64,000 nt of DNA from a virus: the IMG/VR virus record IMGVR_UViG_3300032069_000001, positions 1 to 64,000 of that record, one strand, 5' to 3'. Below are positions 1-64,000 of this stretch, in pieces. A program made the position numbers and the translations under genes. Position 1 is the first letter of the stretch. The number at the start of each line of letters is the position of its first letter. The notes beneath the pieces are model-generated. The model saw nothing but the letters and a program-made list of their open reading frames with translations. It was not told the origin of the DNA and ran no database searches.

Positions 1-242
1 TTCTGCATCAACTCACTAATTTTTTTTCTTGTTTCTGGAGAATTTATATAGCCCAACTGTATCTTTTTATTTATCCTTGCTATTCCTATTTTTTTCTTAT
101 GTTCTTCTTTTTGTGGGTGCTTACTGCCCAAAGCATATTTATTTCCCCTGAACGCCAATCCCTTGCATTTACAATTACAATATTTTTGTCTTGACCTTCT
201 TGTTTTGTATGTCGTGTTGCATTGTAAACAAATCTTTATCAT
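1..242 (-). CDS. HNH/NUMOD-type homing endonuclease, N-terminal part (cut by window edge)
   Basis: The reading frame starts with ATG at 242 and runs off the left edge after 80 codons. The N-terminus has a cysteine cluster (CLQC near residue 5, CNCKC near residue 27) typical of the treble-clef start of phage HNH proteins. The visible end contains a NUMOD3-like segment (SPETRKKISELMQ) that binds DNA in free-standing and intron homing endonucleases. The catalytic HNH part would lie outside the window. The protein resembles the complete HNH gene at 17794-18489 in layout. The family call follows from these motifs; the missing half makes it tentative. Confidence 0.6.
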   Translation of the reverse strand, partial: MIKICLQCNTTYKTRRSRQKYCNCKCKGLAFRGNKYALGSKHPQKEEHKKKIGIARINKKIQLGYINSPETRKKISELMQ

Positions 243-252
243 ATTTATCCTT

Positions 253-1497
253 TTACGTTCTACGAGTTTTTTCCCAAAGCCTTAACCAATACTTATGGGG
301 AAGCGTTGCACCGTTATCGTGATGACGAGTAGCTCCCACCTGTTGCCAAATACTGTAAATAGCATAGTGCATAAATTCTATGCTGTATTGAGTTTTATCT
401 TCGCCATAAACCTGATAGGGTGTTTTAATATCAACACCCGCAGTTCCAACCAATTTATTTGTTGCTTCCGATACTGCACTCTGGTCATCTATTTCTTTTG
501 CGTCAGGACTTATAGTTGCCGTATAATCAGGACAATTCTCATTTATGTAATCTACGAGTTCTTGCACCGTAGGGTAACTATTAAACGATAAATTCAAATC
601 TGGAGTTCCATCAACAACAGTTACTAAATTTAATCCACTTATAGTCATAATAGCTGTCGTTCCAGCTCCAGTATAAACAATCGTAAAACATTTATGTTGT
701 GGTCTGTTACCGCTTGCTCCAATAAAACTCCAATTTATTTCTCCATTTGCTTCTACTCTAAAATCCGTATCTTCAGTAAATACATTATACTTATCTCGGC
801 ACATAATTACTTCAATACCCTGGTTTTTGTCGTATAATAATTTCTCTCTTGAATTTCCATATACATCAACTTCATATCGTCTCAAAAGGTCTGTTGTTCG
901 CAACATACTGTCTTTTATTGTAATTCTATCACGGACACCTAACCAATAAGCATCAGAAATAGTTATAATAACATCTCCCTGCAACCACTCGCCAGTAGGT
1001 ATAAAATTATTCTGGTAATCAACGTTAGTCATAATAGCTTTCATAGGAACATTCGGGTCTCTCTCATACACATAATCTACTTTTACCACATCATTTTCAA
1101 CGGGTAATGGAGAACCAGAAATTTGTATTCTATTGTTTGTCGTTCCTACAATCGTGTAAGTAACGTTCTGTGTTTCATTATAAACCCTGTCCACTCTGGC
1201 TATAGTTTTTGTATTGTCGTAAGTAAATTGCAATAAGGAGCATTGAACATCAATAAAACCAGGAGCAACATACATTGCTACTTCGTTCTTTATTGCTACA
1301 TTAGGATTTGTTCTATACAAATAACCGCTTCCACCACAGACGGGGCATTTATAATTGGGATTGCCTGTAATATTTGAATAACAAGGGCATTTGGTTTCTT
1401 CTTCCCAAAAAACGCCAGTCCAACCCCGTCTTTCAATAAGGTCTTCAAACCTCTCCACGTGGAAGTGGTTATTTTTCAGCAAATCATTTGTCGGCAC
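253..1497 (-). CDS. virion structural protein with N-terminal zinc-ribbon-like cysteines
   Basis: 414 codons from a GTG start (AAGG upstream). Around residues 37-58 there is a Cys pattern (CPCYSN, then YKCPVCGGSGYLYR) that looks like a small zinc ribbon. The rest is beta-rich, with no catalytic motif I recognise. It follows the connector candidate at 1836-2879 and a short basic protein, so a head-tail joining or baseplate-proximal role is likely, but that is inference from position. Phage connector-region proteins with an N-terminal CPxC...CxxCxGxG segment are familiar to me, though I cannot name the family. Confidence 0.6.
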   Translation of the reverse strand: MPTNDLLKNNHFHVERFEDLIERRGWTGVFWEEETKCPCYSNITGNPNYKCPVCGGSGYLYRTNPNVAIKNEVAMYVAPGFIDVQCSLLQFTYDNTKTIARVDRVYNETQNVTYTIVGTTNNRIQISGSPLPVENDVVKVDYVYERDPNVPMKAIMTNVDYQNNFIPTGEWLQGDVIITISDAYWLGVRDRITIKDSMLRTTDLLRRYEVDVYGNSREKLLYDKNQGIEVIMCRDKYNVFTEDTDFRVEANGEINWSFIGASGNRPQHKCFTIVYTGAGTTAIMTISGLNLVTVVDGTPDLNLSFNSYPTVQELVDYINENCPDYTATISPDAKEIDDQSAVSEATNKLVGTAGVDIKTPYQVYGEDKTQYSIEFMHYAIYSIWQQVGATRHHDNGATLPHKYWLRLWEKTRRT

Positions 1498-1499
1498 TA

Positions 1500-1826
1500 T
1501 TATTTACCTTTTTTCCCTTTTTTTGCTACTTCCTTGACCTTGTTAGCGACTTTATTAACCACCCGTGCTACTTTGCCTGCGGGTTTTGGTGTCGGTTTTG
1601 AAACCGTTGTCGGAGCATCAAGCTCTGCAAGAATTGACTTCTCATCATTGGAAAGATAAGAAGCTTCTTTCCCCGATTTGAATATGATGGCATATTTTGT
1701 TGCCTGCCCCATAAGACAAATCGTATTTTCTTCACCAGGGAACCTCTTGTTCATAAACTTTACGAACTTAATTCTCTGGTTTCCATCTAACCCTGAAGCT
1801 ACTGCAACTTCATTATAGCTATTCAT
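1500..1826 (-). CDS. small protein with basic Lys/Ala-rich tail, function unknown
   Basis: 108 codons, ATG behind AAGGAGGG. The first 65 residues are globular-looking. The last 40 are rich in Lys, Val and Ala and end in KKGKKGK, a tail suited to binding nucleic acid or an acidic partner. It sits between two structural genes with gaps of a few bases, so it is probably co-translated with them. No family recognised. Confidence 0.6.
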   Translation of the reverse strand: MNSYNEVAVASGLDGNQRIKFVKFMNKRFPGEENTICLMGQATKYAIIFKSGKEASYLSNDEKSILAELDAPTTVSKPTPKPAGKVARVVNKVANKVKEVAKKGKKGK

Positions 1827-1835
1827 AATCCCTCC

Positions 1836-2879
1836 TTAACTCACTACAAAATTTATACCCTTCTGTGTTTCTCTGAAGTCATTGACAAAATCTTCAATGT
1901 CCTTCTTGTATTCATTTATATAGGACTGAAACAGCGTAGTTTGTGCCGATTGCGTAAGCGTCGTGCTTTCGCTCAACCCATCAGCTCCCGTGCTTACGCT
2001 TGCAACACCTGGCATCTGTGCCTGCCCAGCAATTCTTAATATTTCTATTGAAGCTTTTTTGTAAATTATATCCGCAAAATCAAGCGGTATTTCTCCCTGC
2101 TTAAACCCGCACGTATAATCTATGTGTATCAAACTTGGAATATTTTTAGTTAAAAATCCTGACAATAAAGGTAAATACATCGCACCCTGACCGATTAAAG
2201 GATATTGCTTAAAACTTCCAGCCATTGGAACTATCTGAAGTTGTCCAAATTTCGGATAAAGCTTAAGCCATTCATTCGGATAAGTTATAATCGTCTGTCC
2301 TGTCGGGTAAATCAACCTTACCCTTTCAATACTAATTACTGGTATTTTCCTTAACCTCATATAACCCCAATTCATATAATCGTGAACATCATAATCATAG
2401 GGCGGTTCAATAATATCATAAGGCAACGGCTCGGGTAGTTCCAACGTAGTCCCAAGAATAGCGTTTGATTTAATAACCGTAGGGGTAATAAAAATATCAA
2501 ATTCTCTTTGAAAATAACTAATAGCCAGAGAAAGTTTTTGTTGTAGCACTTGGTCTGTAATCGGATTTCCTGCACGGTCTTTAAGATTTAACCCAAACAA
2601 ATATGCCTGTCTCATTGTCAACACATCAAATCCCGAGGAGCCTTGCAAAACAGAAAACTTTGTTAAATAATAACAAACAAGAGCATCGCCAGCAGTAGGA
2701 ACGAAGTTAAATAAAAAGCTATGCGTAGTTGGCTGTTCAACGTAATCGCTATCTTTTCTTAAACATTGACCACCGAGAAAAAGCTGTGGTGTATTTGCTT
2801 CATATTCTTCAGCCAATACAAATGTTGTATTTACACCATCAACCTGGCTTGTTAAATCTTCCTGTTTCATTACTCCCAT
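1836..2879 (-). CDS. head-tail connector/adaptor candidate with N-terminal fibre-type module
   Basis: 347 codons; AGGAG precedes the ATG. Residues ~12-75 (VDGVNTTFVL..., LFLGGQCLRKDSDYVEQ) match the 'T.F.L...L.VFLNG.L...DY' beta module that also appears in the fibre proteins at 2894, 4042, 9796 and 11718. The rest, with the Pro/Tyr-rich centre and helical C-terminus (YINEYKKDIEDFVNDF), resembles phage connector or adaptor proteins that sit under the portal. A connector with a fibre-type front module is odd and suggests domain sharing inside this cluster. Role inferred from position and size; not proved by a signature motif. Confidence 0.55.
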   Translation of the reverse strand: MGVMKQEDLTSQVDGVNTTFVLAEEYEANTPQLFLGGQCLRKDSDYVEQPTTHSFLFNFVPTAGDALVCYYLTKFSVLQGSSGFDVLTMRQAYLFGLNLKDRAGNPITDQVLQQKLSLAISYFQREFDIFITPTVIKSNAILGTTLELPEPLPYDIIEPPYDYDVHDYMNWGYMRLRKIPVISIERVRLIYPTGQTIITYPNEWLKLYPKFGQLQIVPMAGSFKQYPLIGQGAMYLPLLSGFLTKNIPSLIHIDYTCGFKQGEIPLDFADIIYKKASIEILRIAGQAQMPGVASVSTGADGLSESTTLTQSAQTTLFQSYINEYKKDIEDFVNDFRETQKGINFVVS

Positions 2880-2893
2880 AATTTTCTCCTATT

Positions 2894-4039
2894 TTAATAT
2901 CTTATAAAGAAATAACCTACTCTATAAGGTTGTAAATTATTGTGAGGCGTATTGCTACCGTTTGCATCAGCACTATGACTATGAGCACCATCTCCACCTA
3001 TGACCGCAGATTGCCATACATTAACACCATTGTCGCCAAGCAAAAACCCAGCCCCTCCTGACCCACCAGACCCGTGATTTCCAAATACAGATGCCGTATG
3101 TGAAGAATGATTTCCACCGCTGACCGTATGTCCGTGTGACGCCAACTCTCCTACAGAAAGTTGATGCGTTTTCGCACCAGCATTTTTTCCAAGCACATTG
3201 AATTCAGCCTCTCCACCGCTAAAACCAACCTGCACCATACTATCCATTGGCGGGATTACTATAGTTTTAAGACTATTGAAATCGTTGAGAACATTCCCAG
3301 TTCTTCCGCCAGAAACAGGAGCATAGGTATCTGAAACATTATTGTATAAAAACTCAAACAAATTATAAGTATCAGCATTGGCTCTTAACGACGCCCCACT
3401 TCCAGCATTGCCAATCGTTCCCCCGTTCATCAATAACCACTTTCCTGATGCGGTTGGACACATTCTCCATTTTGTATCTCCAACTTCAAAATTATCAGCA
3501 ATAGCATTGCTATCAAACTGTGCACCTGAACCTAATGCCAATAGTTGATTTGGTTGTGGTGTTGCTGATGCGGATATTCCATTAACCGCCATTGTATTTG
3601 AGGAGCCGTTACCAAGAGCCCATACAAGGGAAACAAGTTCTCCGCCAGACATTCCAGAACCAAATAAAATATTTGTATTGTTGACTTCCGTGTAATGTGT
3701 AGTTGGAGTTTGTATTGCTCCATTTACAAACACTTTCAAGTTTTTATAACCCATTACATAAGCACTCGTAGTCGTGAAAACAGTCTGCCCTGGAGTAGCA
3801 ACAAAATTATTGCGATATTCAATAATATCCTGATTAGTTGCTTGAATAGTTATTGAACCGTGTCCGCTTCCGTCCCCGCCAGAAACAATAATATTCGCTC
3901 CAGCCGATACCTGACTTACAACATTGGTCGCCCCCGAAGTGTTAATCTTGGAAGCGGAAATAGACGCAGAAGGACTAATATGAAAGTCCGTTATTTGCTG
4001 ACTTGCTATATCTTGTGCCAGTATTAAAGTATTAGCCAT
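2894..4039 (-). CDS. fibre protein with C-terminal phage collar domain
   Basis: 381 codons, GAGGAG upstream. Three parts: an N-terminal attachment segment (~1-65, starts MANTLILAQDIAS); a 'VATPGQTVF...LKVFVNGAIQ...HYTE' module (~75-145); and a collar/receptor-tip domain from ~185. The tip has the hallmark His-rich strand (ASHGHTVSGGNHSSH, then AHSHSADANG) and the HNNLQPYRVGYFFIRY ending seen in T4 short-tail-fibre-like and microcystin-dependent-type proteins. The first ~150 residues are paralogous to the next gene at 4042-6297, while the C-terminal halves are unrelated, a clear module swap. Probably a trimer that binds a surface ligand; His pairs in such tips often hold metal. Confidence 0.75.
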   Translation of the reverse strand: MANTLILAQDIASQQITDFHISPSASISASKINTSGATNVVSQVSAGANIIVSGGDGSGHGSITIQATNQDIIEYRNNFVATPGQTVFTTTSAYVMGYKNLKVFVNGAIQTPTTHYTEVNNTNILFGSGMSGGELVSLVWALGNGSSNTMAVNGISASATPQPNQLLALGSGAQFDSNAIADNFEVGDTKWRMCPTASGKWLLMNGGTIGNAGSGASLRANADTYNLFEFLYNNVSDTYAPVSGGRTGNVLNDFNSLKTIVIPPMDSMVQVGFSGGEAEFNVLGKNAGAKTHQLSVGELASHGHTVSGGNHSSHTASVFGNHGSGGSGGAGFLLGDNGVNVWQSAVIGGDGAHSHSADANGSNTPHNNLQPYRVGYFFIRY

Positions 4040-4041
4040 CT

Positions 4042-6297
4042 TTACTCCTCAAAATCAGTTATATCCATATACGCTTGAGAACCGCTTAAATACAATCCAA
4101 AATAATAAACAACACTCCCAATGTCTATTATTAAATTTTTGAATGGAGAATACCAATATGTCGTTCCAGCAAAATTAAAATACTGTGATATTTGGTAACT
4201 GTCATCTCCGCTTAAGTAAGAATAAAGTGACATTAAAGACAACTCCTTGCCATTGTCACTCCATACATTACCACCGCAAATACTGGCGAGCGGAGAAACT
4301 CCGAGATTTGCCATTAAATCAATCGGGGTCGGATTGAAATTTGCACCGTTTGTTAAAACTCTTTGAGGCGGAAATGTGTATTTATCCCCAACTTTCATAA
4401 ATCTTCTTATGTTAAAATTGCTCATTGTTGCAAAACAACCCACATATCTAAAGTTGGTAGCTGGATAAGGAGAAAGAATAGCCCAATCCCCCTGTGCTGT
4501 ATATGTTGTCAAGTCGGTTCCATCATAAGAAAGAGAACTGCCATCATTTGCGGTCACGTTTCTGACAACTGCTTTAGCTCCACCAGTTAAAAATACTATT
4601 TTAGCTCCTATTAAAGAATTGGTGACAAAGCTGTAGTTTTGTGCTGATGCAGGACTTTTGTGTAATCCAAAAGTAATGCTATTACCACTATCACTACGAA
4701 CTCTAATGAAGGGAACTATTTTAAGATTAAATCCTCCGCTTCCATCATCTACAGCAAATACACCATACCAATTTTCGGCTACTCTTTTCCCGTCTATCAA
4801 ATCATCTTCGTAATCAGCAGAAGGAACGGTCGGTGTGACATAGGGAGCTTGTGTTTCGTTTACTTTCCCTGTATTTTCATATTTAAACTCATCTATATAT
4901 CCTGCAAAATTAGCCAATACATTGCCAGAATTATCAAGACCAGCCCCAATTAACAATTTGCCAGCGAAACCTGTATTGATTTGTGCTGAACCAATAAATC
5001 TTCTTGCATCTCCCCCTACGGAAAGCTGTAATGTTGAATATCCGCTTGAATTGGTTGTCACTTCACAATGAACCCAAGTATCTAAAGGAACACTATTTGT
5101 GCTCCAGAGAAATCCTGGGTGATTATAAGTGCTGGGGGGAGAAGCAAAATATTCTCCAAATCCGATGCTTCCAAATTCATTTATCGCCATTTCTATTCCA
5201 TTACCCGTGTTTCCAGTTGGAATAGCTCCCGTGCAACCAAAACTAAAAAATTTGCGTATATTGCCAGGAGAAGGATAACTACTTACCCTTATCCAGAAAG
5301 ATATAGTCCTCATATTTGTATTTGTGTTTATTCCTCTTGGAGTATTTACATAAAGATAGCTTCCGCCTGGAATTTGCACACACTTGGCGTATGCCGAATT
5401 ACCAGCAGGATAACTTCCGCCTAAATTCGTAAAAGAAGGAGACCCAACCGCCGTTAAATTTAAAGTTGCGTCCCACCCTCCTGCCTCATCGTAATTATCG
5501 TTAAAATGATACGTAAGACCAGCAAGCCTTGCTACTTTCATCGGGTCTGTGCTCTGCATCAATTTACGGTTTGAACCACTCGGATAAAACCCTTCTTTTT
5601 TACCGAGATAAAATCCATTCGCAGTATATCCGTAGTTAATCGGCAAACCGTATCTGCCAGCGTCATAACCATCGGTGTATATTGGAAGATAAACACAGCC
5701 CCTTCCGCCCCACATTATATCCCTTGTGTTGATGTGGTTCTCGTTAGGGACAGCTTTTAATGCTTCGTGAACAAATTGAGCATCGGAACCCAGAGGCAAC
5801 AACTGATTTGTTAATGGTGTAGCTGAAGCGTGTATGCTGTCAACCGTGTCGGCATTTGTTGCTCCCTGACCAACTGCCCAGATAAATGAAATGTATTCTC
5901 CACCGCTTAACGGGGCAATAAAAACAACGGTTGTAGTATTGTATTCGGTATAATCCGTTACAGGTTTTAATAATACTCCGTTTTTATAAACTTTCATATT
6001 TATATAGTTAAGTGTATATGCTACGGGGAGAGTAAATACCGTCTGTCCTGGTGTAGCTACATAATTATATCTATATTCAATTACAAACAAATTAACGGCT
6101 GTAATAGTTAATTCCCCGTGTCCATTCCCGTCCCCGCCTGTGATAATAATATTTGTGCCTGCGGTAATCTTTCTTACGAGATTAGTTGCACTTGCAGTAT
6201 CTATTTTGGAAGCCAAGATGCCAGCGGTCGGACTAATATGAAAATTCGTTATCTGGTCGCTTGCTATATCTTGTGCTAATATTAAAGTATTTGCCAT
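4042..6297 (-). CDS. fibre protein with LamG/concanavalin-like domain
   Basis: 751 codons. The N-terminus (MANTLILAQDIASDQITN..., then VATPGQTVFTLP...VYKNGVLLKPVTDYTE) is a close paralogue of the gene at 2894-4039 over ~150 residues. The middle (~255-480) has the signature of a LamG-like jelly-roll: TISFWIRVSS, NGIEMAINEFGSIGFG, DTWVHCEVTTN, FAGYIDEFKYEN. Such domains bind glycans. The last ~270 residues are beta-rich and unrecognised. It is probably an adsorption fibre or a capsid-surface glycan binder; its place after the capsid gene leaves both open. Confidence 0.7.
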   Translation of the reverse strand: MANTLILAQDIASDQITNFHISPTAGILASKIDTASATNLVRKITAGTNIIITGGDGNGHGELTITAVNLFVIEYRYNYVATPGQTVFTLPVAYTLNYINMKVYKNGVLLKPVTDYTEYNTTTVVFIAPLSGGEYISFIWAVGQGATNADTVDSIHASATPLTNQLLPLGSDAQFVHEALKAVPNENHINTRDIMWGGRGCVYLPIYTDGYDAGRYGLPINYGYTANGFYLGKKEGFYPSGSNRKLMQSTDPMKVARLAGLTYHFNDNYDEAGGWDATLNLTAVGSPSFTNLGGSYPAGNSAYAKCVQIPGGSYLYVNTPRGINTNTNMRTISFWIRVSSYPSPGNIRKFFSFGCTGAIPTGNTGNGIEMAINEFGSIGFGEYFASPPSTYNHPGFLWSTNSVPLDTWVHCEVTTNSSGYSTLQLSVGGDARRFIGSAQINTGFAGKLLIGAGLDNSGNVLANFAGYIDEFKYENTGKVNETQAPYVTPTVPSADYEDDLIDGKRVAENWYGVFAVDDGSGGFNLKIVPFIRVRSDSGNSITFGLHKSPASAQNYSFVTNSLIGAKIVFLTGGAKAVVRNVTANDGSSLSYDGTDLTTYTAQGDWAILSPYPATNFRYVGCFATMSNFNIRRFMKVGDKYTFPPQRVLTNGANFNPTPIDLMANLGVSPLASICGGNVWSDNGKELSLMSLYSYLSGDDSYQISQYFNFAGTTYWYSPFKNLIIDIGSVVYYFGLYLSGSQAYMDITDFEE

Positions 6298-6308
6298 AGT
6301 CTCCTACT

Positions 6309-6635
6309 TTATTGTGGTTTTGGATATTTTATTTTAACAGCATCACAATTAGCAATCCATTGAGTAAGTAAAACATTATTACCTTTTTGAGCCCAATAAA
6401 TTGCATCAGCAAAATCCCCCAATGAAGGATATTCTGGTTTCCTTAATCTTTGATATTCCATTGCTTGTCTCTCTGCCAGTATAATAACAACTCCAGCGTT
6501 TACTTCTACTTCTGTTGGCTTTTCTTGCTCCGTATCTTCCCATACTATACCTTCGTAAGAATTTGCAGTCATTCTATATTTTGCACCTGGTCTTAATCGT
6601 TGAACAGCAAAAAATACTGTATTGTTAATATTCAT
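6309..6635 (-). CDS. tail-fibre-associated small protein (XkdW/fibre-assembly-like)
   Basis: 108 codons. The C-terminal half (RKPEYPSLGDFADAIYW, then IKYPKPQ) matches the 'YP.lGDq.DAlw......VKaKYPKP' pattern found in many small phage proteins next to fibre genes, often called XkdW-like or fibre-assembly proteins. It lies directly downstream of a 233-residue structural gene and upstream of the LamG fibre. It may be a chaperone for one of these fibres. The pattern is clear; the biochemical role is not established for the family. Confidence 0.6.
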   Translation of the reverse strand: MNINNTVFFAVQRLRPGAKYRMTANSYEGIVWEDTEQEKPTEVEVNAGVVIILAERQAMEYQRLRKPEYPSLGDFADAIYWAQKGNNVLLTQWIANCDAVKIKYPKPQ

Positions 6636-6647
6636 ATCTTCTCCTTG

Positions 6648-7349
6648 TTAAATTGGATAATTAAAAGACAGACCTATTTCCCCCAATGCCTGTCCATCAG
6701 TTAAAGTTATATCATACGAACCAAAAAAACCATTATCTTCAAAAGAAGCCATCATACCTACAGATGGTTCATCATTACCGTTAGGAGCACATTGAAGATA
6801 AATCACTCCTATTGCAACTCTATTGTAATATCTTGATAATGGAGGATAAGAGGCAGGTAAAGTAAATCTAACCATTCTGAATGTTCCTACCTTTTGTGCT
6901 GAACTATAATTTTCATATTCCGCCCAAAAATAACAAGTTTGACCCTGTATCTTCATTTTAACATAGTCCTTTACTGGAGCTCCTCCTCCATAATGACAAA
7001 TAGTATTCAAATCCCAGACAACACCTTCACAATTAAACACATTTGGGAAACCTTGTGGGGTTTCTGCTTTACTAAAATAAATATTTGACGGATTGCCGAC
7101 AAGAGAATAATCCGTTCCACCAAATATAGTTATCGTTGTATTTCCTCCACCAAAAGTAGGTGTTGCGACGACATAAAAATATTTGGTCGTAGTATCTGTT
7201 AATTTAGCTTTATCTCCTTTACGAATTATAGGTGTATAATCACCTGGAATAGTAAAAACTGTATTGCTTGAACGAGTGCCAGCAATACCCACTAACGGCG
7301 TCCAGGCATTTAACAAATTTGTTGCAACTAAATTACCATTCACTCTCAT
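6648..7349 (-). CDS. beta-rich tail/fibre structural protein, unrecognised
   Basis: 233 codons, start behind a GGAG. Composition is typical of fibre-tip proteins: rich in Gly, Asn, Thr and aromatic residues, few charged runs, ending FNYPI. No collar motif and no catalytic motif. Neighbours on both sides are fibre-accessory genes (6309 and 7359), so it is likely another receptor-binding or tip protein with its own small helper. Function inferred from context only. Confidence 0.55.
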   Translation of the reverse strand: MRVNGNLVATNLLNAWTPLVGIAGTRSSNTVFTIPGDYTPIIRKGDKAKLTDTTTKYFYVVATPTFGGGNTTITIFGGTDYSLVGNPSNIYFSKAETPQGFPNVFNCEGVVWDLNTICHYGGGAPVKDYVKMKIQGQTCYFWAEYENYSSAQKVGTFRMVRFTLPASYPPLSRYYNRVAIGVIYLQCAPNGNDEPSVGMMASFEDNGFFGSYDITLTDGQALGEIGLSFNYPI

Positions 7350-7358
7350 AGATTGCTC

Positions 7359-7760
7359 CTATAAAGTATTATATTCAATTATTGCTGTATCTCTTGCTGT
7401 TTCAATTTCTGCCATTTTAGCATTTATGTCCAGTTCTGGCATATCGGTATAGACTTTAAGATTAGCAAGAGCATCTAATTGCTTCTGTAAATCCTGAATA
7501 TATACAAATAACTCCGTTTTTCTTTGAGCGTTTATTTCTACTTGCTTTTCTTCCTGTGTTCGTTCAACTATCGTTGCAGAGTTTTCGTCCCATTTCCAAT
7601 TATATGAACCATCAATATTCTTTACACAAGGAAGGTCGTAAAACCTGTCGTCGCTATCTTTAATAAACTTGTCGCCCTCTACGGGTTGCTCAAAGGCATC
7701 GCTGAACGGTTTTATGACCCTATTTTCGCCATCTATTTTTACATAATGTTTGTATAGCAT
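7359..7760 (-). CDS. fibre-accessory protein with C-terminal coiled coil
   Basis: 133 codons. N-terminus is beta-like (MLYKHYVKIDGENRVIKPF), followed by a Trp-containing turn (NWKWDENSA) and a long helix from ~70 with heptad-like spacing (ELFVYIQDLQKQLDALANL). This architecture is common for small fibre chaperones and tail-fibre hinge proteins. It precedes the fibre gene at 6648 in transcription order. No named family can be given with confidence. Confidence 0.55.
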   Translation of the reverse strand: MLYKHYVKIDGENRVIKPFSDAFEQPVEGDKFIKDSDDRFYDLPCVKNIDGSYNWKWDENSATIVERTQEEKQVEINAQRKTELFVYIQDLQKQLDALANLKVYTDMPELDINAKMAEIETARDTAIIEYNTL

Positions 7761-7775
7761 AAATTACTCCTTTGT

Positions 7776-7973
7776 TTAAATGTCCTCTAATCTGCCACCA
7801 AAAGACCAACCGAGAAACATTTTTTTACCTGCTGGAACTACTTTATCTGCAAGAACCTGTCCGCCTGTAAGAGTTGTAGGATTTATCACTAAAACTACCC
7901 TGTCTCCTGCCGTAATATTGGTAGGTTCAGTTCCTCCAACACTTGCAATTTCTGCTTTAAATTCTTCACTCAT
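7776..7973 (-). CDS. small virion protein, unknown
   Basis: 65 codons (MSEEFKAEIASVGG...), between the last collar gene and the accessory protein at 7359. It is soluble and beta-prone; the segment VVLVINPTTLTGGQVLADKVVPAGKKMFLGWSFGG could be two hairpins of a small decoration or attachment domain when seen as a whole, but no family is recognised. Confidence 0.5.
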   Translation of the reverse strand: MSEEFKAEIASVGGTEPTNITAGDRVVLVINPTTLTGGQVLADKVVPAGKKMFLGWSFGGRLEDI

Positions 7974-7984
7974 AAATACCTCCC

Positions 7985-8590
7985 TTAATACTTAATAATA
8001 TAATGTAATGTGATATAAGGCTGTAAATTATTATGTGCTCCATTTCCACCATTATTTGAAATAGTATGACTGTGGTCTGCTGAAACAGTTCCCGTATAAG
8101 TTCCATACCAATAATATGGTGCCCAATTACCACCTGGATAATATGCAAAAGCCATATTTTGATGCAAATAATTATGAGTATGGTCAACACTTATCCACCC
8201 TGTTCTGTAATCCAAAACATCTGGGGCTGGATTATAATGACTATGACTTGCCATAGAAGCCAAATCTATTGTTACGGTTTTAACGCCTGCTTTTTGATTT
8301 AACGCACCAAAGTCTGCATCTCCGCTTTTATATCCAACAGGAACTCTTGTAGTTATATCTGGCACGTTGAAATTGGCTCCCGAACCACCGTAAGTGTATC
8401 CAATAATAGCAAATAAATCTGGATAGCTTGCTGTAGGATAGCTTGCACCATCGCATATTAACCAACCCGTTGGAGCACTACCTCCAGCAAAAGAATAAAT
8501 AACGCCAGCGGGAACAATTCCATAAATACTGTCTGTTGATACTATTTCTTTGTGCACTCCATTTACATATTTCAATGTATTAACTGGCAT
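7985..8590 (-). CDS. collar-domain tip protein, tandem paralogue 3
   Basis: 201 codons. First of three adjacent paralogues counted from the left (7985, 8600, 9199). Shared core: PAGVIYSFAGGSAPTGW, CDGASYPTASYPDLFAIIG, ANFNVPDITTRVPVGYKSG, and an end with NNGGNGAHNNLQPYITLHY. This is the phage tail collar fold with C-terminal His-rich strands (MASHSHYNPA, DHSHTISNN). The three copies are near identical over residues ~25-105 but differ between ~115 and 180, where receptor contact is expected. Confidence 0.75.
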   Translation of the reverse strand: MPVNTLKYVNGVHKEIVSTDSIYGIVPAGVIYSFAGGSAPTGWLICDGASYPTASYPDLFAIIGYTYGGSGANFNVPDITTRVPVGYKSGDADFGALNQKAGVKTVTIDLASMASHSHYNPAPDVLDYRTGWISVDHTHNYLHQNMAFAYYPGGNWAPYYWYGTYTGTVSADHSHTISNNGGNGAHNNLQPYITLHYIIKY

Positions 8591-8599
8591 ATATCTCCC

Positions 8600-9190
8600 T
8601 TAATATTTAATAATATAATTTAAAACAATGTATGGCATTAAATTATTGTGTGACTGGTCTAATCCTGCATTATAAATACTATGAGTATGTGTTTCACCAC
8701 CATTTACTCCTGTTGTCCAACTTGAATAAGCATTATAATATGGGGCACCACGATAAGGTGACCCCACATAATTATATTGTGCATCATTAGGACATTCGTA
8801 ATAATGTTGATGGTTCTGATTTATTCCGCCAAGACTGTGACTGTGCGAAAACATTTCAGCCATAGTTAAAATATGTTTTGCTTCTCCTGCTTTTTGATTT
8901 AACGCACCGAAATCCGCATCTCCACTTTTGTAGCCTACAGGAATTCTTGTTGTTAAGTCAGGAACATTAAAATTCGCACCACTTCCCCCGTATGTATATC
9001 CGATAATAGCAAATAAATCTGGATAGCTTGCTGTAGGATAGCTTGCACCATCGCACGCCAACCAGCCTGTTGGAACTGCTAAAGCAGAATACGGTCTAAT
9101 AACCCCAGCGGGAAGAATAAAGCTAATACTATCTGTAGTTATTTCTTTGCAAACACCATTAACAACTTTTATTGTTTTAACTAATGCCAT
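8600..9190 (-). CDS. collar-domain tip protein, tandem paralogue 2
   Basis: 196 codons, eight bases from each neighbour. It shares the collar core with 7985-8590 and 9199-9783 (PTGWLACDGASYPTASYPDL, FNVPDLTTRIPVGYKSGDAD) and ends HNNLMPYIVLNYIIKY. The variable part (~110-170) carries its own His-rich strand (SHSHSLGGINQNHQHYYE). It likely forms trimeric or mixed tips. Gene duplication with divergence limited to the tip is the plain reading of the sequence. Confidence 0.75.
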   Translation of the reverse strand: MALVKTIKVVNGVCKEITTDSISFILPAGVIRPYSALAVPTGWLACDGASYPTASYPDLFAIIGYTYGGSGANFNVPDLTTRIPVGYKSGDADFGALNQKAGEAKHILTMAEMFSHSHSLGGINQNHQHYYECPNDAQYNYVGSPYRGAPYYNAYSSWTTGVNGGETHTHSIYNAGLDQSHNNLMPYIVLNYIIKY

Positions 9191-9198
9191 ATCTGCTC

Positions 9199-9783
9199 CT
9201 AATATTTGATAATATAATTTAATGTAATATAAGGTTGCAAATTATTATGTGCTCCGTTTCCGCCTGTCCACGCAATATTATGATTATGATTACTCGTAAC
9301 TCCACCTGTTGTTGCCCAGTATTCACCACTTTCACGTTGGTTGCCATCTCCTCTTAACACCGCAGTATTCCAGGGCGACCTTGTGTATGTATGAGCGTGG
9401 TCGGCTGATGGTGCACCCGTTATTCCGCCGTGATTATGAACTGGCAACTCCTGCGTTATCAAAACGTGAGTTTTTGCTCCGCCTACAGCACCCATAGTTC
9501 CAAAAACTGTATCTCCGCTTTTGTAACATATAGGCACTCTTGTCATCAGGTCTGGCACGTTAAAATTCGCTCCGCTTCCCCCATAAGTGTATCCGATAAC
9601 AGCAAATAAGTCTGGATAGTCCGCTGTAAGATAACTTGCACCATTACACACTAACCAGCCGTTAGGTGCAGAAGAACCTGCGTATGAATGTATTGCCCCA
9701 GGAGAAGCTACACCTACAACGCTATCTATTGCAATCTCCTTACATACACCATTATCAATTTTTAACATTTTAACAACTGGCAT
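9199..9783 (-). CDS. collar-domain tip protein, tandem paralogue 1
   Basis: 194 codons, first of the three paralogues to be transcribed. It is the most diverged: it reads VPICYKSGDTVFGTMGAVGG where the others read VPVGYKSGDADFGALNQKAG. The C-terminal half contains VHNHGGITGAPSADHAHTYT and closes with GGNGAHNNLQPYITLNYIIKY-type collar ending. It directly follows the long fibre at 9796, which suggests the three collar proteins are alternative or joint tips for that fibre. Confidence 0.75.
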   Translation of the reverse strand: MPVVKMLKIDNGVCKEIAIDSVVGVASPGAIHSYAGSSAPNGWLVCNGASYLTADYPDLFAVIGYTYGGSGANFNVPDLMTRVPICYKSGDTVFGTMGAVGGAKTHVLITQELPVHNHGGITGAPSADHAHTYTRSPWNTAVLRGDGNQRESGEYWATTGGVTSNHNHNIAWTGGNGAHNNLQPYITLNYIIKY

Positions 9784-9795
9784 TAAACTCTCCTA

Positions 9796-11172
9796 TTATC
9801 CAAGAACTGTTCTAAATCTATCAAAAGTAAATACAGCAGTTGTAACAGTTTTAGCATAACCCACTATTTGAACAACTTTTCCTGCTCCTGTTGGTGCTGT
9901 TTGCGTTAAACTACCGTCAACTGTATTTACAAATATATCTCCTCCTGGTGTCCAAGTCCACGAAGGATTAGTAACTTCACCCAAAACAACCATATCACCT
10001 ATGCTTCCTGCACTTAAATCAGTTAAAATAATCCCGCAGGCAGGCATAGTTGAAACCGAACTTGCATTTGCTTTTCCATATTCGTCTGCGGTTGAATTTT
10101 TAAACACAACATTGAAAGCACTTAATCCACCAGTTGCACTTTTTGCTTTAATTGTTAAGGCATTAGTTGCTGTTGCCGTGCCCGAGCTACCTACTATACA
10201 TATAATAGTTCCTGTTTCCGAAGAACCAAAAGTAATTGTGCATTGGTTTGTGGAATTATTGACTATGCTATCGGGAATAATAACATTTCCGCTGTTATCA
10301 ATAACCTGAACTATGGGATAATTCTCTAAATTGTGATTAACTACTACTGATGTCTGGCTTATAAATGATTGAACATATCTTGTTGTTGCAGTTGAAGACG
10401 TTGTTAATACAACCCTGAAAGTTACTTTTTCATTGAGGCTTCTACCAGAGACAAAAGTTACGGTATTATTATTCGTTTCGGCATAATCATCTGTAATTCT
10501 TTTTAATACACCATCACAAAATACCTGTAATGTATTACCTCCTGGAGTATAAGTAAATGGCAGATTAAAAACTGTTTGTCCATTCGTTGCATCAAAAGTA
10601 GCATAGTTTTGTATAATTTGACCGCCACCCCCGCCACCCATCTCCGTCCAATCTGTGCCGTCCCACTTCAGCATTTTCTTTGTATCAGTTTCAAATATCA
10701 TTTGTCCAACATTTGGAGATGCTGGACGGGCATCTGACGTGACATTATGAATACAAATATTTTTAATTTGATTTTTTGTTAAGTCAATATGACCAGCAAC
10801 TTGGAGTTTTTCCGTCGGCTCAACTGAACCTGTGCCAAGACCAACCTTTAAGTTTTTTATAGATACAACGCTGGCGTCTCCAGTTAAATCGTAAATATGC
10901 AAAGAACCAGTCAGCCAGCTTGGGGAAACAATAATAGAAAATTTCTGTGCTCCACCATTGGAACTGCCAAGTTCAATACTTAATTGTCCAGAATTTGTTA
11001 ATTTTATTCCACCTGTTTGCGGATTTGTAGGATTAAGCTGAACTCTTGTATCAAGGTCTGTGCGAATAGCAATATCTTCAGATGGGCTTAATTTAATATC
11101 AGAAGCCGTCATAGCTCCCGTAGAATTATATGGTAAACGTATTAAGTCTTTACTAATACTTGTTTTAGGCAT
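9796..11172 (-). CDS. modular fibre protein
   Basis: 458 codons. N-terminal ~180 residues look like fibre repeat and 'head-domain of trimeric autotransporter' style text (GGIKLTNSGQLSIELGSSNG, DASVVSIKNLKVGLGTGSVEPTEKLQVAG when read across). A poly-Gly hinge (EMGGGGGGQ) at ~178-186 is followed by the shared beta module (YATFDATNGQTVFNLPF...LQVFCDGVLKRITDDYAETN) also present at 1836, 2894 and 4042. The C-terminus is beta-rich and lacks a collar motif. A structural fibre with replaceable modules; whether it sits on tail or capsid is not decided by sequence. Confidence 0.65.
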   Translation of the reverse strand: MPKTSISKDLIRLPYNSTGAMTASDIKLSPSEDIAIRTDLDTRVQLNPTNPQTGGIKLTNSGQLSIELGSSNGGAQKFSIIVSPSWLTGSLHIYDLTGDASVVSIKNLKVGLGTGSVEPTEKLQVAGHIDLTKNQIKNICIHNVTSDARPASPNVGQMIFETDTKKMLKWDGTDWTEMGGGGGGQIIQNYATFDATNGQTVFNLPFTYTPGGNTLQVFCDGVLKRITDDYAETNNNTVTFVSGRSLNEKVTFRVVLTTSSTATTRYVQSFISQTSVVVNHNLENYPIVQVIDNSGNVIIPDSIVNNSTNQCTITFGSSETGTIICIVGSSGTATATNALTIKAKSATGGLSAFNVVFKNSTADEYGKANASSVSTMPACGIILTDLSAGSIGDMVVLGEVTNPSWTWTPGGDIFVNTVDGSLTQTAPTGAGKVVQIVGYAKTVTTAVFTFDRFRTVLG

Positions 11173-11183
11173 TATCTATACTC

Positions 11184-11411
11184 CTATGGTGTTAAATCCT
11201 CTAACCACGCAACAGTCGGATTGCAGAACGCCTGAAGTTCAAATTGAGCATCTGTAATTTGTTGTGCACGATAACCTGCTTCAATAAGGTCAACAGTCTG
11301 ATTGTAAACAATAATCAAAGGTAGCTTGGTTTCATCGTGTATAAGTTGCTCAACCTTAACTTTGCCGTGATTAGCGGATATATTTTTTACCCTTGTAATT
11401 TGTGCGGGCAT
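11184..11411 (-). CDS. small paralogous protein A (ITRVKNIS family)
   Basis: 75 codons starting MPAQITRVKNISANHGKVKV. It is a diverged paralogue of the next gene upstream (11420-11680): both have IT+[VI]KNIS.N.G near the N-terminus and end in W(L)(E/K)DLTP. The two lie side by side, so a local duplication is likely. Small size and place between two fibre genes suggest a fibre accessory or chaperone, but no function is known to me. Confidence 0.55.
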   Translation of the reverse strand: MPAQITRVKNISANHGKVKVEQLIHDETKLPLIIVYNQTVDLIEAGYRAQQITDAQFELQAFCNPTVAWLEDLTP

Positions 11412-11419
11412 AAAACCTC

Positions 11420-11680
11420 CTACATTTTAGGTGTCAAATCTTTTAACCAACCACTTTTAACGCAATCGTGCAATTCTTTTTGTGCTCTTTCTATAACCTT
11501 TTCTCCAAACTTTTTTGTTTTTATAACTCTACCATCAAATATTGTAACTTTTCCTGTAAGGAGGTCATAGGTTTCATTCCACTCTATTCCGAATAATCCA
11601 AAAGTATCAAATAGTATCATACCCTTGTTTGGTGAAATGTTCTTTATCTTCGTTATTTTTGTCCAAAATAATGGTAACAT
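11420..11680 (-). CDS. small paralogous protein B (ITKIKNIS family)
   Basis: 86 codons starting MLPLFWTKITKIKNISPNKG; ends GWLKDLTPKM. Paralogous to 11184-11411 as judged by the shared start and end motifs. Its ATG follows a perfect GC-rich hairpin (11689-11711) by eight bases, so its start region could be occluded or insulated by that structure. No recognised family. Confidence 0.55.
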   Translation of the reverse strand: MLPLFWTKITKIKNISPNKGMILFDTFGLFGIEWNETYDLLTGKVTIFDGRVIKTKKFGEKVIERAQKELHDCVKSGWLKDLTPKM

Positions 11681-11688
11681 AGTTTAAT

Positions 11689-11711
11689 GGGGGAGAGTTC
11701 CGCTCTCCCCC
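11689..11711 (-). terminator. perfect 9-bp GC-rich hairpin between fibre genes
   Basis: GGGGGAGAG and CTCTCCCCC form an uninterrupted 9-bp stem with a 5-nt loop. It lies just after the stop of 11718-13205 and 8 bp before the start of 11420-11680. There is no T-run after it on the minus strand, so it is not a textbook intrinsic terminator. It could instead protect the 3' end of the fibre mRNA, pause transcription, or control the start of the next gene. Confidence 0.5.
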
Positions 11712-11717
11712 AGTTGG

Positions 11718-13205
11718 TTATAATGTTGCATACTTTTCTTCAATCCAAACGCTTATGTTATCGTTTGCGTTCGGAGCTGAAGCAAAAGTAATCGTAGATG
11801 AACCTGCAAGATGATTAACCACGTAGTCATTACCAGCACCTTCACGAAGCAATGCACCGTTAAGAAAAACCTGTTCGGTAAATGTAAGGTGTGTGTTCGC
11901 AAGGGTGAGAACTTGACCTACACAATCCGAACCGATTTTTTGAACTCTTAAATGATAGTGCAATGCGTTGTTGAATACGGTATGAGTATGTAAACTATCT
12001 GCATTTGAAGATGTACCAGCGGTTAATATTATGATGCTCGCTTCGGTTATTATCGTTATACCAAATGTCATACCCGTTCCTGGAATGGTAAGCATACCCG
12101 CTATACCGACATCACCCGTTGATGCGTCAACCGTAAACATTGTGGTCGCAACTTTGAAGTCATCGGCAACATCAAGGGTTCCACCTATGACCGTATCACC
12201 CGTAGCGGAAGCAACCGTAAACATAGTTGTCGCTACATCAAAATCTCCTGCGACGTGAGTGTCACCAGTTAAAGCAACAACCGTGAACATTGTCGTTGCA
12301 ACCCTAAAGTCACCCGTTGTGTCAAGAGTTCCACCTACAACTGTATTTCCTGTGGCGGAAGCAACCGTGAACATAGTGGTAGCAACATCAAAGTCTCCTA
12401 CGGAACGGAGAGTGCCTCCAACAACTGTATTGCCTGTCGCTGAAGCAACTGTAAACATTGTGGTAGCTACATCAAGGTCGCCTACTACGTGAAGTGTTCC
12501 ACCAACACCTGTATTCCCTGTAGCAGAAGCAACTGTGAACATCGTAGTCGCAACATCAAAATCCCCTACGGAACGGAGAGTGCCCCCAACAACAGTATTG
12601 CCCGTTAAAGCTTCAACGGTAAACATAGTTGTTGCAACCTTGAGGTTATCTCCAACATCAAGAGTTCCAGCCACAACTGTATTACCTGTTAAAGCATCAA
12701 CAGTAAACATTGTGCTATTGACTTTGAAATCGCCCGTAACATCTGCGGTCGTTCCTACGACAAGAGAAGTTCCCGCTTCAAGAGAACCCTGGGACTGCAA
12801 ATTGCCAGTCTCATTGTCTATTTCACACATCACGGAACTGTCGGATACCTTTTGCCATTGGGTAATGACTTTAATAGCCAAACTTCCACCAAAAACAACT
12901 GTAATACCTTTAATGTCGTTTGTATCAGTAACCTCGTTTCCAAGTTTGGTGTTCCCGTTTACGGTCAGGTCATTCGTAATGGTTGCCGACTGATTAACTT
13001 CAATGGTGTTGATTGAAGTAGTCGTGCCTTTTACAGTTAAATCTCCTTCTATAGTCGTTTCTCCGTAAACATGAAGGACTGCATCTTTTGCGTCCAAAGC
13101 ACTCTCATTTAATATCAGTTGACCAGCGTTGCCAACACCGCCCAACCCAAGAGTAAGGGAATTACCTTGTAACTGCGTGTCGGTTCTTATTTTAGTAATA
13201 GCCAT
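11718..13205 (-). CDS. repeat-rich fibre protein
   Basis: 495 codons. Residues ~160-370 consist of eight copies of a unit with the core (D/K)VATTMFTV...TG(N/D)T, mostly 28 residues apart, with connecting G(T/D)L..(V)GDF. This kind of repeat makes triple beta-helical shafts in phage fibres. The C-terminus ends with the shared module (VFLNGALLREGAGNDYVVNH) and VWIEEKYATL. Being the second gene after the capsid gene, it may be a capsid (head) fibre as well as a tail fibre. Copies 3-5 are almost identical at DNA level, so copy-number change by recombination is expected. Confidence 0.65.
   Translation of the reverse strand: MAITKIRTDTQLQGNSLTLGLGGVGNAGQLILNESALDAKDAVLHVYGETTIEGDLTVKGTTTSINTIEVNQSATITNDLTVNGNTKLGNEVTDTNDIKGITVVFGGSLAIKVITQWQKVSDSSVMCEIDNETGNLQSQGSLEAGTSLVVGTTADVTGDFKVNSTMFTVDALTGNTVVAGTLDVGDNLKVATTMFTVEALTGNTVVGGTLRSVGDFDVATTMFTVASATGNTGVGGTLHVVGDLDVATTMFTVASATGNTVVGGTLRSVGDFDVATTMFTVASATGNTVVGGTLDTTGDFRVATTMFTVVALTGDTHVAGDFDVATTMFTVASATGDTVIGGTLDVADDFKVATTMFTVDASTGDVGIAGMLTIPGTGMTFGITIITEASIIILTAGTSSNADSLHTHTVFNNALHYHLRVQKIGSDCVGQVLTLANTHLTFTEQVFLNGALLREGAGNDYVVNHLAGSSTITFASAPNANDNISVWIEEKYATL
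12115..12735 (-). repeat. tandem coding repeats (~84 bp) in fibre shaft
   Basis: About eight in-frame units, each containing the same reverse-complement core for ATTMFTV. Most are spaced 84 bp; one unit (around 12240-12300) is shorter because the GGTL segment is missing. The near identity of the middle units at nucleotide level shows recent duplication. Confidence 0.8.
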
Positions 13206-13224
13206 AAGTTTATTCCTCCTTTAA

Positions 13225-13686
13225 TTAAACCGCTTCTTCAACGGCATCAGCTTTTAATTTTAATCCTGTCAAGTTTGCGGTGCTTATTCCTGCTGGAACA
13301 AAACAGCGTATCCAGAATTTTCTTTCTGGATTTGTTCCGCTTGCCTCGGAAATCTCATCTAAATCAAGATAGCTTGTTCCCGCTATTCCGTAGGTATTCC
13401 ATTCTGTTTCATTAGGAACACTACCAGCAACATATTTGTTATCCAAAAATTTAAACCAAGATTTTTGTAATACTGGGTCGCTACCGCTTAAAGAAACTTG
13501 GGGTGTGACATATTTAAAACTTGCATCATCATTAAAACAAAAAAGAGCCAGCTCATTCGTGTCTCCGCTTCCACCTGACGTGGTATCAAACTTAAAAGCT
13601 TCAAACACGGGAACGCCAACTTGTCCTGCGTCGTCATTTATCAATATAGGCAATCCAACATCTGGCTTTATTTTAAAGTGTAGCAT
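13225..13686 (-). CDS. small structural protein after the capsid gene
   Basis: 153 codons from ATG at 13686, with AAGGA nine bases upstream (an in-frame TTG nine bases further up is weaker). It starts MLHFKIKPDVGLPILINDD and is beta-rich (FWIRCFVPAGIS), without catalytic motifs. The C-terminal segment 'FWIR...PAG......' with immunoglobulin-like flavour, and its place immediately after the capsid gene, suit a capsid decoration or cement protein. That is inference from position; no family recognised. Confidence 0.5.
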   Translation of the reverse strand: MLHFKIKPDVGLPILINDDAGQVGVPVFEAFKFDTTSGGSGDTNELALFCFNDDASFKYVTPQVSLSGSDPVLQKSWFKFLDNKYVAGSVPNETEWNTYGIAGTSYLDLDEISEASGTNPERKFWIRCFVPAGISTANLTGLKLKADAVEEAV

Positions 13687-13719
13687 TACACTCAATCCTT
13701 AATCCGAGAAGTATGAAAG

Positions 13720-13783
13720 GTGTGGAAGGGAGCAACCTTACGATTACTCCCTGAAGGCGTAGAGCGTTCATTTTTTTCCACAC
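13720..13783 (-). other. long two-part hairpin between capsid and next gene
   Basis: Outer stem GTGTGGAA (13720-13727) with TTCCACAC (13776-13783); stacked inner stem GGGAG (13728-13732) with CTCCC (13747-13751). The span has no ORF. On the minus strand it follows the capsid stop by ~40 bp. It may tune how much transcript passes from capsid gene to the fibre genes. Confidence 0.4.
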
Positions 13784-13803
13784 TATTCAATTTTAAAATA
13801 TAA

Positions 13804-13825
13804 TATAGTTTCTACGCAAACTATA
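13804..13825 (-). terminator. hairpin overlapping the capsid stop codon
   Basis: TATAGTTT (13804-13811) pairs with AAACTATA (13818-13825) across a 6-nt loop, and an AT-rich tract follows on the minus strand. The TAG stop of the capsid gene lies inside the stem. Weak (A:T rich) as a terminator; with the larger hairpin just beyond, the 125-bp gap probably marks a processing or attenuation site. Confidence 0.35.
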
Positions 13826-15245
13826 AGAGGTTCAACGGAACTGCCGAGCTTCCGACGTTGATTACCAAAGCACCTTTCTTCGGAGCGTAAAGGATAGGAA
13901 CTCCGTATAGGAGTATCATAAACCTAATCGCCGCCGAAATGGTTGCTAATGGTAACTTCATTATCGGTGCTAATTGCTTGAACGCCATAACTTGTATGGG
14001 GTTCATATCAAAGAAGAACGCAGGAGACGTTCCCTCAATGATTGACCCGTCGTCATATACCACAAATGTCGGGTCGCCAGGCGTGTATCCGCTGTCGTCA
14101 GCGGGAACAACAGTTTTCAGATAAAGAAACGCACCTGAAGCTGTCTGCCTGTAAATCTTGTAAGCTGTCGGAGCAGGCTGGTCTTGCGTCGGTGTTGCGG
14201 TCGGAATAGTGATGGTCAGAGCCACCCTGTTCGTATCCGCTACTGTCTGCACGATGGAACCGCCGACAGATGCACTTTCGCCGTTTGAGTTGACCGCAGA
14301 AACTTTCCAGTCATACGCACCCGCTTTCAGTTTGTAAGTTGTGCCTGCACCCGCACCCGAGGCAATACCTAACCCCGTAATCGCAGGAGCACCTGTCTGT
14401 CCAGGAGTAATAGGTGCAGAGCCTTCCCTGATGAAAACATCAGGATTGAAAGCATACACACCATTCTGGCTGGAGAAGTGAGTTATCGGAACACCGACAA
14501 CACCTTTTTCAGGAGCAGGTAGCTGAACACGTTCCCTCGGAAAGAAGGTCTTTGCAATGTTCGCTATCGCTTTTGTTGAAAGGAAGCAGTCAGTCACCAT
14601 ACCGTAGTTTATCGCTACGACCTGGCTCGCATTTTCAAGGATACCTTCAGAAATCGGCATACCTTGTGCGTCAATGACGTTTCCGCCATCGGCAAGCATT
14701 TTAGCATAGCCGTCAAACTGTAAGGGAACTTCCCTTGAGCTTCCGAAAAATAACGATTTTTCTATCGCTCTCATAATCCAGAGCGTTCCGTTCCTTGCTT
14801 CCAGGGCAAGAATATCCCCGTGAGCAGAGCGGACAAGAGTTGCTGGGTGCGTTACAACCCTGGTGCTTCCCAGGAATTTGACTAACGCAACCTTTCTTTC
14901 GTATTGTGTATCTTCTTCCCTCGGCAGACCGCCTTCCTGGAAGAACGCCCCGCTGTCAGCACCGTAATCAGTCAACCTGTTGTATTCCTCGGCTGTGCTG
15001 TATGCAGGTATTTTGTTTATCTTCTTCCAGAGTTTTACGTGCTGGTCTTGGAAGGTCAACACTTTCAATGTGCTTTCAAGCGACTGCGGTCTCAATGCAC
15101 CGCCACCAGTTTGAAATGCGACATCGTAGCCTGTTGAAATAGCTTTGTTCAGGTCATCAAGAATTGATGCAGAAGCGAGGTCGCCTCCGCCAAATCCCTG
15201 GAGACCTTCATAGTCGGCTAACGACACCATATTTTCTATTGACAT
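13821..15245 (-). CDS. major capsid protein (HK97-fold, with FN3/Ig-like insertion)
   Basis: 474 codons. Called capsid from its place after protease and scaffold genes, its length, and its make-up: N-terminal region rich in Gly/Ala, then LESTLKVLTFQDQHVKLWKK-type helix and a well-ordered core. Residues ~283-402 look like an inserted fibronectin-III/Ig domain (YDWKVSAVNSNGES, then AYKIYRQ, then FVVYDDGS). The core resumes with FFFDMNPIQVMAFKQLAPIM and ends VGSSAVPLNLL. Ig-like domains in capsid proteins stick out of the shell and often bind host surface sugars. No long N-terminal delta domain is present, in line with a separate scaffold gene. No direct proof of the fold by sequence alone. Confidence 0.75.
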   Translation of the reverse strand: MSIENMVSLADYEGLQGFGGGDLASASILDDLNKAISTGYDVAFQTGGGALRPQSLESTLKVLTFQDQHVKLWKKINKIPAYSTAEEYNRLTDYGADSGAFFQEGGLPREEDTQYERKVALVKFLGSTRVVTHPATLVRSAHGDILALEARNGTLWIMRAIEKSLFFGSSREVPLQFDGYAKMLADGGNVIDAQGMPISEGILENASQVVAINYGMVTDCFLSTKAIANIAKTFFPRERVQLPAPEKGVVGVPITHFSSQNGVYAFNPDVFIREGSAPITPGQTGAPAITGLGIASGAGAGTTYKLKAGAYDWKVSAVNSNGESASVGGSIVQTVADTNRVALTITIPTATPTQDQPAPTAYKIYRQTASGAFLYLKTVVPADDSGYTPGDPTFVVYDDGSIIEGTSPAFFFDMNPIQVMAFKQLAPIMKLPLATISAAIRFMILLYGVPILYAPKKGALVINVGSSAVPLNLL

Positions 15246-15287
15246 ATTGAATGTCCTCCTTAATTAAAATTTTTGGAACTTTAAAAA

Positions 15288-16115
15288 TTATTCTCCGTAA
15301 ATCAAACCTTCCAGAGATTTATCAAGGACGCCAGTAACTTCAAATTTTGAAGTTGCCCCTACTGGAGCTTTGCCTGACACCTCAAGATTTGCAAGTTTGT
15401 CAGCGATTTGAGCTTTTGACAGTTCCTTGCCTTTATCTCCTTCGTTGCCTCTGAAGGATTTTTCTATTGACCTTCCGCTCTTTGATTTTGAAGGCATCGG
15501 TGCTTCACCGAATTCTTCAATGCTGTCGCCGAGGCTCTTAATGAAATCGTTCTGTGCTTCCTGCGATTTCAAAAATGCCTTTTTGAATTTCACATTGGAT
15601 TTCTCCAGGCTTTCAACTTTTGCGGAAAGAGTGTCAATGCTCTCGCTTAAGCTCTTTACGAGACTTGCCAAGAATTCCGAAACCTCAAGAGCATTTTTCA
15701 TCTGCTCGTTTGACTTTACGGTCTCGCTGAAGCTTTTCTTGGTTTCTTTCTTTTTTGCTTCTTCTTCGTCATCGTCGTCATCATCTTCTTCTTTCTTTCC
15801 TTTGGCTTCTTCGTCATCATCATCATCTTCCTTTTTACCTTTTGCTTCCTCGTCATCGTCCTCGTCTTCCTTTTTGCCTTTGGCTTCTTCGTCATCTTCT
15901 TCTTTCTTGCCTTTGGCTTCCTCGTCATCGTCCTCGTCTTCCTTCTTTCCCTTCGCTTCCTCGTCCTCTTTACATTCTTCCTCTTTCTTCGCCTTTTCAA
16001 CGTCATCAGAAGCAGTCACTTCTTCGTCGTTAATGGACTTTTCCAAATCCTCAACCGCCTGGTCAAGGGATTTTTCAACTTCTTCCTTGTTTTTGGTTTC
16101 CTTGCTCATATTCAT
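15288..16115 (-). CDS. acidic repeat protein, probable capsid scaffold
   Basis: 275 codons. Residues ~35-125 are extremely acidic with about five copies of (E/D)EEAKGKKE(E/D)D. The region ~125-185 is helical with coiled-coil spacing (EVSEFLASLVKSLSESIDTL). The C-terminus (SKAQIADKLANLEVSGKAPVG) is basic to neutral. Location between protease and capsid genes and the helical/acidic make-up fit a scaffolding protein that the protease later removes. Its start overlaps the protease stop by 4 bp (ATGA), a sign of coupled translation. The opposite strand is open by chance because of the repeats. Confidence 0.65.
   Translation of the reverse strand: MNMSKETKNKEEVEKSLDQAVEDLEKSINDEEVTASDDVEKAKKEEECKEDEEAKGKKEDEDDDEEAKGKKEEDDEEAKGKKEDEDDDEEAKGKKEDDDDDEEAKGKKEEDDDDDDEEEAKKKETKKSFSETVKSNEQMKNALEVSEFLASLVKSLSESIDTLSAKVESLEKSNVKFKKAFLKSQEAQNDFIKSLGDSIEEFGEAPMPSKSKSGRSIEKSFRGNEGDKGKELSKAQIADKLANLEVSGKAPVGATSKFEVTGVLDKSLEGLIYGE
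15743..15990 (-). repeat. acidic tandem repeats in scaffold gene
   Basis: Imperfect in-frame repeats of a ~39-bp unit coding for EEAKGKKEDEDDD-type text. The unit varies in length by whole codons (DD, DDDD, DDDDD), a pattern expected from slippage or unequal exchange. Confidence 0.75.
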
Positions 16116-16963
16116 TTCCTCCTTTTAATTAGTTTCGTTAATCTATCTTTGTTTTTAGCGACGTAATCGCCAACGCAATATGCTGTCTCTTTATCCATTC
16201 CTTTGGACATAAGAAAGCTTGCGGTTTTTTTGGGACAGGTGGAAAAACTTTTGGAACGAACATATTCCTTAAATCTCTTTACATCTTTCTCAAGGCTTTG
16301 CGGAATTACTGGGTTGGTTCCTAAAGCCGTGCCTCCAGATGTAGAAATTGCTTTGTGCATTTCAGCACAACTTTTACTTCCCACTATTTCACACATACCG
16401 CAACAATTATGCGTTGGGTCGCCCATTGATTTTAACCATTCCTTATAGGGCTTTACCGTTGCAAAAGTGTTTAGGTTTTTCGGGTGGGGAGTTAGAGCGA
16501 TATGATTGATTAAGGCGTTTGTAATTTTTGAAACTCTGCGGTTAAGCGACTTGTCAAACTGCATTGCCTTCGCAAGCACTCGCCCGCCAACAGACCAACC
16601 AAGCCTGTTGTTTCCAGCTTTAAGTTGCTCCCATACTTGGTCTGCTATCTCAAGACCTTTGTAAAGTAGCGTCTTAATATGGAAATTGTTTTTATTATCA
16701 AACTTTGCTTCCAGAGGTTCACCGATTATGTATTTGGGTTCCAGTTTTGATTTGTGGTCGTAATCAATACGTCCGTGCTTCAATAAATAATTAAGAGACT
16801 TTTTTATAGCGGGAGAAGAAACAATTTCCCCGTCCATATCAAGGGTCTCATCTGAAGCTACACCATAAACAATTCTTTTCCCGTTTTCAACTCTTGCATT
16901 TGCTTTGTCTATCGGGAACCAGAATTCAAACTCTCCCAAATTTTCCAGAAGTTTTTCCGCCAT
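16112..16963 (-). CDS. prohead maturation protease (HK97/U9-type serine protease)
   Basis: 283 codons. Family motifs are in order: VYGVASDETLDMDGEIVS (~32-49), RIDYDH with the candidate catalytic His70, GWSVGGR with candidate Ser124, and NHIALTPHPKN with His154. These are the hallmarks of phage capsid proteases that clip scaffold and capsid N-termini. The tail (~180-283) adds a Cys-rich stretch (HNCCGMCEIVGSKSC) and a segment (CPKKTASFLMSKGMDKETA) absent from minimal HK97-type proteases. Followed directly by the scaffold gene, its expected substrate. Confidence 0.85.
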   Translation of the reverse strand: MAEKLLENLGEFEFWFPIDKANARVENGKRIVYGVASDETLDMDGEIVSSPAIKKSLNYLLKHGRIDYDHKSKLEPKYIIGEPLEAKFDNKNNFHIKTLLYKGLEIADQVWEQLKAGNNRLGWSVGGRVLAKAMQFDKSLNRRVSKITNALINHIALTPHPKNLNTFATVKPYKEWLKSMGDPTHNCCGMCEIVGSKSCAEMHKAISTSGGTALGTNPVIPQSLEKDVKRFKEYVRSKSFSTCPKKTASFLMSKGMDKETAYCVGDYVAKNKDRLTKLIKRRK

Positions 16964-16972
16964 AATCTCCTC

Positions 16973-17167
16973 TTACAGGTCAATATTTTCAGTCGTGATA
17001 GGAATAGATACCACGCCTGCGTTTGCTACAGCATCGTTCAAAGATGCTTTCATCAGATTGCACATATCTTGCAACTTTTTCATCTCAATCTTTATAGCAT
17101 TGAGATTGGGGTCAGCATCAAAGTTGACCTCGTGTTTCAATCCAACTTTTTCGTCTATTGTCGGCAT
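16973..17167 (-). CDS. small helical protein before the protease
   Basis: 64 codons, AAAGGAGGG before the ATG. One amphipathic helix (NAIKIEMKKLQDMCNLMKAS) is obvious; no motif. It is the first gene after the terminator at 17199-17246, so its expression depends on read-through or on the promoter at 17317-17345. Confidence 0.55.
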   Translation of the reverse strand: MPTIDEKVGLKHEVNFDADPNLNAIKIEMKKLQDMCNLMKASLNDAVANAGVVSIPITTENIDL

Positions 17168-17198
17168 TTGACTTCCCTCCTTTTATAGAATTTGCCTT

Positions 17199-17246
17199 TT
17201 AAAACAAAAAGGCTAAAAGACATTTTTAATTTGTCCTTTAGCCTTT
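17199..17246 (-). terminator. strong intrinsic terminator
   Basis: AAAGGCTAAAAGACA (17208-17222) pairs with TGTCCTTTAGCCTTT (17232-17246) with a single mismatch over 15 bp. On the minus strand the stem is followed by TTTTTGTTTT (17201-17210). This is a good rho-independent terminator. It sits downstream of a consensus promoter and upstream of the protease/scaffold/capsid genes. Confidence 0.8.
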
Positions 17247-17310
17247 GAATTCGCTCTTTGACCTTACACGACTGGTCGGAGAATACTCCCCTACTACTCC
17301 CAGATTATTT
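17200..17310 (-). ncRNA. putative ~110-nt small RNA or attenuated leader
   Basis: Bounded by the perfect sigma70 promoter (17317-17345) and the intrinsic terminator (17199-17246). No start codon with a usable ORF lies inside. The RNA would hold two small hairpins (GGAG/CTCC and GACC/GGTC in the first 60 nt) before the terminator stem. Either a discrete phage sRNA is made here, or the terminator is an attenuator for the late capsid operon. Prediction from sequence only. Confidence 0.55.
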
Positions 17311-17316
17311 TAATAG

Positions 17317-17345
17317 ATTATAACATAATATCTCCTATTTGTCAA
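17317..17345 (-). promoter_or_regulatory. perfect-consensus sigma70 promoter, leftward
   Basis: On the minus strand TTGACA (17340-17345) is followed by a 17-bp spacer and TATAAT (17317-17322). Start of transcription is expected near 17310. The -35 box overlaps the stop region of the small zinc-ribbon gene at 17335-17562. Both hexamers are exact and the spacing is optimal, which is rarely seen by chance. Confidence 0.85.
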
Positions 17346-17562
17346 GTGTATTCTTAATAATTGCGGTTGAATTCGCACTATTATTAAGAATGACGTGCGA
17401 CGTCAACTGAAAATGAAGTTCTTCTATTTTGTTTTCTGCTTTACAATGTGGACAAACAGCATATACGCCATCTGACTTCGCCAATATAATACGGTTCTTA
17501 ATCGCAATCTCTCCGTTAGAACGCTCTTGAACTATTTTCTGTCCACAGGAACATTGCCTCAT
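17335..17562 (-). CDS. small zinc-ribbon protein
   Basis: 75 codons. Cysteine pairs CSCG (residues 4-7) and CPHC (~37-40) make a compact zinc ribbon, comparable in build to Mu Com-like small regulators, though I would not assign that function. The C-terminal 25 residues contain an inverted-repeat DNA segment (TTCTTAATAAT ... ATTATTAAGAA, ~17350-17391). Its start overlaps the stop of the gene upstream. Confidence 0.55.
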   Translation of the reverse strand: MRQCSCGQKIVQERSNGEIAIKNRIILAKSDGVYAVCPHCKAENKIEELHFQLTSHVILNNSANSTAIIKNTLDK

Positions 17563-17801
17563 TACTTCTTCTCCACCTGTCTATCCGATAGACGAATAAA
17601 ATGGGATAGAGATTTCTTTATTTTCTTAATTTTCCTAATTTTATCCCCCACATTATATTCAACGCCCAATTCATCTTTCATTCCAACCAGGGCACGCCGA
17701 GCTTGGATACGGTCAATTTCGTGTGGTAAATGCTCTATTTGGCGATGAATTGACCTAATATAATGCTTCATTCTGGTATCTCTGGTAGTTGCCTCACCCA
17801 T
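17562..17801 (-). CDS. small basic helical protein, unknown
   Basis: 79 codons from ATG at 17801 with GGAGG upstream (MGEATTRDTRMKHYIRSIHR); a longer in-frame start at 17864 would overlap the HNH gene fully and has no good ribosome site. It is basic and helical (IDRIQARRALVGMKDELG). Near its 3' end lies the GTCTATC-C-GATAGAC palindrome shared with the promoter region at 43.4 kb. Confidence 0.5.
   Translation of the reverse strand: MGEATTRDTRMKHYIRSIHRQIEHLPHEIDRIQARRALVGMKDELGVEYNVGDKIRKIKKIKKSLSHFIRLSDRQVEKK
17579..17593. promoter_or_regulatory. 15-bp palindrome, copy 2 of a possible operator
   Basis: GTCTATC-C-GATAGAC is a perfect 7+7 inverted repeat around one base. The identical 15-mer occurs at 43396-43410, 19-33 bases downstream of a promoter start. 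Here it is inside a coding region, ~235 bp upstream of the promoter at 17317-17345. Two exact copies near strong promoters suggest a binding site for a dimeric regulator. Confidence 0.45.
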
Positions 17802-18489
17802 TTTTCCTCCTTTTCTTGTGTTCAGCGATATGACATTTCTCGCAAAAGGTTTCTCCGTTATCAATATCCCAAAATGGGGAATAAATCATAACGGCATCAT
17901 ATAATTCCAGCAATGGCAAATTCTCTTTAACCTCTAAAAGTAGTTGTGAAAACGTCTTTTTTGAATGATGGGCGTTTAAAATACCGCCTCTTTTACCACA
18001 TTTTCTACAGGTAAAATCATCACGAATAAATACTTGCTGTCGCCATTGCTCATACCTTGAGGAAGCTCTTATGCGTCTTTTTATAGGAGAATTACCATTT
18101 TTATAATAAGGACTGTTTTTACCCATAAACAGCATAACCTTTCCTTTATTCCAGGGTTCCCTTTCTGATGTTTTTTTACCTATTTTTATAAGACTTTCTG
18201 GCTTATGTTTCCTGCCCTCAAAGAGTTTAATGCCTTTCTTTATTAAGCAAGCAGAAGAAGCATTATAACATCTTTTACTGTAATACTTTCCTCTACCATT
18301 CTTAATATCGCAAGGGTGAACATTAAATTCTTTACCACATTTTAAACATTTAACCTTTACTTTTTTGCCTTTATAGTAATTCGGGTGTCCAATTCTTTGT
18401 TTGCTCATAAGCAATTTAGTAGCTTCTGTTTGCTTAAACAGACCCCTTTTCCCTTTACTCCAGGGAATATGTCCTTTTGTAAATTTCAT
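17794..18489 (-). CDS. HNH homing endonuclease with NUMOD3-type repeats
   Basis: 231 codons from ATG at 18489 (MKFTKGHIPWSKGKRG). It has NUMOD3-like motifs (HIPWSKGK at the start; KPESLIKIGKKTSEREPWNKGK near the middle), a zinc-finger-like CLKCGKEF, and a C-terminal HNH: CRKCGKRGGILNAHHSKK, then NGETFCEKCHIAEHK. This architecture is that of free-standing homing endonucleases. It starts 3 bp after the minor head gene stop, so it is inserted between two virion genes without breaking either. A longer upstream frame is only overlap with the head gene. Two HNH genes in one window (see 1-242) point to ongoing homing. Confidence 0.85.
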   Translation of the reverse strand: MKFTKGHIPWSKGKRGLFKQTEATKLLMSKQRIGHPNYYKGKKVKVKCLKCGKEFNVHPCDIKNGRGKYYSKRCYNASSACLIKKGIKLFEGRKHKPESLIKIGKKTSEREPWNKGKVMLFMGKNSPYYKNGNSPIKRRIRASSRYEQWRQQVFIRDDFTCRKCGKRGGILNAHHSKKTFSQLLLEVKENLPLLELYDAVMIYSPFWDIDNGETFCEKCHIAEHKKRRKNG

Positions 18490-18491
18490 TT

Positions 18492-19253
18492 TTACACCTT
18501 TATCCACATACAGCGTTCCCCAGGGTGAAGCGGGAGACAGGGGAACCAATCGGCTCTCTTTCTTCCAAAATTTGACTTCCCTATCCAAACGTGCGTTTTT
18601 TGCATCGGGTCATTAGAAGATACTGGTGGATTATTAGTAAATATAAAGATTTTGCTATCTACAAACCTTCGGCACTCGTCACAAGCCCCAGGTAAAGAAT
18701 ACCCTTTTATTTTATCACCCTCCTGCAAAGTTGATAAAAAGCCCGTAATTGCCATCGTTGCTGTCTCGGTAACGGCAATAAGACGCCAATTCTTCTTTAA
18801 ACCATCAAACTTTTTATAGAGTTCGTGAGAAAGCTGTCTCGGGTGCTTCTTTTCCATATAAGCTCTTATGATTTCCCCTTTTACTTCCTTCCTAACTGTG
18901 TCAGAGATATTTGTTATGTAAATACCTATATTTTGCTCGGCTAACTGAAGAAGTTTCTCTTGGTGCGGTTTCAATGGAATTGCTTGTCTTATATGAAGAA
19001 TTACAGACTGTTGAGGCGTTAATTCATCTTTTCCTATCAGTTGAAAACGAGACCATTTAAGCTCTGGAATTTTTCTTAATTTATCAGGGTCTTCATTAAC
19101 CTTTGAATAAATACCAAGCATAATCCCCAAAAGCATTATTTTACTTACCAAATCAAAGGTTTCCTCTTTTGCTGGTTTAAACACCTCATCAATGGTATCA
19201 TCAATAAACTTCATTTGTTCGCTATTTGCTACGTTTTTCTCGTCATACTTCAT
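18492..19253 (-). CDS. minor head protein, SPP1 gp7 / Mu F-type
   Basis: 253 codons. The C-terminal half matches the phage head morphogenesis family: helix with RLIAVTETATMAITGFL, then GACDECRRFVDSKIF and the closing FPCLPLHPGERCMWIKV, equal to the conserved ...C..C...HP.CRC.W zinc-type end. Such proteins bind the portal and are packaged or needed for DNA exit. The order portal - giant protein - gp7-like is the usual order with an unusual insertion. Start overlaps the upstream stop. Confidence 0.75.
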   Translation of the reverse strand: MKYDEKNVANSEQMKFIDDTIDEVFKPAKEETFDLVSKIMLLGIMLGIYSKVNEDPDKLRKIPELKWSRFQLIGKDELTPQQSVILHIRQAIPLKPHQEKLLQLAEQNIGIYITNISDTVRKEVKGEIIRAYMEKKHPRQLSHELYKKFDGLKKNWRLIAVTETATMAITGFLSTLQEGDKIKGYSLPGACDECRRFVDSKIFIFTNNPPVSSNDPMQKTHVWIGKSNFGRKRADWFPCLPLHPGERCMWIKV

Positions 19254-19552
19254 AATTCGTTATCTCCGTATTTAACATCAGAAACCGTGTATGCCGTTCC
19301 GTGAGAATAAAATTCTGAAATAATATCCAGATATTTGAACGGCTTGTTTTTTGCCTTTTTAAGCTCCTCTTTGCTTTTGCGTCCTTCCAAGACCTCTTTA
19401 TAGAGAAATTGAACCTTTCTCTTTGTCTCATCATCTTTGCCGATAACGACAAACTTCTTGGCTTTGTCGTCCCAGCCAATCCGTCCTATTTTCTTCGGGT
19501 TGTCTTTTATGCTCCAGTTATCCCAAAATTCAATGTAAAATTTTAAATACAT
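19250..19552 (-). CDS. small virion-block protein, unknown
   Basis: 100 codons from ATG at 19552 with GGAG five bases upstream (an in-frame GTG two codons earlier lacks spacing). It contains a beta-like start (YLKFYIEFWDNWSIKDNPKK) and a Lys-rich helix (VLEGRKSKEELKKAKNKPF). Its stop overlaps the minor head gene start, so translation is likely coupled. An overlapping 78-codon frame here is a shadow. Confidence 0.6.
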   Translation of the reverse strand: MYLKFYIEFWDNWSIKDNPKKIGRIGWDDKAKKFVVIGKDDETKRKVQFLYKEVLEGRKSKEELKKAKNKPFKYLDIISEFYSHGTAYTVSDVKYGDNEL

Positions 19553-19561
19553 AAACACTCC

Positions 19562-22500
19562 TTATACCCCCGCCTTTAGGGTTTCTTCCTGTGCTGGACG
19601 GTAAGCCAAACCTCTCCTATCCAGTATGTTTACTATCATCTGCTTTTTAACTCCGTCCACAATTTTTAAATTAAGCATATTTAGAAGGTCTGTAGTCGTA
19701 ATATGCTTGCTCAACTTATCCATTACTTTTTGCTGTTCCGTGAAATCTTTGGCATTACCCCAATCCTTCCTGAATTCCCTTCTTATTGCATCTCCATTAT
19801 CAAGCCTTCTCCAATATCTATTAGCAGGGTCAACATCTTGTTTATGGTAATATTCTTTTAATTCTTTGCCTACATTTCCAGCGTGTAAATTTAGGAAATT
19901 ATCAATTTGATGATTTGTCATAATATCTATCATTCTGGCTCCCTCGTTAATTCTTATATCCCTGTCGCTTACCCTCATAAAGTCATCAAGCTGATGTTGC
20001 TGGAACGGGTTCAAAAACTTTCTATGCTCTTTATCCATCTCGTCAAATTTCAATTTCTTCGCCATCATCATTGCACCTATGGCTCCCTTATGCAGTCCGA
20101 GGTCAAAGAACCTGTTGACCTGGCGATAATCAAGGGCATTAACAAAATCTTCTCTCGCTTTCCATTGTTCGTGAAGTTTAAATTTTGAGTTGACAACTGC
20201 TTCTTTGAATTTGTCAAACTTTTTAGATTGGTTATCATCAAGCAAACGTTTAAGTTTTTCAACCTTCTCATCAAAACCCAGTTTCTTATATCTCGGGTTC
20301 ATCTTTATCTGCTTTGCGTGTATTTCAAGTTGTTTTAAATCAAGGTCTTGTGCTTTAATGTGCATAGGGTCAGAAGGAGTAATTATTTTCATTGCTCCGC
20401 CTTCGCCAGCAAGGTCTTTCATAAACTTCCTTTCTCTCACTCTTTGCTTTTTCTCCCCTTCTTTTTCTATTGCTTTTACTTTTGCCCTCTCCTCATCTTT
20501 ATATTTTTTGTAATACATATTATCTATTTGTTCTATGCGGGTTCCACTCGGTATTTTACCATCATTTAACATTGTGGCTATTCTATTCTCCATCATTTCA
20601 GCCTGCAATGTAAGCATATCCTTGTCGGAGTGCATACCAGAATTCATAATCATATCTTTTACTTTATCAAAATTCTGTGCGAGTTTTTCAAGCCTCTCCA
20701 TATCTTCATTGTCTAATCTATCTAAACTGTGAGAATAAGCGTAGTCTAATGACCTTGTATTCATATAATAGGCTTTAGCTCCAAGCAATCCATTATCTAT
20801 AGCAAAAATATTTCCATTTCGTTTATCCATCATAATATTACCGCCGTGCCTGTCTGCATTACCCAATATGGCGTCTAAAAGAGCGAGATTGTGCATTTGC
20901 TTATTTCTATTGAGTTGACCTTTTTCACCCATTAAACCGCCCATATCATAATCTTGTTTATTTGCTCCCAAATCAAGAAAATGCTGGAGAGAAGCCATAC
21001 CGCCCTCTTTCAATCCTTTGTGTTTGTCTGCCACCTCTTTCGTAACTGGAACAAGTATTGTCGGGGGAACCAAGTCGCTACCAAAAAGCTTTGAAAGTTC
21101 GTATGCAAAAACTTCCCTAAATCCCTGCGTCCCACTCGGTATGTTGTGAAAAATCATTCCCCCTTTGTGACTTTCTCCATCAAGAGGTTTAAGAACACCC
21201 CAACCGTCGCCATCAATCTTTACTTTGGCAACGAGGTTAATGCCCTCTCTCCCGCCTTCATCTTTCATTAAACCAACATATTTATATTTTCCGTCCTTCG
21301 CTGGGCTCATCATCTTTTCAATATCGTTTCTTTTGGTATGATGATGTTCAGGGTCAATATGAACTTCGCCAGGCATTATGGTTCTTGTCGGGTCAAGTTG
21401 CGGAGCCATACCCTTGCCCACTCCAGCAGGTTCAGAAACTTTTCTTTGAGCTTCAGCCATCTTCCCTAATTTTTCCACTAAATTAGTAGCTTCTGGTTTT
21501 TCCTGTTCTTTAGCCTGTCCATATTGGTAATAATCACTTCGCCCAGCTTTCTTTCTTTCGTGTTCTCTCCATTTTTTCCATTTCTCAACGTGGTCTAAAT
21601 CAGCAACACCATTTTTCTCAAACTCTGCCCAGACTTCATCTTTTAGTCTTAATTCAGCCTGATTATGTCCATATACAGGAAGAACATTTTTCATTGCTTC
21701 AAGCCCGCCAGGTGTAGATATTGCGTGTATCATACCATTTGTTTTATCGGCATAAAAATATATATCGCCAAATGGAGTTTTATTGCTTCTTAAGAAAAGA
21801 AGATTTCCAGCTTTTGCTTCTTCATTAAGAGCGTGTATCTCATATTTTTTGACAACATCACTTTCAAGCTTACCAGCTTCTTTGTGCTTTGCCCAAACAT
21901 CATCTTGTAAATGCCTGTGCTCTTTTTCGTGCCCAGCTCCGCCAAATAACGGTTTATGCTTTCCTTCATCGTGCAACGGCTTATCGCTTGTGTAAAGATT
22001 TCCCTGCGGGTCACGATAATAATAAACATAACTGCCAGGTTGTCCTTCTCTGCGAATATATTTATGTCCTGGTCTCATCTGTCCTTTTAACTTTGAAGGT
22101 TGTCTTGTTCCAGGAAGTATGGGTGTTTTCTGGGGAGCAGAACCACCAAGTTTCGGCGTAGGTATTGGTATTTCTCCCGCTTTAATTAAATCTTCAATAA
22201 TGGATTTTGCTAAACCTTTATTTACGTGTTCAACAAATTCCACCAAATTCTTTATTTTGGCTTTCTTTAATGCTACAACGTTATTATAAACAGCATTTAA
22301 CATTGCGTCTGTCTGGTATTCTTTACCAAGCATATTGCCCTTATATTCAACGTGCCCACCACCGCCTTTCTTACCGACCAACTTTATGTCATCAGCTCCA
22401 GCTTCCTCTGCCTGCGTTAAAACCTGATTTATATTTTTTAACACTTCACGTTTGCCGATAGCGTGTTTTAAATCTTCTTCATTCTTAATCTTGCCTTCAA

Positions 22501-25500
22501 AATACTGGTCAGCAAAATTTTTTCTTTGGGCTTTATCATCAACGGCTACTTCCTTCCCTTTTGGTGCTGGTTTCTTGGCTTCCACTTTCTTTATTCCAGC
22601 TTCTTTCATTCCAGGAACTCCACCCTCTTTGATTGCCTGAAATACGTCAGCACCCGCACCCTTAAGACCCTTCATTCCTTTTGGGGCTTCTGGCATTTTT
22701 TCTTCTGCAACTTTTTCTGGTATCTTTTCTTTGGGTGTTTCAACTTTAGCTTCGCCTTCGTGTGCGTGCTCATATAATTCTTTAAGTCCGTATTCAGGCA
22801 GGGCTACTTCACCGTGTCTGTGTATTAAAGCAACCATATTTTCAGGACTGTCTTCCTGTGCAAAAGAATAACCAGCAAATCCTTTATCCTTGTGCACATT
22901 CTTAATCATATCCTCAATATGCCAACCTGCGTGCTCTTTATCAAATCCTCCAGTTCTTAAATGTCCATATGGATTTATTCTTAAACCTTTATAATTTTCA
23001 TAATCATAATAATTTTGGTTCTTTGCGTGCTCATTAAATTCCTTAATAAGTTTCTTGTGTTCTTCGTTCCTCGTATCAAATATATTCTTTGGATTAAGAT
23101 AAACTGCCTGGTCGTGCTTACTAATCTTCTTTGTGGTCAAAAATTCTGTCTTGTTCGTAGGTTCGTGAGCAAACGCCCTGTCCATTCCCCTATTAGTATC
23201 TCTATAGAAAATATTCTTTTCATTCGCCTTTTTAAAGCTCTCATAATCTTTATGCTTCTTTGCTTCCTCCACCAAACTCTTGAATTGTTTTTTGTATCCG
23301 CTTACCCTCTCGTCTCTCCCTTCCTTAAGAGCCTTATCAACTTTTTCCTTACCGTAAATATCATTCATTCTGGCTATCTGGTTTTTCTGTTGTTCTTCGT
23401 CGTAATGATGATGTAAGTCATAAGCCTTGCCTTCAATCCCTCCAATGTGCATCATAGCTTCACCTATTTCAGTTGAACCTATTTTCTTGGCTTTATTCAA
23501 ATCCCTTATCTTTTCGGCAAGTTCCAAAACCCTTTTTACTCTACCTATTTTCTCGGCATTATAAAGTTGTGCTTTTTCTCCATATTTTTCTTCCTCACCA
23601 GGAAGATTAAACATATTTTTATCTAAAGCGGATTTAAGCAAGCCTTTGCCGTCTTCATCAAAATTATCCTCAACCTTTTGCTGAACATCTTTAGCAAGAT
23701 TATAAGCATCTTCCTTTATCCCAAGATGTTTGTGTTTTTCAATCCCGAGTTCTTTTAATCTTTCATATATTTCAAATCCAGGAACATAAGTTTTTCCCTT
23801 GTCTCTTATCAGTTTCTCCACCAGCATTTTGCCTCTAACAGCATCAGCACCCATTCTAATATCTTCGTGCTTCATTCTTTCTATCTGGAAAGCTTCAGCC
23901 AAATGATGGGTTTTTATTATTTTTGATTTATCTTCTCCTGCAATCTTCTCTGCGAATTCTTTAAGGACTTCATCTTTTACCTTTCGCCCTGGGTGAAGTT
24001 CTGCATCATCTATTTTTTTCTTCCAAGCATCGTATAAAGTTTTAGCATCTTCCTCCACCTTCATACCGCCGACTTCAACTGGTTCTTTAACTTCAGCTTT
24101 CTTTTCTATTTGTTTTACGGGTAGGGGTATTTCTTTTACTTTTTTTGCTGGTTTCTTTTCTTCTGCTTTCGGTATTTTAACTTTAGGTTTTTCCGCTGGC
24201 TTCGGAACTTCAACTTTTGGTTCTTCTACTTTTTTCTCTCCAATTATTTCGCCTTCAGGAGTAACCTGAACATTCCCTTTATCATAAACGTAAATCTTGC
24301 CTCCAATCTCCTTAAGGGCTCTTTTCCATACGTCATCTGGTATCCCGTGCGGATTTGCCCCTTCAAGACCTGCCATACGCTTTATTTCGTGTTCGTGCAG
24401 AGGATTATTCTCAAGAACATACTTTGCATAATCAAGTTGTTCCTGCTCGTTCATTCCTTTTTTCTTTTCTTCTGCTTTCGGTTCTTCCTCTTTCGGTGCT
24501 TCAATTTTAGCTTCTTCGGCTGGTGTTCCCGCTCCTGCTTTTGCTTCTGGTGCTTGACCCGCCTGCTCTTTTAATTTTTGCCATAGTTCATAAGCAGTAG
24601 CTTCTTTAAGACCTGCTTTATCAAGTAAAGTTTTTAAACCAATCTTATTCTCTCTGCCAAATTTGTCTATCCACCCTCTCGCTTCTTCTTTTGTATTAAA
24701 ATATTCCCCCATCTTTGGCTTTCCAATATTTATCATATTGTTGCCAATTTTTCTAATTGCAAAACCCTTTTTAGTTCTAACAATATGCCAGCTTTGAGAC
24801 TTAATCATAAAATCAACAAAATCTTTCTGTTCAACAGCGTGTTTTTGAACTTGTTGAGTATATTCCCCAAACTTGTCGGCTGGTTTCTCCTCTGCCTTTG
24901 GCTCCTCTACCTTTGGAGCTTCTCCTGGTTTAGGTTCCTCTGCTTTTGGTTCTTCAGCTTTAGGTTCAGGAACAGGTGCTTTAAGATTTGCCTCGTCCCA
25001 GCCCTCTACCCAAGCTTTCATATTAGCAATATTCACTCCAGGTTCTCCGTGTTCAAGCCTATCCATCAATTCTTTATTTTGTGCTGGAGCTCTTATTTTT
25101 CCATACTTAAATGCTTCCTTACCCATTTCTTTAGCTTCTTTTGGAGTTAATGGTTTAACTACTGGTTTTTCTTCAGCTTTCGGTTCTTCTTTGGGTTCTT
25201 CTTTCGGTTTTTCTTCTGCCTTTGGTTCTTCGGCTTTTGGTTCTTCTTTCAGTTCTTCCTCAACTGGTTTCTTTAATTTTTCTGGCGTATAATAAACATC
25301 AGAAGGCATTTCAACAGTTTCTTCTTTCTTTGGTTCATCTTTTTGAACATCAGACGGAGTTGATGGTTCCTCTCTTTGTATCTGTTGCTCTGATGGTTCA
25401 TCAGCCACTTCAACAGGGCTCTCTGGCGGTTTCTCTGCCATCAATTCATTAAGCCTTTTGCCTTCTTCAATTATCTGTTTATGTTGAATATGAGCTTCGT

Positions 25501-26884
25501 GATGATGACGAATATACTCATTATCCCAATCAAACTTTCCTGGAAGAATTCCCTGATGCTTCATATCCCGCAACATAAAGTCTTTGAATGAATTATATCC
25601 AAGATTATCAAGATTATTTATCCACATCTTTTGCTGATTAAAGTCTTGAATATTTTCCTGTATCAAAGTAATCTTCTCGTCCCTGCTCATATTATTAAAT
25701 TTATCAATAATGAATTGTTCGTTATCCCACTCTGGCGGATTATGAAGCGGTATATTGCTTTCATAATTCTGATTAAGTTCATCTGCATAAATATAAATAT
25801 AATTACCAGGTGTTCCTTTTCTTTCAATGTATTTGTGCCCAGGTTTCATTCTTCCTACACGTGGGTCAATGCCTCCTGTTGTTGGCGGGGGAACTTTGGC
25901 AGACGGCAAACTTACTCCTGGAGCCACTATCGGTTTATCTATGGGAGCAGAGCCTTCACCTGGCAATGCTTTAATGAGTTCTTCTTTATCCAAAATATTC
26001 TTTTTAATAAAATCAAGCTTCTTTCTTCCTGTTACTCCGTGAAACCTTCCAATCAATCCAGTCACAGCAAAACTAAAGCTTTCCGTGAAATCTTCCTTCG
26101 GATTTCTTGTGGCATACCACCTAACAAAATTAGCATCTTCTTTAAACGCCCAGTTTGATTTTAGTTTCGGTGCACCTTCTTCTCTAATAATAAGTCTTTT
26201 ATAGCCCTTCGGCGTTTCATTATCGCCTATGAACTTCCAACCGCTTATACTTATCCACTCTTTCTTATCGCTAAAACCGTTTTTGTCATCAATAGCGTGA
26301 GCAATTTCGTGAATAACAACCTGCGTAACTTTTGATATACTGTGTCCTTCACCGTCTTCATATCTTGTTTTAAGGTTAAATATATCGGGGTTAAGCATTA
26401 TCTTTTTTTCTTCTTCAATATATTTACCGTGATTTGGATAAAGACGCTTGCTCTTACCCATTCTTTCATCAAGAATAACTCTTTCCACCTTGCCTTTTAA
26501 AAAGTTTTTTGGTATATCTTCCAAAGCTTCATAAAGTTTTTTTGCTGTTTCTTTATCAAAATTATCCGACAATTCAATACCGTGCTCTTTTTTGAATGTC
26601 TCACGAAAATCATCAGCAAAAGATTTATTTATTTTTTCAGTCTTTTTAAGGCTGGGCAGGTCAAGGGCATCAAAAATCTTTTCTTCAATCTTATCCAATA
26701 CGTCAGCAATAAGATTGTCAACCAGTTCCTCTGCGTCAGCTATGGGTTCAATGCTATGCGGTTCCCATAATTTGCTTTCGCTGTCATATTCCTTCGGTTT
26801 GGTTGCTTTTTCTATTTCCTGACTTACTGGAGAGACTATATCTGCTTTATAATTATTATTGAGCTTGAGTATCAGCTTTGTCAT
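19562..26884 (-). CDS. 2440-residue polyvalent virion protein: metalloprotease, repeat linkers, C-terminal PI3/4K/HipA-like kinase
   Basis: One uninterrupted frame of 2440 codons between portal and minor head genes. Visible parts: (a) a zincin domain, residues ~90-310, with H192-E-I-A-H196 and a candidate third ligand E268 in NPKEDFTESF; (b) a motif M346-KPGHKYIERKGTPGNYIYIY, repeated at M1603-RPGHKYIRREGQPGSYVYYY, each preceded by a GSAP...Pro-rich linker; (c) long Lys/Glu/Pro linkers (KAEEPK repeats, ~520-920); (d) a central segment ~1235-1335 (AVYLNPKNIFDTR ... GYSFAQEDSPENMVALI) that recalls toxin-like domains of polyvalent proteins, possibly ADP-ribosyltransferase-like, uncertain; (e) a kinase domain ~1840-2110 with candidate Lys1899 (GVLKPL), REVFAYELSKLFG, LVPPT, D2011-RHGGN2016 and IDNG with D2030, which is the PI3/4-kinase/HipA-like catalytic pattern; (f) helical C-terminus. 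Giant multi-enzyme proteins in this place are usually packaged with the DNA and injected. Injection is inferred; the motifs are read directly. Confidence 0.8.
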   Translation of the reverse strand: MTKLILKLNNNYKADIVSPVSQEIEKATKPKEYDSESKLWEPHSIEPIADAEELVDNLIADVLDKIEEKIFDALDLPSLKKTEKINKSFADDFRETFKKEHGIELSDNFDKETAKKLYEALEDIPKNFLKGKVERVILDERMGKSKRLYPNHGKYIEEEKKIMLNPDIFNLKTRYEDGEGHSISKVTQVVIHEIAHAIDDKNGFSDKKEWISISGWKFIGDNETPKGYKRLIIREEGAPKLKSNWAFKEDANFVRWYATRNPKEDFTESFSFAVTGLIGRFHGVTGRKKLDFIKKNILDKEELIKALPGEGSAPIDKPIVAPGVSLPSAKVPPPTTGGIDPRVGRMKPGHKYIERKGTPGNYIYIYADELNQNYESNIPLHNPPEWDNEQFIIDKFNNMSRDEKITLIQENIQDFNQQKMWINNLDNLGYNSFKDFMLRDMKHQGILPGKFDWDNEYIRHHHEAHIQHKQIIEEGKRLNELMAEKPPESPVEVADEPSEQQIQREEPSTPSDVQKDEPKKEETVEMPSDVYYTPEKLKKPVEEELKEEPKAEEPKAEEKPKEEPKEEPKAEEKPVVKPLTPKEAKEMGKEAFKYGKIRAPAQNKELMDRLEHGEPGVNIANMKAWVEGWDEANLKAPVPEPKAEEPKAEEPKPGEAPKVEEPKAEEKPADKFGEYTQQVQKHAVEQKDFVDFMIKSQSWHIVRTKKGFAIRKIGNNMINIGKPKMGEYFNTKEEARGWIDKFGRENKIGLKTLLDKAGLKEATAYELWQKLKEQAGQAPEAKAGAGTPAEEAKIEAPKEEEPKAEEKKKGMNEQEQLDYAKYVLENNPLHEHEIKRMAGLEGANPHGIPDDVWKRALKEIGGKIYVYDKGNVQVTPEGEIIGEKKVEEPKVEVPKPAEKPKVKIPKAEEKKPAKKVKEIPLPVKQIEKKAEVKEPVEVGGMKVEEDAKTLYDAWKKKIDDAELHPGRKVKDEVLKEFAEKIAGEDKSKIIKTHHLAEAFQIERMKHEDIRMGADAVRGKMLVEKLIRDKGKTYVPGFEIYERLKELGIEKHKHLGIKEDAYNLAKDVQQKVEDNFDEDGKGLLKSALDKNMFNLPGEEEKYGEKAQLYNAEKIGRVKRVLELAEKIRDLNKAKKIGSTEIGEAMMHIGGIEGKAYDLHHHYDEEQQKNQIARMNDIYGKEKVDKALKEGRDERVSGYKKQFKSLVEEAKKHKDYESFKKANEKNIFYRDTNRGMDRAFAHEPTNKTEFLTTKKISKHDQAVYLNPKNIFDTRNEEHKKLIKEFNEHAKNQNYYDYENYKGLRINPYGHLRTGGFDKEHAGWHIEDMIKNVHKDKGFAGYSFAQEDSPENMVALIHRHGEVALPEYGLKELYEHAHEGEAKVETPKEKIPEKVAEEKMPEAPKGMKGLKGAGADVFQAIKEGGVPGMKEAGIKKVEAKKPAPKGKEVAVDDKAQRKNFADQYFEGKIKNEEDLKHAIGKREVLKNINQVLTQAEEAGADDIKLVGKKGGGGHVEYKGNMLGKEYQTDAMLNAVYNNVVALKKAKIKNLVEFVEHVNKGLAKSIIEDLIKAGEIPIPTPKLGGSAPQKTPILPGTRQPSKLKGQMRPGHKYIRREGQPGSYVYYYRDPQGNLYTSDKPLHDEGKHKPLFGGAGHEKEHRHLQDDVWAKHKEAGKLESDVVKKYEIHALNEEAKAGNLLFLRSNKTPFGDIYFYADKTNGMIHAISTPGGLEAMKNVLPVYGHNQAELRLKDEVWAEFEKNGVADLDHVEKWKKWREHERKKAGRSDYYQYGQAKEQEKPEATNLVEKLGKMAEAQRKVSEPAGVGKGMAPQLDPTRTIMPGEVHIDPEHHHTKRNDIEKMMSPAKDGKYKYVGLMKDEGGREGINLVAKVKIDGDGWGVLKPLDGESHKGGMIFHNIPSGTQGFREVFAYELSKLFGSDLVPPTILVPVTKEVADKHKGLKEGGMASLQHFLDLGANKQDYDMGGLMGEKGQLNRNKQMHNLALLDAILGNADRHGGNIMMDKRNGNIFAIDNGLLGAKAYYMNTRSLDYAYSHSLDRLDNEDMERLEKLAQNFDKVKDMIMNSGMHSDKDMLTLQAEMMENRIATMLNDGKIPSGTRIEQIDNMYYKKYKDEERAKVKAIEKEGEKKQRVRERKFMKDLAGEGGAMKIITPSDPMHIKAQDLDLKQLEIHAKQIKMNPRYKKLGFDEKVEKLKRLLDDNQSKKFDKFKEAVVNSKFKLHEQWKAREDFVNALDYRQVNRFFDLGLHKGAIGAMMMAKKLKFDEMDKEHRKFLNPFQQHQLDDFMRVSDRDIRINEGARMIDIMTNHQIDNFLNLHAGNVGKELKEYYHKQDVDPANRYWRRLDNGDAIRREFRKDWGNAKDFTEQQKVMDKLSKHITTTDLLNMLNLKIVDGVKKQMIVNILDRRGLAYRPAQEETLKAGV

Positions 26885-26900
26885 AAGTCCCTTTAGTATT

Positions 26901-26980
26901 GGGGTAGAATTAAGGCTTCCAACCCACCCACATTTAACAAACTGTGAATATTTGGTAATCCCCAGCTCTTAACCTACCCC
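26901..26980 (-). other. 80-nt stem-loop between portal and giant gene
   Basis: GGGGTAGAATTAAG (26901-26914) pairs with CTTAACCTACCCC (26968-26980): about 13 bp with one bulge. It fills nearly the whole 100-bp gap. It could be an RNase III-type processing or insulating site that lets portal and the 2440-residue protein be made at different levels. Confidence 0.45.
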
Positions 26981-26985
26981 ATTTT

Positions 26986-28872
26986 TTATTTAAAGTCTAT
27001 TTCAACAGTATCGCTTTCTTCGCCTTCAGATTTATAAACGTTAATGCCTAAATGAGCCTTTTCTTCCTTTTTCTCTTTTAATGCCTTTTCGTTTTTTCTT
27101 GCTCCAGCATATTCTTCGGTTTCTTTATTTTTTCCACGTCTCATTTTCATCGCAGTATCAACATCTGCTTTAGGTTCTAACCCCTTAAGTTCTGGGGGAA
27201 CTTCACCACCACCTTGAGGCATTGTTGCTCCAGGTTGTCCAGGCTGTCCTGGTTGCCCTGGTTGCCCTGGTTGCCCACCCATAACTTGCTGTTGCTGTGC
27301 CTGCTTCTCGGCTTGTTCCGTCTCTTTCTGCTTAAGATAAACTTGAGCTAACGTTGCGTGTGCAGGTGCATCTGCCCAATCTTCATCAATTTGGGGCATA
27401 TCTTCCAATGCTCTCGCTTCATTAACCGTCATTAAACCTGTCTGAATTTTCTTTGACGTTATTTCCACCTTATCTTGTTCACTTGTTGCGTCCGCTCCTA
27501 CCCATTCAAAATAAAGGTCGGGATACATCTTTTGGACAATATGCTTGTTAATAATATGTTGATAAAATTTCAGAAGCGGGCGTAAACCCTTATCCTTGCT
27601 GAAATCCAACTTAACTGCTCCAGAGTGTTCGTATAGTGGAGAACCTCCACCGCCTTTAATCAAGTATCCAACTTCCGAAGGGTCAATGCAGAATATTGCA
27701 CAAGCAGTTTGAATAAGATATTCAAGCCACAAATGATATTCCATATCCTTATTCGTTTGCTTAAAGTTGGTAAATGTTATTCCTCCGCCTTTTTCATCAA
27801 TAGCCATTATAGGCACTCTCCAAGCATTTGCCACACCCGATACTTGGGCAACCCATTGACGCTTGAAAGCTTCAAGAGCTTCGTTCGTATATTTACCAGC
27901 AATATTAAGAACACCCTGGGGAACCGAGTTTTGCGTAAAATATTTTGCGTTATACTGCTCACCAAATAAAATACTCGTTACCGTCTCCATAAGTATCTCC
28001 AAAGGAGATAAACCATAACCACCAATATCAATGTCTGAACGGGGGTTAAAGACTTCATACGCCAACTCCTCCGTGTTATAAACTGCAACACGCTGACCAT
28101 TTACGAGTTCTTGAACATACTTCACGGGCAACCCATCGGTCATTTCCGCAATTTCTGCTATTGGCTTATTGGTTATCGGGTCAAACTTATAATCAGGAGC
28201 GGAAAATTTAATAGTTCCGCCGTCAACTACCCAAACAGCATAGGGCTTGTTGTTTCTTTTACGCTGTATTTCAAAACAAGTTGCATCAAGACTTAATGTA
28301 TCCCTGACAAGCTTTCTCATAAAACTGTCAAAATTATCAGTTCTTTCCTCGCCGTTGATTATATCCTCTCTCCTTACTGGATAACCTGTGCCGAGAATAA
28401 AATCTTGAAGTTCTTCTATTCTTCTCTTTTCGCTGTCACTTGGAAACTTTTTCGGGTTCTTTGTGGTTATCTTAAAACCAATTTCTCCTGGTTTTCTCGG
28501 AACTTGCGTAAATGAAGCTATCTGGTTCTGTCTTACCTGTATGATTGCCGAAACTGGCTTACAGGTTATTGCCATACGTCTTAAAATCTGCCAAGTGACC
28601 CTTGAGGGTTTTGCTCTGCTTCCCAAGAAATCCAGCATATTCCAGGGGTCAATAAATGTTGATTTAATCGCAGTCTTTGATACTCCAGCCTTCTCCAAAT
28701 CCTGTTCTACCGCTTGATGAATAAAATTTTCAACCTCATCAGTTGTTAATTGTCTTGTTGGGTGAACAATGTCTAAAGACTTCTCAACAGGAATACCTGA
28801 TTGGTAAATCCTGTCTTGGCTCGCCTGCGAATGGACAAGTTCATATTCATCTAAATTTTCAATTTCGGACAT
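26986..28872 (-). CDS. portal protein
   Basis: 628 codons from ATG at 28872 (MSEIENLDEYELVHSQ), preceded by GGGGGGAAG; a longer frame to 28929 overlaps the upstream gene. Portal-type features: an N-terminal arm, WQILRRMAITCKPVSAIIQV, a clip/stem region with FFIDP-like text (AIFCIDPSEVGYLIKGGGG), QYNAKYFTQNSVPQGVLNI, and a Gln/Gly-Pro rich tail (QPGQPGQPG repeats near residue 545). Length and motifs fit large phage portals of the DUF935/SPP1-like range. It forms the dodecameric DNA gate and binds the terminase. Confidence 0.75.
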   Translation of the reverse strand: MSEIENLDEYELVHSQASQDRIYQSGIPVEKSLDIVHPTRQLTTDEVENFIHQAVEQDLEKAGVSKTAIKSTFIDPWNMLDFLGSRAKPSRVTWQILRRMAITCKPVSAIIQVRQNQIASFTQVPRKPGEIGFKITTKNPKKFPSDSEKRRIEELQDFILGTGYPVRREDIINGEERTDNFDSFMRKLVRDTLSLDATCFEIQRKRNNKPYAVWVVDGGTIKFSAPDYKFDPITNKPIAEIAEMTDGLPVKYVQELVNGQRVAVYNTEELAYEVFNPRSDIDIGGYGLSPLEILMETVTSILFGEQYNAKYFTQNSVPQGVLNIAGKYTNEALEAFKRQWVAQVSGVANAWRVPIMAIDEKGGGITFTNFKQTNKDMEYHLWLEYLIQTACAIFCIDPSEVGYLIKGGGGSPLYEHSGAVKLDFSKDKGLRPLLKFYQHIINKHIVQKMYPDLYFEWVGADATSEQDKVEITSKKIQTGLMTVNEARALEDMPQIDEDWADAPAHATLAQVYLKQKETEQAEKQAQQQQVMGGQPGQPGQPGQPGQPGATMPQGGGEVPPELKGLEPKADVDTAMKMRRGKNKETEEYAGARKNEKALKEKKEEKAHLGINVYKSEGEESDTVEIDFK

Positions 28873-29515
28873 ATAACTTCCCCCCTTTTTTCTTATTGCC
28901 CACCGTTCCAACAAAAAATCCACTACCATCGGGCAATCTCGTTGTCCCGCCCTTTTTCTTATTATTCTTAATAATTAAGAATTTTTTCTTATTTTTTCCG
29001 CTTCTAACAGCTTCCTTAAAACGCTCTCTTACGCCTTCATTGGTTCCACCCTTATCGCCTATTATATAATTTATTCCAGCTCCAATACCAACACCGATAC
29101 TCTTTTTCATATTTTTTTCTGTAAACAACCCCATAAATTCTTCCCACGTAATTTCCCTCATCATTCCATAAAATTCTTTGGGCATCATTGTTAGGTAGCT
29201 TCTCATTGCTTGAACAACATTATCATAGCCAAGCATATACTTATACTCATCAAATTCATCTTCTTTGGTCATTTGGGACAAGCGAAATACTTTTTTAGAT
29301 TTATGATTGGAACCGATATAACAATCGGTTTTATCGCCATCTACGCCAGTTGATTGTTTAATATATCCATAATCGGCAGTCATCGGTGTCTTGACATCAC
29401 AATCGTTAAAAGTGCGAGTATCTCCCTTACGCCATTCAACGTTTATTTTGACACCGTGAATGTCAATTATTTTTTTGGTCTTGTCTTGTCCCTTCAAAAG
29501 AATATAGTATTGCAC
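28859..29515 (-). CDS. InPase-like (inorganic pyrophosphatase-type) polyvalent-domain protein
   Basis: 218 codons. Residues ~25-110 follow the InPase pattern of polyvalent phage proteins: EWRKGDTRTF, MTADYGYIKQSTGVDGDKTD, CYIGSN, VFRLSQMTKEDEFDEYKYML, then A...Y. The C-terminus is basic with KNKKK and NNKKKGG runs. InPase domains are normally embedded in long injected proteins; here it is separate but adjacent to portal and the 2440-residue protein. Its stop overlaps the portal start by 14 bp. The family name is from memory of the pattern; activity is unproved. Confidence 0.6.
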   Translation of the reverse strand: MQYYILLKGQDKTKKIIDIHGVKINVEWRKGDTRTFNDCDVKTPMTADYGYIKQSTGVDGDKTDCYIGSNHKSKKVFRLSQMTKEDEFDEYKYMLGYDNVVQAMRSYLTMMPKEFYGMMREITWEEFMGLFTEKNMKKSIGVGIGAGINYIIGDKGGTNEGVRERFKEAVRSGKNKKKFLIIKNNKKKGGTTRLPDGSGFFVGTVGNKKKGGKLYVRN

Positions 29516-29518
29516 AGC

Positions 29519-31426
29519 TTATCTCCTTCTCGGCGATAACGCTGGTTTATCTATTCTCCTTGTCGCATCTGCAAAGGACTTGTTGAAATCGTCAGCTTCC
29601 TCCCGAAACGACTTAAAAGTTTTCTTTATCGGCTTGGTCTCTTTTTGAATTGCTTTGTGACCAGTCGCCTTTGCGGTAGTTGTTTTCTGTGGAGCAGGAG
29701 TGCTTGACGGTTTCTTTTTACCTTCCGCTTCCATTTCGTCTTTCTTTTTGTTTTCTTTAAAGGTATTGTCAAATGTTTTTGAAACTATAAGCCTGACCTT
29801 ATTCTTCATCTGTATCGCTTTCGCACCGCCAACTGCTTTAGCTTTATCTGTTTTATTCGGCAAAGATGCTTTTTTCTCTGATACCGTAGCAACCGCTACC
29901 TGACCCTTTCTGCCGTGAATAACAGACACATTTTTCTTGTCTGTATTCTTTTCTTCTTTCTCTTTAAAAGCCCCAAGCTTATGGTTTGGATTGTCGTCTT
30001 TTTTTATTTTAATATTCTTGAAATCCTTGTGAAATTTGTCAATCTCGGGCACAATAGCTCCAGCCTTCTGCGTTTCTTTTATTTTTGCCTGTTCCGATGT
30101 TTGTGCTTTTTCCAAAACCATTTTAACCTCCTCTATTGCTTGGCTTTTTAGCCTCGCATCAAATACACTCTGGAATTCGTAATCTGGAACCCCATTACCA
30201 CCAAGTTCCTCCTCCATTACGAGACCTTTGCCCTCGCTATTCCGTATAATCTGGTCAATTTCTTCCTGAACTTTCGCAATTTGTTCTCCGATAACGAAAG
30301 TTTTATCTACATTCCCTTCACAAAGCTTCTGTTCTCTTTTTAAAAGATGTCGCTTTGCAAGCAAAACGTAAAGATTTTTTAAGGCTTTTACTTTTGCAGG
30401 TCTTAACCCGCCAACAAGAGAACCGCCCTGTGCCTTTTCAAGCGTTTCTTTGATGTTATCAATAAGAGATTTTTTAAATTTGCCCTTTGCCTTTCCTCCA
30501 CCGTGTTCTTTCTTTTCTTTCTTTGCTTTCTTTTCCTTTTTTCCTTTTCCCGCACCTTCAGAAATTGAAACCGACGATGAGGAGCTTATGCTTTCTGGAA
30601 CTTCTGGACGAGACTGTTCATCGCCCTGAAGTTTCCACGAAACCTTTGATATGAGATAGTTCATCGCTGATTTAAAGTTCTCGTAGTTGGTAATTATCTG
30701 TCCCATTCCGTCCACACCGATTGCCTCTATGATTGCTTCAAGCTTACTCTCTATATCATCATAGATTTTAGAACACTCTTTTTTAAACTTCGCCTCCATT
30801 TCGTAAAGCCTTCCTTCCGCTTCACGCCTTTTCTGGACAGCATCTTTTTCATCTTTCTTCGCTTCTCTCACTTCTCCAATGACCTCTTTCGCTCCAGGCA
30901 TCACATCGGCTTTTCTCAAGTTAAGTGGTATCCTTACGTCTGATTTCAAAAAATCCTCATTCTCTATACTTTTAGCAACGTATTCATCAAAATTTTTAAA
31001 TTTCATAACTTTTCCTCCTTTTTGAATTACGATTATTATATTTCCCCTTTTACCCGCAACATCAACGGGAGTTTCTTCTTTTTTTATGCCTTCAAGAGCT
31101 TCTGCGTCATCTTTATCAACGCTGTCGGCAGTCCCTTCCTCTTTCTCCTGTGCCTCCTGCTGGAAAACGGTCTGGGGAACTTGGTCGCCATAATTTTCTC
31201 TGGTTTCCGTAATATCCTTTAATTCGTGTTCATACGGCAAACCCTTGCCGTCGCTATGTCTTATTTTATGGTCAATTAACTCTTTAAGCTGTGCAATCCT
31301 GTCAAACAGGATTTTTTCCCTCGGCTGTCCAACCGCTTGCTTCATCTTCGCTTCGTATCGGTCTATAATTTTACGAAGCTGTTTTAAACTTAACTTTGAC
31401 ATTTCTCTCGTAAATTCGTCTATCAT
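29519..31426 (-). CDS. virion-block protein with internal duplication and internal start
   Basis: 635 codons from ATG at 31426 (TAGGAG upstream; a start at 31450 overlaps the previous gene). An in-frame ATG at 31006 (MKFKNFDEYVAKSIEN) sits behind a perfect AAAGGAGG, so a 495-residue short form is likely. Segments ~15-95 and ~345-430 are repeats of each other: IDHKIRHSDGKGLPYEHEL versus IDQIIRNSEGKGLVMEEEL. Helical and Lys/Glu-rich throughout, with no enzyme motif. It could be an internal head protein or scaffold-like factor packaged with the DNA. Confidence 0.6.
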   Translation of the reverse strand: MIDEFTREMSKLSLKQLRKIIDRYEAKMKQAVGQPREKILFDRIAQLKELIDHKIRHSDGKGLPYEHELKDITETRENYGDQVPQTVFQQEAQEKEEGTADSVDKDDAEALEGIKKEETPVDVAGKRGNIIIVIQKGGKVMKFKNFDEYVAKSIENEDFLKSDVRIPLNLRKADVMPGAKEVIGEVREAKKDEKDAVQKRREAEGRLYEMEAKFKKECSKIYDDIESKLEAIIEAIGVDGMGQIITNYENFKSAMNYLISKVSWKLQGDEQSRPEVPESISSSSSVSISEGAGKGKKEKKAKKEKKEHGGGKAKGKFKKSLIDNIKETLEKAQGGSLVGGLRPAKVKALKNLYVLLAKRHLLKREQKLCEGNVDKTFVIGEQIAKVQEEIDQIIRNSEGKGLVMEEELGGNGVPDYEFQSVFDARLKSQAIEEVKMVLEKAQTSEQAKIKETQKAGAIVPEIDKFHKDFKNIKIKKDDNPNHKLGAFKEKEEKNTDKKNVSVIHGRKGQVAVATVSEKKASLPNKTDKAKAVGGAKAIQMKNKVRLIVSKTFDNTFKENKKKDEMEAEGKKKPSSTPAPQKTTTAKATGHKAIQKETKPIKKTFKSFREEADDFNKSFADATRRIDKPALSPRRR

Positions 31427-31437
31427 ATTATCATCTC

Positions 31438-31974
31438 CTATTCTTTCCACATATTTTCAGAAACAACGTCGTGCCCATTTGTATCCACGCAAAGTGTTTG
31501 TTTACTGTCCGCTATTTCATTTGGAGATACCACAGGGTCATCTCTCCCTTCAATAGAAAGAACTATGCCCGTGCCTGACTGAATAAATGCGTTTGAAACA
31601 AAATCAGAACAACCGTAACCTTTCATAAACCCAAGAGTTATGATATGCCTGATGTTATACCACTTGCCGAGATTACCTTTAGCCCAGTCAATCGCCTTCT
31701 GTGCTTTCTCTGGAGTTAAGTTTTCAATTCTCCACAATTCCGCCTCGGGGTCATCAAGCTTTATCTCTGTTCTTTTTGATTTCGGAAATGTCATTTCAAG
31801 ATAAAAATACTGGCTCTCAACAAGTCCTACGTGTCCGTAAGTTCTCTTGTAACTTCCCTGCTTGCCTGTTAAAACAGAAAAGAAACCTATTGCCTTGCCA
31901 AGCCAACTACTCTTTTCAACAATTCTGAATAAAAGTAAATCACCTGGTCTTATTTTGCTCCTGTCTATTGCCAT
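31438..31974 (-). CDS. papain-like (permuted NlpC/P60, YiiX-type) peptidase
   Basis: 178 codons. Motifs: RPGDLLLFRIVE (~9-20), YGHVGLVE with His48, GKWYNIRH, and GYGCSDFVSNAF with candidate nucleophile Cys122. The order His before Cys marks the circularly permuted branch (YaeF/YiiX, DUF830-like). These enzymes cut peptide, amide or ester bonds, sometimes in the cell wall or in lipids. In a virion block it may be a wall-opening or maturation enzyme. No signal peptide. Confidence 0.7.
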   Translation of the reverse strand: MAIDRSKIRPGDLLLFRIVEKSSWLGKAIGFFSVLTGKQGSYKRTYGHVGLVESQYFYLEMTFPKSKRTEIKLDDPEAELWRIENLTPEKAQKAIDWAKGNLGKWYNIRHIITLGFMKGYGCSDFVSNAFIQSGTGIVLSIEGRDDPVVSPNEIADSKQTLCVDTNGHDVVSENMWKE

Positions 31975-31989
31975 AATCCCTCCCTTTGA

Positions 31990-32283
31990 TTATTTATTAT
32001 TTCCATTTAACTTCTTTTGAATGTTATTGTTAATTTTGCTTTCTTTAAATTCCATATTCTCTTTTATTATTTTTCTAAAAGAAAACTGTTCACTAATGGT
32101 ATGACCATTTTTAAGACAATTCTCTAAAAATCCCATTATTCCTTCAATTTTATAAATATCAATCATCAATGCTTCCAGTTGGCTTTTTAAATCTTCATAA
32201 ATAATTTTCTTGGTTTGAAATAATTCCCTATAATGAGCAAGTTCATTTTTTAATATCTCCCTGTCTTCAGTAGTTAATTTCAT
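31990..32283 (-). CDS. small coiled-coil protein
   Basis: 97 codons, nearly all helical (ILKNELAHYRELFQTKKII, then EDLKSQLEALMIDIYKIEGI) with an Asn/Lys tail. Overlaps the upstream gene stop by 4 bp. No family recognised. Confidence 0.55.
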   Translation of the reverse strand: MKLTTEDREILKNELAHYRELFQTKKIIYEDLKSQLEALMIDIYKIEGIMGFLENCLKNGHTISEQFSFRKIIKENMEFKESKINNNIQKKLNGNNK

Positions 32284-32855
32284 ATAATAAACTCCACTAT
32301 TGCAATAAATTTTCTTGTGGCTCCGCTTGCTTTATAATAAGTGCACTTGACTTTGCACCCAATAGGAATTTTTCCTGCTCCCGTTCCCTCAAACCATTGA
32401 TTTGGAAGCCCGTTATAAACAGGTATTGTTTCGCCATATTTATTCAACATCATACTATCGTCTGCCAACCAAACTTCAAACTCAACATAGTCGCCCCATT
32501 GGGCATCAACGGAAATGGGCAAAACCTTGCTTACATAAACATCAATATCAAAAATCCATTCGCAACTTTTTTGTGTATCTTCAGAAGCCATCTCAATCGT
32601 TCTACCTATAAATTTTGACTGCCCTGCGGTCATCGTATAAGGAAGCGGTTGATTTGCGTTTGCTTTATAATTGTTCTCAAAATCCGTTGCTTCGGCAGAA
32701 CCCTTTAGCAAGGTCGTATTCCACATTATTATATCGCTATCAGGAGCAAAAATATCGTAAACTCTTTCATTCTCAACATACTGTAAAAGTAATTTCTTTT
32801 TTGTAATACATATTTCTTTAAATGTTTCCCAATTATTTATAATTAAATTTTGCAT
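32280..32855 (-). CDS. virion protein, unknown
   Basis: 191 codons from ATG at 32855, with GGAGGCGTAAA upstream; a frame to 32876 overlaps the previous gene. It begins MQNLIINNWETFKEICITKK and has alternating beta strands (WIFDIDVYVSKVLPISVDAQ). It lies between other small structural genes. No motif. Confidence 0.55.
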   Translation of the reverse strand: MQNLIINNWETFKEICITKKKLLLQYVENERVYDIFAPDSDIIMWNTTLLKGSAEATDFENNYKANANQPLPYTMTAGQSKFIGRTIEMASEDTQKSCEWIFDIDVYVSKVLPISVDAQWGDYVEFEVWLADDSMMLNKYGETIPVYNGLPNQWFEGTGAGKIPIGCKVKCTYYKASGATRKFIAIVEFII

Positions 32856-32856
32856 T

Positions 32857-33783
32857 TTACGCCTCCACCCAATCAACCGCTACAGTTGCCAATGTTGCGT
32901 TAGCAGACGGATTGCCTTTTATGACAATCTTGTTGCCTGCTGGTATTTGAATAGAAAATTCATACTCTCTTATTACCGAATTTACATCTTTTCCATTACC
33001 TACAACTTCTAAAAGATTTCCTGTTCCCGCTGATACTGTCGGAGAAGAATAAGTATTAACAACAGATGCAACTGCCGAACCTATTTTTTGATTTATTTTT
33101 GGCAATGCTGTTCCATTTGCGGAAACTGTTGGATTTGCCCATAATTCAAACTTTCCCGACCTGCCTGCGGTATCTATATCATAAATAACAACATACAACA
33201 AAACCGTTTTACCGCTTGTAACAGGATTATCCAAAAGAAAAATCGGAGTATAAACCCCTGCGGTTGGTAAGTTTACATCTTCTATAATACTGCCAAACAT
33301 TTTTGCGTCATCTGTAAATTTTGCTACTTTGCTTAAAACGAGAACTTCTAATCTGTTTACACCAAAATTCACAGCAGAACCGATAGCAACGCCAGCACCA
33401 TCAAATAATCCAAGAACCTTTGTAGTCAACTGTGTTGTTATATCTTTTAATCTTTTCAATAAAGTATAATCCGCTGGAACATCTACAACTTCTCCAACTC
33501 TTTGAGTAAGGGCGGTTTCAGACAATCTGGTTGCTAAAGTCGCTTGAGTTGCGACCAAACCTATTTTTGTATCAAAATCTGTCTGCGTAAGAAGTGTCAA
33601 CAATGTCGTTTCTTTCGCAACCAAATCTATTTTTGTATTAAAACCCGAATTAGTCAATATACCGCTTAAAATGTTTTCCTGTTCTGTAGATATAACAACA
33701 GCTATTGACCCAGCAGTATTTCTTTGACCTAAAGTCCCGTCAGCGTTATAATTTCTTACTTCCGATAATTGTCCTTCAAACAT
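32857..33783 (-). CDS. virion protein with helical repeats, unknown
   Basis: 308 codons. Residues ~40-95 have repeats of the type 'LVA(K/T)(E/Q)(T/A)TLLTLLTQTDFDTKIG', a helical rod-like stretch. The C-terminal ~200 residues are beta-rich (KTVLLYVVIYDIDTAGRSGK; IQIPAGNKIVIKGNPS). It may be a spike or short fibre. Neighbours are small structural proteins; no family recognised. Confidence 0.55.
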   Translation of the reverse strand: MFEGQLSEVRNYNADGTLGQRNTAGSIAVVISTEQENILSGILTNSGFNTKIDLVAKETTLLTLLTQTDFDTKIGLVATQATLATRLSETALTQRVGEVVDVPADYTLLKRLKDITTQLTTKVLGLFDGAGVAIGSAVNFGVNRLEVLVLSKVAKFTDDAKMFGSIIEDVNLPTAGVYTPIFLLDNPVTSGKTVLLYVVIYDIDTAGRSGKFELWANPTVSANGTALPKINQKIGSAVASVVNTYSSPTVSAGTGNLLEVVGNGKDVNSVIREYEFSIQIPAGNKIVIKGNPSANATLATVAVDWVEA

Positions 33784-33793
33784 AAATTACCTC

Positions 33794-34183
33794 CTATCCG
33801 TTTGCATAAATACCTATTTTTGTATTTGCCAACGTTGTTGTAATATAGATTTTATTTGCAAATTGTTTTTCAAAATTAAAATAACCATTGGGTAAAACAA
33901 CAGAAGGCGAACTGGTTGAATTAAATTTAACAGAAATCTTTTTATTTGTTTGTATGTGAATATCTCTGATTACAGCACCCAAAAGATATTCTTTGTCATT
34001 TTCAACACTAACCACAGTTTCCTCAACACTAAAATAAGGTTTTGGAACTAAAACTTGTTCATTTTCTATTTCAACAAGCAATGTCCCATCAGTTTTTGTC
34101 TTAATCTTCTTATCAGTTGTTCCGTCATTACCGAACAGTATTGACTTAACCTTACCTTCTATTAAAGCAAATAAATTAGGCAA
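33794..34183 (-). CDS. small beta-rich virion protein
   Basis: 129 codons (MPNLFALIEGKVKSILFGND). Mostly beta (SPSVVLPNGYFNFEKQFANK). Its start overlaps the end of 34176-34505 by 8 bp. The layout of 32857-34505, three small beta-rich proteins in series, looks like parts of one spike or decoration. No motif. Confidence 0.5.
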   Translation of the reverse strand: MPNLFALIEGKVKSILFGNDGTTDKKIKTKTDGTLLVEIENEQVLVPKPYFSVEETVVSVENDKEYLLGAVIRDIHIQTNKKISVKFNSTSSPSVVLPNGYFNFEKQFANKIYITTTLANTKIGIYANG

Positions 34184-34505
34184 CTGTCACCACCAGGCTT
34201 GAGACATCTCCATTCACGTCTCTTATAAAATTAGTTGTAATCGTTTTACCTTTTACGGTTTCAATGGTCTTATTGACATCTCCATTACCGTCTCTTGTAA
34301 TAGTTAAAGTTCCTGGCATTGCAACTTCTATAATGGGAACGGGGTCACCAATATCATTAGTGACTTCCACTTCAGGAGGCATTATAATCCCTTCAACCTT
34401 TGTCTGAATAGCCCAAGTTCCATCTGACAGTTTTACCACTACTGCCTGCCAGATTTCATCTCCCGTAAAACGCCTGCCCTCTAATGGAATTCCTCCTGGT
34501 GGCAT
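34176..34505 (-). CDS. small beta-rich virion protein
   Basis: 109 codons (MPPGGIPLEGRRFTGDEIWQ). The last half repeats a DGNGDV/DVNGDV pattern (TRDGNGDVNKTIE; RDVNGDVSSLVV), reminiscent of short beta-turn repeats or Ca-type loops. Function unknown. Confidence 0.5.
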   Translation of the reverse strand: MPPGGIPLEGRRFTGDEIWQAVVVKLSDGTWAIQTKVEGIIMPPEVEVTNDIGDPVPIIEVAMPGTLTITRDGNGDVNKTIETVKGKTITTNFIRDVNGDVSSLVVTVA

Positions 34506-34508
34506 AGA

Positions 34509-35804
34509 TTACCTCAACCCCTTTTTATACATATTCGTTAAATATTCACGTGCGAGTTCTTTTAGCTTATCTTCCGCAAGTGCAGGATAAGACATTCTCA
34601 ACTGACCAACAACATTAACTTCCCTTGATTTAACCCAGTCTTCCATTCCCTCATCATTTCCGAAGGATTTTTTAACAGATGCTTCCGCTTCTTTTTCCAT
34701 CTTTGTAAGCCTTGTGTAATAATCGCTAAATTCCTTTAAATGGTCTTTTGCAATTCCCTTTACATAATGTTCAAGCGGTTTAAGTTTGCCAGCATCACAA
34801 TCCTTTTTCATATCTTTCAATGTGGGTAAATGTTCTTTTTCAACTTCTTTACCCATCTTTATTTGTTCTTTCTGCGATTTTTCCACAGGCGGTTGTGCTG
34901 ACGGCGTGTAATCTTCCTTCACGCCTGGAAGTGCTCCGAGAGCTCCGCTGGCTATCCTTTCGGCTATCTGTTCATCTTCGGATTTCTCAAGAGACTGATT
35001 TACGGAAACATCAAGGGATTTATTCACATCAGGGCTTGTCCTTATCTGCGACCTTATCTTGCCCGCAATTTCAGTCGGCAGTTTTGACAAGAATATTTCC
35101 TGTTCTTTAATCGTTTTTTTCTTAAGATTTTCAATAATCTTAATAATATTTATACTCTTTGGTATCTTTGCCGTAGGCTTCAACTGTGCGGGTGTCGGTG
35201 CTTTTTCGCCTGGTTTTTTCTGTTCCTGCATCTTTGCTTCAGTTTTAACTCCTGGTCTTTTATAAACATATCTCCAATGACCCGCTTTTGTTTTCACCCT
35301 GTCAAGATACCTGTGAGGCATTTTCATAATACCTGGCATAACCGCCTTCAGCATATCAGATATGGGATTAAATTTGTTATCAGCAAAAGAACTGGCAATA
35401 TTGGATTTTGTAATTTCATCGTGAGACATTAAACCCTCTGTATTCATATCTTCTTCGGATTTTTGGATATAATGACCACCAGAAATAGCATAATTTATGG
35501 TATGAAGCAACATACCATTGGGACTATTTACGTCCACACCGAGTTCTTGAATATCTTTACTGATTTCCTGCCAGAGAGACTTGTCCATAATAACTGACGG
35601 CGTGGACTTCTCAAGCTGTTCACACTTGGCAATAATATCCGCTATGGACTTTTCCGCCTTTTTTGAAAATGCTCCGCCCATTTTTTGATAAATGGAAGAA
35701 ACAACCTTCCAGTATCTTGGATTTTCCCTTCCAAATTCTGGATACTGTTTTCTTGCTTGTTTTTTTGCTCTTTCCCATATACTCTCATTCACTTTACCAG
35801 GCAT
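34509..35804 (-). CDS. virion-associated protein with polyvalent-type motifs
   Basis: 431 codons, AAAGGAGG upstream. Starts with ESIWERAKKQARKQYPEFG...YWKVVSSIYQKMGG, a conserved head segment in many phage structural/polyvalent proteins. Around residue 158 it has MPHRYLDRVKTKAGHWRYVY, related to the GHKYI...PG.Y.Y.Y motif repeated in the 2440-residue protein. The remainder is helical and charged with repeated KS(L) motifs (MDKSLWQE, VNKSLDVS, VKKSFG) like those in the scaffold and protease C-termini. These KSF/KSL sites could be cleavage sites for the prohead protease. An internal head protein is the best guess. Confidence 0.6.
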   Translation of the reverse strand: MPGKVNESIWERAKKQARKQYPEFGRENPRYWKVVSSIYQKMGGAFSKKAEKSIADIIAKCEQLEKSTPSVIMDKSLWQEISKDIQELGVDVNSPNGMLLHTINYAISGGHYIQKSEEDMNTEGLMSHDEITKSNIASSFADNKFNPISDMLKAVMPGIMKMPHRYLDRVKTKAGHWRYVYKRPGVKTEAKMQEQKKPGEKAPTPAQLKPTAKIPKSINIIKIIENLKKKTIKEQEIFLSKLPTEIAGKIRSQIRTSPDVNKSLDVSVNQSLEKSEDEQIAERIASGALGALPGVKEDYTPSAQPPVEKSQKEQIKMGKEVEKEHLPTLKDMKKDCDAGKLKPLEHYVKGIAKDHLKEFSDYYTRLTKMEKEAEASVKKSFGNDEGMEDWVKSREVNVVGQLRMSYPALAEDKLKELAREYLTNMYKKGLR

Positions 35805-35816
35805 AATAAACCTCCT

Positions 35817-36152
35817 TTAAATAACTTGTTCACGTGTGTCCTTGTATCTAACAATTCCTTCCTTATCAATAATTATCTCCCTGCCAATATCAATCCCCAT
35901 AGATTTCTTTTTCTGTGGCGGATTTTTTATCTGAACCTTGCCTTCATCAGCTATAATCTTGCCGTTTACTTTCATTTTAATTCCGTTATCAACCAGCCAT
36001 TCTATTACATCAGCATCTTTAATGTCCTGGACAACAACCTGATTAAGCAGGACGAATTGAATAATTAGGTTGCCGTTCAAATCCCTTCCGATAATCTGGG
36101 GGTGAACTTCAACAACCTTTCCGACTATTTTTGGTTGTTTTTGTTCGTTCAT
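35817..36152 (-). CDS. small beta-barrel-like protein after terminase
   Basis: 111 codons from ATG at 36152, with GGAGGCGG upstream; the longer frame to 36188 overlaps terminase. It looks like one small barrel (KIVGKVVEVHPQIIGRDLNG) with a basic end. The start overlaps the terminase stop by 4 bp. Function unknown. Confidence 0.55.
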   Translation of the reverse strand: MNEQKQPKIVGKVVEVHPQIIGRDLNGNLIIQFVLLNQVVVQDIKDADVIEWLVDNGIKMKVNGKIIADEGKVQIKNPPQKKKSMGIDIGREIIIDKEGIVRYKDTREQVI

Positions 36153-38164
36153 AAAATACCGCCTCCGCCACCGCAAATATCTCTGCAACTTTTACCCTGG
36201 CTACAGTTATAACAAAGTTCGCTTGTCTCGTCATATTTCAAACCATAACACTCGCCCTTCAGAATTCCTTTAATAACGCTTCTTTGTATCAATTCTTCCG
36301 AACCACGAAAACCTGGAACCTCGGGAGCTGATGTTGCAGTTGTTCTCCTTTTTTCTTTAATCGCCTGTGCTATTTCTTTTTCACCGTCCCAATATTCAGA
36401 CTTGGGAAGTTTGTCAAACTTGCTTATTCCCGTAACCATATAGTTATAAGCGTGACCAAAGTGGTCTTGTCCCATATTCGCTATCCATTCTTCTATCGTG
36501 CCGTCTTTTTCATCAATATCTTTTACCAACACAAGATTTGTAAGATGCCTTACAAACTGCTGGAATAATTTCTGGTCAAGATTTCTCGCTACAAGTATTT
36601 CCTGTTGCCTGAAATATCCAAGACCGACCTTTAAGCTGGTTGTCCTGTCCACGTTGACTTTTGACTGGTCGTCCTGCCATTGCGGTTCAAATATTTTTGA
36701 ACCTCTCTCTGTGCTCGGATAAAAGCAGGAGAAAATCTTTTCGGGGAACGCTTTCAATAATTTTGAATTCCTGTCCTTGCCATATCCAGCGTCGCATACC
36801 GCTATATCCGCATCATACCTGGAAATAATCTGTGCAACTTGTTTTGGGTGCTCATCTGGGTCATCGTGCACTATTTTATAAAGCCCTATGATAAGCGGTT
36901 TATTCTTGTGGGTTGTGCCCACAACAACATACGACGTATCGCCCCAGTCAACTCCCACGCTCACACGCCCGATATAACTGTCATCAACAGGATAAGAAAG
37001 CCTTGCGTCCTTTGACAGACAGTTCATTATATTCGCTTCCGTTACAAGAACGTTATCTCCGAGATACGGAACTCCAAGACAGTAATTAAAGAACAACTGC
37101 TTGAACGGATAATCTTCCTGCTTGTCCCAAAGGTTCTGTGCCGAAATCCAGGGAGCCATAAGTTGCGTAAGCTGGTAGAATGAAGGTTCTCTATTGGGAA
37201 ATTTTGCAACCCACTCCCCAGACAACCTGTCATCTATGGTCAATTCCTTATCGCAATATTTACACACGTAAATATGCTGACCAAGAAGGTTCTGTGCTAA
37301 TGAAGTCTTTCCGTTGCACTCATCATCAGGCAACCAAGTCAACTGTTGCCTTTTCCCGCACCTTCCACATTTAATATACCAGAAATACTGCTTTGATTTC
37401 TCCCAGCCTACGTCCACCCCGTAATTCGGCACAGAAGGGGTTGAAATATCCCTTACCCAACCCCACCTTGAAGATTGTAAACTTTCTTCAAACGCTATTT
37501 TTATCCTGGGCGACATTCTATCCAGCTCATCAAAGAACGTTATGTCGCTGTCTATGCCTTCACCCAATCTCTCCAACGCACCGCTTCTTAAAAATATGAA
37601 ACTGTCTCCAATCTGTTTAAGGTTGACGTTTTGAATATCACCTTTCTTACCCTGGAGATATAAACTCTCGTCAATAGCTGGAGCGATACGTGTATTTGAA
37701 AAGTCCTGAACCTGGCGACCAGAGGGAAGCGTATAGCAGGCTTTAGTATGATTGTGAACATCAAGAAACCACAAAACTTCCGTAATGCAATTTTCAGATA
37801 ACCCGAGCTGACGTGCTTTACGGAAGCCTTTGTAAGGAGACATATCCTCCAGCGGTTGAATAAGGAAAGGGCGTTTTTGGTTAAGATGTTCTCCATCAAA
37901 ATCAAAGGGACGCCCCTTTAAACTTCTCTTATCAAGAGCCCAAACATAAGGGCTCTCGTTTTGAATTTCCTGTATGAGGACATCTTCGCTTACATCAAGC
38001 CTTTCTTTCTCCTCAAAAACTTTTTCATTGTTCTGTCGGAGATTGGCGAGCCTTTTGTCCGCAGGAGTATTGACAGGAATTCTTGGTTCCTTCTTCTCCG
38101 TAAAATTGTCCTCAATATGTTCATTGATGATTTGCAAATCATCAAGGATTTCGTTTTCCGCCAT
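36149..38164 (-). CDS. terL: terminase large subunit (GpA-type, zinc-containing)
   Basis: 671 codons. ATPase: KARQLGLSE (115-123) as the degenerate Walker A, DITFFDELDRM (~207-217) as Walker B. Between ATPase and nuclease a zinc insert: CGRC (266-269) and CKYC (301-304). Nuclease: VGVDWGDTS, AVCDAGYGKD, and GQDHFGHAYNY supply the three acidic ligands. The C-terminus ends with a Cys cluster (ECYGLKYDETSELCYNC..C..IC) that could hold another zinc. It packages DNA at the portal and cuts it. Larger than T4-like TerL mainly by the N-terminal ~60 residues and zinc insert. The small subunit candidate lies 4.3 kb upstream (42468-43286). Confidence 0.9.
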   Translation of the reverse strand: MAENEILDDLQIINEHIEDNFTEKKEPRIPVNTPADKRLANLRQNNEKVFEEKERLDVSEDVLIQEIQNESPYVWALDKRSLKGRPFDFDGEHLNQKRPFLIQPLEDMSPYKGFRKARQLGLSENCITEVLWFLDVHNHTKACYTLPSGRQVQDFSNTRIAPAIDESLYLQGKKGDIQNVNLKQIGDSFIFLRSGALERLGEGIDSDITFFDELDRMSPRIKIAFEESLQSSRWGWVRDISTPSVPNYGVDVGWEKSKQYFWYIKCGRCGKRQQLTWLPDDECNGKTSLAQNLLGQHIYVCKYCDKELTIDDRLSGEWVAKFPNREPSFYQLTQLMAPWISAQNLWDKQEDYPFKQLFFNYCLGVPYLGDNVLVTEANIMNCLSKDARLSYPVDDSYIGRVSVGVDWGDTSYVVVGTTHKNKPLIIGLYKIVHDDPDEHPKQVAQIISRYDADIAVCDAGYGKDRNSKLLKAFPEKIFSCFYPSTERGSKIFEPQWQDDQSKVNVDRTTSLKVGLGYFRQQEILVARNLDQKLFQQFVRHLTNLVLVKDIDEKDGTIEEWIANMGQDHFGHAYNYMVTGISKFDKLPKSEYWDGEKEIAQAIKEKRRTTATSAPEVPGFRGSEELIQRSVIKGILKGECYGLKYDETSELCYNCSQGKSCRDICGGGGGIL

Positions 38165-38384
38165 TATCTTTTCTCTCCACGACCGTCTGCGTGTAGGTTA
38201 TATCTTTCCCAGAAATCACGTGAAGTTCCTTTATCGGAAAATTCGTGTGTCGGAAGATATAAGCCAGTTCACGTATTATCTCGTCCGTGTTGTGAATTTT
38301 TAAAGCCGTTCCCGTTCTCTCATAAGTCACAAGCTTGACAACTTTCTCGTTATCTTCAGCTATGACTTCTTCCTTCACTTTCAT
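38142..38384 (-). CDS. small protein before terminase, unknown
   Basis: 80 codons (MKVKEEVIAEDNEKVVKLVT), 23-bp overlap with the terminase start and 4-bp overlap with the exported protein upstream. Alternating strand-helix pattern; no motif. Confidence 0.55.
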   Translation of the reverse strand: MKVKEEVIAEDNEKVVKLVTYERTGTALKIHNTDEIIRELAYIFRHTNFPIKELHVISGKDITYTQTVVERKDNGGKRNP

Positions 38385-38824
38385 TTAAGCCTTTCGTCAA
38401 TATGTTTTATATTTTTTTTAGCCAATTCAATAGTTTTTTCTTTAACGCCTTTCACAGCCAGACATTGTTCTAATAGTTTTTTAGCGTTTTCATAGTCGGC
38501 TTTAAACAAGTCTTTTGCGTCCCACTTATCCAATGCGTGCTTTTTGATTAGCATATAGCCAGCATTGTTAAGTCCCCACGCTTTTAAATCCATTCTGTTC
38601 AACTGTTCGCCAATACTGGAATATTTCAAATAAAGCTCGGAAGCCTTATCATAATCATAAATCGCACACGCTTGTTCGGCTTCTTTACAGACCTTATTCC
38701 AGTCCGCATACAATTTTGCTTCGGTCGTGGTCAACTCTTTCGGGGCGACGAGTTTATCCTCCGCAAAACTTATCCCGCAGAACAGAAGAACCAAAATCAA
38801 AAACATCTCTACGCACTTTTTCAT
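38381..38824 (-). CDS. exported TPR-like protein
   Basis: 147 codons. A Sec signal peptide is plain: KK, then a hydrophobic core (MFLILVLLFCGISFA) with cleavage after SFA. The mature part is all-helical with TPR-like spacing (AEQACAIYDYDKASELYLKY; AWGLNNAGYMLIKKH; NAKKLLEQCLAVKG). The Cys in the core lacks a lipobox context. An exported TPR protein in a phage late block may act in the periplasm or envelope, in lysis or superinfection exclusion; role unproved. Confidence 0.65.
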   Translation of the reverse strand: MKKCVEMFLILVLLFCGISFAEDKLVAPKELTTTEAKLYADWNKVCKEAEQACAIYDYDKASELYLKYSSIGEQLNRMDLKAWGLNNAGYMLIKKHALDKWDAKDLFKADYENAKKLLEQCLAVKGVKEKTIELAKKNIKHIDERLK

Positions 38825-39057
38825 TTCTTTACCTCCTTTTTAACTTCTTTTTTGGCGTCAGCTTTCGCATCTGCCTTTACATCTTTCTTCGCTTCAACTG
38901 CGACCGAGACGGGCTGGAGGGTCAGGGATTTCTTGCACGATTTTATTACAATCCCCGCAACCAGACCGACAACAATCACGATGAGAACCCCGATTAACCA
39001 GGGCTTCATTATCTTCTTTGCCACTTTCTTAACTTCTACCTTCGCTTGTGCTACCAT
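38821..39057 (-). CDS. single-span membrane protein with Lys/Ala-rich tail
   Basis: 78 codons. One transmembrane helix (WLIGVLIVIVVGLVAGIVI, ~20-38) flanked by Lys-rich sides; C-terminal KADAKADAKKEVKKEVKK. Overlaps the exported protein by 4 bp. The pair (membrane protein then exported protein) could be a lysis or envelope pair, but I cannot assign holin or spanin. Confidence 0.55.
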   Translation of the reverse strand: MVAQAKVEVKKVAKKIMKPWLIGVLIVIVVGLVAGIVIKSCKKSLTLQPVSVAVEAKKDVKADAKADAKKEVKKEVKK

Positions 39058-39138
39058 ACTTTAAGTCCTCCTTTAATAGAGGGAGCGGGAACATAGGCTA
39101 ACGCCCGCCCAGACCTCCCTTGAGATTTAATATCGGGA

Positions 39139-39222
39139 ATGGAGCAGGGGTTTTTATCTCTCTTTTGTATAAGTAATTATTTACTTAACTGTTTTGCAAG
39201 AAACAACCTTTTCCTGCTCCAT
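39139..39222 (-). other. structured intergenic region
   Basis: ATGGAGCAGG (39139-39148) pairs with CCTGCTCCAT (39213-39222), a perfect 10-bp stem around ~64 nt that holds a smaller hairpin AAGTAA/TTACTT (39171-39186). No ORF. It separates 39227-39613 from the membrane-protein gene and may end or modulate that transcript. Confidence 0.45.
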
Positions 39223-39226
39223 CTCG

Positions 39227-39613
39227 TTATTCAATATAAGTTGCTGTTCTCAAGGCGTCAAAAATCGCTTCGGCGGTCTTTGCTTCCAGGACGAACGCTT
39301 TATCGTCCATCTTTTCCGTGCCCGAAGCAACCTGAACGCATTGCTGGTCGCCCACCATCTTTACCTGCTCCCCGAAATCAGGAAGGGTAAATGCAATGGA
39401 TTTTGCAATCAGGACAGCGATAAGAGCCTGGTTGGTTTTATGCAACTGGTCTATCGGGGTATCCCCTACTGCAACTGCTGGAAGAACAACTGGAACTGCG
39501 TTTGCCTCCAGAGCTTCAATACATTGCTTCTGTATTGATTTTGTTTTTGTGAAATCGTCTGCGATTTCATTGCCGAACAATGCTTCGCTTGGTTTCTGTG
39601 GAACTATAGCCAT
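39227..39613 (-). CDS. unknown protein, 128 residues
   Basis: AAAGGAGG before the ATG. Ala/Val-rich, mixed fold (VVLPAVAVGDTPIDQLHKTN; LIAVLIAKSIAFTLPDFG). No signal peptide or motif. The region around it (39-41 kb) holds only small genes. Confidence 0.55.
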   Translation of the reverse strand: MAIVPQKPSEALFGNEIADDFTKTKSIQKQCIEALEANAVPVVLPAVAVGDTPIDQLHKTNQALIAVLIAKSIAFTLPDFGEQVKMVGDQQCVQVASGTEKMDDKAFVLEAKTAEAIFDALRTATYIE

Positions 39614-39631
39614 AAAATTTTCCTCCTTTTA

Positions 39632-39811
39632 TTAAATTCGCTCTACGCTTGGGTTAATTTTTTTATTTTCTCTCTCCTCTGCCCTCCTTTTTCTCTCACG
39701 TTTATCTTTCAATGCCTGTAAATGACGCTGGAACCAGTTTTCGCCCTCTGGTTTTACGGGCTTCGGCTCCTCTTTTATTTTTTCCTCCAAAACAAAGGCG
39801 TCGTTCAACAT
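39632..39811 (-). CDS. small charged protein, 59 residues
   Basis: ATG at 39811, TAA at 39632-39634. Sequence starts MLNDAFVLEEKIKEEPKPVK and has the basic helix HLQALKDKRERKRRAEER. It overlaps the upstream gene's stop by 7 bp, and a good spacing to the next gene supports it. No family. Confidence 0.5.
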   Translation of the reverse strand: MLNDAFVLEEKIKEEPKPVKPEGENWFQRHLQALKDKRERKRRAEERENKKINPSVERI

Positions 39812-40110
39812 ATCGCTATCCTCACATATCGTTTATTTTCAAATCTGCACAAAATATGCAACTTTTTGTCCTTAAAGTCGTATAAGTAATCAAGTATCTC
39901 CCCGTGATGCTTGGCTGTGATGATGAATTGGACTTTATCCCAGGGGTCAAGGTCGTCTCCAATATATCTTTCAACAACATAAGAATTAACAAACCTTCCA
40001 ATATTGTCTGCATTTCCCCAATCGTCCTCATCTGTTTCAGATATGTCGCTGTAACGCTCGCCATATTTGGATTTAAAGCTTGCGATAAAGGCTTCTGGTG
40101 TCTTCTGCAT
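39805..40110 (-). CDS. unknown protein, 101 residues
   Basis: Starts MQKTPEAFIASFKSKYGERY; contains DDWGNADNIGRFVNSYVVER. Chosen over the overlapping 107-codon frame at 39822-40145 because its composition is protein-like and its stop overlaps the next gene. No family recognised. Confidence 0.5.
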   Translation of the reverse strand: MQKTPEAFIASFKSKYGERYSDISETDEDDWGNADNIGRFVNSYVVERYIGDDLDPWDKVQFIITAKHHGEILDYLYDFKDKKLHILCRFENKRYVRIAIC

Positions 40111-40162
40111 ACGTTATACCCCGAATTATCTCCTACGCCCTCCACAAAAGCTCCTTTTTCCG

Positions 40163-40543
40163 TTAATTTGTTTTAAACGGTTCTTTTTTCTCTCCAAAAT
40201 AGGGTTTTGCATAACCCTTATCAACCAATTCCTTATTCAACCATCTTTCAACGGCTTTTTCGTCCTTAAAATACACGTCTGCAAGGTATCTTCCGAATTT
40301 CTCCTGTTTATCCGACTTCGTAACGACCCTGATACGCTTGTTTAATATGCAATTCTCCACATATTTCTTGGCATTTGTGCCCGCTAACAGCTCCTCATCG
40401 CTCACTTTGCCGTGTATTTCAGGAGTATCTACGCCCAATAAACGCACTCTTTGCTCTATCCCAATGCGAAATCCGAGGTCAATAATCACATCAATCGTAT
40501 CCCCATCTTTTACCGCCTTGACTATTGCCTCGTATTCATACAT
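40163..40543 (-). CDS. staphylococcal-nuclease-like (SNase) endonuclease
   Basis: 126 codons from ATG at 40543, with GGGGG upstream; a frame to 40630 overlaps the previous gene. SNase motifs are complete: VKDGDTIDV (11-19), RVRLLGVDTPE (32-42: catalytic Arg, Asp, Glu), NAKKYV, and GRYLADVYF (84-92) with the second Arg. No signal peptide, so it acts inside the cell, probably on host DNA or RNA or in recombination. Confidence 0.85.
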   Translation of the reverse strand: MYEYEAIVKAVKDGDTIDVIIDLGFRIGIEQRVRLLGVDTPEIHGKVSDEELLAGTNAKKYVENCILNKRIRVVTKSDKQEKFGRYLADVYFKDEKAVERWLNKELVDKGYAKPYFGEKKEPFKTN

Positions 40544-41105
40544 CTTTAGACCCCCTTCTATTCCCCCTCTTAAATTTCTTAACCAACTCGTCCATAGTTT
40601 CGCCCTTTTCGGAGCCAGTTTCAACCGCATCTATTGACAACCCCGACCGCAGAGCAGTCACATCTTGAACCTCATAGTGCCTTGTAACCGCCGTTTTCGG
40701 GTCAACGATGCTGAACTTGTGCCCCTTTTTGAACCGTAGCACCTTGCTATTGTCGGGGAGCTCCGTCAACTCCCGTATCTTGGACGCATCACGAACACCT
40801 ACCATTCCAGCGACTTGCAGAAACTTGGAACACGCCTCATTGTAGCCCTTTGCATACCACTCCAGCTCCACCTTGCGTATATCAGCTCTTGCTTCCTCAA
40901 CCTTCTTCATTGCCCGCAGTTCCCAGTCAGCTGGAACATAATCAACAAGCCAATGCCACAGAGCCCGAGCCCAACGAACGACTAAATTTATCCCTACAGG
41001 ATAACAGACCATTCCATCAAACGTGTCCGCTACATACGCTACCCCGTAGAACCTCGGTCGCCTTCCTCCTTCCACAACCTCTCTCCTCATAAGTAAGAAC
41101 CTCAT
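40536..41105 (-). CDS. unknown protein, 189 residues
   Basis: GGAGGCGTAGAGT before the ATG. N-terminus has an aromatic segment (VRWARALWHWLVDYV) followed by helices (RAMKKVEEARADIRKVELEW) and a Lys/Arg end. It overlaps the nuclease start by 8 bp. It is more GC-rich than its neighbours. A membrane-proximal or helical adaptor is possible; no family. Confidence 0.5.
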   Translation of the reverse strand: MRFLLMRREVVEGGRRPRFYGVAYVADTFDGMVCYPVGINLVVRWARALWHWLVDYVPADWELRAMKKVEEARADIRKVELEWYAKGYNEACSKFLQVAGMVGVRDASKIRELTELPDNSKVLRFKKGHKFSIVDPKTAVTRHYEVQDVTALRSGLSIDAVETGSEKGETMDELVKKFKRGNRRGSKDV

Positions 41106-41160
41106 ACTCTACGCCTCCCCTCCCCTACTACTACCCGACTACTACCTTACTACTCCCGTA
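41106..41160 (-). other. G-rich leader with GTAGTA repeats
   Basis: On the minus strand the 55-bp gap reads as G-runs separated by repeats of GTAGTA: GGGTAGTAGTAGGGGAGGGG ends just before the Shine-Dalgarno of 40536-41105. Three closely spaced G-runs plus a more distant one could form a G-quadruplex and mask the ribosome site. A similar GTAGTAGGGGAG word starts the putative RNA at 17.3 kb. Confidence 0.4.
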
Positions 41161-41298
41161 TTAGTAGAGAACTTTTAACGCTAACTGCCACACCCATAAA
41201 CTACCTTCCGTAAATAGAAAACTTTCAATACCTATAAGCATAATTATAATCAGCCCTTCTGAACTTACATAACCCTTATCACTATCGCATCTTCTCAT
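41161..41298 (-). CDS. small membrane protein, 45 residues
   Basis: ATG at 41298 with AAAGGAGG upstream, overlapping the previous gene's TGA (ATGA); TAA at 41161-41163. Starts MRRCDSDKGYVSSEGL and has one hydrophobic span (GLIIIMLIGIESFLF) with a second hydrophobic end (GSLWVWQLAL). It could be a small lysis or superinfection-exclusion protein. Too short for most gene finders. Confidence 0.5.
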   Translation of the reverse strand: MRRCDSDKGYVSSEGLIIIMLIGIESFLFTEGSLWVWQLALKVLY

Positions 41299-41582
41299 TT
41301 TTCCTCCTTTAAAACACAGGGCAGGATAGTGAGAGATTTGTCTTTGGCAAAGACAGATATAGTAGAATTTTCCTGCTCAAATTGAAGTGGAGCAACTTCA
41401 ACCTTTAACTCCTGCCCTGTTTTGGTAAAACCTGAATAATTCCCGAATGTATAATAAACATTTATAATTCCGCTGATTACATTACCATAACAGTCATAAT
41501 GCTTCCCGCATTTTGGACAGTAATATCCACCTGTATAAGCAATCAATTTTTCCCCACAAGAAAAACAATTTACTATAATCAT
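41295..41582 (-). CDS. zinc-ribbon protein, 95 residues
   Basis: ATG at 41582 behind GAGGTGGCTTAAA. Cys pairs CFSCGEKL and CPKCGKHYDC (~5-28) form a ribbon; the rest is beta-like (GNVISGIINVYYTFGNY). Overlaps the small membrane gene downstream. A longer frame to 41597 lacks a ribosome site. Confidence 0.55.
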   Translation of the reverse strand: MIIVNCFSCGEKLIAYTGGYYCPKCGKHYDCYGNVISGIINVYYTFGNYSGFTKTGQELKVEVAPLQFEQENSTISVFAKDKSLTILPCVLKEEK

Positions 41583-41583
41583 T

Positions 41584-42471
41584 TTAAGCCACCTCAAAAC
41601 CTTTATAAAATCTACAGAATAAATGACTGGAAGTGCTGATATTTACTGGGGTTCGGAGAAGCCTCCAGAAATGTAAAAATGAGGCGGATTTCCGATAGTC
41701 CCCACCCCCCAACGAGCCGTTCCGCCGTAGTGTTCCGCCCGTTTTACGCAAGCCCCGCCCCGACCAGACCGACCCGAGCCTCTGAAAGCCCTGTTGCTGT
41801 ATGACGTATTGAAGCCCTGCCCTGTTGACCCTTAAGCCCGCCGTATTATAGCAGTAATAAGCCCCATCAATAGCATCAGCCCGAGAAAAGCCCTGATAAA
41901 ATAAGGACTTCTGAACGTCTCCGCCCGCCCGCTGTTGTTTTTCCCCTTGTTTTTCCTTGCTTATTCTTAAGAATTTCTTAAGAATATTAAGAATACTTAA
42001 GCCCCTATATAGCATATTAAGAAGCCAGCACGCCCCGCTTTCACCTGTTGCCCATTGCCCACCGTTGCCCGTTTGCGACGCCCGCCCGCTATTATTAAGA
42101 ATATTAAGAGCACGCCCGCCCCTGTTGCCTGCTATTGTTTGAGCTGTTGCCGTTGCCGTTGTTGTTGCCTGCTGTTGCCTGTAATAAGCCCCGCCCGCTG
42201 TTGCTTGTTTGTTAGTGTTTGATATTCTTATTATTCTTAAGAGCACGCCGACCCCGCCCGCCCCTGCTTTAGACCCGCCCGCCCCGCTTTTAGCTGTTTT
42301 AATATTCTTAAGAAGCTTTAGGACGCCCGCCGTTGCTATTCTTAAGAAGCCCGCCCCTGTATTAAGACCCTTAAGAAGCCCCGCCAAGAGCCAAGAGCTA
42401 CAAGAGCCAAGAGCTAAAAGCTTCCTTGTATTCTTTACCTTGTTATATTTGCCCGCTTGTTTTACTTTCAT
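41584..42471 (-). CDS. low-complexity ORF of 295 codons, doubtful protein
   Basis: Its ATG overlaps the stop of the HTH gene (ATGA) and its end contains the ribosome site of the next gene, so it is placed as an operon gene. The product, however, is unusual: rich in Gly, Ala, Arg, Leu, with segments such as ATTTATATAQ and LNILKKFLRI, and no fold signature. The DNA is a mix of GC-rich words (GGGGCGGGC) and the palindrome TTCTTAAGAA. It may be a very diverged gene, a decayed one, or DNA kept for its structure. I would not assign a function. Confidence 0.35.
   Translation of the reverse strand: MKVKQAGKYNKVKNTRKLLALGSCSSWLLAGLLKGLNTGAGFLRIATAGVLKLLKNIKTAKSGAGGSKAGAGGVGVLLRIIRISNTNKQATAGGAYYRQQQATTTATATAQTIAGNRGGRALNILNNSGRASQTGNGGQWATGESGACWLLNMLYRGLSILNILKKFLRISKEKQGEKQQRAGGDVQKSLFYQGFSRADAIDGAYYCYNTAGLRVNRAGLQYVIQQQGFQRLGSVWSGRGLRKTGGTLRRNGSLGGGDYRKSASFLHFWRLLRTPVNISTSSHLFCRFYKGFEVA
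42249..42287 (-). repeat. GC-rich repeat with two G-quadruplex motifs
   Basis: On the minus strand GGGG-C-GGG-C-GGG, a 9-nt spacer, then GGGG-C-GGG-C-GGGG. A 21-bp stretch (42249-42269) recurs exactly at 42809-42829 inside the HTH gene, in the same frame (coding AGAGGVG). Confidence 0.6.
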
Positions 42472-43286
42472 ATTTGCCCCGCTTCTGTATTTGCCCCGCC
42501 GACGTTGCCCGCTTCTATTACATCATCAAGCGACAAGCCCGAGACGTTGCCCGCTTCATTATTGCCCGCCCCGCTTGCGACCGCTTTTTTTTCTTTTTGC
42601 CCGCCGTTGCCGTTGCCCGCTTCTGTATTGCTTGCGACGCTTGCGACCGCTTCAATTATATTTTCATTATTTATACCGAGCACGCCCCGCTTTCGCTTTA
42701 TTGCTTCAATTACTGCTTCTTTTAGATTTTTTTTCAATTCAGCTTTATTCCCTGATTGCATATTATTTATTATTGCAATTAAATTTATTGAACGCCCGCC
42801 CGAGCTTCCGACCCCGCCCGCCCCTGCTTCCGTATCTTTTCTTAATTCTTGTATTCCCTGATAATACTTGCTTAATAATGGAGTAGGTTTAATAAACCTT
42901 AATTCAGCTGTATTATTAAGCTTGTCAAGTAATATCGTTTCAATTTTTTCTAAAATATTCTTTTGACCCGAGACCCTGCGGACTTTATCCGACAAGCCCG
43001 TTGTTAAAATAAATTCATTTACTTTTTTAATAAATTCAGCTTGTTTTTTCCACTTTGCCAGAGTTTGCGGGGCAATATGCAGAGCTTTTGAAATATCAGA
43101 ATTATTGTATTTGTCAAGAGACAAGAGAAAAGCAGATTGAAGCTTTTTAGTATTCCATTTGAAAATTTTTTCCGAGCCAGACGCCGACGCTTCTAAATAA
43201 TTTTGACCTAATTCAAGAGCCGAGTTTATCCCCGCCCCTGTATCAGCGACTACGCCCGCCGTGTTTTCCGTTTTTGGTTTTACCAT
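42468..43286 (-). CDS. phBC6A51-type HTH protein, terminase small subunit candidate
   Basis: 272 codons. Residues ~40-90 hold a helix-turn-helix of the type found in phBC6A51-family and small terminase proteins (KKLQSAFLLSLDKYNNSDIS, then LHIAPQTLAKWKKQAEF). A helical middle (~90-160) fits oligomerisation. The linkers are filled with Gly/Ala text (TEAGAGGVGSSGG; NTEAGNGNGGQ; NNEAGN; NTEAGQI) coded by GC-rich repeated DNA words, as if inserted in frame. It is the first gene of the leftward late block, as TerS often is. The HTH is solid; the TerS role is inferred. Confidence 0.6.
   Translation of the reverse strand: MVKPKTENTAGVVADTGAGINSALELGQNYLEASASGSEKIFKWNTKKLQSAFLLSLDKYNNSDISKALHIAPQTLAKWKKQAEFIKKVNEFILTTGLSDKVRRVSGQKNILEKIETILLDKLNNTAELRFIKPTPLLSKYYQGIQELRKDTEAGAGGVGSSGGRSINLIAIINNMQSGNKAELKKNLKEAVIEAIKRKRGVLGINNENIIEAVASVASNTEAGNGNGGQKEKKAVASGAGNNEAGNVSGLSLDDVIEAGNVGGANTEAGQI
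42809..42829 (-). repeat. second copy of the 21-bp GC-rich word
   Basis: Identical to 42249-42269 over 21 bp. It codes part of a Gly/Ala linker in the HTH protein. With flanking CCCGCCC upstream it again makes a dense G-quadruplex motif on the minus strand (42793-42825). Confidence 0.7.
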
Positions 43287-43391
43287 AATAAATAAGCCCG
43301 CCCCTGTTTAAATTATTTTTATTGTTTTGGTTTTTGGTTTTATTATGGTTTTGGTTTTGACCCCGAGACCGTGAAGCCCCGAGCACGCCCC

Positions 43392-43414
43392 GCTTGTCTA
43401 TCCGATAGACAAGC
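43392..43414. promoter_or_regulatory. 23-bp perfect palindrome downstream of the leftward promoter
   Basis: GCTTGTCTATC-C-GATAGACAAGC, 11+11 bp around one base. It lies at about +15 to +37 of the transcript from the promoter at 43436-43464. Its 15-bp core also occurs at 17579-17593. Either an operator for a dimeric repressor or a hairpin in the 5' leader; its exact symmetry and the second copy favour a protein site. Confidence 0.6.
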
Positions 43415-43435
43415 CCGAGCCGTTTAATATGTTTT

Positions 43436-43464
43436 ATTATACAGTATTTAATTGAGCTTGTCAA
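43436..43464 (-). promoter_or_regulatory. perfect-consensus sigma70 promoter for the leftward block
   Basis: Minus strand TTGACA (43459-43464), 17-bp spacer, TATAAT (43436-43441). Transcript start is expected near 43429, giving a ~140-nt leader before the HTH gene at 43286. The leader holds the palindrome at 43392-43414. Both boxes are exact. Confidence 0.85.
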
Positions 43465-43726
43465 TAGTAAAACGCTTTATTTTATCTTATCTTATAAGAG
43501 ATAATACGCCTGCTACCGTATAGCATTTAAGCAAGCGAAAACCCTTATAGTATATAGCGTTTTAAGCATATTCTTAATAGTTATTATTCTTAATTACTAA
43601 TAACTAATAAGCTATATAAATTAAGACGTTTTAAGCATATTAAGAATAAGCTATATACTATATAGCATATTACATTTTTAGCATATTAAGAAAATAAATT
43701 TATTTTTGAAAAAATACGATTTACTA
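43465..43726. other. AT-rich divergent spacer with iteron-like repeats, origin or control-region candidate
   Basis: No ORF. CGTTTTAAGCATATT occurs at 43558-43572 and 43627-43641, a third partial copy (TTTTTAGCATATTAAGAA) at 43675-43692, plus repeated AAGCTATATA and TATATAGC words and TTAAGAATA elements. A TTATCT...AGATAA inverted repeat is near 43483-43505. It separates two divergent sigma70 promoters. Direct repeats in an AT-rich spacer are typical of replication origins and of multi-site operators. Confidence 0.5.
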
Positions 43727-43754
43727 TTGACAATTAGGAAATAAGTGTTATAAT
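43727..43754 (+). promoter_or_regulatory. consensus sigma70 promoter for the rightward block
   Basis: TTGACA (43727-43732), 16-bp spacer, TATAAT (43749-43754). Start is expected near 43761, about 20 bases before the leader ORF at 43780. Confidence 0.8.
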
Positions 43755-43779
43755 ATATTATGAGAAGGGATAAGAAAAG

Positions 43780-43860
43780 ATGAGAAAAGAAAAAAAAGAA
43801 AATAAAAAAATCAAAGAGCCCGAGAAAATAAAAACAGCGGGCAAAGGAGCGGAAAAATGA
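43780..43860 (+). CDS. 26-residue leader peptide coupled to the AAA+ gene
   Basis: ATG AGA AAA ... ends KTAGKGAEK and TGA, the TGA overlapping the ATG of the next gene. The product is very Lys/Glu-rich (MRKEKKENKKIKEPEKIK). Its end KGAEK is produced by the same ribosome-site cassette that gives KGATK or KGAEK ends to later genes. It may only serve to bring ribosomes to the AAA+ start. Confidence 0.5.
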   Translation: MRKEKKENKKIKEPEKIKTAGKGAEK

Positions 43861-44948
43861 AAACGGAAATAAAAGCAGTAGCCGACAAGTTTAAAGAATT
43901 GCAGGACATAAACAAAGTAGCAAAGGCATTGAGCATACATATAAGCAATGCTTACAGACGTTTAGCCCAAGCCCGAGCATTAGGACTGCTTGACGATAAG
44001 AAGCCCGCCGACGCTTCCGAGCTTACCGACAATAACCCTATTACAAGCGAGGACGCCGTTTTTTATCCCGCCGATTTTATCCCGAAAACAGACGACCCCG
44101 ATATTTTAAACTATAAGCCCCGCCCCGAGTATAAAATTATGGTTGACGCTTTAGAGCACGGCGAAAATGTTATGTTGATAGGCGAAGCGGGCACGGGCAA
44201 AACAAGCGGAGTTAAATTTTACGCAAGCCAAGCGAAGCTTCCTTTTTTACATATCTCTTGTGATAATCTTTTAGAGTTTGGCGAGGTTTTAGGTTATCAA
44301 GGATTGAAAAACGGCAATACTCATTTTACGGAAGGGGCATTGATAAAGCTTGCTTGCGAAAATCCTGCAATAGTTTTATTTGATGAAATTACAATGATTG
44401 ACGCAGGCAAAAACGGACGCCTGAACGTGTTTGCAGAAAATAGGAAATTTTTTGTAAAAGAAGCGAACGGCGGGGCAGGGCGATATTACACGCTACACCC
44501 GAAAACAAAAATAGTATTTGCAGGCAACCCGCCGACAGCTTTATATGTAGGGGCGGGCAAGCTTAACATTGCTTTAATATCCCGAACACGTGTAATATGG
44601 ACGCCGACCTTTACGCCCGCCGAATTGAAAAGAATTTTTAACGGCGAGCCGAGAAGCGACGAGGTAATTAAATTTTACACGGAAGCAAAGGAAGCCATTG
44701 AAACGCAAAAATTAAGGACGACATTTTCAATAAGAGACGTTAAAAAAATATTTGACGCCTTAAAGCGAGGTTATAGCATTAAGGACGCCTTAACGACAAG
44801 CTACCTTAACGCCGTGAAAATGACCGCAGGGCAGGAAGTTTATGACAGCTTTTTAAAATTATCTTTAATGATATTTAAGCAAGCAGACGAAAAAAATAAA
44901 ACGCCCGCAGACCCGAACGCAGAAGCGGACAAGGGAGCGACGAAATGA
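43857..44948 (+). CDS. MoxR/CobS/CbbQ-type AAA+ ATPase with N-terminal HTH
   Basis: 363 codons. N-terminal ~45 residues form an HTH-like unit (INKVAKALSIHISNAYRRLA). The AAA+ core has Walker A GEAGTGKT (109-116), Walker B IVLFDE (172-177), sensor 1 FAGNPP, and an arginine-finger region ISRTRVIW. It overlaps the VWA gene by 4 bp. MoxR-type ATPases work with VWA partners to remodel or insert metal into target complexes; T4-like and cyanophages carry cobS-like genes as well. In this phage the target is unknown. Confidence 0.8.
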   Translation: MKTEIKAVADKFKELQDINKVAKALSIHISNAYRRLAQARALGLLDDKKPADASELTDNNPITSEDAVFYPADFIPKTDDPDILNYKPRPEYKIMVDALEHGENVMLIGEAGTGKTSGVKFYASQAKLPFLHISCDNLLEFGEVLGYQGLKNGNTHFTEGALIKLACENPAIVLFDEITMIDAGKNGRLNVFAENRKFFVKEANGGAGRYYTLHPKTKIVFAGNPPTALYVGAGKLNIALISRTRVIWTPTFTPAELKRIFNGEPRSDEVIKFYTEAKEAIETQKLRTTFSIRDVKKIFDALKRGYSIKDALTTSYLNAVKMTAGQEVYDSFLKLSLMIFKQADEKNKTPADPNAEADKGATK

Positions 44949-46744
44949 AAAACAGAGACCTTGAAATTTTAGCCAGAGCATTAAGCAAAAATACTGGTAT
45001 AAATATTTTTTTCAAAGGCGAGGGAGCTTACACGGACGGCAATAATATTTATTTACCCGAGAATATTAACCCCGATATTATTGAGCCCTTACTTGCGACG
45101 CTATTGCACGAAGCATACCACATTAAGCATACGCAGTTTACCATTGAAATACACCCCGAGACATTAAAATTTATTGCTAACGCATTAGAGGATATAAGAA
45201 TTGACGCCCGAGCCATTGGCGATTATAACGGGGCACGTGATTTATACAAAAAACTAATTGACTACTACAGCCGAACATTGCACAGCCCCGAAGCCGTAGC
45301 AAAGGCAGACAAGGGAATTTTAGCCCTTAAGGATTTAATATTGAAAGGTTATGGAGCGGACTTTTACGACGCTTACAAGGCGACACGTCCCGACGTTTTA
45401 GAGCTTCACGCCAAGCACGCCGAGCTTTTTGACTACATCATTAAGAAAGTAAAAGAAGCAAAGAACACGGACGACCTTAAACAATACGCTTTAAAAATAC
45501 ACGACGTAATTTTTGGACATTTAAAAGAGCAAGCGGAAAAAGAAAAGCAGGAAGCTAAAGAACAGGCAAAGCAGGCGAGACAGGGAGCAGGACAAGCAGG
45601 CAAAGACGCCGACGCCAAGCAGGACGCCGTAAACGAGCTTTACGAAAAAGCCGACGACGTTAAAAGGGAGCATAACAAAAAAGCGGGAGCGTATAAGCGA
45701 GCGAAAGACCCCGAGAAGCAAAAAGAGCTTGAAAAGGAAATGAACGAGCTTAAAAAAGATTTTGAACAAAAGAAAAAAGAGCTTGACAAGGCGAACAAAG
45801 AAAGAGACAACGCCCGAGAAAATGCACGCCGAGCCCAAAACAACGCCGACGAAAAAGAAAGGCGAGCCGATAATAATAATCTTGACAGGGAGCTTGATAA
45901 TATTATTGACGAAATAGCGGGAGCGGATATTGAGTATAAGAACGAAAAGGGGCAAAACGTGAAAGCGACGGCGGGCGACCTTGCGGGATACGGTTTAAAC
46001 GGTTTAAATAACGGCGACCTTGTAGCCCCGCCAGACGCTAAATTATGGACGGAAATAAGCTTTAGCGTAAAAGAATTATTTTTACAATTCTTAAAAAATC
46101 ACAAAGCACAGCCCCGAATACATCAGCAGGGAAAAATTAACGCTAAAAGAATACATCAATATTTTGACCTTGACCATTTATTTAAACAATACAAAAAAGA
46201 CGCTATAAAGCCGACCGAGCTAATTTTTGTTTTAGATAATAGCGGGAGTATGAAAGGCAATAATAAAAGAGAAACGACAATAAACGCATTTTTGGAGCTT
46301 CACAAAGCCATTGACGAAGCAATTTACAACGGCGATATAAACGCCGATACGTTTAAATATTCTGTTATGCTTTTTGGACGTGAAGCGGAATATTTTAAAA
46401 CATTTGACGAGGAATTTAACGAAAATAACTTTAGGAAAAATTATACTTGCGAGGAAGGAAGCACGAACATTGAGCCCGCTATAAATTTAATTGAAAAAGA
46501 CGAGCCAGACACGAACACAAAAAGAATTGTTATTATTTTAACCGACGGCGAATTACAATTTGATAATTATGAAAAGCTTTATAAAACTATTGACGACAGC
46601 CCCGCAAAGTATATTTTAATTGGAATAATGCACAGCGGACACGACAGAGACGGCGACCTTGCGAAAAGGTTTGAAAGCTATAATATAAGAGATATTAAAG
46701 AGCTTGACGACGTATTTTTAAAAGCTATTGAGGAAAACATTTAA
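44945..46744 (+). CDS. CobT-like VWA protein with HExxH motif
   Basis: 599 codons. N-terminus: LLHEAYHIKH with H55-E-A-Y-H59 and ALEDIRIDARA further on, the metallopeptidase-like face seen in CobT/VWA partners. Residues ~195-320: Lys/Glu/Ala coiled coil (KEQAKQARQGAGQAGKDADA). C-terminus: VWA domain with MIDAS D431-N-S433-G-S435 (FVLDNSGSM) and a later IILTDGE. Partner of the AAA+ gene just upstream. A GC-rich hairpin pair follows its stop. Confidence 0.75.
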   Translation: MKNRDLEILARALSKNTGINIFFKGEGAYTDGNNIYLPENINPDIIEPLLATLLHEAYHIKHTQFTIEIHPETLKFIANALEDIRIDARAIGDYNGARDLYKKLIDYYSRTLHSPEAVAKADKGILALKDLILKGYGADFYDAYKATRPDVLELHAKHAELFDYIIKKVKEAKNTDDLKQYALKIHDVIFGHLKEQAEKEKQEAKEQAKQARQGAGQAGKDADAKQDAVNELYEKADDVKREHNKKAGAYKRAKDPEKQKELEKEMNELKKDFEQKKKELDKANKERDNARENARRAQNNADEKERRADNNNLDRELDNIIDEIAGADIEYKNEKGQNVKATAGDLAGYGLNGLNNGDLVAPPDAKLWTEISFSVKELFLQFLKNHKAQPRIHQQGKINAKRIHQYFDLDHLFKQYKKDAIKPTELIFVLDNSGSMKGNNKRETTINAFLELHKAIDEAIYNGDINADTFKYSVMLFGREAEYFKTFDEEFNENNFRKNYTCEEGSTNIEPAINLIEKDEPDTNTKRIVIILTDGELQFDNYEKLYKTIDDSPAKYILIGIMHSGHDRDGDLAKRFESYNIRDIKELDDVFLKAIEENI

Positions 46745-46764
46745 CGGACAAAGCGGGGAGCACA

Positions 46765-46823
46765 GGGCGGGCACGGACGGACACAGCCCCCGCCCAAGCC
46801 CCGCAAAGCCCGCCAGAGCGGGC
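46765..46823 (+). other. two GC-rich hairpins before a ribosome site
   Basis: GGGCGGG (46765-46771) pairs with CCCGCCC (46789-46795), then GCCCGC (46808-46813) pairs with GCGGGC (46818-46823), followed at once by AAAGGAG of the next gene. No T-run follows. Likely affects transcript stability or the start of 46838-47314. Confidence 0.5.
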
Positions 46824-46837
46824 AAAGGAGCGAAAAA

Positions 46838-47314
46838 ATGAGCAATCTAACAGAGCAAGCCAAAAGATTTACGGAAAAGAAAAGCATTAACGCCTTAATT
46901 GGCGGGAGCTTGACCGTAAAAGAAGCGGACACGGACACCGAGACCGCAAGCAAGCCCGAGACAGCAGGCAAGGGAGCGAGCCGATACTTTAGGTACGCCC
47001 GCAAAGACGAGCCCGCACAGGACACAGCGGAAACCAGCAGAGGCGACGACAGCGAGATAAAAGGCACGGCGAAAAATAAGAATATTAAGAAAAATAAGAA
47101 CGCCGAGCCCGATTTTAGTAATGTTGACCCGATATTTTTTGTTGAGCCGTTTAATAAGTGTTGTTTTTGCGACGAACGAGACCCGAGAAATTTAACAGCA
47201 GTAATAAGCGAACTTGCGAGCTACTGCGATAAACATTGGGAAAGCCGTTATTTAATTAAGCAAGGTTTGCTTTTAACAACGGGCAAGCCCGAGACAAAGG
47301 GAGCGACGAAATGA
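46838..47314 (+). CDS. zinc-finger-like protein, 158 residues
   Basis: Start behind AAAGGAGCG. The first ~85 residues are disordered and charged (DTDTETASKPETAGKGAS). The last third has CCFCDERDPRN ... SYCDKHW, a C2-C/H zinc site reminiscent of short phage zinc fingers. Ends GKPETKGATK, the C-terminal peptide created by the coupling cassette. Function unknown. Confidence 0.6.
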   Translation: MSNLTEQAKRFTEKKSINALIGGSLTVKEADTDTETASKPETAGKGASRYFRYARKDEPAQDTAETSRGDDSEIKGTAKNKNIKKNKNAEPDFSNVDPIFFVEPFNKCCFCDERDPRNLTAVISELASYCDKHWESRYLIKQGLLLTTGKPETKGATK

Positions 47315-47496
47315 AAACAGCGACGGCAGGACATAAGCCGAGCATTTACGCCGAGAAGCCAGACGGCGAGCTTTACGGACTTTTGACAAAGTATTTTAAC
47401 GAAGCCCGAGAAAAGCCGAGCCGTGTTTTTTATTACTTAAAGCAATGTTATTTAATAGAGCGGGAATTTAAAGCCCGCAAGGGAGCGAGAAAATGA
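47311..47496 (+). CDS. small protein, 61 residues
   Basis: Starts MKTATAGHKPSIYAEKPDGE, helical (VFYYLKQCYLIEREFKARKG). Both ends are coupled by ATGA overlaps to its neighbours. No family. Confidence 0.6.
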   Translation: MKTATAGHKPSIYAEKPDGELYGLLTKYFNEAREKPSRVFYYLKQCYLIEREFKARKGARK

Positions 47497-47630
47497 CCTT
47501 TTCACTTTTAGCATTACTTACAGCGATTTTAATTGCAATAGGTTTGCTTAAATGCACGGACGCCGAAACCGTAAAAGCCGACGAGCCAAGACACCAAGAG
47601 ACCGACGAAAACCCGTTAAAACGAATTTAA
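47493..47630 (+). CDS. small membrane protein, 45 residues
   Basis: ATG at 47493 overlaps the previous TGA; TAA at 47628-47630. One transmembrane or signal-anchor helix at the very start (TFSLLALLTAILIAIGLL), then a hydrophilic charged tail. Its place inside a translated cascade supports it. Confidence 0.6.
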   Translation: MTFSLLALLTAILIAIGLLKCTDAETVKADEPRHQETDENPLKRI

Positions 47631-47671
47631 GAAAGGTTTTTAAGCCGAGAAAACGGCAAAGGAGCGATAAA

Positions 47672-48121
47672 ATGAAAAACGAAGCGAAAGACGAGAAGCT
47701 TAAAAAGTATAACGACCCGCTTGTTTACAGTAGCACAGAATTATTTGAAGCTATTGACACGATACCGATACCGCACCCATATTGCATAACGCCCCGCCAT
47801 ATTGCAACGGCGAGCGATAAGCACAGCGGAATTTTAGACGCCGACGCCATAAGAGACGCCGAGAAAACTAACAAAGCCGTTTGTGATATTTGCAAGCATA
47901 TAAATAAAAAAGACCCGAGTAAACCGATTTTATCTTATGACGAGCACGGGCAAGCTTTACTTTTAGCAGTTAAAAGCGACAAAGAGCTTAAAGACATACC
48001 CGAGTTAAAAGATTATTTGCTTGAAATTAAGCCCTTACTTATTACCGATAATTTTCAGGGCATAGCATTTAAACAGATTAAGCCCGCCGAAGCCGAAGCG
48101 AGCAAGGGAGCGGAAAAATGA
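47672..48121 (+). CDS. unknown protein, 149 residues
   Basis: Start at ATG 47672 with GGCAAAGGAGCGATAAA upstream; a longer in-frame ORF (from 47552) overlaps the membrane-protein gene and has basic, non-protein-like text before this point. Contains IPIPHPYCITPRHIATASDK and DICKHINKKDPSKP (C and H residues that might bind metal). Ends EASKGAEK through the coupling cassette. Confidence 0.6.
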   Translation: MKNEAKDEKLKKYNDPLVYSSTELFEAIDTIPIPHPYCITPRHIATASDKHSGILDADAIRDAEKTNKAVCDICKHINKKDPSKPILSYDEHGQALLLAVKSDKELKDIPELKDYLLEIKPLLITDNFQGIAFKQIKPAEAEASKGAEK

Positions 48122-48321
48122 AAAAAGATATTTTAGAGCTTAATAAACTGATAGCAGACCTAAAAATTGAGCTTTACCATTTATTATTAGTAAAAGCGGA
48201 AAAAACAAAAAACAATCTTACGAATAACGAAATTGATATTGCTTTTAAATTGGCGGGCGATAAAGATATTCAAAATCTTTTAAAAGCAAAAATGCAAGCC
48301 AAAAAAAAGGGAGCTGATTAA
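48118..48321 (+). CDS. small helical protein, 67 residues
   Basis: MKKDILELNKLIADLKIELY and following text is one coiled coil with a Lys-rich end. Coupled by ATGA to the gene before and immediately precedes the RuvB homologue. Unknown. Confidence 0.55.
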   Translation: MKKDILELNKLIADLKIELYHLLLVKAEKTKNNLTNNEIDIAFKLAGDKDIQNLLKAKMQAKKKGAD

Positions 48322-48322
48322 A

Positions 48323-49285
48323 ATGGAAAACGCCGAGATTTTAAGACCAAAAAAATTGAGCGACTTTATAGGCAAGCCAAAACTTAAGCTTGTTTTAAAT
48401 GCAATGATTGAAGCGACAAAGAGCCGAGCCGAGCCCATAGACCATATTTTATTTACAGGCAACGCAGGATTAGGAAAAACAACGCTTGCGAAAATCATTG
48501 CTAATGAGCTTCACAAAGACATTAAAGCAATGATAGGCAATAACATCAATGAAAGCATTGCCCGAGAACTTACAACGCTTAAGGACGGCGATATTTTATT
48601 CATTGACGAAATACACAGAATACCGACGAAATGGCAAGAGCTTCTTTATCCTGCAATGGAAAGCTTTAAAACGTTTTACAACGTAGGAAATAGACGCTTT
48701 AGCACAAACATTGAAATTGACACGCCCCGCTTTACTTTAATTGGAGCGACAACGGACATAGGACTTTTAACAAAGCCCTTGCGAGACCGTTTTGGAATTG
48801 TTTTTGAGCTTGACCCTTACACGATAGACGAGCTTAAAAAGATTATTGAAAATAATATTTTGACGCTTGACTTAAAGCTTAAGCCCCTGCAATTTGACGA
48901 CATAAGCACAGCGATAGCACAGCGGGCACGCTTTACGCCGAGAATTGCTAACAATCTTTTAAAACGTATAAGAGATTTTACAGCGGGCGACGTCAACGAC
49001 ATCACGCTTGACCGTGTTTTAAGAGTTTTTGAAATACTTGAAATCAACGAAAACGGAATTGACAGCAACGACATTAAATATTTAACGCTACTTGAAAAAT
49101 ACGGGATACCTTTAGGCATTACTAATTTATCAGCGAGCACGGGCATTGACAGAACGACTGTTGAAAGAGTTATTGAGCCGTATTTATTGCAAAACGAATA
49201 TATCTTAAGAACGGGCAGGGGGCGAATTATAACACAAAAAGGAAAAGACGTTATTAAGAATATTAAGAAAGGGGGCAAGGTATGA
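48323..49285 (+). CDS. ruvB-like: RuvB-family Holliday junction branch-migration ATPase
   Basis: 320 codons, almost full RuvB length. LRPKKLSDFIGK at the start, Walker A GNAGLGKT (46-53), Walker B ILFIDEIH (91-98), sensor 1 IGATTDIGLLTKPLRDRFG (140-158), RFTPRIANNLLKRIRD (sensor 2), and a C-terminal winged helix (TTVERVIEPYLLQ ... RTGRGR). This follows bacterial RuvB in order and spacing. No ruvA or ruvC is in the window; a RusA-like resolvase is encoded at 61853-62257. It may run branch migration for the phage or act as a loader in late replication. Confidence 0.85.
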   Translation: MENAEILRPKKLSDFIGKPKLKLVLNAMIEATKSRAEPIDHILFTGNAGLGKTTLAKIIANELHKDIKAMIGNNINESIARELTTLKDGDILFIDEIHRIPTKWQELLYPAMESFKTFYNVGNRRFSTNIEIDTPRFTLIGATTDIGLLTKPLRDRFGIVFELDPYTIDELKKIIENNILTLDLKLKPLQFDDISTAIAQRARFTPRIANNLLKRIRDFTAGDVNDITLDRVLRVFEILEINENGIDSNDIKYLTLLEKYGIPLGITNLSASTGIDRTTVERVIEPYLLQNEYILRTGRGRIITQKGKDVIKNIKKGGKV

Positions 49286-49854
49286 ACTATCAAGACCGTT
49301 TTAAAAATGTAAATTCTTTTCAAGGGGGGCGAAATATGAGCAAAGCAGGGAGCACGGAAATTGAAGCAGTAAAGGAATTGGCATTGATACAAAAACAAAA
49401 AGCTATTGAGCTTTTTAATAACATTGGCGAGGTTAAAGCCGTAATTTATTTTGTTGACAGGCAAAAACGGCAGGGGATTATCCCTGTTTTTCAGCTTAAC
49501 GCCCCAAAAGAAATACAGCGGGCAATAGTCAACGACATTTTAAACGACGTTAAGCCCGCCGTAGTTATTTTTATATCCGAAGCATACGCCTTAAGTGGCG
49601 ACAAAGAGCACCCCTTGACGCCCGAGCAGTTAGCCGAAGCCGAAAAAAACGGACTTAAGGACATAACAGGGCGAAAGGAAATACTTATTATAAACGCCGA
49701 AAGCAAAAATTGCAGTTATACCGTGAGTATTGAAATAAACAGAGACCCGACAGGCAAGGGAACTTTAGGACAAGAGCATTATTTAATTAAAAACGGCAAA
49801 GCTACCGACAGCAGAGATATAAATAAATTTATTAACCCTGCTATTTTTGAGTAA
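49282..49854 (+). CDS. unknown protein, 190 residues (two possible starts)
   Basis: ATG at 49282 overlaps the ruvB stop and follows GGGGGCAAGGT; a second in-frame ATG at 49336 (MSKAGSTEIEAVKELA) follows AAGGGGGGCGAAAT. Both are good. Residues after that alternate strands and helices (VKAVIYFVDRQKRQGIIPVF; VKPAVVIFISEAYALSG). No motif. Confidence 0.55.
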   Translation: MNYQDRFKNVNSFQGGRNMSKAGSTEIEAVKELALIQKQKAIELFNNIGEVKAVIYFVDRQKRQGIIPVFQLNAPKEIQRAIVNDILNDVKPAVVIFISEAYALSGDKEHPLTPEQLAEAEKNGLKDITGRKEILIINAESKNCSYTVSIEINRDPTGKGTLGQEHYLIKNGKATDSRDINKFINPAIFE

Positions 49855-49865
49855 TGGGGGCATTT

Positions 49866-49922
49866 ATGAGTAATAGGAGCACTTTAAGAATAAGAAACAA
49901 TATGAAAAATACTTTAAAATAA
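49866..49922 (+). CDS. 18-residue micro-ORF
   Basis: MSNRSTLRIRNNMKNTLK, behind AATGGGGGCATTT. The same ribosome-site type as all neighbours makes translation plausible. It may be a spacer or leader only. Confidence 0.35.
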   Translation: MSNRSTLRIRNNMKNTLK

Positions 49923-49932
49923 GGGGGGCAAA

Positions 49933-50148
49933 ATGTTTAATATTTATTCTGATTGGGAAAAATATCACAATGTTGAAATATCAACGCCATTATCACAAGA
50001 GACAATTATAATTATAAGACCTTTTGACAAAAGTAAAAAAGTAATAACTTTTAGCGTCAATACAAGGGAAATAATGAAAAGGGGATTAAAAAGAACTGTA
50101 AATAAATTATTAAAAGGGGGGAGCTATGAAAATAAGAGCACAGTATAA
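49933..50148 (+). CDS. small protein, 71 residues
   Basis: AAGGGGGGCAAA upstream. Starts MFNIYSDWEKYHNVEISTPL; beta then basic helix. Overlaps the next gene by 23 bp. Unknown. Confidence 0.5.
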   Translation: MFNIYSDWEKYHNVEISTPLSQETIIIIRPFDKSKKVITFSVNTREIMKRGLKRTVNKLLKGGSYENKSTV

Positions 50149-50536
50149 AGGAAAAAAAGAAAGCTACAAAATGGATAAGCTTACTTTTGCCGAGTTTATG
50201 CGAATATACCGACCGAACGGCACAGGGAGCATTGGAATAATGGTTGACGGAAAAATGGACTTGATTGACGAAATAACCGAAGTAGTTTGCGACTTTTGCA
50301 ACGACGAAATCCCGCCGAGCACTTGCGAAGCGGACAAATGCAACGGCAAAACCAGAACAGCGGGCACAGCTTGCGACCTGCAAGAAAATTGTCAGCACAA
50401 AAAGCAAAGCACTATTTACATCACAGGCACTTATGCTTTTTGTCAAAAATGTTTTGACGAAAGCTATGAAATTGTTGAACGAGACCCGAACGACTTGAAG
50501 CTTAAGACGATAAAGACAGAAGGAGGAAAACAATGA
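50126..50536 (+). CDS. cysteine-rich protein, 136 residues
   Basis: Seven or more Cys between residues ~54 and 115 (VCDFCNDEIPPSTCEADKC, TACDLQENCQHK, FCQKCFDE), enough for two zinc sites in a treble-clef or LIM-like layout. Likely a nucleic-acid or protein-binding early factor. Coupled by a 4-bp overlap to the next gene. Confidence 0.6.
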   Translation: MKIRAQYKGKKESYKMDKLTFAEFMRIYRPNGTGSIGIMVDGKMDLIDEITEVVCDFCNDEIPPSTCEADKCNGKTRTAGTACDLQENCQHKKQSTIYITGTYAFCQKCFDESYEIVERDPNDLKLKTIKTEGGKQ

Positions 50537-50841
50537 AAACAAAAGAAAAGAAAGCCGAACAGTTAAGTTTTCTTGATAATTTTAAGAATATCAAGAAAAC
50601 CGAGAAAGCCAAGCCCGCAGGAGCGAGCGACGAGAAAAAGGGAGCTTGTCAACGGTGTGGACGAACATTGACGAGACCCGAGAGCATACAGGCGGGATAT
50701 GGCGAGACGTGTTATAAAAAGATACACGGCACAGGATTTACAACGTCAACGAGACGAGCGAGAAAGCCCGAGCCCATTGACGAGAGACAAGGAAAGCTTT
50801 TTGACGACAAAGGGGGCGAGAACAATGGCAATAAAAAGTAA
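50533..50841 (+). CDS. DUF6011-like zinc-finger protein
   Basis: 102 codons. ACQRCGRTLTRPESIQAGYG followed by ETC is the DUF6011 pattern (CxxCGR.L..P.S...G.G..C). A disordered Lys-rich N-terminus precedes it. Such domains are frequent in phage and plasmid accessory proteins; the function is unknown. Confidence 0.65.
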   Translation: MKTKEKKAEQLSFLDNFKNIKKTEKAKPAGASDEKKGACQRCGRTLTRPESIQAGYGETCYKKIHGTGFTTSTRRARKPEPIDERQGKLFDDKGGENNGNKK

Positions 50842-51004
50842 AGTTATCAATCAAAGTGAAATGACGGGCGAGTGTTGGAATATTCAATTTTGGGGAAAAG
50901 AAGCTTGCGAAAAATGCGAATACAAAAACACGAAACAATGCGGGGGCAAGGCAATAAGAAAAACAGGCAAAAATGCGAACGGTTTTAAAATACCGCTTAA
51001 TTAA
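50825..51004 (+). CDS. cysteine-rich protein, 59 residues
   Basis: ATG at 50825 behind AAAGGGGGCGAGAAC. EACEKCEYKNTKQCGG gives three or four metal-binding Cys with CW upstream. A longer frame to 50699 only overlaps DUF6011. Unknown. Confidence 0.55.
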   Translation: MAIKSKVINQSEMTGECWNIQFWGKEACEKCEYKNTKQCGGKAIRKTGKNANGFKIPLN

Positions 51005-51018
51005 AGGGGGTGTTTAAT

Positions 51019-51297
51019 ATGCACTTTACGATTGAACTACCGAGAACTGTAAAAGGTTTGAAATGTGGCAGATGTAGCGAACAAAAACACGAGCCCGTTA
51101 TTAACGCACACGACGGTTTTACGGGTGTTAGCGGGAACTGTTGCTTGACCTGTATAAAAGAGCTTCTTATTGTTGCGAACACGACAAAAGAAAATCCTGC
51201 ATTTATGGAGCTTCAAAAGAGACGAAAAGAAGCCGAGCAAAAGAAAAAGGAAATTAAAAAAGCAGGAAAATTCAAAGTGGAGCTGTTAAAACTATGA
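51019..51297 (+). CDS. zinc-finger-like protein, 92 residues
   Basis: ATG 51019 with AAAGGGGGTG upstream (a longer start at 51010 lies on the ribosome site). LKCGRCSEQKHEP ... GNCCLTCIKE is a four-Cys zinc site; C-terminus is a basic coiled coil (MELQKRRKEAEQKKKE). Confidence 0.55.
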   Translation: MHFTIELPRTVKGLKCGRCSEQKHEPVINAHDGFTGVSGNCCLTCIKELLIVANTTKENPAFMELQKRRKEAEQKKKEIKKAGKFKVELLKL

Positions 51298-51446
51298 TTT
51301 ATAAAGTGATTGTAAAGAAAGAAAAGAGAAACGTGATTTTTGCGATTATTAGGGAGCTTAACATTGCCCTTGAAATAATCAAGTATTGGAAAAAGAAAGG
51401 TTTTACTGCCGAGCTTTTAGGCGGGAAGCCGAAAAGACGGCAATAA
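51294..51446 (+). CDS. small basic protein, 50 residues
   Basis: ATG overlaps the previous TGA; TAA at 51444-51446. MIYKVIVKKEKRNVIFAIIR... then KYWKKKGFTAELLGGKPKRR. Compact and basic; possibly nucleic-acid binding. Confidence 0.5.
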   Translation: MIYKVIVKKEKRNVIFAIIRELNIALEIIKYWKKKGFTAELLGGKPKRRQ

Positions 51447-51468
51447 TTTATCACGGGGGGTGGAGAAA

Positions 51469-51840
51469 ATGTTATATAAAGCGATTTGCGACGGGGATAT
51501 TGGAATTAAGGGAACGCCGAAAATAAAAAGCGACAAGCAAAACGGATATAAACAGACAGCTTGCTATTTTGTTGACAGTAGCGGTTTTGGACGTGATGAC
51601 GAGCTTGCTTTACCGTTTGCAAAGTTTTTAAAACAAGTTAAAAAGGGATATTATTACGGGATTGCGAAAGCGGGGCAATTTCAAGTTTATATTAACGAAT
51701 ACAAAAAAATTGAAGCTGATGATACGTCTTTGCTTAAGCTTGACAATAAAGAATACAAAATAAAAAAGAAAAAAAGAATAAGGTGCAAGATATGCGGGAA
51801 CTTTCACGGCGACGGCACTTATGGAAATTGCGGAAATTAA
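51469..51840 (+). CDS. protein with C-terminal zinc knuckle
   Basis: 123 codons from ATG at 51469 behind CGGGGGGTGGAGAAA (a GTG three codons earlier is weaker). Residues ~1-100 are mixed, with KIKKKKRIRCKICGNFHGDG at the end giving CxxC...C, a zinc knuckle. Unknown. Confidence 0.55.
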   Translation: MLYKAICDGDIGIKGTPKIKSDKQNGYKQTACYFVDSSGFGRDDELALPFAKFLKQVKKGYYYGIAKAGQFQVYINEYKKIEADDTSLLKLDNKEYKIKKKKRIRCKICGNFHGDGTYGNCGN

Positions 51841-51857
51841 AAAGGGGGTGGTAAAAA

Positions 51858-52295
51858 ATGAATACTTTATACTTTGACCTTGAAACGTTTGGAATAACAC
51901 AAAAGAGCTTAAAGCTTTTTCGTGATGAGATTTGCAAAAGAATTGAACACGAAATTGCAATATTCTGCGTGCCGACAGCGGATATTGTTTGCGGATTTTT
52001 GATTGTAGATAAAACGACCAATGACTTGACTTGGACTGGAGACGGCTTCCGAAGTGATGAAGGGGGAGAAGGCGGGGCGGGATACCGAACGGCGAGAGAA
52101 TTATTAAGAATTTTAGGAATACAGACGTTTGACTTAATGCTTGATGATATGCCGAAGCCGTTAGTAGAAAACGGAATTAGCAATGAAACGGAGCTTAAAA
52201 AACTTGTTAAGTATGTTATGGATACTTACAAAGACGAGATACTTTATAATAAGCCCGCAAGCCATAACATAAGATATATAAGGTTAGACAAATAA
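51858..52295 (+). CDS. unknown protein, 145 residues
   Basis: AAAGGGGGTGGTAAAAA upstream. Opens MNTLYFDLETFGI, the look of a DEDD-exonuclease first motif, but no second and third motif follow, so I do not call a nuclease. Middle has a Gly loop (DEGGEGGAGYRTARELL). Confidence 0.5.
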   Translation: MNTLYFDLETFGITQKSLKLFRDEICKRIEHEIAIFCVPTADIVCGFLIVDKTTNDLTWTGDGFRSDEGGEGGAGYRTARELLRILGIQTFDLMLDDMPKPLVENGISNETELKKLVKYVMDTYKDEILYNKPASHNIRYIRLDK

Positions 52296-52316
52296 AATTA
52301 AAAGGGGGTGGTTTAA

Positions 52317-52727
52317 ATGACAAGGAAACAGGAAAGGAAAAAAGCAAAAGAAGTTTTAAAGGAGCTTAACGAATTAAAAAAGCTTTACGAAAAGGAAAAA
52401 GAGCAAAAGGACGTGTTAGTCAATCTTAAGACGCTAATATTGGACGGAAGCGACGACAAGCTTGGAGCTGAACTTGCGAAGCTTGACGGCGAGGTGCTTG
52501 CTGATTTGATAGGAGAAATTGCCCGAACAAAAAAGGTGTGGGTTGCGAACTGGTTTAATAAAGGACACGTTGAGGACTTGACGGGCGAAACCTTGACCGA
52601 CGAACAAATGGCTGACTTTGTGAACTATGCAGAGGACGACACGGGGGAAATGGACGACATAAGCGAACACGTGAGCGAGATTTTTCAAAATGCCGTTGAC
52701 GACGGAAGCATAACGGGCAAAAAATAA
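52317..52727 (+). CDS. acidic helical protein, 136 residues
   Basis: AAAGGGGGTGGTTTAA upstream. First half basic coiled coil (RKQERKKAKEVLKELNELKK), second half strongly acidic (NYAEDDTGEMDDISEHVSEI). A DNA-mimic or inhibitor shape, but only by composition. Confidence 0.5.
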   Translation: MTRKQERKKAKEVLKELNELKKLYEKEKEQKDVLVNLKTLILDGSDDKLGAELAKLDGEVLADLIGEIARTKKVWVANWFNKGHVEDLTGETLTDEQMADFVNYAEDDTGEMDDISEHVSEIFQNAVDDGSITGKK

Positions 52728-52738
52728 AAGGGGGTATT

Positions 52739-52879
52739 GTGAAAAATTATACAGGTGGCAAAACAAAATGTAAATATTATGATACTTGCGGAACTAAAGA
52801 AAATTGTGCAAGATGTAAAGGATATGAAATAAAAGAACAAAAAGGGGGTGGTAAAAATGACCTTAAAAGAAAAAATTAA
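52739..52879 (+). CDS. 46-residue four-Cys protein
   Basis: GTG at 52739 behind AAAAGGGGGTATT; TAA at 52877-52879, overlapping the next gene. CKYYDTCGTKENCARCKG is a compact C4 zinc site of the type found in small phage 'hypothetical' proteins. Confidence 0.5.
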   Translation: MKNYTGGKTKCKYYDTCGTKENCARCKGYEIKEQKGGGKNDLKRKN

Positions 52880-53069
52880 GGAATTTTCACGGGAAATTGA
52901 CCTATACGAGCTTGATAAAAATGATAAGCAAAAAATAAAGGACACGGGAAGCAGGGCAGACGTTTACATAAGCGGTATGGAGCGAGCATTTGAACTTGTT
53001 GCCGACTTAATAGAGGAATTTAAGGTTGATATTGACCTTGATACAAAAAGGAAAGTAAGAAAACAATAA
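52857..53069 (+). CDS. small helical protein, 70 residues
   Basis: ATG 52857 with AAAAGGGGGTGGTAAAA. MTLKEKIKEFSREIDLYELD, all helix, ending in basic residues. Unknown. Confidence 0.5.
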   Translation: MTLKEKIKEFSREIDLYELDKNDKQKIKDTGSRADVYISGMERAFELVADLIEEFKVDIDLDTKRKVRKQ

Positions 53070-53085
53070 AAAGGGGGTGGTTAAA

Positions 53086-53295
53086 ATGGTTATGGCAATA
53101 GCTTATGGCAAAAAGAAAAAGAATTACAGGGTTGCTTTTACCGTTTATGCAACGGTTGAACTTGAAGCAAAAAACAAAGATGAAGCGGAAACAAAAGCAA
53201 AAGAGTATATGAACGGCAAAGCTAATTTTGTTGACCATAAAGATTTTTACACGACAATAAAAGAAACAGAGTGTAATGACGTATTTAAAATTTAA
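53086..53295 (+). CDS. DpnD/PcfM-like small protein
   Basis: 69 codons. The pattern YRVAFTVYATVELEAKNKDE AETKAKEY matches the short 'beta hairpin then VEA.s.eEA...a' proteins (DpnD/PcfM-like) found in mobile elements. Same ribosome-site cassette upstream. Function of the family unknown. Confidence 0.5.
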   Translation: MVMAIAYGKKKKNYRVAFTVYATVELEAKNKDEAETKAKEYMNGKANFVDHKDFYTTIKETECNDVFKI

Positions 53296-53310
53296 AAGGG
53301 GGTGGTTAAA

Positions 53311-53589
53311 ATGATTAAAATAGCGAACAGCAATAAGAAAATAATTGCGACGGGTAATATGAAAATAAAGAACTCAATGATTGGCGGGATTGATGAAACG
53401 AAACAGCTTGCTATTGACATAATTGACGAATTTGAGAACTTGCTTGACGAAAAGAATATTACGATACCGAGCCGAGACCGTGAAGGCGGGAAAGACGAAG
53501 CCAGAATATACGGCGAGGAGTATTACAATCTTGAGGATAGCATTACTAATATTCTTAAGAAAAATCTTAAAAGGGGGGCAATAAAATGA
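53311..53589 (+). CDS. small protein, 92 residues
   Basis: Starts MIKIANSNKKIIATGNMKIK; helical acidic centre (QLAIDIIDEFENLLDEKN). Overlaps the next start by 4 bp. Unknown. Confidence 0.5.
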   Translation: MIKIANSNKKIIATGNMKIKNSMIGGIDETKQLAIDIIDEFENLLDEKNITIPSRDREGGKDEARIYGEEYYNLEDSITNILKKNLKRGAIK

Positions 53590-53924
53590 AAAATGAAAAG
53601 TGGGTAAAAATTGGGGAGTGCGGTGTTGACAGCGGGCAACTAATGATTGTTGACCCTTGCTATGTAAAAGATTTTAGAAATGACAGCTACACAGGGAAAA
53701 AAGACCGAGACGGTATGGCAGGGGAATTTTCTTACAGCGGTATTTGCGGGCTAACGATAGGCAAAGAAATGGGCGGGCAGATTAAGAATAAGATTGGAGC
53801 AGAGATTGCCGTTGCCTTTAGTAGCGGTTGGGGCGACGGTGTTTATCCTGTTTATGCGAGGATAAAAGATTTTGGAAAAGACGGCGGGAAAAGAGTAATA
53901 GAAGTAAAAATTGTAATGGAATAA
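53586..53924 (+). CDS. DUF4241-like protein
   Basis: 112 codons. GVDSGQLMIVDPCYV and AVAFSSGWGDGVYPVYA are the two conserved blocks of a phage/bacterial family I know as DUF4241-like (VDSG...DPCY ... SGWGDG.Y.V). Biochemical role unknown to me. Confidence 0.6.
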   Translation: MKNEKWVKIGECGVDSGQLMIVDPCYVKDFRNDSYTGKKDRDGMAGEFSYSGICGLTIGKEMGGQIKNKIGAEIAVAFSSGWGDGVYPVYARIKDFGKDGGKRVIEVKIVME

Positions 53925-53937
53925 GGGGGTGGTTAAA

Positions 53938-54264
53938 ATGGAGCATACAGACGCAGTATATACGTATGAAGCCATTGCTAAAAAGGTTGGGCTTGACGAA
54001 CTGACTACCTTGCGATACCTTAAGTTTATGAAAACAAGGTGGGCAGACCAAGAGGAACAGCATTGTAAATGCAGTTATGCGACCGAGTGGGCAAAAAGAT
54101 TTAAGAGGAAAAGCGAATTTTCTGATGCCGACACAAGCGGACAGCAGACGTTGCTTGCGATTGACGCCGAGATAACGAAAGAAAGGTGTAAAGGATTGAA
54201 AGTTATTAAAACAAAGAAAGAAAATAAGAAACAAAAAGGGGGTGGGTGCAATGAAAAAAATTGA
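53938..54264 (+). CDS. unknown protein with HTH-like start
   Basis: 108 codons. Residues 7-35 (DAVYTYEAIAKKVGLDELTT) look like a weak winged-helix or HTH start; HCKC near 48. Lys-rich C-terminus. Overlaps the next gene. Unknown. Confidence 0.5.
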   Translation: MEHTDAVYTYEAIAKKVGLDELTTLRYLKFMKTRWADQEEQHCKCSYATEWAKRFKRKSEFSDADTSGQQTLLAIDAEITKERCKGLKVIKTKKENKKQKGGGCNEKN

Positions 54265-54526
54265 TGGATATAGTTTTACTCTCTTTTCAATTATTTTCTT
54301 TTACATAAGCTATCGGGGTGTTGGCATTGCCTTAACGATATTTGATTTTACCTTAAGTATTGGCTATGACAAATACGAGGGCTTGCTATTTAACACTACG
54401 GCACAAGAAAATCAAATGCGAAAATGGAAAGAGCAGGAAAGAAAGGAGCGAGCGGAAAGAGACAAGAAGCTTTATGGAAATACCGAGTGGAAGCCCGAGC
54501 CGTTTGACCCTAAAAAAAGGAGATGA
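54251..54526 (+). CDS. small membrane-associated protein, 91 residues
   Basis: ATG 54251 behind AAAGGGGGTGGGTGC. Two hydrophobic helices (FTLFSIIFFYISYRG; IALTIFDFTLSIG) then a charged helix (NQMRKWKEQERKERAERDKK). Possibly a small inner-membrane protein; role unknown. Confidence 0.55.
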   Translation: MKKIDGYSFTLFSIIFFYISYRGVGIALTIFDFTLSIGYDKYEGLLFNTTAQENQMRKWKEQERKERAERDKKLYGNTEWKPEPFDPKKRR

Positions 54527-54531
54527 TTGGT

Positions 54532-55272
54532 ATGGATAAACTTATAACGCTTAAGAACGACATAAGAACTGTTTTTGTTGGAGACATACACGGAGACCTG
54601 ATAACGTTAAACAAGGTTTTTAATCGTTATAACGTAGGAGATACCCGCTTTGTCTTTTTGGGCGACTACATTGACAGGGGAGAATATTCAAATGACGTTG
54701 TTGCTACGTTGCTTCAAGGTAAACAGATATTCCCCGACAGAATAATAATGCTACTTGGTAATCACGAACTTGGCGACTGCGGGGATTTTTGGTTTGATGA
54801 ACGTTGCAATAAATACAAGGAACTATTTAAAAGCTTGCCGTTAGCGGTTGAACTTGGAAACATTGTTGCAACGCACGGAGCTATCCCTATTCTTAATAAT
54901 ATTAAGAATTTTAACGATATAGGTGTTAATATTGGCTTTGACCCATTACTTCAGATTATTGTTTGGGGAGACCTTGACCATTACGGCTTTGTCCAAAGTG
55001 GCATTGATAATACGAACGGTTTAAGACCTTGCCTATCAAAGAAATACATTGATGAAGCTTTGGCAAGCATAAATAAGAAAATTCTAATACGAGGGCACGA
55101 CCCTAAAAATCCTACCGTCTCTATTGGTGGGAAATGTTTAACTCTTATGACTAACGACATTTGGGCAGAATATTACAAAGACGCTACGCCTAAAATTGCG
55201 GTGGTGGAAGCGGGGGAAAATCCCGAACAAGCAAGCGACATTAAAATTATTGATTTACAGGGGGCATTATGA
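54532..55272 (+). CDS. PPP-family metallophosphatase
   Basis: 246 codons from ATG at 54532 (AAAGGAG eight bases upstream; an ATG at 54523 sits on top of it). Motifs GDIHG (17-21), GDYIDRG (44-50), GNHE (76-79), ATHGAIP, and RGHDP are the complete PPP set, as in phage lambda PP and serine/threonine phosphatases. It could reverse phosphorylation by host kinases or by the phage's own kinase domain. It is the last gene of the rightward block. Confidence 0.85.
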   Translation: MDKLITLKNDIRTVFVGDIHGDLITLNKVFNRYNVGDTRFVFLGDYIDRGEYSNDVVATLLQGKQIFPDRIIMLLGNHELGDCGDFWFDERCNKYKELFKSLPLAVELGNIVATHGAIPILNNIKNFNDIGVNIGFDPLLQIIVWGDLDHYGFVQSGIDNTNGLRPCLSKKYIDEALASINKKILIRGHDPKNPTVSIGGKCLTLMTNDIWAEYYKDATPKIAVVEAGENPEQASDIKIIDLQGAL

Positions 55273-55276
55273 AACG

Positions 55277-55612
55277 TTAATCAACGACATTAAAATCGTC
55301 CAATGGCTCTAACCACTTAATAAAAAAATATTCATTTGATTTAATTTTTGATTTTCTATCGTGGTTTTTTATCTTATGGCACATACCATTTGTTTCGCCT
55401 TTACGAATTGCCCATACATCAAGGCATAATTTTTTACCGTCCAGAACCAACTCAATAAAGTTAATATTCTCTCTTATAAAAAGGGCTAAATCATCTAAAA
55501 GTAATCCGACAGTATCATCATCTCTTTTGCTTTTAAGAATAAAAGTAGGATTATAAATAGCAACTCCGTCTTTTATTTTGTATCTTTCTTTGTCTCCAAA
55601 TATTTCTCCCAC
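55277..55612 (-). CDS. unknown protein with C-terminal LDDFNVVD tail
   Basis: 111 codons from GTG. Helix-strand mix (VGLLLDDLALFIRENINFIE). Ends WLEPLDDFNVVD. The same C-terminal peptide (LDDFNVV) ends the protein at 56403-56720. It converges with the phosphatase gene without an obvious terminator. Confidence 0.55.
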   Translation of the reverse strand: MGEIFGDKERYKIKDGVAIYNPTFILKSKRDDDTVGLLLDDLALFIRENINFIELVLDGKKLCLDVWAIRKGETNGMCHKIKNHDRKSKIKSNEYFFIKWLEPLDDFNVVD

Positions 55613-55908
55613 TCTAACCTCAACTTTTCTATTGCGTCTTTTTGCAATATCATATTGTCAACTATTTTTTTAAATAAATCCTTTGACATTTTAAAGTGCT
55701 CCCGAAGTATAGGATTAAATTTCTTGGGTGGCAATTTATTAGAATACTCCTCAAGAATATTCAACGTCTTGCAATATTCAACCAGATAAAGAGTAGTAAT
55801 TTGATAATCCTTTAAGAACACAGTAAAAAAATTGTTTCTTGCTTTAGGAATTTCCACTATCTTGCCTCCGCCATCACCAGAAGATTTTCCAGCATCTTCG
55901 TTCTCCAT
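55573..55908 (-). CDS. unknown helical protein, 111 residues
   Basis: AAAGGAGGC upstream. Gly/Ser-rich N-terminus, then helices (ITTLYLVEYCKTLNILEEYS; SKDLFKKIVDNMILQKDAIE). This pattern matches P27-type small terminase proteins (one long two-helix unit with 'Y....W'), which makes it a second TerS candidate; the evidence is only architectural. Overlaps the next gene start by 40 bp. Confidence 0.5.
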   Translation of the reverse strand: MENEDAGKSSGDGGGKIVEIPKARNNFFTVFLKDYQITTLYLVEYCKTLNILEEYSNKLPPKKFNPILREHFKMSKDLFKKIVDNMILQKDAIEKLRLEWEKYLETKKDTK

Positions 55909-55984
55909 TTTGCCTCCTTTCTTAATTTTATTCTTAATAATTCTTAAAATTTTTTAGGAATTCGTAGGAATTCTGCCCTAATTT

Positions 55985-56362
55985 TTACCCAGTCTTCCTC
56001 TCATCACCTTCTCCGCCCAGATGAAACAACTTCTTAAAAAATCCCTTTTTCGTTTCTACCTTTTCGCCAACAACTGTTCCATCTTTTTTCAAGGAGAGCA
56101 AATGAACTGCATTGTTCTTAAGAGCATTGAGACAGGAATTAGCAACAATGTTCCAAAAGGCATTAGTTAAAAGTAGGTTTTTATCTTTATCAAACTTCAT
56201 CAAATAGGGATTATCTTTCCCCTGCCTTTCCTTGATTAACTGGGAGCACTCAACATCAATCACTTCCGCAAATGGACTTAACACTTCATCAGGTTTTTCT
56301 ATCACAGGGTTCTGCACATTTTTTTTCACCTGCGGTATTACTTTTTTATTTGTTCTTGGCAT
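55985..56362 (-). CDS. unknown protein, 125 residues
   Basis: AAAAAGGGGGAAAT upstream. Basic N-terminus, central helix (NAFWNIVANSCLNALKNNAV), basic end KKGFFKKLFHLGGEGDE. No family recognised. An AT-rich gap with TTCTTAATA repeats (55909-55984) follows. Confidence 0.5.
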   Translation of the reverse strand: MPRTNKKVIPQVKKNVQNPVIEKPDEVLSPFAEVIDVECSQLIKERQGKDNPYLMKFDKDKNLLLTNAFWNIVANSCLNALKNNAVHLLSLKKDGTVVGEKVETKKGFFKKLFHLGGEGDERKTG

Positions 56363-56402
56363 ATTTCCCCCTTTTTTTCTTAAATTTCTTAATAATTCTT
56401 AA

Positions 56403-56720
56403 TCACACTACATTAAAATCATCTAAATTTTCTACGACCAATGACCCACCAACGTCTTGTGGCGTTCCATCAGAATTTCCCTTTTTGACTACCGAATTAT
56501 TAGGAATATTAGGAGCTGAACTCTTTAAAGCTTCAACAATCCTGTCTATTGTTTCCAACACAACATTATGAATTGCTATCGTAGCTTTATGAATATCAAC
56601 TTTACGGCTTGCAACATCATCAAGAGTATTAAGAATAAAAGTTTTTTGCATTGCCATTTCTTTATCCGAATGATAATGAACTTGTCCAACTGCGTCGTCT
56701 ATCGCTTCTTTTAAATCCAT
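56403..56720 (-). CDS. unknown protein with C-terminal LDDFNVV tail
   Basis: 105 codons, AAGGGGGC upstream. Helical (MDLKEAIDDAVGQVHYHSDK; IAIHNVVLETIDRIVEALKS) with a disordered Asn/Ser linker and the end VVENLDDFNVV. The tail is shared with 55277-55612 though the bodies differ. Confidence 0.55.
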   Translation of the reverse strand: MDLKEAIDDAVGQVHYHSDKEMAMQKTFILNTLDDVASRKVDIHKATIAIHNVVLETIDRIVEALKSSAPNIPNNSVVKKGNSDGTPQDVGGSLVVENLDDFNVV

Positions 56721-56730
56721 AAAAGCCCCC

Positions 56731-56997
56731 TTATTCTACAAACGTTTTATCATCAGTAGTATCACCAAAATATTTACTTCTGACATTGTTTTTCATCTCT
56801 TTGTCTTTCTTTAACAAAACACCGTGAGACATAAAACCCGTTTGAATTGCCATTCTAACAACACTTGTGCCATAGTATCCTTTTTCTTTTGTGCCACCGC
56901 ATTTGCACTTCATCTTGGACTTGCTATCCGAACTTGAGTGGAAGAACTCGTCCGTAATCTTCCCACACTTTTTGCATTTATACGTGTAAATAGGCAT
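56731..56997 (-). CDS. FmdB-type zinc-ribbon protein
   Basis: 88 codons. MPIYTYKCKKCGKITDEFFH ... MKCKCGG is the FmdB family N-terminal zinc ribbon. Small regulators of this type are common in bacteria and phages. Coupled to the nuclease gene upstream by 1-bp overlap. Confidence 0.65.
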   Translation of the reverse strand: MPIYTYKCKKCGKITDEFFHSSSDSKSKMKCKCGGTKEKGYYGTSVVRMAIQTGFMSHGVLLKKDKEMKNNVRSKYFGDTTDDKTFVE

Positions 56998-57842
56998 TAT
57001 CCTCTCCTAATTTTCTTACAATTATTAAGAATAAGCTTCCTGTGCTTCAAATACCAATGCTTCTGCGTCGCCTTCAATCTTTCCCTCCTGCAATAAAAAC
57101 AGTATCTTGGTCTCATTGTGTTATAATCTATTGTCTGACCACACTTTTTACACACCGTAATCTTTACAGTAGGTATCGGTTCTCTCCTTCTTTCACCAAC
57201 CAAACGTAAATCTAAATCTGGATTATACCAACAGTCATACTTGGAATGATTGTTTCTATAAATGCTAATAGCATTAACTTCTGGAATACGTTTAGACGGA
57301 ATAACATAAAAGAACTCTATTTCATTATTCTCATCTATTGCCACACAAATAAGAAAATCGCATATCTTTGGGTAATCTCTCCTGACTGTCGTCGTGTTTC
57401 CTAATCTTCTTTTGTATCCAACAAGACTATTCAAACTCTTTGTGCCGTCATCTGCAAGAGCAAAACAAAAGAAAGGATAATCTCTTTGGGCATACTTCCC
57501 TCCTTTTTTCATCATTACCTTACTTCCCTTGACTTCTATTCTTAATTTTCCTAATAATACGTCGCAGGTTGAGTGAGGGTCTATCTTGTTTAAGTCAACT
57601 ATTTTTTCGTTTGGGTATTTATCTTTCAAATACCTAATAGCTATTTTTTCCGCTTGTCTGCCAACACCTTTTAAGATAGTTTTAATATTGTTATCCTTCC
57701 GCTTTTGCTGAACATAAGCTTCAGAACAACTATATTTCTCCGCAATTAAAGCGTCTGACAATCCAGCTTTATACTCCTTCTCCAAAACAGAAGGAATAAG
57801 CGTCTTTGCTTTATCTGATAAATTAACTCCCTTTTTAGCCAT
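56997..57842 (-). CDS. PD-(D/E)xK nuclease with HTH and zinc ribbon
   Basis: 281 codons from ATG at 57842. Residues ~15-55: HTH (LSDALIAEKYSCSEAYVQQK). Residues ~60-110: GRQAEKIAIRYLKDKYPNEK, then D94-VLLGKLRIE103-V-K105-GSK, the nuclease pattern with E64 upstream. C-terminus: CKKCGQTIDYN ... CFYCRRERL zinc ribbon. A homing or restriction-like nuclease, or a recombination nuclease; target unknown. Confidence 0.7.
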   Translation of the reverse strand: MAKKGVNLSDKAKTLIPSVLEKEYKAGLSDALIAEKYSCSEAYVQQKRKDNNIKTILKGVGRQAEKIAIRYLKDKYPNEKIVDLNKIDPHSTCDVLLGKLRIEVKGSKVMMKKGGKYAQRDYPFFCFALADDGTKSLNSLVGYKRRLGNTTTVRRDYPKICDFLICVAIDENNEIEFFYVIPSKRIPEVNAISIYRNNHSKYDCWYNPDLDLRLVGERRREPIPTVKITVCKKCGQTIDYNTMRPRYCFYCRRERLKATQKHWYLKHRKLILNNCKKIRRG

Positions 57843-58077
57843 CAACTTTCCCTTGAATATTATTGCACTCATTGTATCTGCCACATTGTATCCCAAGACA
57901 ATTTACGGCAAACACAACCATCTGCGGAGTATTAAATCCCCCCGCCTTAATGGTGAACTGCATCATAGCTGGGCATACCTTCTTGCCAATCGGAATACGA
58001 ATATCTACAATGTTAAATCCACCCGTATCTTCTGGCGGAGGAAGTCCCTTCTCTTTTTCATCATTTTTTCCCACCAT
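57835..58077 (-). CDS. small protein, 80 residues
   Basis: ATG 58077 behind GGAGGGCAAG. Contains GGFNIVDIRIPIGKKVCPAM and CLGIQCGRYNECNN (several Cys). Upstream in-frame text to 58128 overlaps another gene. Overlaps the nuclease start by 8 bp. Unknown. Confidence 0.5.
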   Translation of the reverse strand: MVGKNDEKEKGLPPPEDTGGFNIVDIRIPIGKKVCPAMMQFTIKAGGFNTPQMVVFAVNCLGIQCGRYNECNNIQGKVDG

Positions 58078-58354
58078 CTTGCCCTCCTTTCTTATTTTTA
58101 TTAGGAATATTAAGAACTCTTGAAACATTTTTAGGTAATCCTACCTTCATTAAATAATCTATATGCTCTGCCAAATCATCAACCATTAAAAGCAATTCCT
58201 CTACAACAATAGCTATCATTGCCAAATCAATCACACCTGTCTCGTGTTTCTTATCCAACTGCGTGTAAAGCTGTTTGGCTTTCTCTCTTATATCTTTTAA
58301 TGTTTTCTTCCCTTCAAATAATTCCTGTATCTCTTTCAGTTTATTTACGTCCAC
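58061..58354 (-). CDS. helical protein, 97 residues
   Basis: GTG start after GGAGGCGAGTT. Almost all helix (LKEIQELFEGKKTLKDIREK; LAMIAIVVEELLLMVDDLAE), Lys/Gly tail. No family. Confidence 0.5.
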   Translation of the reverse strand: MDVNKLKEIQELFEGKKTLKDIREKAKQLYTQLDKKHETGVIDLAMIAIVVEELLLMVDDLAEHIDYLMKVGLPKNVSRVLNIPNKNKKGGQDGGKK

Positions 58355-58727
58355 AACTCGCCTCCTCTACGGTCTCCAATGTTCCGTAATTCAACTTCCA
58401 GTCATCAGGGTCAACAATATTTAAAACTTTAATTACCCTTAAAACAAAGCTATCATTAAATTTTCTTAATACGTAAGTTTCTTTTCTCTCCGCAATGGCG
58501 TGGTGCAACTCATCATAAACACCCTTGCCAATGTGTTTCTTGTGTTCCATTGCAACAACAACAGAACACGTATCTATTTTTTCCAAATAAGGTTGTATTG
58601 AACCAAGCTCACCCAAATCTCTGTTCGGGCATATTACCTTAAACTTCCCTTCAAGATATTTACGGGCTTCCTTTTCGGTCTGACTTCCATACGAAAGCTT
58701 GCTATGTGCAAAATAAGCTCTTTTCAT
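58341..58727 (-). CDS. nucleoside 2-deoxyribosyltransferase-like protein
   Basis: 128 codons. AYFAHSKLSYGSQTEKEARK at the start and SVVVAMEHKKHIGKGVYDEL near the middle match the NDT fold: substrate loop, then D...GKG...E..A. Phages use such enzymes in nucleotide salvage, and the same fold occurs in NAD- and nucleotide-binding defence factors. No proof of activity. Confidence 0.55.
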   Translation of the reverse strand: MKRAYFAHSKLSYGSQTEKEARKYLEGKFKVICPNRDLGELGSIQPYLEKIDTCSVVVAMEHKKHIGKGVYDELHHAIAERKETYVLRKFNDSFVLRVIKVLNIVDPDDWKLNYGTLETVEEASCGRK

Positions 58728-58906
58728 TTAATCCCCTTATAAATCCGATAGTCGTATCCTTCTCTCAAAAGCACACCATTAAGCATTATAAAATCTCTTT
58801 TCTCTATCCTCATATTATTAAACACAACTACTGTTTCATCTGGCTTTGCTTTTTCATCTTTCTTTTTTCTTTCCTTGCTCCCCATAAACCATTTTTTATT
58901 CAGCAT
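58724..58906 (-). CDS. small protein with fibre-module-like end
   Basis: 60 codons from ATG 58906 behind GGGAGGG. Basic N-terminus (MGSKERKKKDEKAKP). The end FIMLNGVLLREGYDYRIYKG is close to VFLNGALLREGAGNDYVV in the fibre at 11718-13205, far away on the map. Confidence 0.5.
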   Translation of the reverse strand: MLNKKWFMGSKERKKKDEKAKPDETVVVFNNMRIEKRDFIMLNGVLLREGYDYRIYKGIK

Positions 58907-59960
58907 AAATTCCCTCCCACCCACTTACTCTTTCAAGCATAAAAACAACATTCTTATCCCAACGTCCATCGTCCTTTTTATCCATTTTGTCAATAACTCT
59001 TTTTTCGTCAACCAATAATCTCATCATTGCACAAATTTCAGGGTCTAACAACCACCTGTTCCATTTGTCGCTCCACAAACCAAGCTGTGTAAGTCTGGCG
59101 AGCGTCCAATTAACATTACAATCATTTACTTGTAGCCAGCCATAATCTTTTGTAGTCTTAATAAGATGTTTCTTTAGTTCCTCAAAAGATATTACTACAA
59201 CCCTTTCCTTTTCGTCTCCTTTTTCTCTGTAATACAATGTCCAAGTTCCGTCCTTATTCCTAATAGCCCTTTTCCCTGACTTAACAACATATTCGTATGA
59301 TATTGTTTTCTTTCCACCCTCAACGACATACCAATCATAATAATCGCTTCCAGTTTTTACCTTCTCTATTTTTCTATTCTCGTCCTCCATTATGTAATTT
59401 CCGTATTTATCCTTAAGATAATTCTGGCAAATAAGTTGAAATGTATAATCGCTTTCTGATTTACCTTCTCCCAACAAACGCAATGCTGTTTGTCTCGGAC
59501 TTTTAGCATAATATTTTATTTCTCCCTTTTCCCATAGTTTCATTGAAGCACTAAAAGCAACGTCAACTGCTGTTTCAAGGTCTTTCTCTTTGCGGTGCAT
59601 ACCCCAAGCCCCATACAAACCAATCAAGCGGTCTCTTAAACCAAAACAATAGTTTTTTTTCTTTTCTATCTTTTTATCTTCCTCTTGTTTTTTTATCATA
59701 TCAATTATATCTGATTGCAATTTTATTTTATCATCTTGAACTTTTGAAAGCTTTGCTTCCGTATCATCAATAACAGTAATGGAATTACCATACTTCTTAA
59801 TTAAATCTGAAAGGTCTTTACGTATTTTATTAAGCTGTCCCCATTCAAGAACAATAACAACGCAAAGAGCCAAGATAATACCAACCAAAACCAAGCTAAC
59901 CAAAACCTTAACTCTTATTAAAGTCTGGACGGCTTTAATGACGGCTCTTATATCAAACAT
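58896..59960 (-). CDS. membrane-anchored protein with coiled coil, possible lysozyme-like end
   Basis: 354 codons from ATG 59960 (GGAGATTTG upstream). One transmembrane helix (KVLVSLVLVGIILALCVVIV, ~19-38), a coiled coil (~40-100), then a globular part. The C-terminal part has KDYGWLQVNDCNVNWTLARL and LDPEICAMMRLLVDEKRVID, which recalls a lytic transglycosylase (GLMQIN) but a clear catalytic Glu is not identified. Anchored lysis enzyme is one option. Confidence 0.5.
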   Translation of the reverse strand: MFDIRAVIKAVQTLIRVKVLVSLVLVGIILALCVVIVLEWGQLNKIRKDLSDLIKKYGNSITVIDDTEAKLSKVQDDKIKLQSDIIDMIKKQEEDKKIEKKKNYCFGLRDRLIGLYGAWGMHRKEKDLETAVDVAFSASMKLWEKGEIKYYAKSPRQTALRLLGEGKSESDYTFQLICQNYLKDKYGNYIMEDENRKIEKVKTGSDYYDWYVVEGGKKTISYEYVVKSGKRAIRNKDGTWTLYYREKGDEKERVVVISFEELKKHLIKTTKDYGWLQVNDCNVNWTLARLTQLGLWSDKWNRWLLDPEICAMMRLLVDEKRVIDKMDKKDDGRWDKNVVFMLERVSGWEGIYAE

Positions 59961-60250
59961 CAAATCTCCTTTTTGCCGTCCTGTTCCTTAAGGAACTTCG
60001 CTATGTCTCCCTTCAACTGCTGAATATATGTTGAGTATTTAATAGCGTTGACTATCGGCTTCCCGCCCTTCCATTCTGAAAGCAAATCCCCAAGATTTTC
60101 TCCTTCAAAAATAAATATAATCTTACGACCGCCGACAACTTCCTTGCCTAAAAGTCTGCACTCCCGAGCCATAAAATAAGCCCCTTCGTAAATGCTGTCG
60201 GTGCGATACTTCCCCGTTTTTCTTACGTCATCAATTTCTTTATCTTGCAT
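59960..60250 (-). CDS. DUF5659-like protein
   Basis: 96 codons. YEGAYFMARECRLLGKEVVG, IIFIFEGENLGDLLSEW, VNAIKYSTYIQQLKGDI are a known phage pattern ('dlyeAAfLla.g..l......F.F.....l...W..g...V.a..f...i..Lk'). Start after GGAGGATTAA. Overlaps the next gene (TGATG). Confidence 0.55.
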   Translation of the reverse strand: MQDKEIDDVRKTGKYRTDSIYEGAYFMARECRLLGKEVVGGRKIIFIFEGENLGDLLSEWKGGKPIVNAIKYSTYIQQLKGDIAKFLKEQDGKKEI

Positions 60251-60274
60251 TTAATCCTCCCGTCTATAATGATT

Positions 60275-60580
60275 TTATTTTTTCTTTTTCAAATCATCTT
60301 TTTGTTGCTTATCCCAACCACCAACGACCCTTATCAAGCCAACCAAACCGACGACTACCATACCGACCGAAGCGTATTGGTTAATATTGCTCTCAAACTT
60401 TATGTTGCCTTCCTGTTGCCAAAAAGATATTCTTGGCGTGGGTATTTGTGCATCAAGTTTTGCCTTCTCTGCGTCTAAAAATACCTTCTTTTCCTCAATC
60501 GTCATATCCTCAAACTTTTTTAACGGAACATCTTTCTCTGCCATATTGTCCTCCTTCTTCTTAAATATTTTATTGAACAT
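60275..60580 (-). CDS. small membrane protein (two possible starts)
   Basis: 101 codons from ATG 60580 (AAAAAGGGGGTAAGGACA upstream), or 89 from ATG 60544 (GGAGGACAAT). One transmembrane helix near the end (SVGMVVVGLVGLIRVVGGW), Lys tail. The two good ribosome sites 36 bp apart suggest two forms, as known for holin/antiholin pairs; that is speculation. Confidence 0.5.
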   Translation of the reverse strand: MFNKIFKKKEDNMAEKDVPLKKFEDMTIEEKKVFLDAEKAKLDAQIPTPRISFWQQEGNIKFESNINQYASVGMVVVGLVGLIRVVGGWDKQQKDDLKKKK

Positions 60581-60704
60581 TGTCCTTACCCCCTTTTTGA
60601 ACTTTTTTTATTTCGCATTTCTCGTCTCTATCTGGACAATCCTTACATCTCTTTTTATTCGTCTTAATACCTTTCTTAACGCAAATCGCCTTTTCTTCGG
60701 GCAT
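60570..60704 (-). CDS. 44-residue four-Cys protein
   Basis: ATG 60704, TAA 60570-60572. CVKKGIKTNKKRCKDCPDRDEKC carries four Cys when read over residues 8-30. It starts behind GGGGGTGAGTAAGGAG and its end supplies the ribosome site of the next gene (overlap). Confidence 0.5.
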   Translation of the reverse strand: MPEEKAICVKKGIKTNKKRCKDCPDRDEKCEIKKVQKGGKDNVQ

Positions 60705-60708
60705 CTCC

Positions 60709-60969
60709 TTACTCACCCCCTTCTTGAATTTTCATACTCTTAATTTCCTCTGGACTTACATCAGTTAGTTTTAGCTCTTTCGGTTTATCCTGTATTGCGT
60801 CCATATCTGCATCTTTTTTCCCTTCAACCACTCCATTATGAACCATAATCATTACAATCTGCTTGATAAATTCCGCATCTGTTATTATATCTCTTTTTGT
60901 TTTTTGTTTCTTTATCCAATCATAATCCTCTTGCTGTATCAAAACTTCGTGAAGCGTTATGTAATTCAT
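60709..60969 (-). CDS. small protein, 86 residues
   Basis: AAAGGAGG upstream. MNYITLHEVLIQQEDYDWIK, helical, acidic C-terminus. Unknown. Confidence 0.5.
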   Translation of the reverse strand: MNYITLHEVLIQQEDYDWIKKQKTKRDIITDAEFIKQIVMIMVHNGVVEGKKDADMDAIQDKPKELKLTDVSPEEIKSMKIQEGGE

Positions 60970-61325
60970 TTCTCCTCCTTTGCTATTTTATCAAAATAAT
61001 CCTCTGGCTTCATATCCAATACTTTTTCCGCAAACAATCTTAACCCCTTTTTCAATTCTTCAGTAGGTTTTGTATGAACTATATATTGCTTGCTGTCCTC
61101 GTAGGTCAATCCCCATTTTTTTACTAATTCTTTTATCTTGTTTAAATCTGCTCCCAACATTAACGCCTCTAAAACCAAAGTCCAGGCGTCTGCTCTATCA
61201 TCTGTCTCTATTAACCAAACCTTTTTTACAAAAGGACTACTAAAATATTCATCATCACTATCCACAACAACTGGATTTTTACCGATTAAATCTCCGTTAG
61301 TATGTAAATAATAATACCATTTCAT
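60966..61325 (-). CDS. unknown protein, 119 residues
   Basis: MKWYYYLHTNGDLIGKNPVV start, then WLIETDDRADAWTLVLEALM. This pattern ('W.y.L..nG.liyk......SPFV...W.id...R..aw..l.EAL..Ga....i..L...W.l') is familiar from many phage genomes, but no function is known to me. Confidence 0.6.
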   Translation of the reverse strand: MKWYYYLHTNGDLIGKNPVVVDSDDEYFSSPFVKKVWLIETDDRADAWTLVLEALMLGADLNKIKELVKKWGLTYEDSKQYIVHTKPTEELKKGLRLFAEKVLDMKPEDYFDKIAKEEK

Positions 61326-61411
61326 TTTATTCTCCTCCCTATTCTAACGTGTAAAAAAGGAAATTTTAAATCCCACCAACACATTACTTTCCCACCAAAT
61401 AAAAATTTCAT
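61322..61411 (-). CDS. 29-residue micro-ORF
   Basis: ATG 61411, TGA 61322-61324 overlapping the next ATG. MKFLFGGKVMCWWDLKFPFL... It fills the gap between two genes and carries the ribosome site of the next (GGGAGGAG), so it may serve coupling. Confidence 0.35.
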   Translation of the reverse strand: MKFLFGGKVMCWWDLKFPFLHVRIGRRIK

Positions 61412-61851
61412 TAGTTTTCCTTTGCCATTTCCGACAAAATGTATCCCTCTAAATCCTTTTCCTTTTTCTCAAATTTATCTTTATACAATACCCACAAATC
61501 AGCACCCACGATTTTGTTTTTCTTAAGCCACATCAACATATCCTTCCACTTTGGATTACCCCTAAACATCATCATCACGCCTATCGCACCAGGATTGCCA
61601 TTTGATATTTCTACAACAAGTTCCTTTATTTCGTGTATCTCTCTTGAGTTTTCATTGAAGTCATTAACACCCATTTCCTTGCCTTCCTCAAAGACCCAAT
61701 TCGGTTCTATGTCTGCCCAAGACCAGCCTTCTTTACCGTCAATATGAATTTTAAAATACGGTTTCTCTGTCGGCATCTCGGGGTGCTTCAACTCCAAAAG
61801 CAATTCCTCAATCTTTTTTGCTATAAGTTTTTTCTCCTCTACGCTGAACAT
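61411..61851 (-). CDS. unknown protein, 146 residues
   Basis: GGAGGCGTAGA upstream. Contains GNPGAIGVMMMFRGNPKWKD and VGADLWVLYKDKFEKKEKDL, a small phage family of unknown role that I have seen next to replication genes ('gnpGAi.vl.......g..iW.ly.d'). Confidence 0.55.
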   Translation of the reverse strand: MFSVEEKKLIAKKIEELLLELKHPEMPTEKPYFKIHIDGKEGWSWADIEPNWVFEEGKEMGVNDFNENSREIHEIKELVVEISNGNPGAIGVMMMFRGNPKWKDMLMWLKKNKIVGADLWVLYKDKFEKKEKDLEGYILSEMAKEN

Positions 61852-61852
61852 T

Positions 61853-62257
61853 CTACGCCTCCTTTAATGCAAATATTTCTATTTCCAATCTCGGATTTTT
61901 CTTATCAATGCTAAAGTCTATAAATCTCGGCAAGCAATCCTTGTCGTCGTGAAATACCCACTTCTTCATACTATCCTCTGTAAGCTTAAGTAAGTTAGAA
62001 CAATCTCCGTGCCTGCCATTCTCCCAATAGACTATAATATTCATTACAAACTTCGTGCCTTTAGGTATCATCATAAAGTCCTGCTTCTGCATTTCGCTAA
62101 AGGCATAAATCCCCATACCCTCTTTCCAGTCTTTTGCTTCCTCTGTTAGCACTCTCCCTGTATAACTCCTACCGTAAGCACTATAACGTGTAGCGTTCTT
62201 GTAGCAATGATTAACGCTCTCTGGTAAAGGCATTGACAACTTCAATACATCGCCCAT
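61853..62257 (-). CDS. rusA-like: RusA-family Holliday junction resolvase
   Basis: 134 codons. PLPESVNHCYKN at the start; GRHGDCSNLLKLTEDSMKKW with D85, N88, K91, D95; VFHDDKDCLP with D104-D105. These are the acidic and Lys positions of RusA. It cuts four-way junctions made in recombination or replication; a RuvB homologue is also encoded (48323-49285). Confidence 0.75.
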   Translation of the reverse strand: MGDVLKLSMPLPESVNHCYKNATRYSAYGRSYTGRVLTEEAKDWKEGMGIYAFSEMQKQDFMMIPKGTKFVMNIIVYWENGRHGDCSNLLKLTEDSMKKWVFHDDKDCLPRFIDFSIDKKNPRLEIEIFALKEA

Positions 62258-62392
62258 TTACTTAACCACCCACATTATAGGATATTTTTCCTCTTTCTTT
62301 TTAATAAGCCACCCTAAAAAATATACGTGAACATTGATATATATGTTTTCTTTACCGCTACTAACCGTTACGTTTATCGTTATTAAATTCAT
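62258..62392 (-). CDS. small protein, 44 residues
   Basis: ATG 62392 behind AAAGGAGAGC; TAA 62258-62260 directly before the RusA start. MNLITINVTVSSGKENIYIN..., hydrophobic aromatic end (VYFLGWLIKK). Unknown. Confidence 0.5.
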   Translation of the reverse strand: MNLITINVTVSSGKENIYINVHVYFLGWLIKKKEEKYPIMWVVK

Positions 62393-62475
62393 CTGCTCTC
62401 CTTTTTAAAGAGGAGGCGGGACTTTTAACCGAACCGCCATCAGCTTTTTCCGAAAAGACAAGACGCAAAGTTCAG

Positions 62476-62652
62476 CTACGCCCGCTTCTCCCCCGTTTCA
62501 ACATCAACAACAGCCTTCAAAGAATGAAGTTTGTGATTGCAAACAAAACGAACTTTCTTAATAATCTTAATATTCTTAAGAACATTGTCGTTTAAATGCT
62601 TCTTGATTATCCCTTCCAGGTTCTCCTGGCTAATTTCTATTTTTGCGTCCAC
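62476..62652 (-). CDS. small protein, 58 residues
   Basis: GTG 62652 behind AAAGGAGGTAAAAA; TAG 62476-62478. MDAKIEISQENLEGIIKKHL..., then VRFVCNHKLHSLKAVVDVE. Contains a TTCTTAAGAA-type DNA word in its middle. Overlaps the upstream gene by 23 bp. Unknown. Confidence 0.55.
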   Translation of the reverse strand: MDAKIEISQENLEGIIKKHLNDNVLKNIKIIKKVRFVCNHKLHSLKAVVDVETGEKRA

Positions 62653-63238
62653 TTTTTACCTCCTTTTCTTTTGCCACTTTTACAGCTTGCTCTTTTAATA
62701 TATCGTGCTTATACTTTTTAAAGAACGGACAAATATTTCCCCTGTGTATCGGGCAACCCATCTTGAGCCCATCAAGAACCAAGTCTTCGTCGTTGAACAA
62801 TGTTCCAGTATAGTTTGGGTTAGACTTCATCTGGTCAACTTCTTTCCTTAAATCACTCCTGCTTAAATCCCTCGCCTTGTCCAACATTTCTTTATAGTTC
62901 TTGTCCGTCACAACAGGAGCAATCATATTCAACTTCGTCCAATGAATATCCGCCAGCTCTGCCTGCGGAACCTTGTAGGTCTGGATATACATTCTGTAAA
63001 TTTTCATTAACGCATAAACCGTGCTTCTATCAAAACCAATCTCGGGCATACCCAAATATTCCTCAAAGGTGTCTGCCATACTTTCATACAGCTTGCCATC
63101 AAATATTTTCACAAAGGTTTTCCCAAACTCAATAAAGCTTATAACAACAACACGCTTCAACTCCAAAATATGATTATGGAGTTCGTGCATTTCCTCCGCC
63201 CGCTTTTGTTTCTCCGTCTTGTCCAGCTCTTTACCCAT
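62630..63238 (-). CDS. unknown replication-block protein, 202 residues
   Basis: AGGAGGCGTAG upstream. N-terminal coiled coil, then 'SMADTFEEYLGMPEIGFDRS' and TVYALMKIYRMY, an HTH-like unit common in phage proteins related to ParB-type or DUF3102-type families. C-terminus GCPIHRGNICPFFKK could hold zinc. A DNA-binding role is likely. Confidence 0.55.
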   Translation of the reverse strand: MGKELDKTEKQKRAEEMHELHNHILELKRVVVISFIEFGKTFVKIFDGKLYESMADTFEEYLGMPEIGFDRSTVYALMKIYRMYIQTYKVPQAELADIHWTKLNMIAPVVTDKNYKEMLDKARDLSRSDLRKEVDQMKSNPNYTGTLFNDEDLVLDGLKMGCPIHRGNICPFFKKYKHDILKEQAVKVAKEKEVKSGRKNRN

Positions 63239-63247
63239 CTACGCCTC

Positions 63248-63523
63248 CTATTTCATATCTGATAAATATTCAATTTTTCCATCACGAACAAAAATATGCA
63301 ACCCACAACCATTCTCAAATCCATTAACAGTCTTTGGGTGTCCAATGCTCGGGCTTATCGTGACCTCTTTTTTATCGTTTATTGTGACAGTATGTTCCAA
63401 TCGTAAAGCCATACCGCACCTCGGACAAGCCAAATAATACCAATCTCCCCATTTTTGTATTTCTCCCTTCTTGAGTTCGTCTATTTTAAATACGCCTTCT
63501 TTTAATACAACATTTCCAACCAT
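63248..63523 (-). CDS. DUF6527-like zinc protein
   Basis: 91 codons. WYYLACPRCGMALRLEHTVT, TISPSIGHP, NGCGLHIFVRDGKIEYL follow the DUF6527 pattern (CP.CG ... PSi ... CG.H..I.dG). Family role unknown. Confidence 0.6.
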   Translation of the reverse strand: MVGNVVLKEGVFKIDELKKGEIQKWGDWYYLACPRCGMALRLEHTVTINDKKEVTISPSIGHPKTVNGFENGCGLHIFVRDGKIEYLSDMK

Positions 63524-63530
63524 ATTCCCC

Positions 63531-63794
63531 CTATTTTATGATAACAACCCTGCACTCAACTTTATATTCGCAGGAGTGTAAAAAACTCGTAATCTTCTGC
63601 GACCGCAACTCAACGAGACCGTCCTGTGCCATTCTCTCAACAACCTCTTTTATTATGTCTTTTTTTACGGTGTCGTAATGTTCAAGTTGAATTGCGTTCA
63701 CTATTTTAGAGCAACCATAAATCCTTACCCTATCCCTGAAAGCCCACAACAGCACTCTCTTTACAATCCCATTGAAGTATTTTTTCATTTTCAC
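63531..63794 (-). CDS. small protein, 87 residues
   Basis: TTAGGAGTGAAA upstream. Basic N-terminus (MKMKKYFNGIVKRVLLWAFR), two helices, and strand-rich end. Just 2 bp from the helicase stop. Unknown. Confidence 0.5.
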   Translation of the reverse strand: MKMKKYFNGIVKRVLLWAFRDRVRIYGCSKIVNAIQLEHYDTVKKDIIKEVVERMAQDGLVELRSQKITSFLHSCEYKVECRVVIIK

Positions 63795-63796
63795 TC

Positions 63797-64000
63797 CTAA
63801 TAATCCGTTATTCTTAATATCGGTTTCTCAAAATTAAGCTTAAATATCGCCCCGCCTGCTCCTGCTCTATTCTTAAGTATCCCGACATACATCTGACACA
63901 CCTTGTCAAGTATAAGCTTCTTCGCTTCGTCCAATCCTTCCACCAAATCATTTCTCCAAAGCCCAAGCACTATATCCCCGCTTTCCTCTACTACCCCACT
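63797..64000 (-). CDS. dnaB-like: replicative DNA helicase (DnaB-type), C-terminal end
   Basis: The last 67 codons before TAG at 63797-63799; the rest is beyond the right edge. SGVVEESGDIVLGLWRND and MYVGILKNRAGAGGAIFKLN match the end of the DnaB RecA core (S..IEqdADiv..l.R ... kNR.G..g...l.F). It unwinds DNA at phage forks. Confidence 0.7.
   Translation of the reverse strand, partial: SGVVEESGDIVLGLWRNDLVEGLDEAKKLILDKVCQMYVGILKNRAGAGGAIFKLNFEKPILRITDY

What the first reader, a model, noticed from the sequence alone, without database searches (positions are those of the whole stretch)
17199..17345. Consensus promoter fires into a strong terminator: small RNA or attenuator ahead of the capsid operon
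TTGACA-17-TATAAT at 17317-17345 and a 15-bp stem with U-run at 17199-17246 enclose ~110 nt with no ORF. A perfect promoter kept by a phage only to make 110 nt points to a regulatory RNA, a decoy, or controlled read-through into protease, scaffold and capsid genes.
Basis: partly seen in the sequence, partly recalled or inferred. Interest (0 to 1): 0.65.

Follow-up and report, generated by a model that had tools for sequence, protein, structure and literature searches.

The report
Terminated leader ahead of phage capsid genes
A probably temperate phage starts transcription from a perfect promoter just before its capsid genes and runs at once into a strong stop signal; distant relatives keep this promoter-then-stop order although their sequences are completely different, which suggests a conserved on/off gate for capsid production that also makes a ~110-nt RNA.

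Summary
On the minus strand, TTGACA-17-TATAAT with an extended -10 (17345-17317) is followed by a perfect 15-bp stem with a U-rich tail (17246-17208 + TTGTTTT). It is one of four perfect promoters in the 97,213-bp virus record (shuffles: 0.05) and ahead of its best clean intrinsic terminator.

Order and position recur in relatives without DNA similarity. L016 (capsid protein 73% identical) has TTGACA-17-TAAAAT, then a GC-rich terminator. L023 and L026 (37-39%) have TTGACG-18-TAGCGT, the only such site in 17 kb, then a 14-bp GC-rich terminator. All four lie between a small four-cysteine protein gene and the protease/scaffold/capsid genes. Only 21-41 nt separate the hairpin from the next start codon, so the capsid genes must be read through it. 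SPO1-like relatives mostly lack the block or place terminator before promoter.

Best explanation: a conditional-termination leader working like lambda pR'-tR' or alpB-tB, releasing a ~110-nt RNA when closed. No transcript was measured and no antiterminator identified; the zinc-ribbon protein is a candidate only. A separate trans-acting sRNA or a leaky dosage terminator remains possible.

The parts
17317..17345 (-). promoter P17345: TTGACA-17-TATAAT with TG extended -10; overlaps the 3' end of the zinc-ribbon gene
17311..17333 (-). AGATATTATGTTATAATCTATTA block shared (1 mismatch in 23) with promoter P72285 of a ribbon-helix-helix-like gene; possible shared operator
17200..17310 (-). predicted terminated transcript of about 110 nt (start and end inferred, not measured)
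17247..17310 (-). leader 5' part: small alternative hairpins, no stable fold (z -0.4), no ORF
17208..17246 (-). intrinsic terminator hairpin: 15 pairs, 9-nt loop, dG -18.6
17201..17207 (-). rest of the U-tract of the terminator (TTGTTTT)
16973..17167 (-). 64-aa ORF, first gene after the terminator (SD AAAGGAGGG); positional counterpart in L016 is 73 aa
16112..16963 (-). head maturation protease
   Evidence: phrog_1028, 3.6e-20
15288..16115 (-). scaffold protein with acidic repeats
13821..15245 (-). major capsid protein (SPO1-like, phrog_752)
17335..17562 (-). 75-aa four-cysteine zinc-ribbon-like protein directly upstream of the promoter; counterparts in L016, L023, L026 at the same place; weak resemblance to phage Mu Com
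43436..43464 (-). P43464, perfect promoter of the upstream packaging/portal gene cluster that also points at the terminator

Best explanation
The block is a conditional-termination leader that gates the capsid (protease-scaffold-major capsid) genes. Host RNA polymerase starts at P17345 and by default stops ~110 nt later at the hairpin, releasing a short RNA. When the capsid genes are needed, polymerase from P17345, and from the upstream packaging operon, is allowed past the hairpin by a factor or modification not yet identified. It works like lambda pR'-tR' with Q, or alpB-tB with AlpA. Shown: sequence elements, their non-randomness, conserved order and place in four phage genomes, lack of room for a later promoter. 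Inferred: start and end of the RNA, termination in vivo, regulated read-through, identity of the regulator.
For: Perfect extended -10 promoter and best clean terminator of the record in the right order. Same order at the same gene junction in L016 without DNA similarity: TTGACA-17-TAAAAT (11/12, TG, the best promoter match in 16 kb), terminator TGGGCTACGGTGAAAATCACCGAGCCCA + TTTTTATTT, -10-to-hairpin-end distance within about 5 nt of the window's. In L023, and in L026 (same DNA as L025): TTGACG-18-TAGCGT, the only TTGAC-17..19-TAnnnT in either 17-kb locus, then GAGGGCGC..GCGCCCTT + TTTGCGTTT; between L023 and L026 the -35, the -10 and the terminator core are kept while the spacer varies. Hairpin to next start codon: window 41 nt, L016 25 nt, L023 21 nt, so downstream genes need read-through. 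The phage carries an integrase and a recombination-directionality-like gene, so an off state for capsid genes makes sense. The promoter resembles early-class extended -10 promoters mapped in a SPO1-like Listeria phage (PMC12282133), whereas the genes behind the hairpin are structural.
Against: No RNA data; the phage and its host are uncultured or unknown. No Q-, N- or NusG-like gene was recognised among the proteins scanned. No conserved antiterminator hairpin: competing pairings exist in L023/L026 and weakly in L016, not in the window. Terminators at the portal-protease junction also occur in relatives without a promoter in front (L008, L011, PHB04, ST4), so this one could be a leftover operon end that is merely leaky. 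The four genomes are not fully independent observations (tree).
Confidence: 0.55

Rival explanations
1. A dosage element without regulator: an internal promoter plus a partly leaky terminator set a fixed ratio of capsid-operon mRNA to upstream packaging mRNA. The short RNA is waste.
For: Terminators between late genes are common in SPO1-like phages. No antiterminator gene recognised. The window hairpin stem is A+T-rich, so it may leak.
Against: Capsid protein is needed in large amounts, so a very strong promoter followed by the strongest terminator is an odd way to raise output; the hairpins in L016, L023 and L026 are GC-rich and look efficient.
Confidence: 0.2
2. A dedicated trans-acting small RNA gene. 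The ~90-115-nt RNA is the product and acts on phage or host mRNAs, with read-through into the capsid genes a side effect, as described for StxS and IsrK.
For: Own promoter and terminator, no ORF, similar length in L016, and folded 5' hairpins in L016 and L023. Precedents StxS (PMC12101431) and IsrK (PMC4825925).
Against: Leader sequence is not conserved between window and L016; window 5' part has no stable structure (z -0.4); best predicted pairing with phage start regions is reached by 7% of shuffled leaders. Position fixed ahead of the capsid genes argues for a cis role.
Confidence: 0.17
3. The hairpin is a 5'-end stabiliser or RNase processing site of the capsid mRNA, not a terminator.
For: It stands right before the ribosome-binding site of the first gene in window, L016, L023 and L026.
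Against: All four hairpins are followed directly by a U-rich tract (TTGTTTT, TTTTTATTT, TTTGCGTTT), the hallmark of intrinsic terminators.
Confidence: 0.05
4. Chance coincidence of a promoter-like and a terminator-like sequence.
For: Consensus matches alone are not evidence of function; 13-bp stems with T-tracts average 0.88 per shuffled genome.
Against: Perfect extended -10 promoters: 0 in 40 shuffles; same arrangement at the same junction in L016, L023 and L026.
Confidence: 0.03

Closest known systems
Lambdoid late promoter pR' - terminator tR' with antiterminator Q (lambda, 21, 82)
   Same: Strong sigma70 promoter fires into an intrinsic terminator upstream of structural genes; short RNA when terminated; promoter lies just downstream of a small regulatory-candidate gene
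   Different: No Q homologue recognised; here the gate sits inside the structural cluster, before protease-scaffold-capsid, not before the whole late operon; phage is of the SPO1-like capsid lineage
AlpA - alpB promoter - tB (Pseudomonas aeruginosa; PMC7969949, PMC9371919)
   Same: Promoter, intrinsic terminator 54 nt after the start, then the operon; opened by a small protein that binds within the promoter
   Different: No AlpA homologue recognised; function of downstream genes differs
StxS and IsrK, prophage small RNAs made by termination ahead of an operon (PMC12101431; PMC4825925)
   Same: Short RNA from a promoter-terminator block with read-through into downstream phage genes
   Different: Those RNAs have shown targets; none is shown here and the leader sequence is not conserved
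SPO1-like (Herelleviridae) portal-protease junction
   Same: Same neighbourhood; several members have a terminator there (L008, L011, L031, L037)
   Different: Where promoter-like sequences are seen there (L031, L037) they follow the terminator, the usual order; here the promoter precedes it
Phage Mu Com - mom
   Same: A small four-cysteine zinc-ribbon gene lies directly upstream of the controlled gene; profile comparison of the zinc-ribbon group with Com: probability 86%, pairwise E 5e-6
   Different: Com acts on translation of mom; membership rests on ~28 aligned columns around the cysteines, PHROG 'translational regulator' hits of E 0.0017-0.008 in three of four, none in the window protein; not filed as a Com

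Membership tests
pR'-tR'-Q type late gate | Strong sigma70 promoter upstream of late/structural genes | tested here: met
pR'-tR'-Q type late gate | Intrinsic terminator between promoter and operon, with no other promoter after it | tested here: met
   Hairpin and U-tract, 21-41 nt to the next start codon in window, L016, L023; by sequence only
pR'-tR'-Q type late gate | Q-family antiterminator gene | tested here: not met
   None among the proteins scanned with Pfam and PHROGs; not every small ORF was scanned
pR'-tR'-Q type late gate | -10-like pause element in the initially transcribed region | tested here: inconclusive
   By eye: TAAAAT just after the -10 in window (17312-17307) and at L016 5662-5667, none in L023/L026; could be chance in A+T-rich DNA
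pR'-tR'-Q type late gate | Regulated read-through in vivo | not testable with these tools
   needs RNA data
Riboswitch / classical attenuator | Conserved antiterminator hairpin exclusive with the terminator, or known aptamer | tested here: not met
   No Rfam hit; competing pairing in L023/L026 only, weak in L016, absent in window
Leader-peptide attenuator | Short ORF with a start codon in the leader | tested here: not met
   No usual start codon opening an ORF in the leader
Known phage small-RNA families in Rfam | Match above gathering score | tested here: not met
Com family (zinc-ribbon gene upstream) | Significant match to a Com model over the whole domain | tested here: inconclusive
   PHROG 6417 E 0.0017-0.0078 in three of four, no hit for the window protein, no Pfam Com hit; hhalign probability 86% over 28 columns

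The most novel reading that the evidence does not exclude
A new antitermination or RNA-switch system of SPO1-like-capsid phages: the small Com-like zinc-ribbon protein encoded immediately upstream binds the nascent leader RNA or the promoter complex and opens the terminator, so that a zinc-ribbon protein times capsid synthesis.
Probability: 0.12. Interest if true: 0.75.

Novelty: new variant of a known kind. Interest (0 to 1): 0.5.

Why it matters
If true, conditional termination of the lambda pR'-tR' kind has a counterpart in a phage lineage with SPO1-like capsids, placed inside the structural cluster and conserved as an arrangement while its sequence turns over completely. It would give a simple promoter-hairpin block to test, a candidate regulator next door, and a method hint: gates of this kind can be found by order and position where sequence similarity fails.

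Tried and rejected
Rfam search of window and relatives: nothing. Search for the 64-aa downstream protein in phages: nothing. Searches of bacterial genome contigs with protease and capsid queries: no relative. Relative G001 (L003, capsid 76%) starts inside the protease gene, so it cannot test the block. Zinc-ribbon gene as a known Pfam family: none above cut-off; AlphaFold model poor, pLDDT 55, so no fold search. sRNA target scan inside the phage: not significant. Antiterminator hairpin as a general feature: rejected. Pseudomonas phages Dolphis/Jeremy first looked like further cases (TTGCGA-18-CATAAT before a terminator), but ST4 has the terminator directly behind the upstream stop codon and no promoter, and members of that group share a GTCGTGAC-like element after the terminator; not counted. 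SPO1-like contigs L045-L052, L054: no promoter-terminator block at the protease junction. Paper searches for an annotated case in SPO1-like phages found none in the open library.

Full report
What was checked. The window is bases 1-64000 of a 97,213-bp virus record, which also carries a tyrosine integrase and a recombination-directionality-like gene, so it is probably temperate. On the minus strand the promoter TTGACA-17-TATAAT with an extended -10 lies at 17345-17317, and the hairpin 17246-17208 with a U-rich tail lies about 70 nt further on. Four perfect promoters occur in the record against 0.05 expected from shuffles, three of them extended against none. The hairpin is the only uninterrupted stem of 13 or more pairs with a T-rich tail in the record.

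Place in the genome. Minus-strand order: terminase small subunit behind P43464, terminase large subunit, portal, a 2440-aa protein, a 253-aa protein with a distant counterpart in L016, an HNH gene, a 100-aa gene, a four-cysteine zinc-ribbon gene, then the block, then a 64-aa ORF, head maturation protease, scaffold, major capsid protein. The capsid protein is of the SPO1 kind, 40% identical to SPO1 relatives. Transcripts from P43464 would meet the same hairpin.

Relatives. L016 (IMG/VR 3300031772_000168; capsid protein 73%) has the same genes in the same order: zinc-ribbon gene, TTGACA-17-TAAAAT with TG, a leader, a GC-rich hairpin with TTTTTATTT, a 73-aa ORF, protease, scaffold, capsid. DNA comparison finds no similarity at the block, and from -10 to hairpin end is 114 nt against 109 nt in the window. 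L023 and L026 (L025 carries the same DNA as L026; capsid protein 37-39%, high G+C) have a zinc-ribbon gene whose end overlaps TTGACG-18-TAGCGT, then a hairpin of 14 pairs with TTTGCGTTT, then the protease 20 nt later. TTGAC-17..19-TAnnnT occurs once in each 17-kb locus, exactly there. Between L023 and L026 the -35, the -10 and the terminator core are kept while the spacer varies.

Contrast. In SPO1-like phages the same junction has no promoter-terminator block (L045-L052, L054), a terminator only, or a terminator followed by promoter-like sequences (L031, L037). Listeria phage CKA15 work describes early promoters of the TTGACTT / ATGxTATACT type and late ones of the TGCTATATTA type (PMC12282133); P17345 resembles the early type. 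The capsid tree puts window, L003 and L016 in one clade and L023, L026 in another together with L027 and L024, where L027 lacks the block, so the arrangement was either inherited and lost in some lines or gained twice.

How it most likely works. Because 21-41 nt separate the hairpin from the next start codon in window, L016 and L023, no second promoter fits, and the capsid genes must be transcribed through the hairpin. A strong promoter followed at once by a strong terminator before structural genes is the arrangement of lambda pR'-tR' (PMC6606751; PMC12101431) and of alpB-tB (PMC7969949, PMC9371919). The best explanation is therefore conditional termination, with a ~110-nt RNA as the product when the gate is shut. 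What opens it is unknown. Two candidates: the zinc-ribbon protein encoded immediately upstream, which weakly resembles Mu Com, and the ribbon-helix-helix-like protein whose own promoter P72285 shares 22 of 23 bases with P17345 across the -10. The second would act on initiation, not on termination. Both are inference.

What is not supported. A known RNA family, a leader peptide and a general antiterminator hairpin were tested and not found. A trans role of the RNA has no positive evidence here, though the host genome is unknown, so host targets could not be tested.

Limits. All statements on transcription rest on sequence. Four genomes carry the block, two of them close to each other.

Noticed in passing
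window 17311-17333 and record 72251-72273 (minus): The capsid promoter and P72285 share AGATATT[A/G]TGTTATAATCTATTA with one mismatch; the next best site in the record has six. P72285 drives a 61-aa ribbon-helix-helix-like protein whose homologue in G001 also sits behind a perfect extended -10 promoter. Possible shared operator.
   Followed up: partly
window 17579-17593 and 43396-43410: The palindrome GTCTATCSGATAGAC occurs twice in the window (expected 0.01): once in the leader behind promoter P43464 and once about 230 bp upstream of P17345; not seen in the rest of the record. Possible common regulatory site of both operons.
   Followed up: partly
window 43436-43754: Two perfect promoters point away from each other (43464 minus, 43727 plus) across an A+T-rich stretch with repeated TATGCTTAAAACG-like words; could be the main control region.
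   Followed up: no
L003 1565-3674: The capsid gene of relative G001 is split by an insert holding a 190-aa ORF that looks like a LAGLIDADG-type homing endonuclease by eye; HNH genes lie nearby.
   Followed up: no
window 19562-26884: A 2440-aa protein with long acidic/proline-rich linkers encoded between portal and capsid genes.
   Followed up: no
window 12278-12689 and 15772-15987: In-frame tandem repeats: 84-bp units in a putative tail/fibre gene and acidic 39-bp units in the scaffold gene.
   Followed up: no
L030, L039, L064, L065 upstream of the protease gene: Pseudomonas/Aeromonas phages of the Dolphis group share a terminator and then a conserved GTCGTGACGGCA element just before the protease start.
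   Followed up: partly
record 76064-77041 (minus): A spermidine-synthase-like gene behind the strong promoter P77041, upstream of the integrase gene.
   Followed up: no
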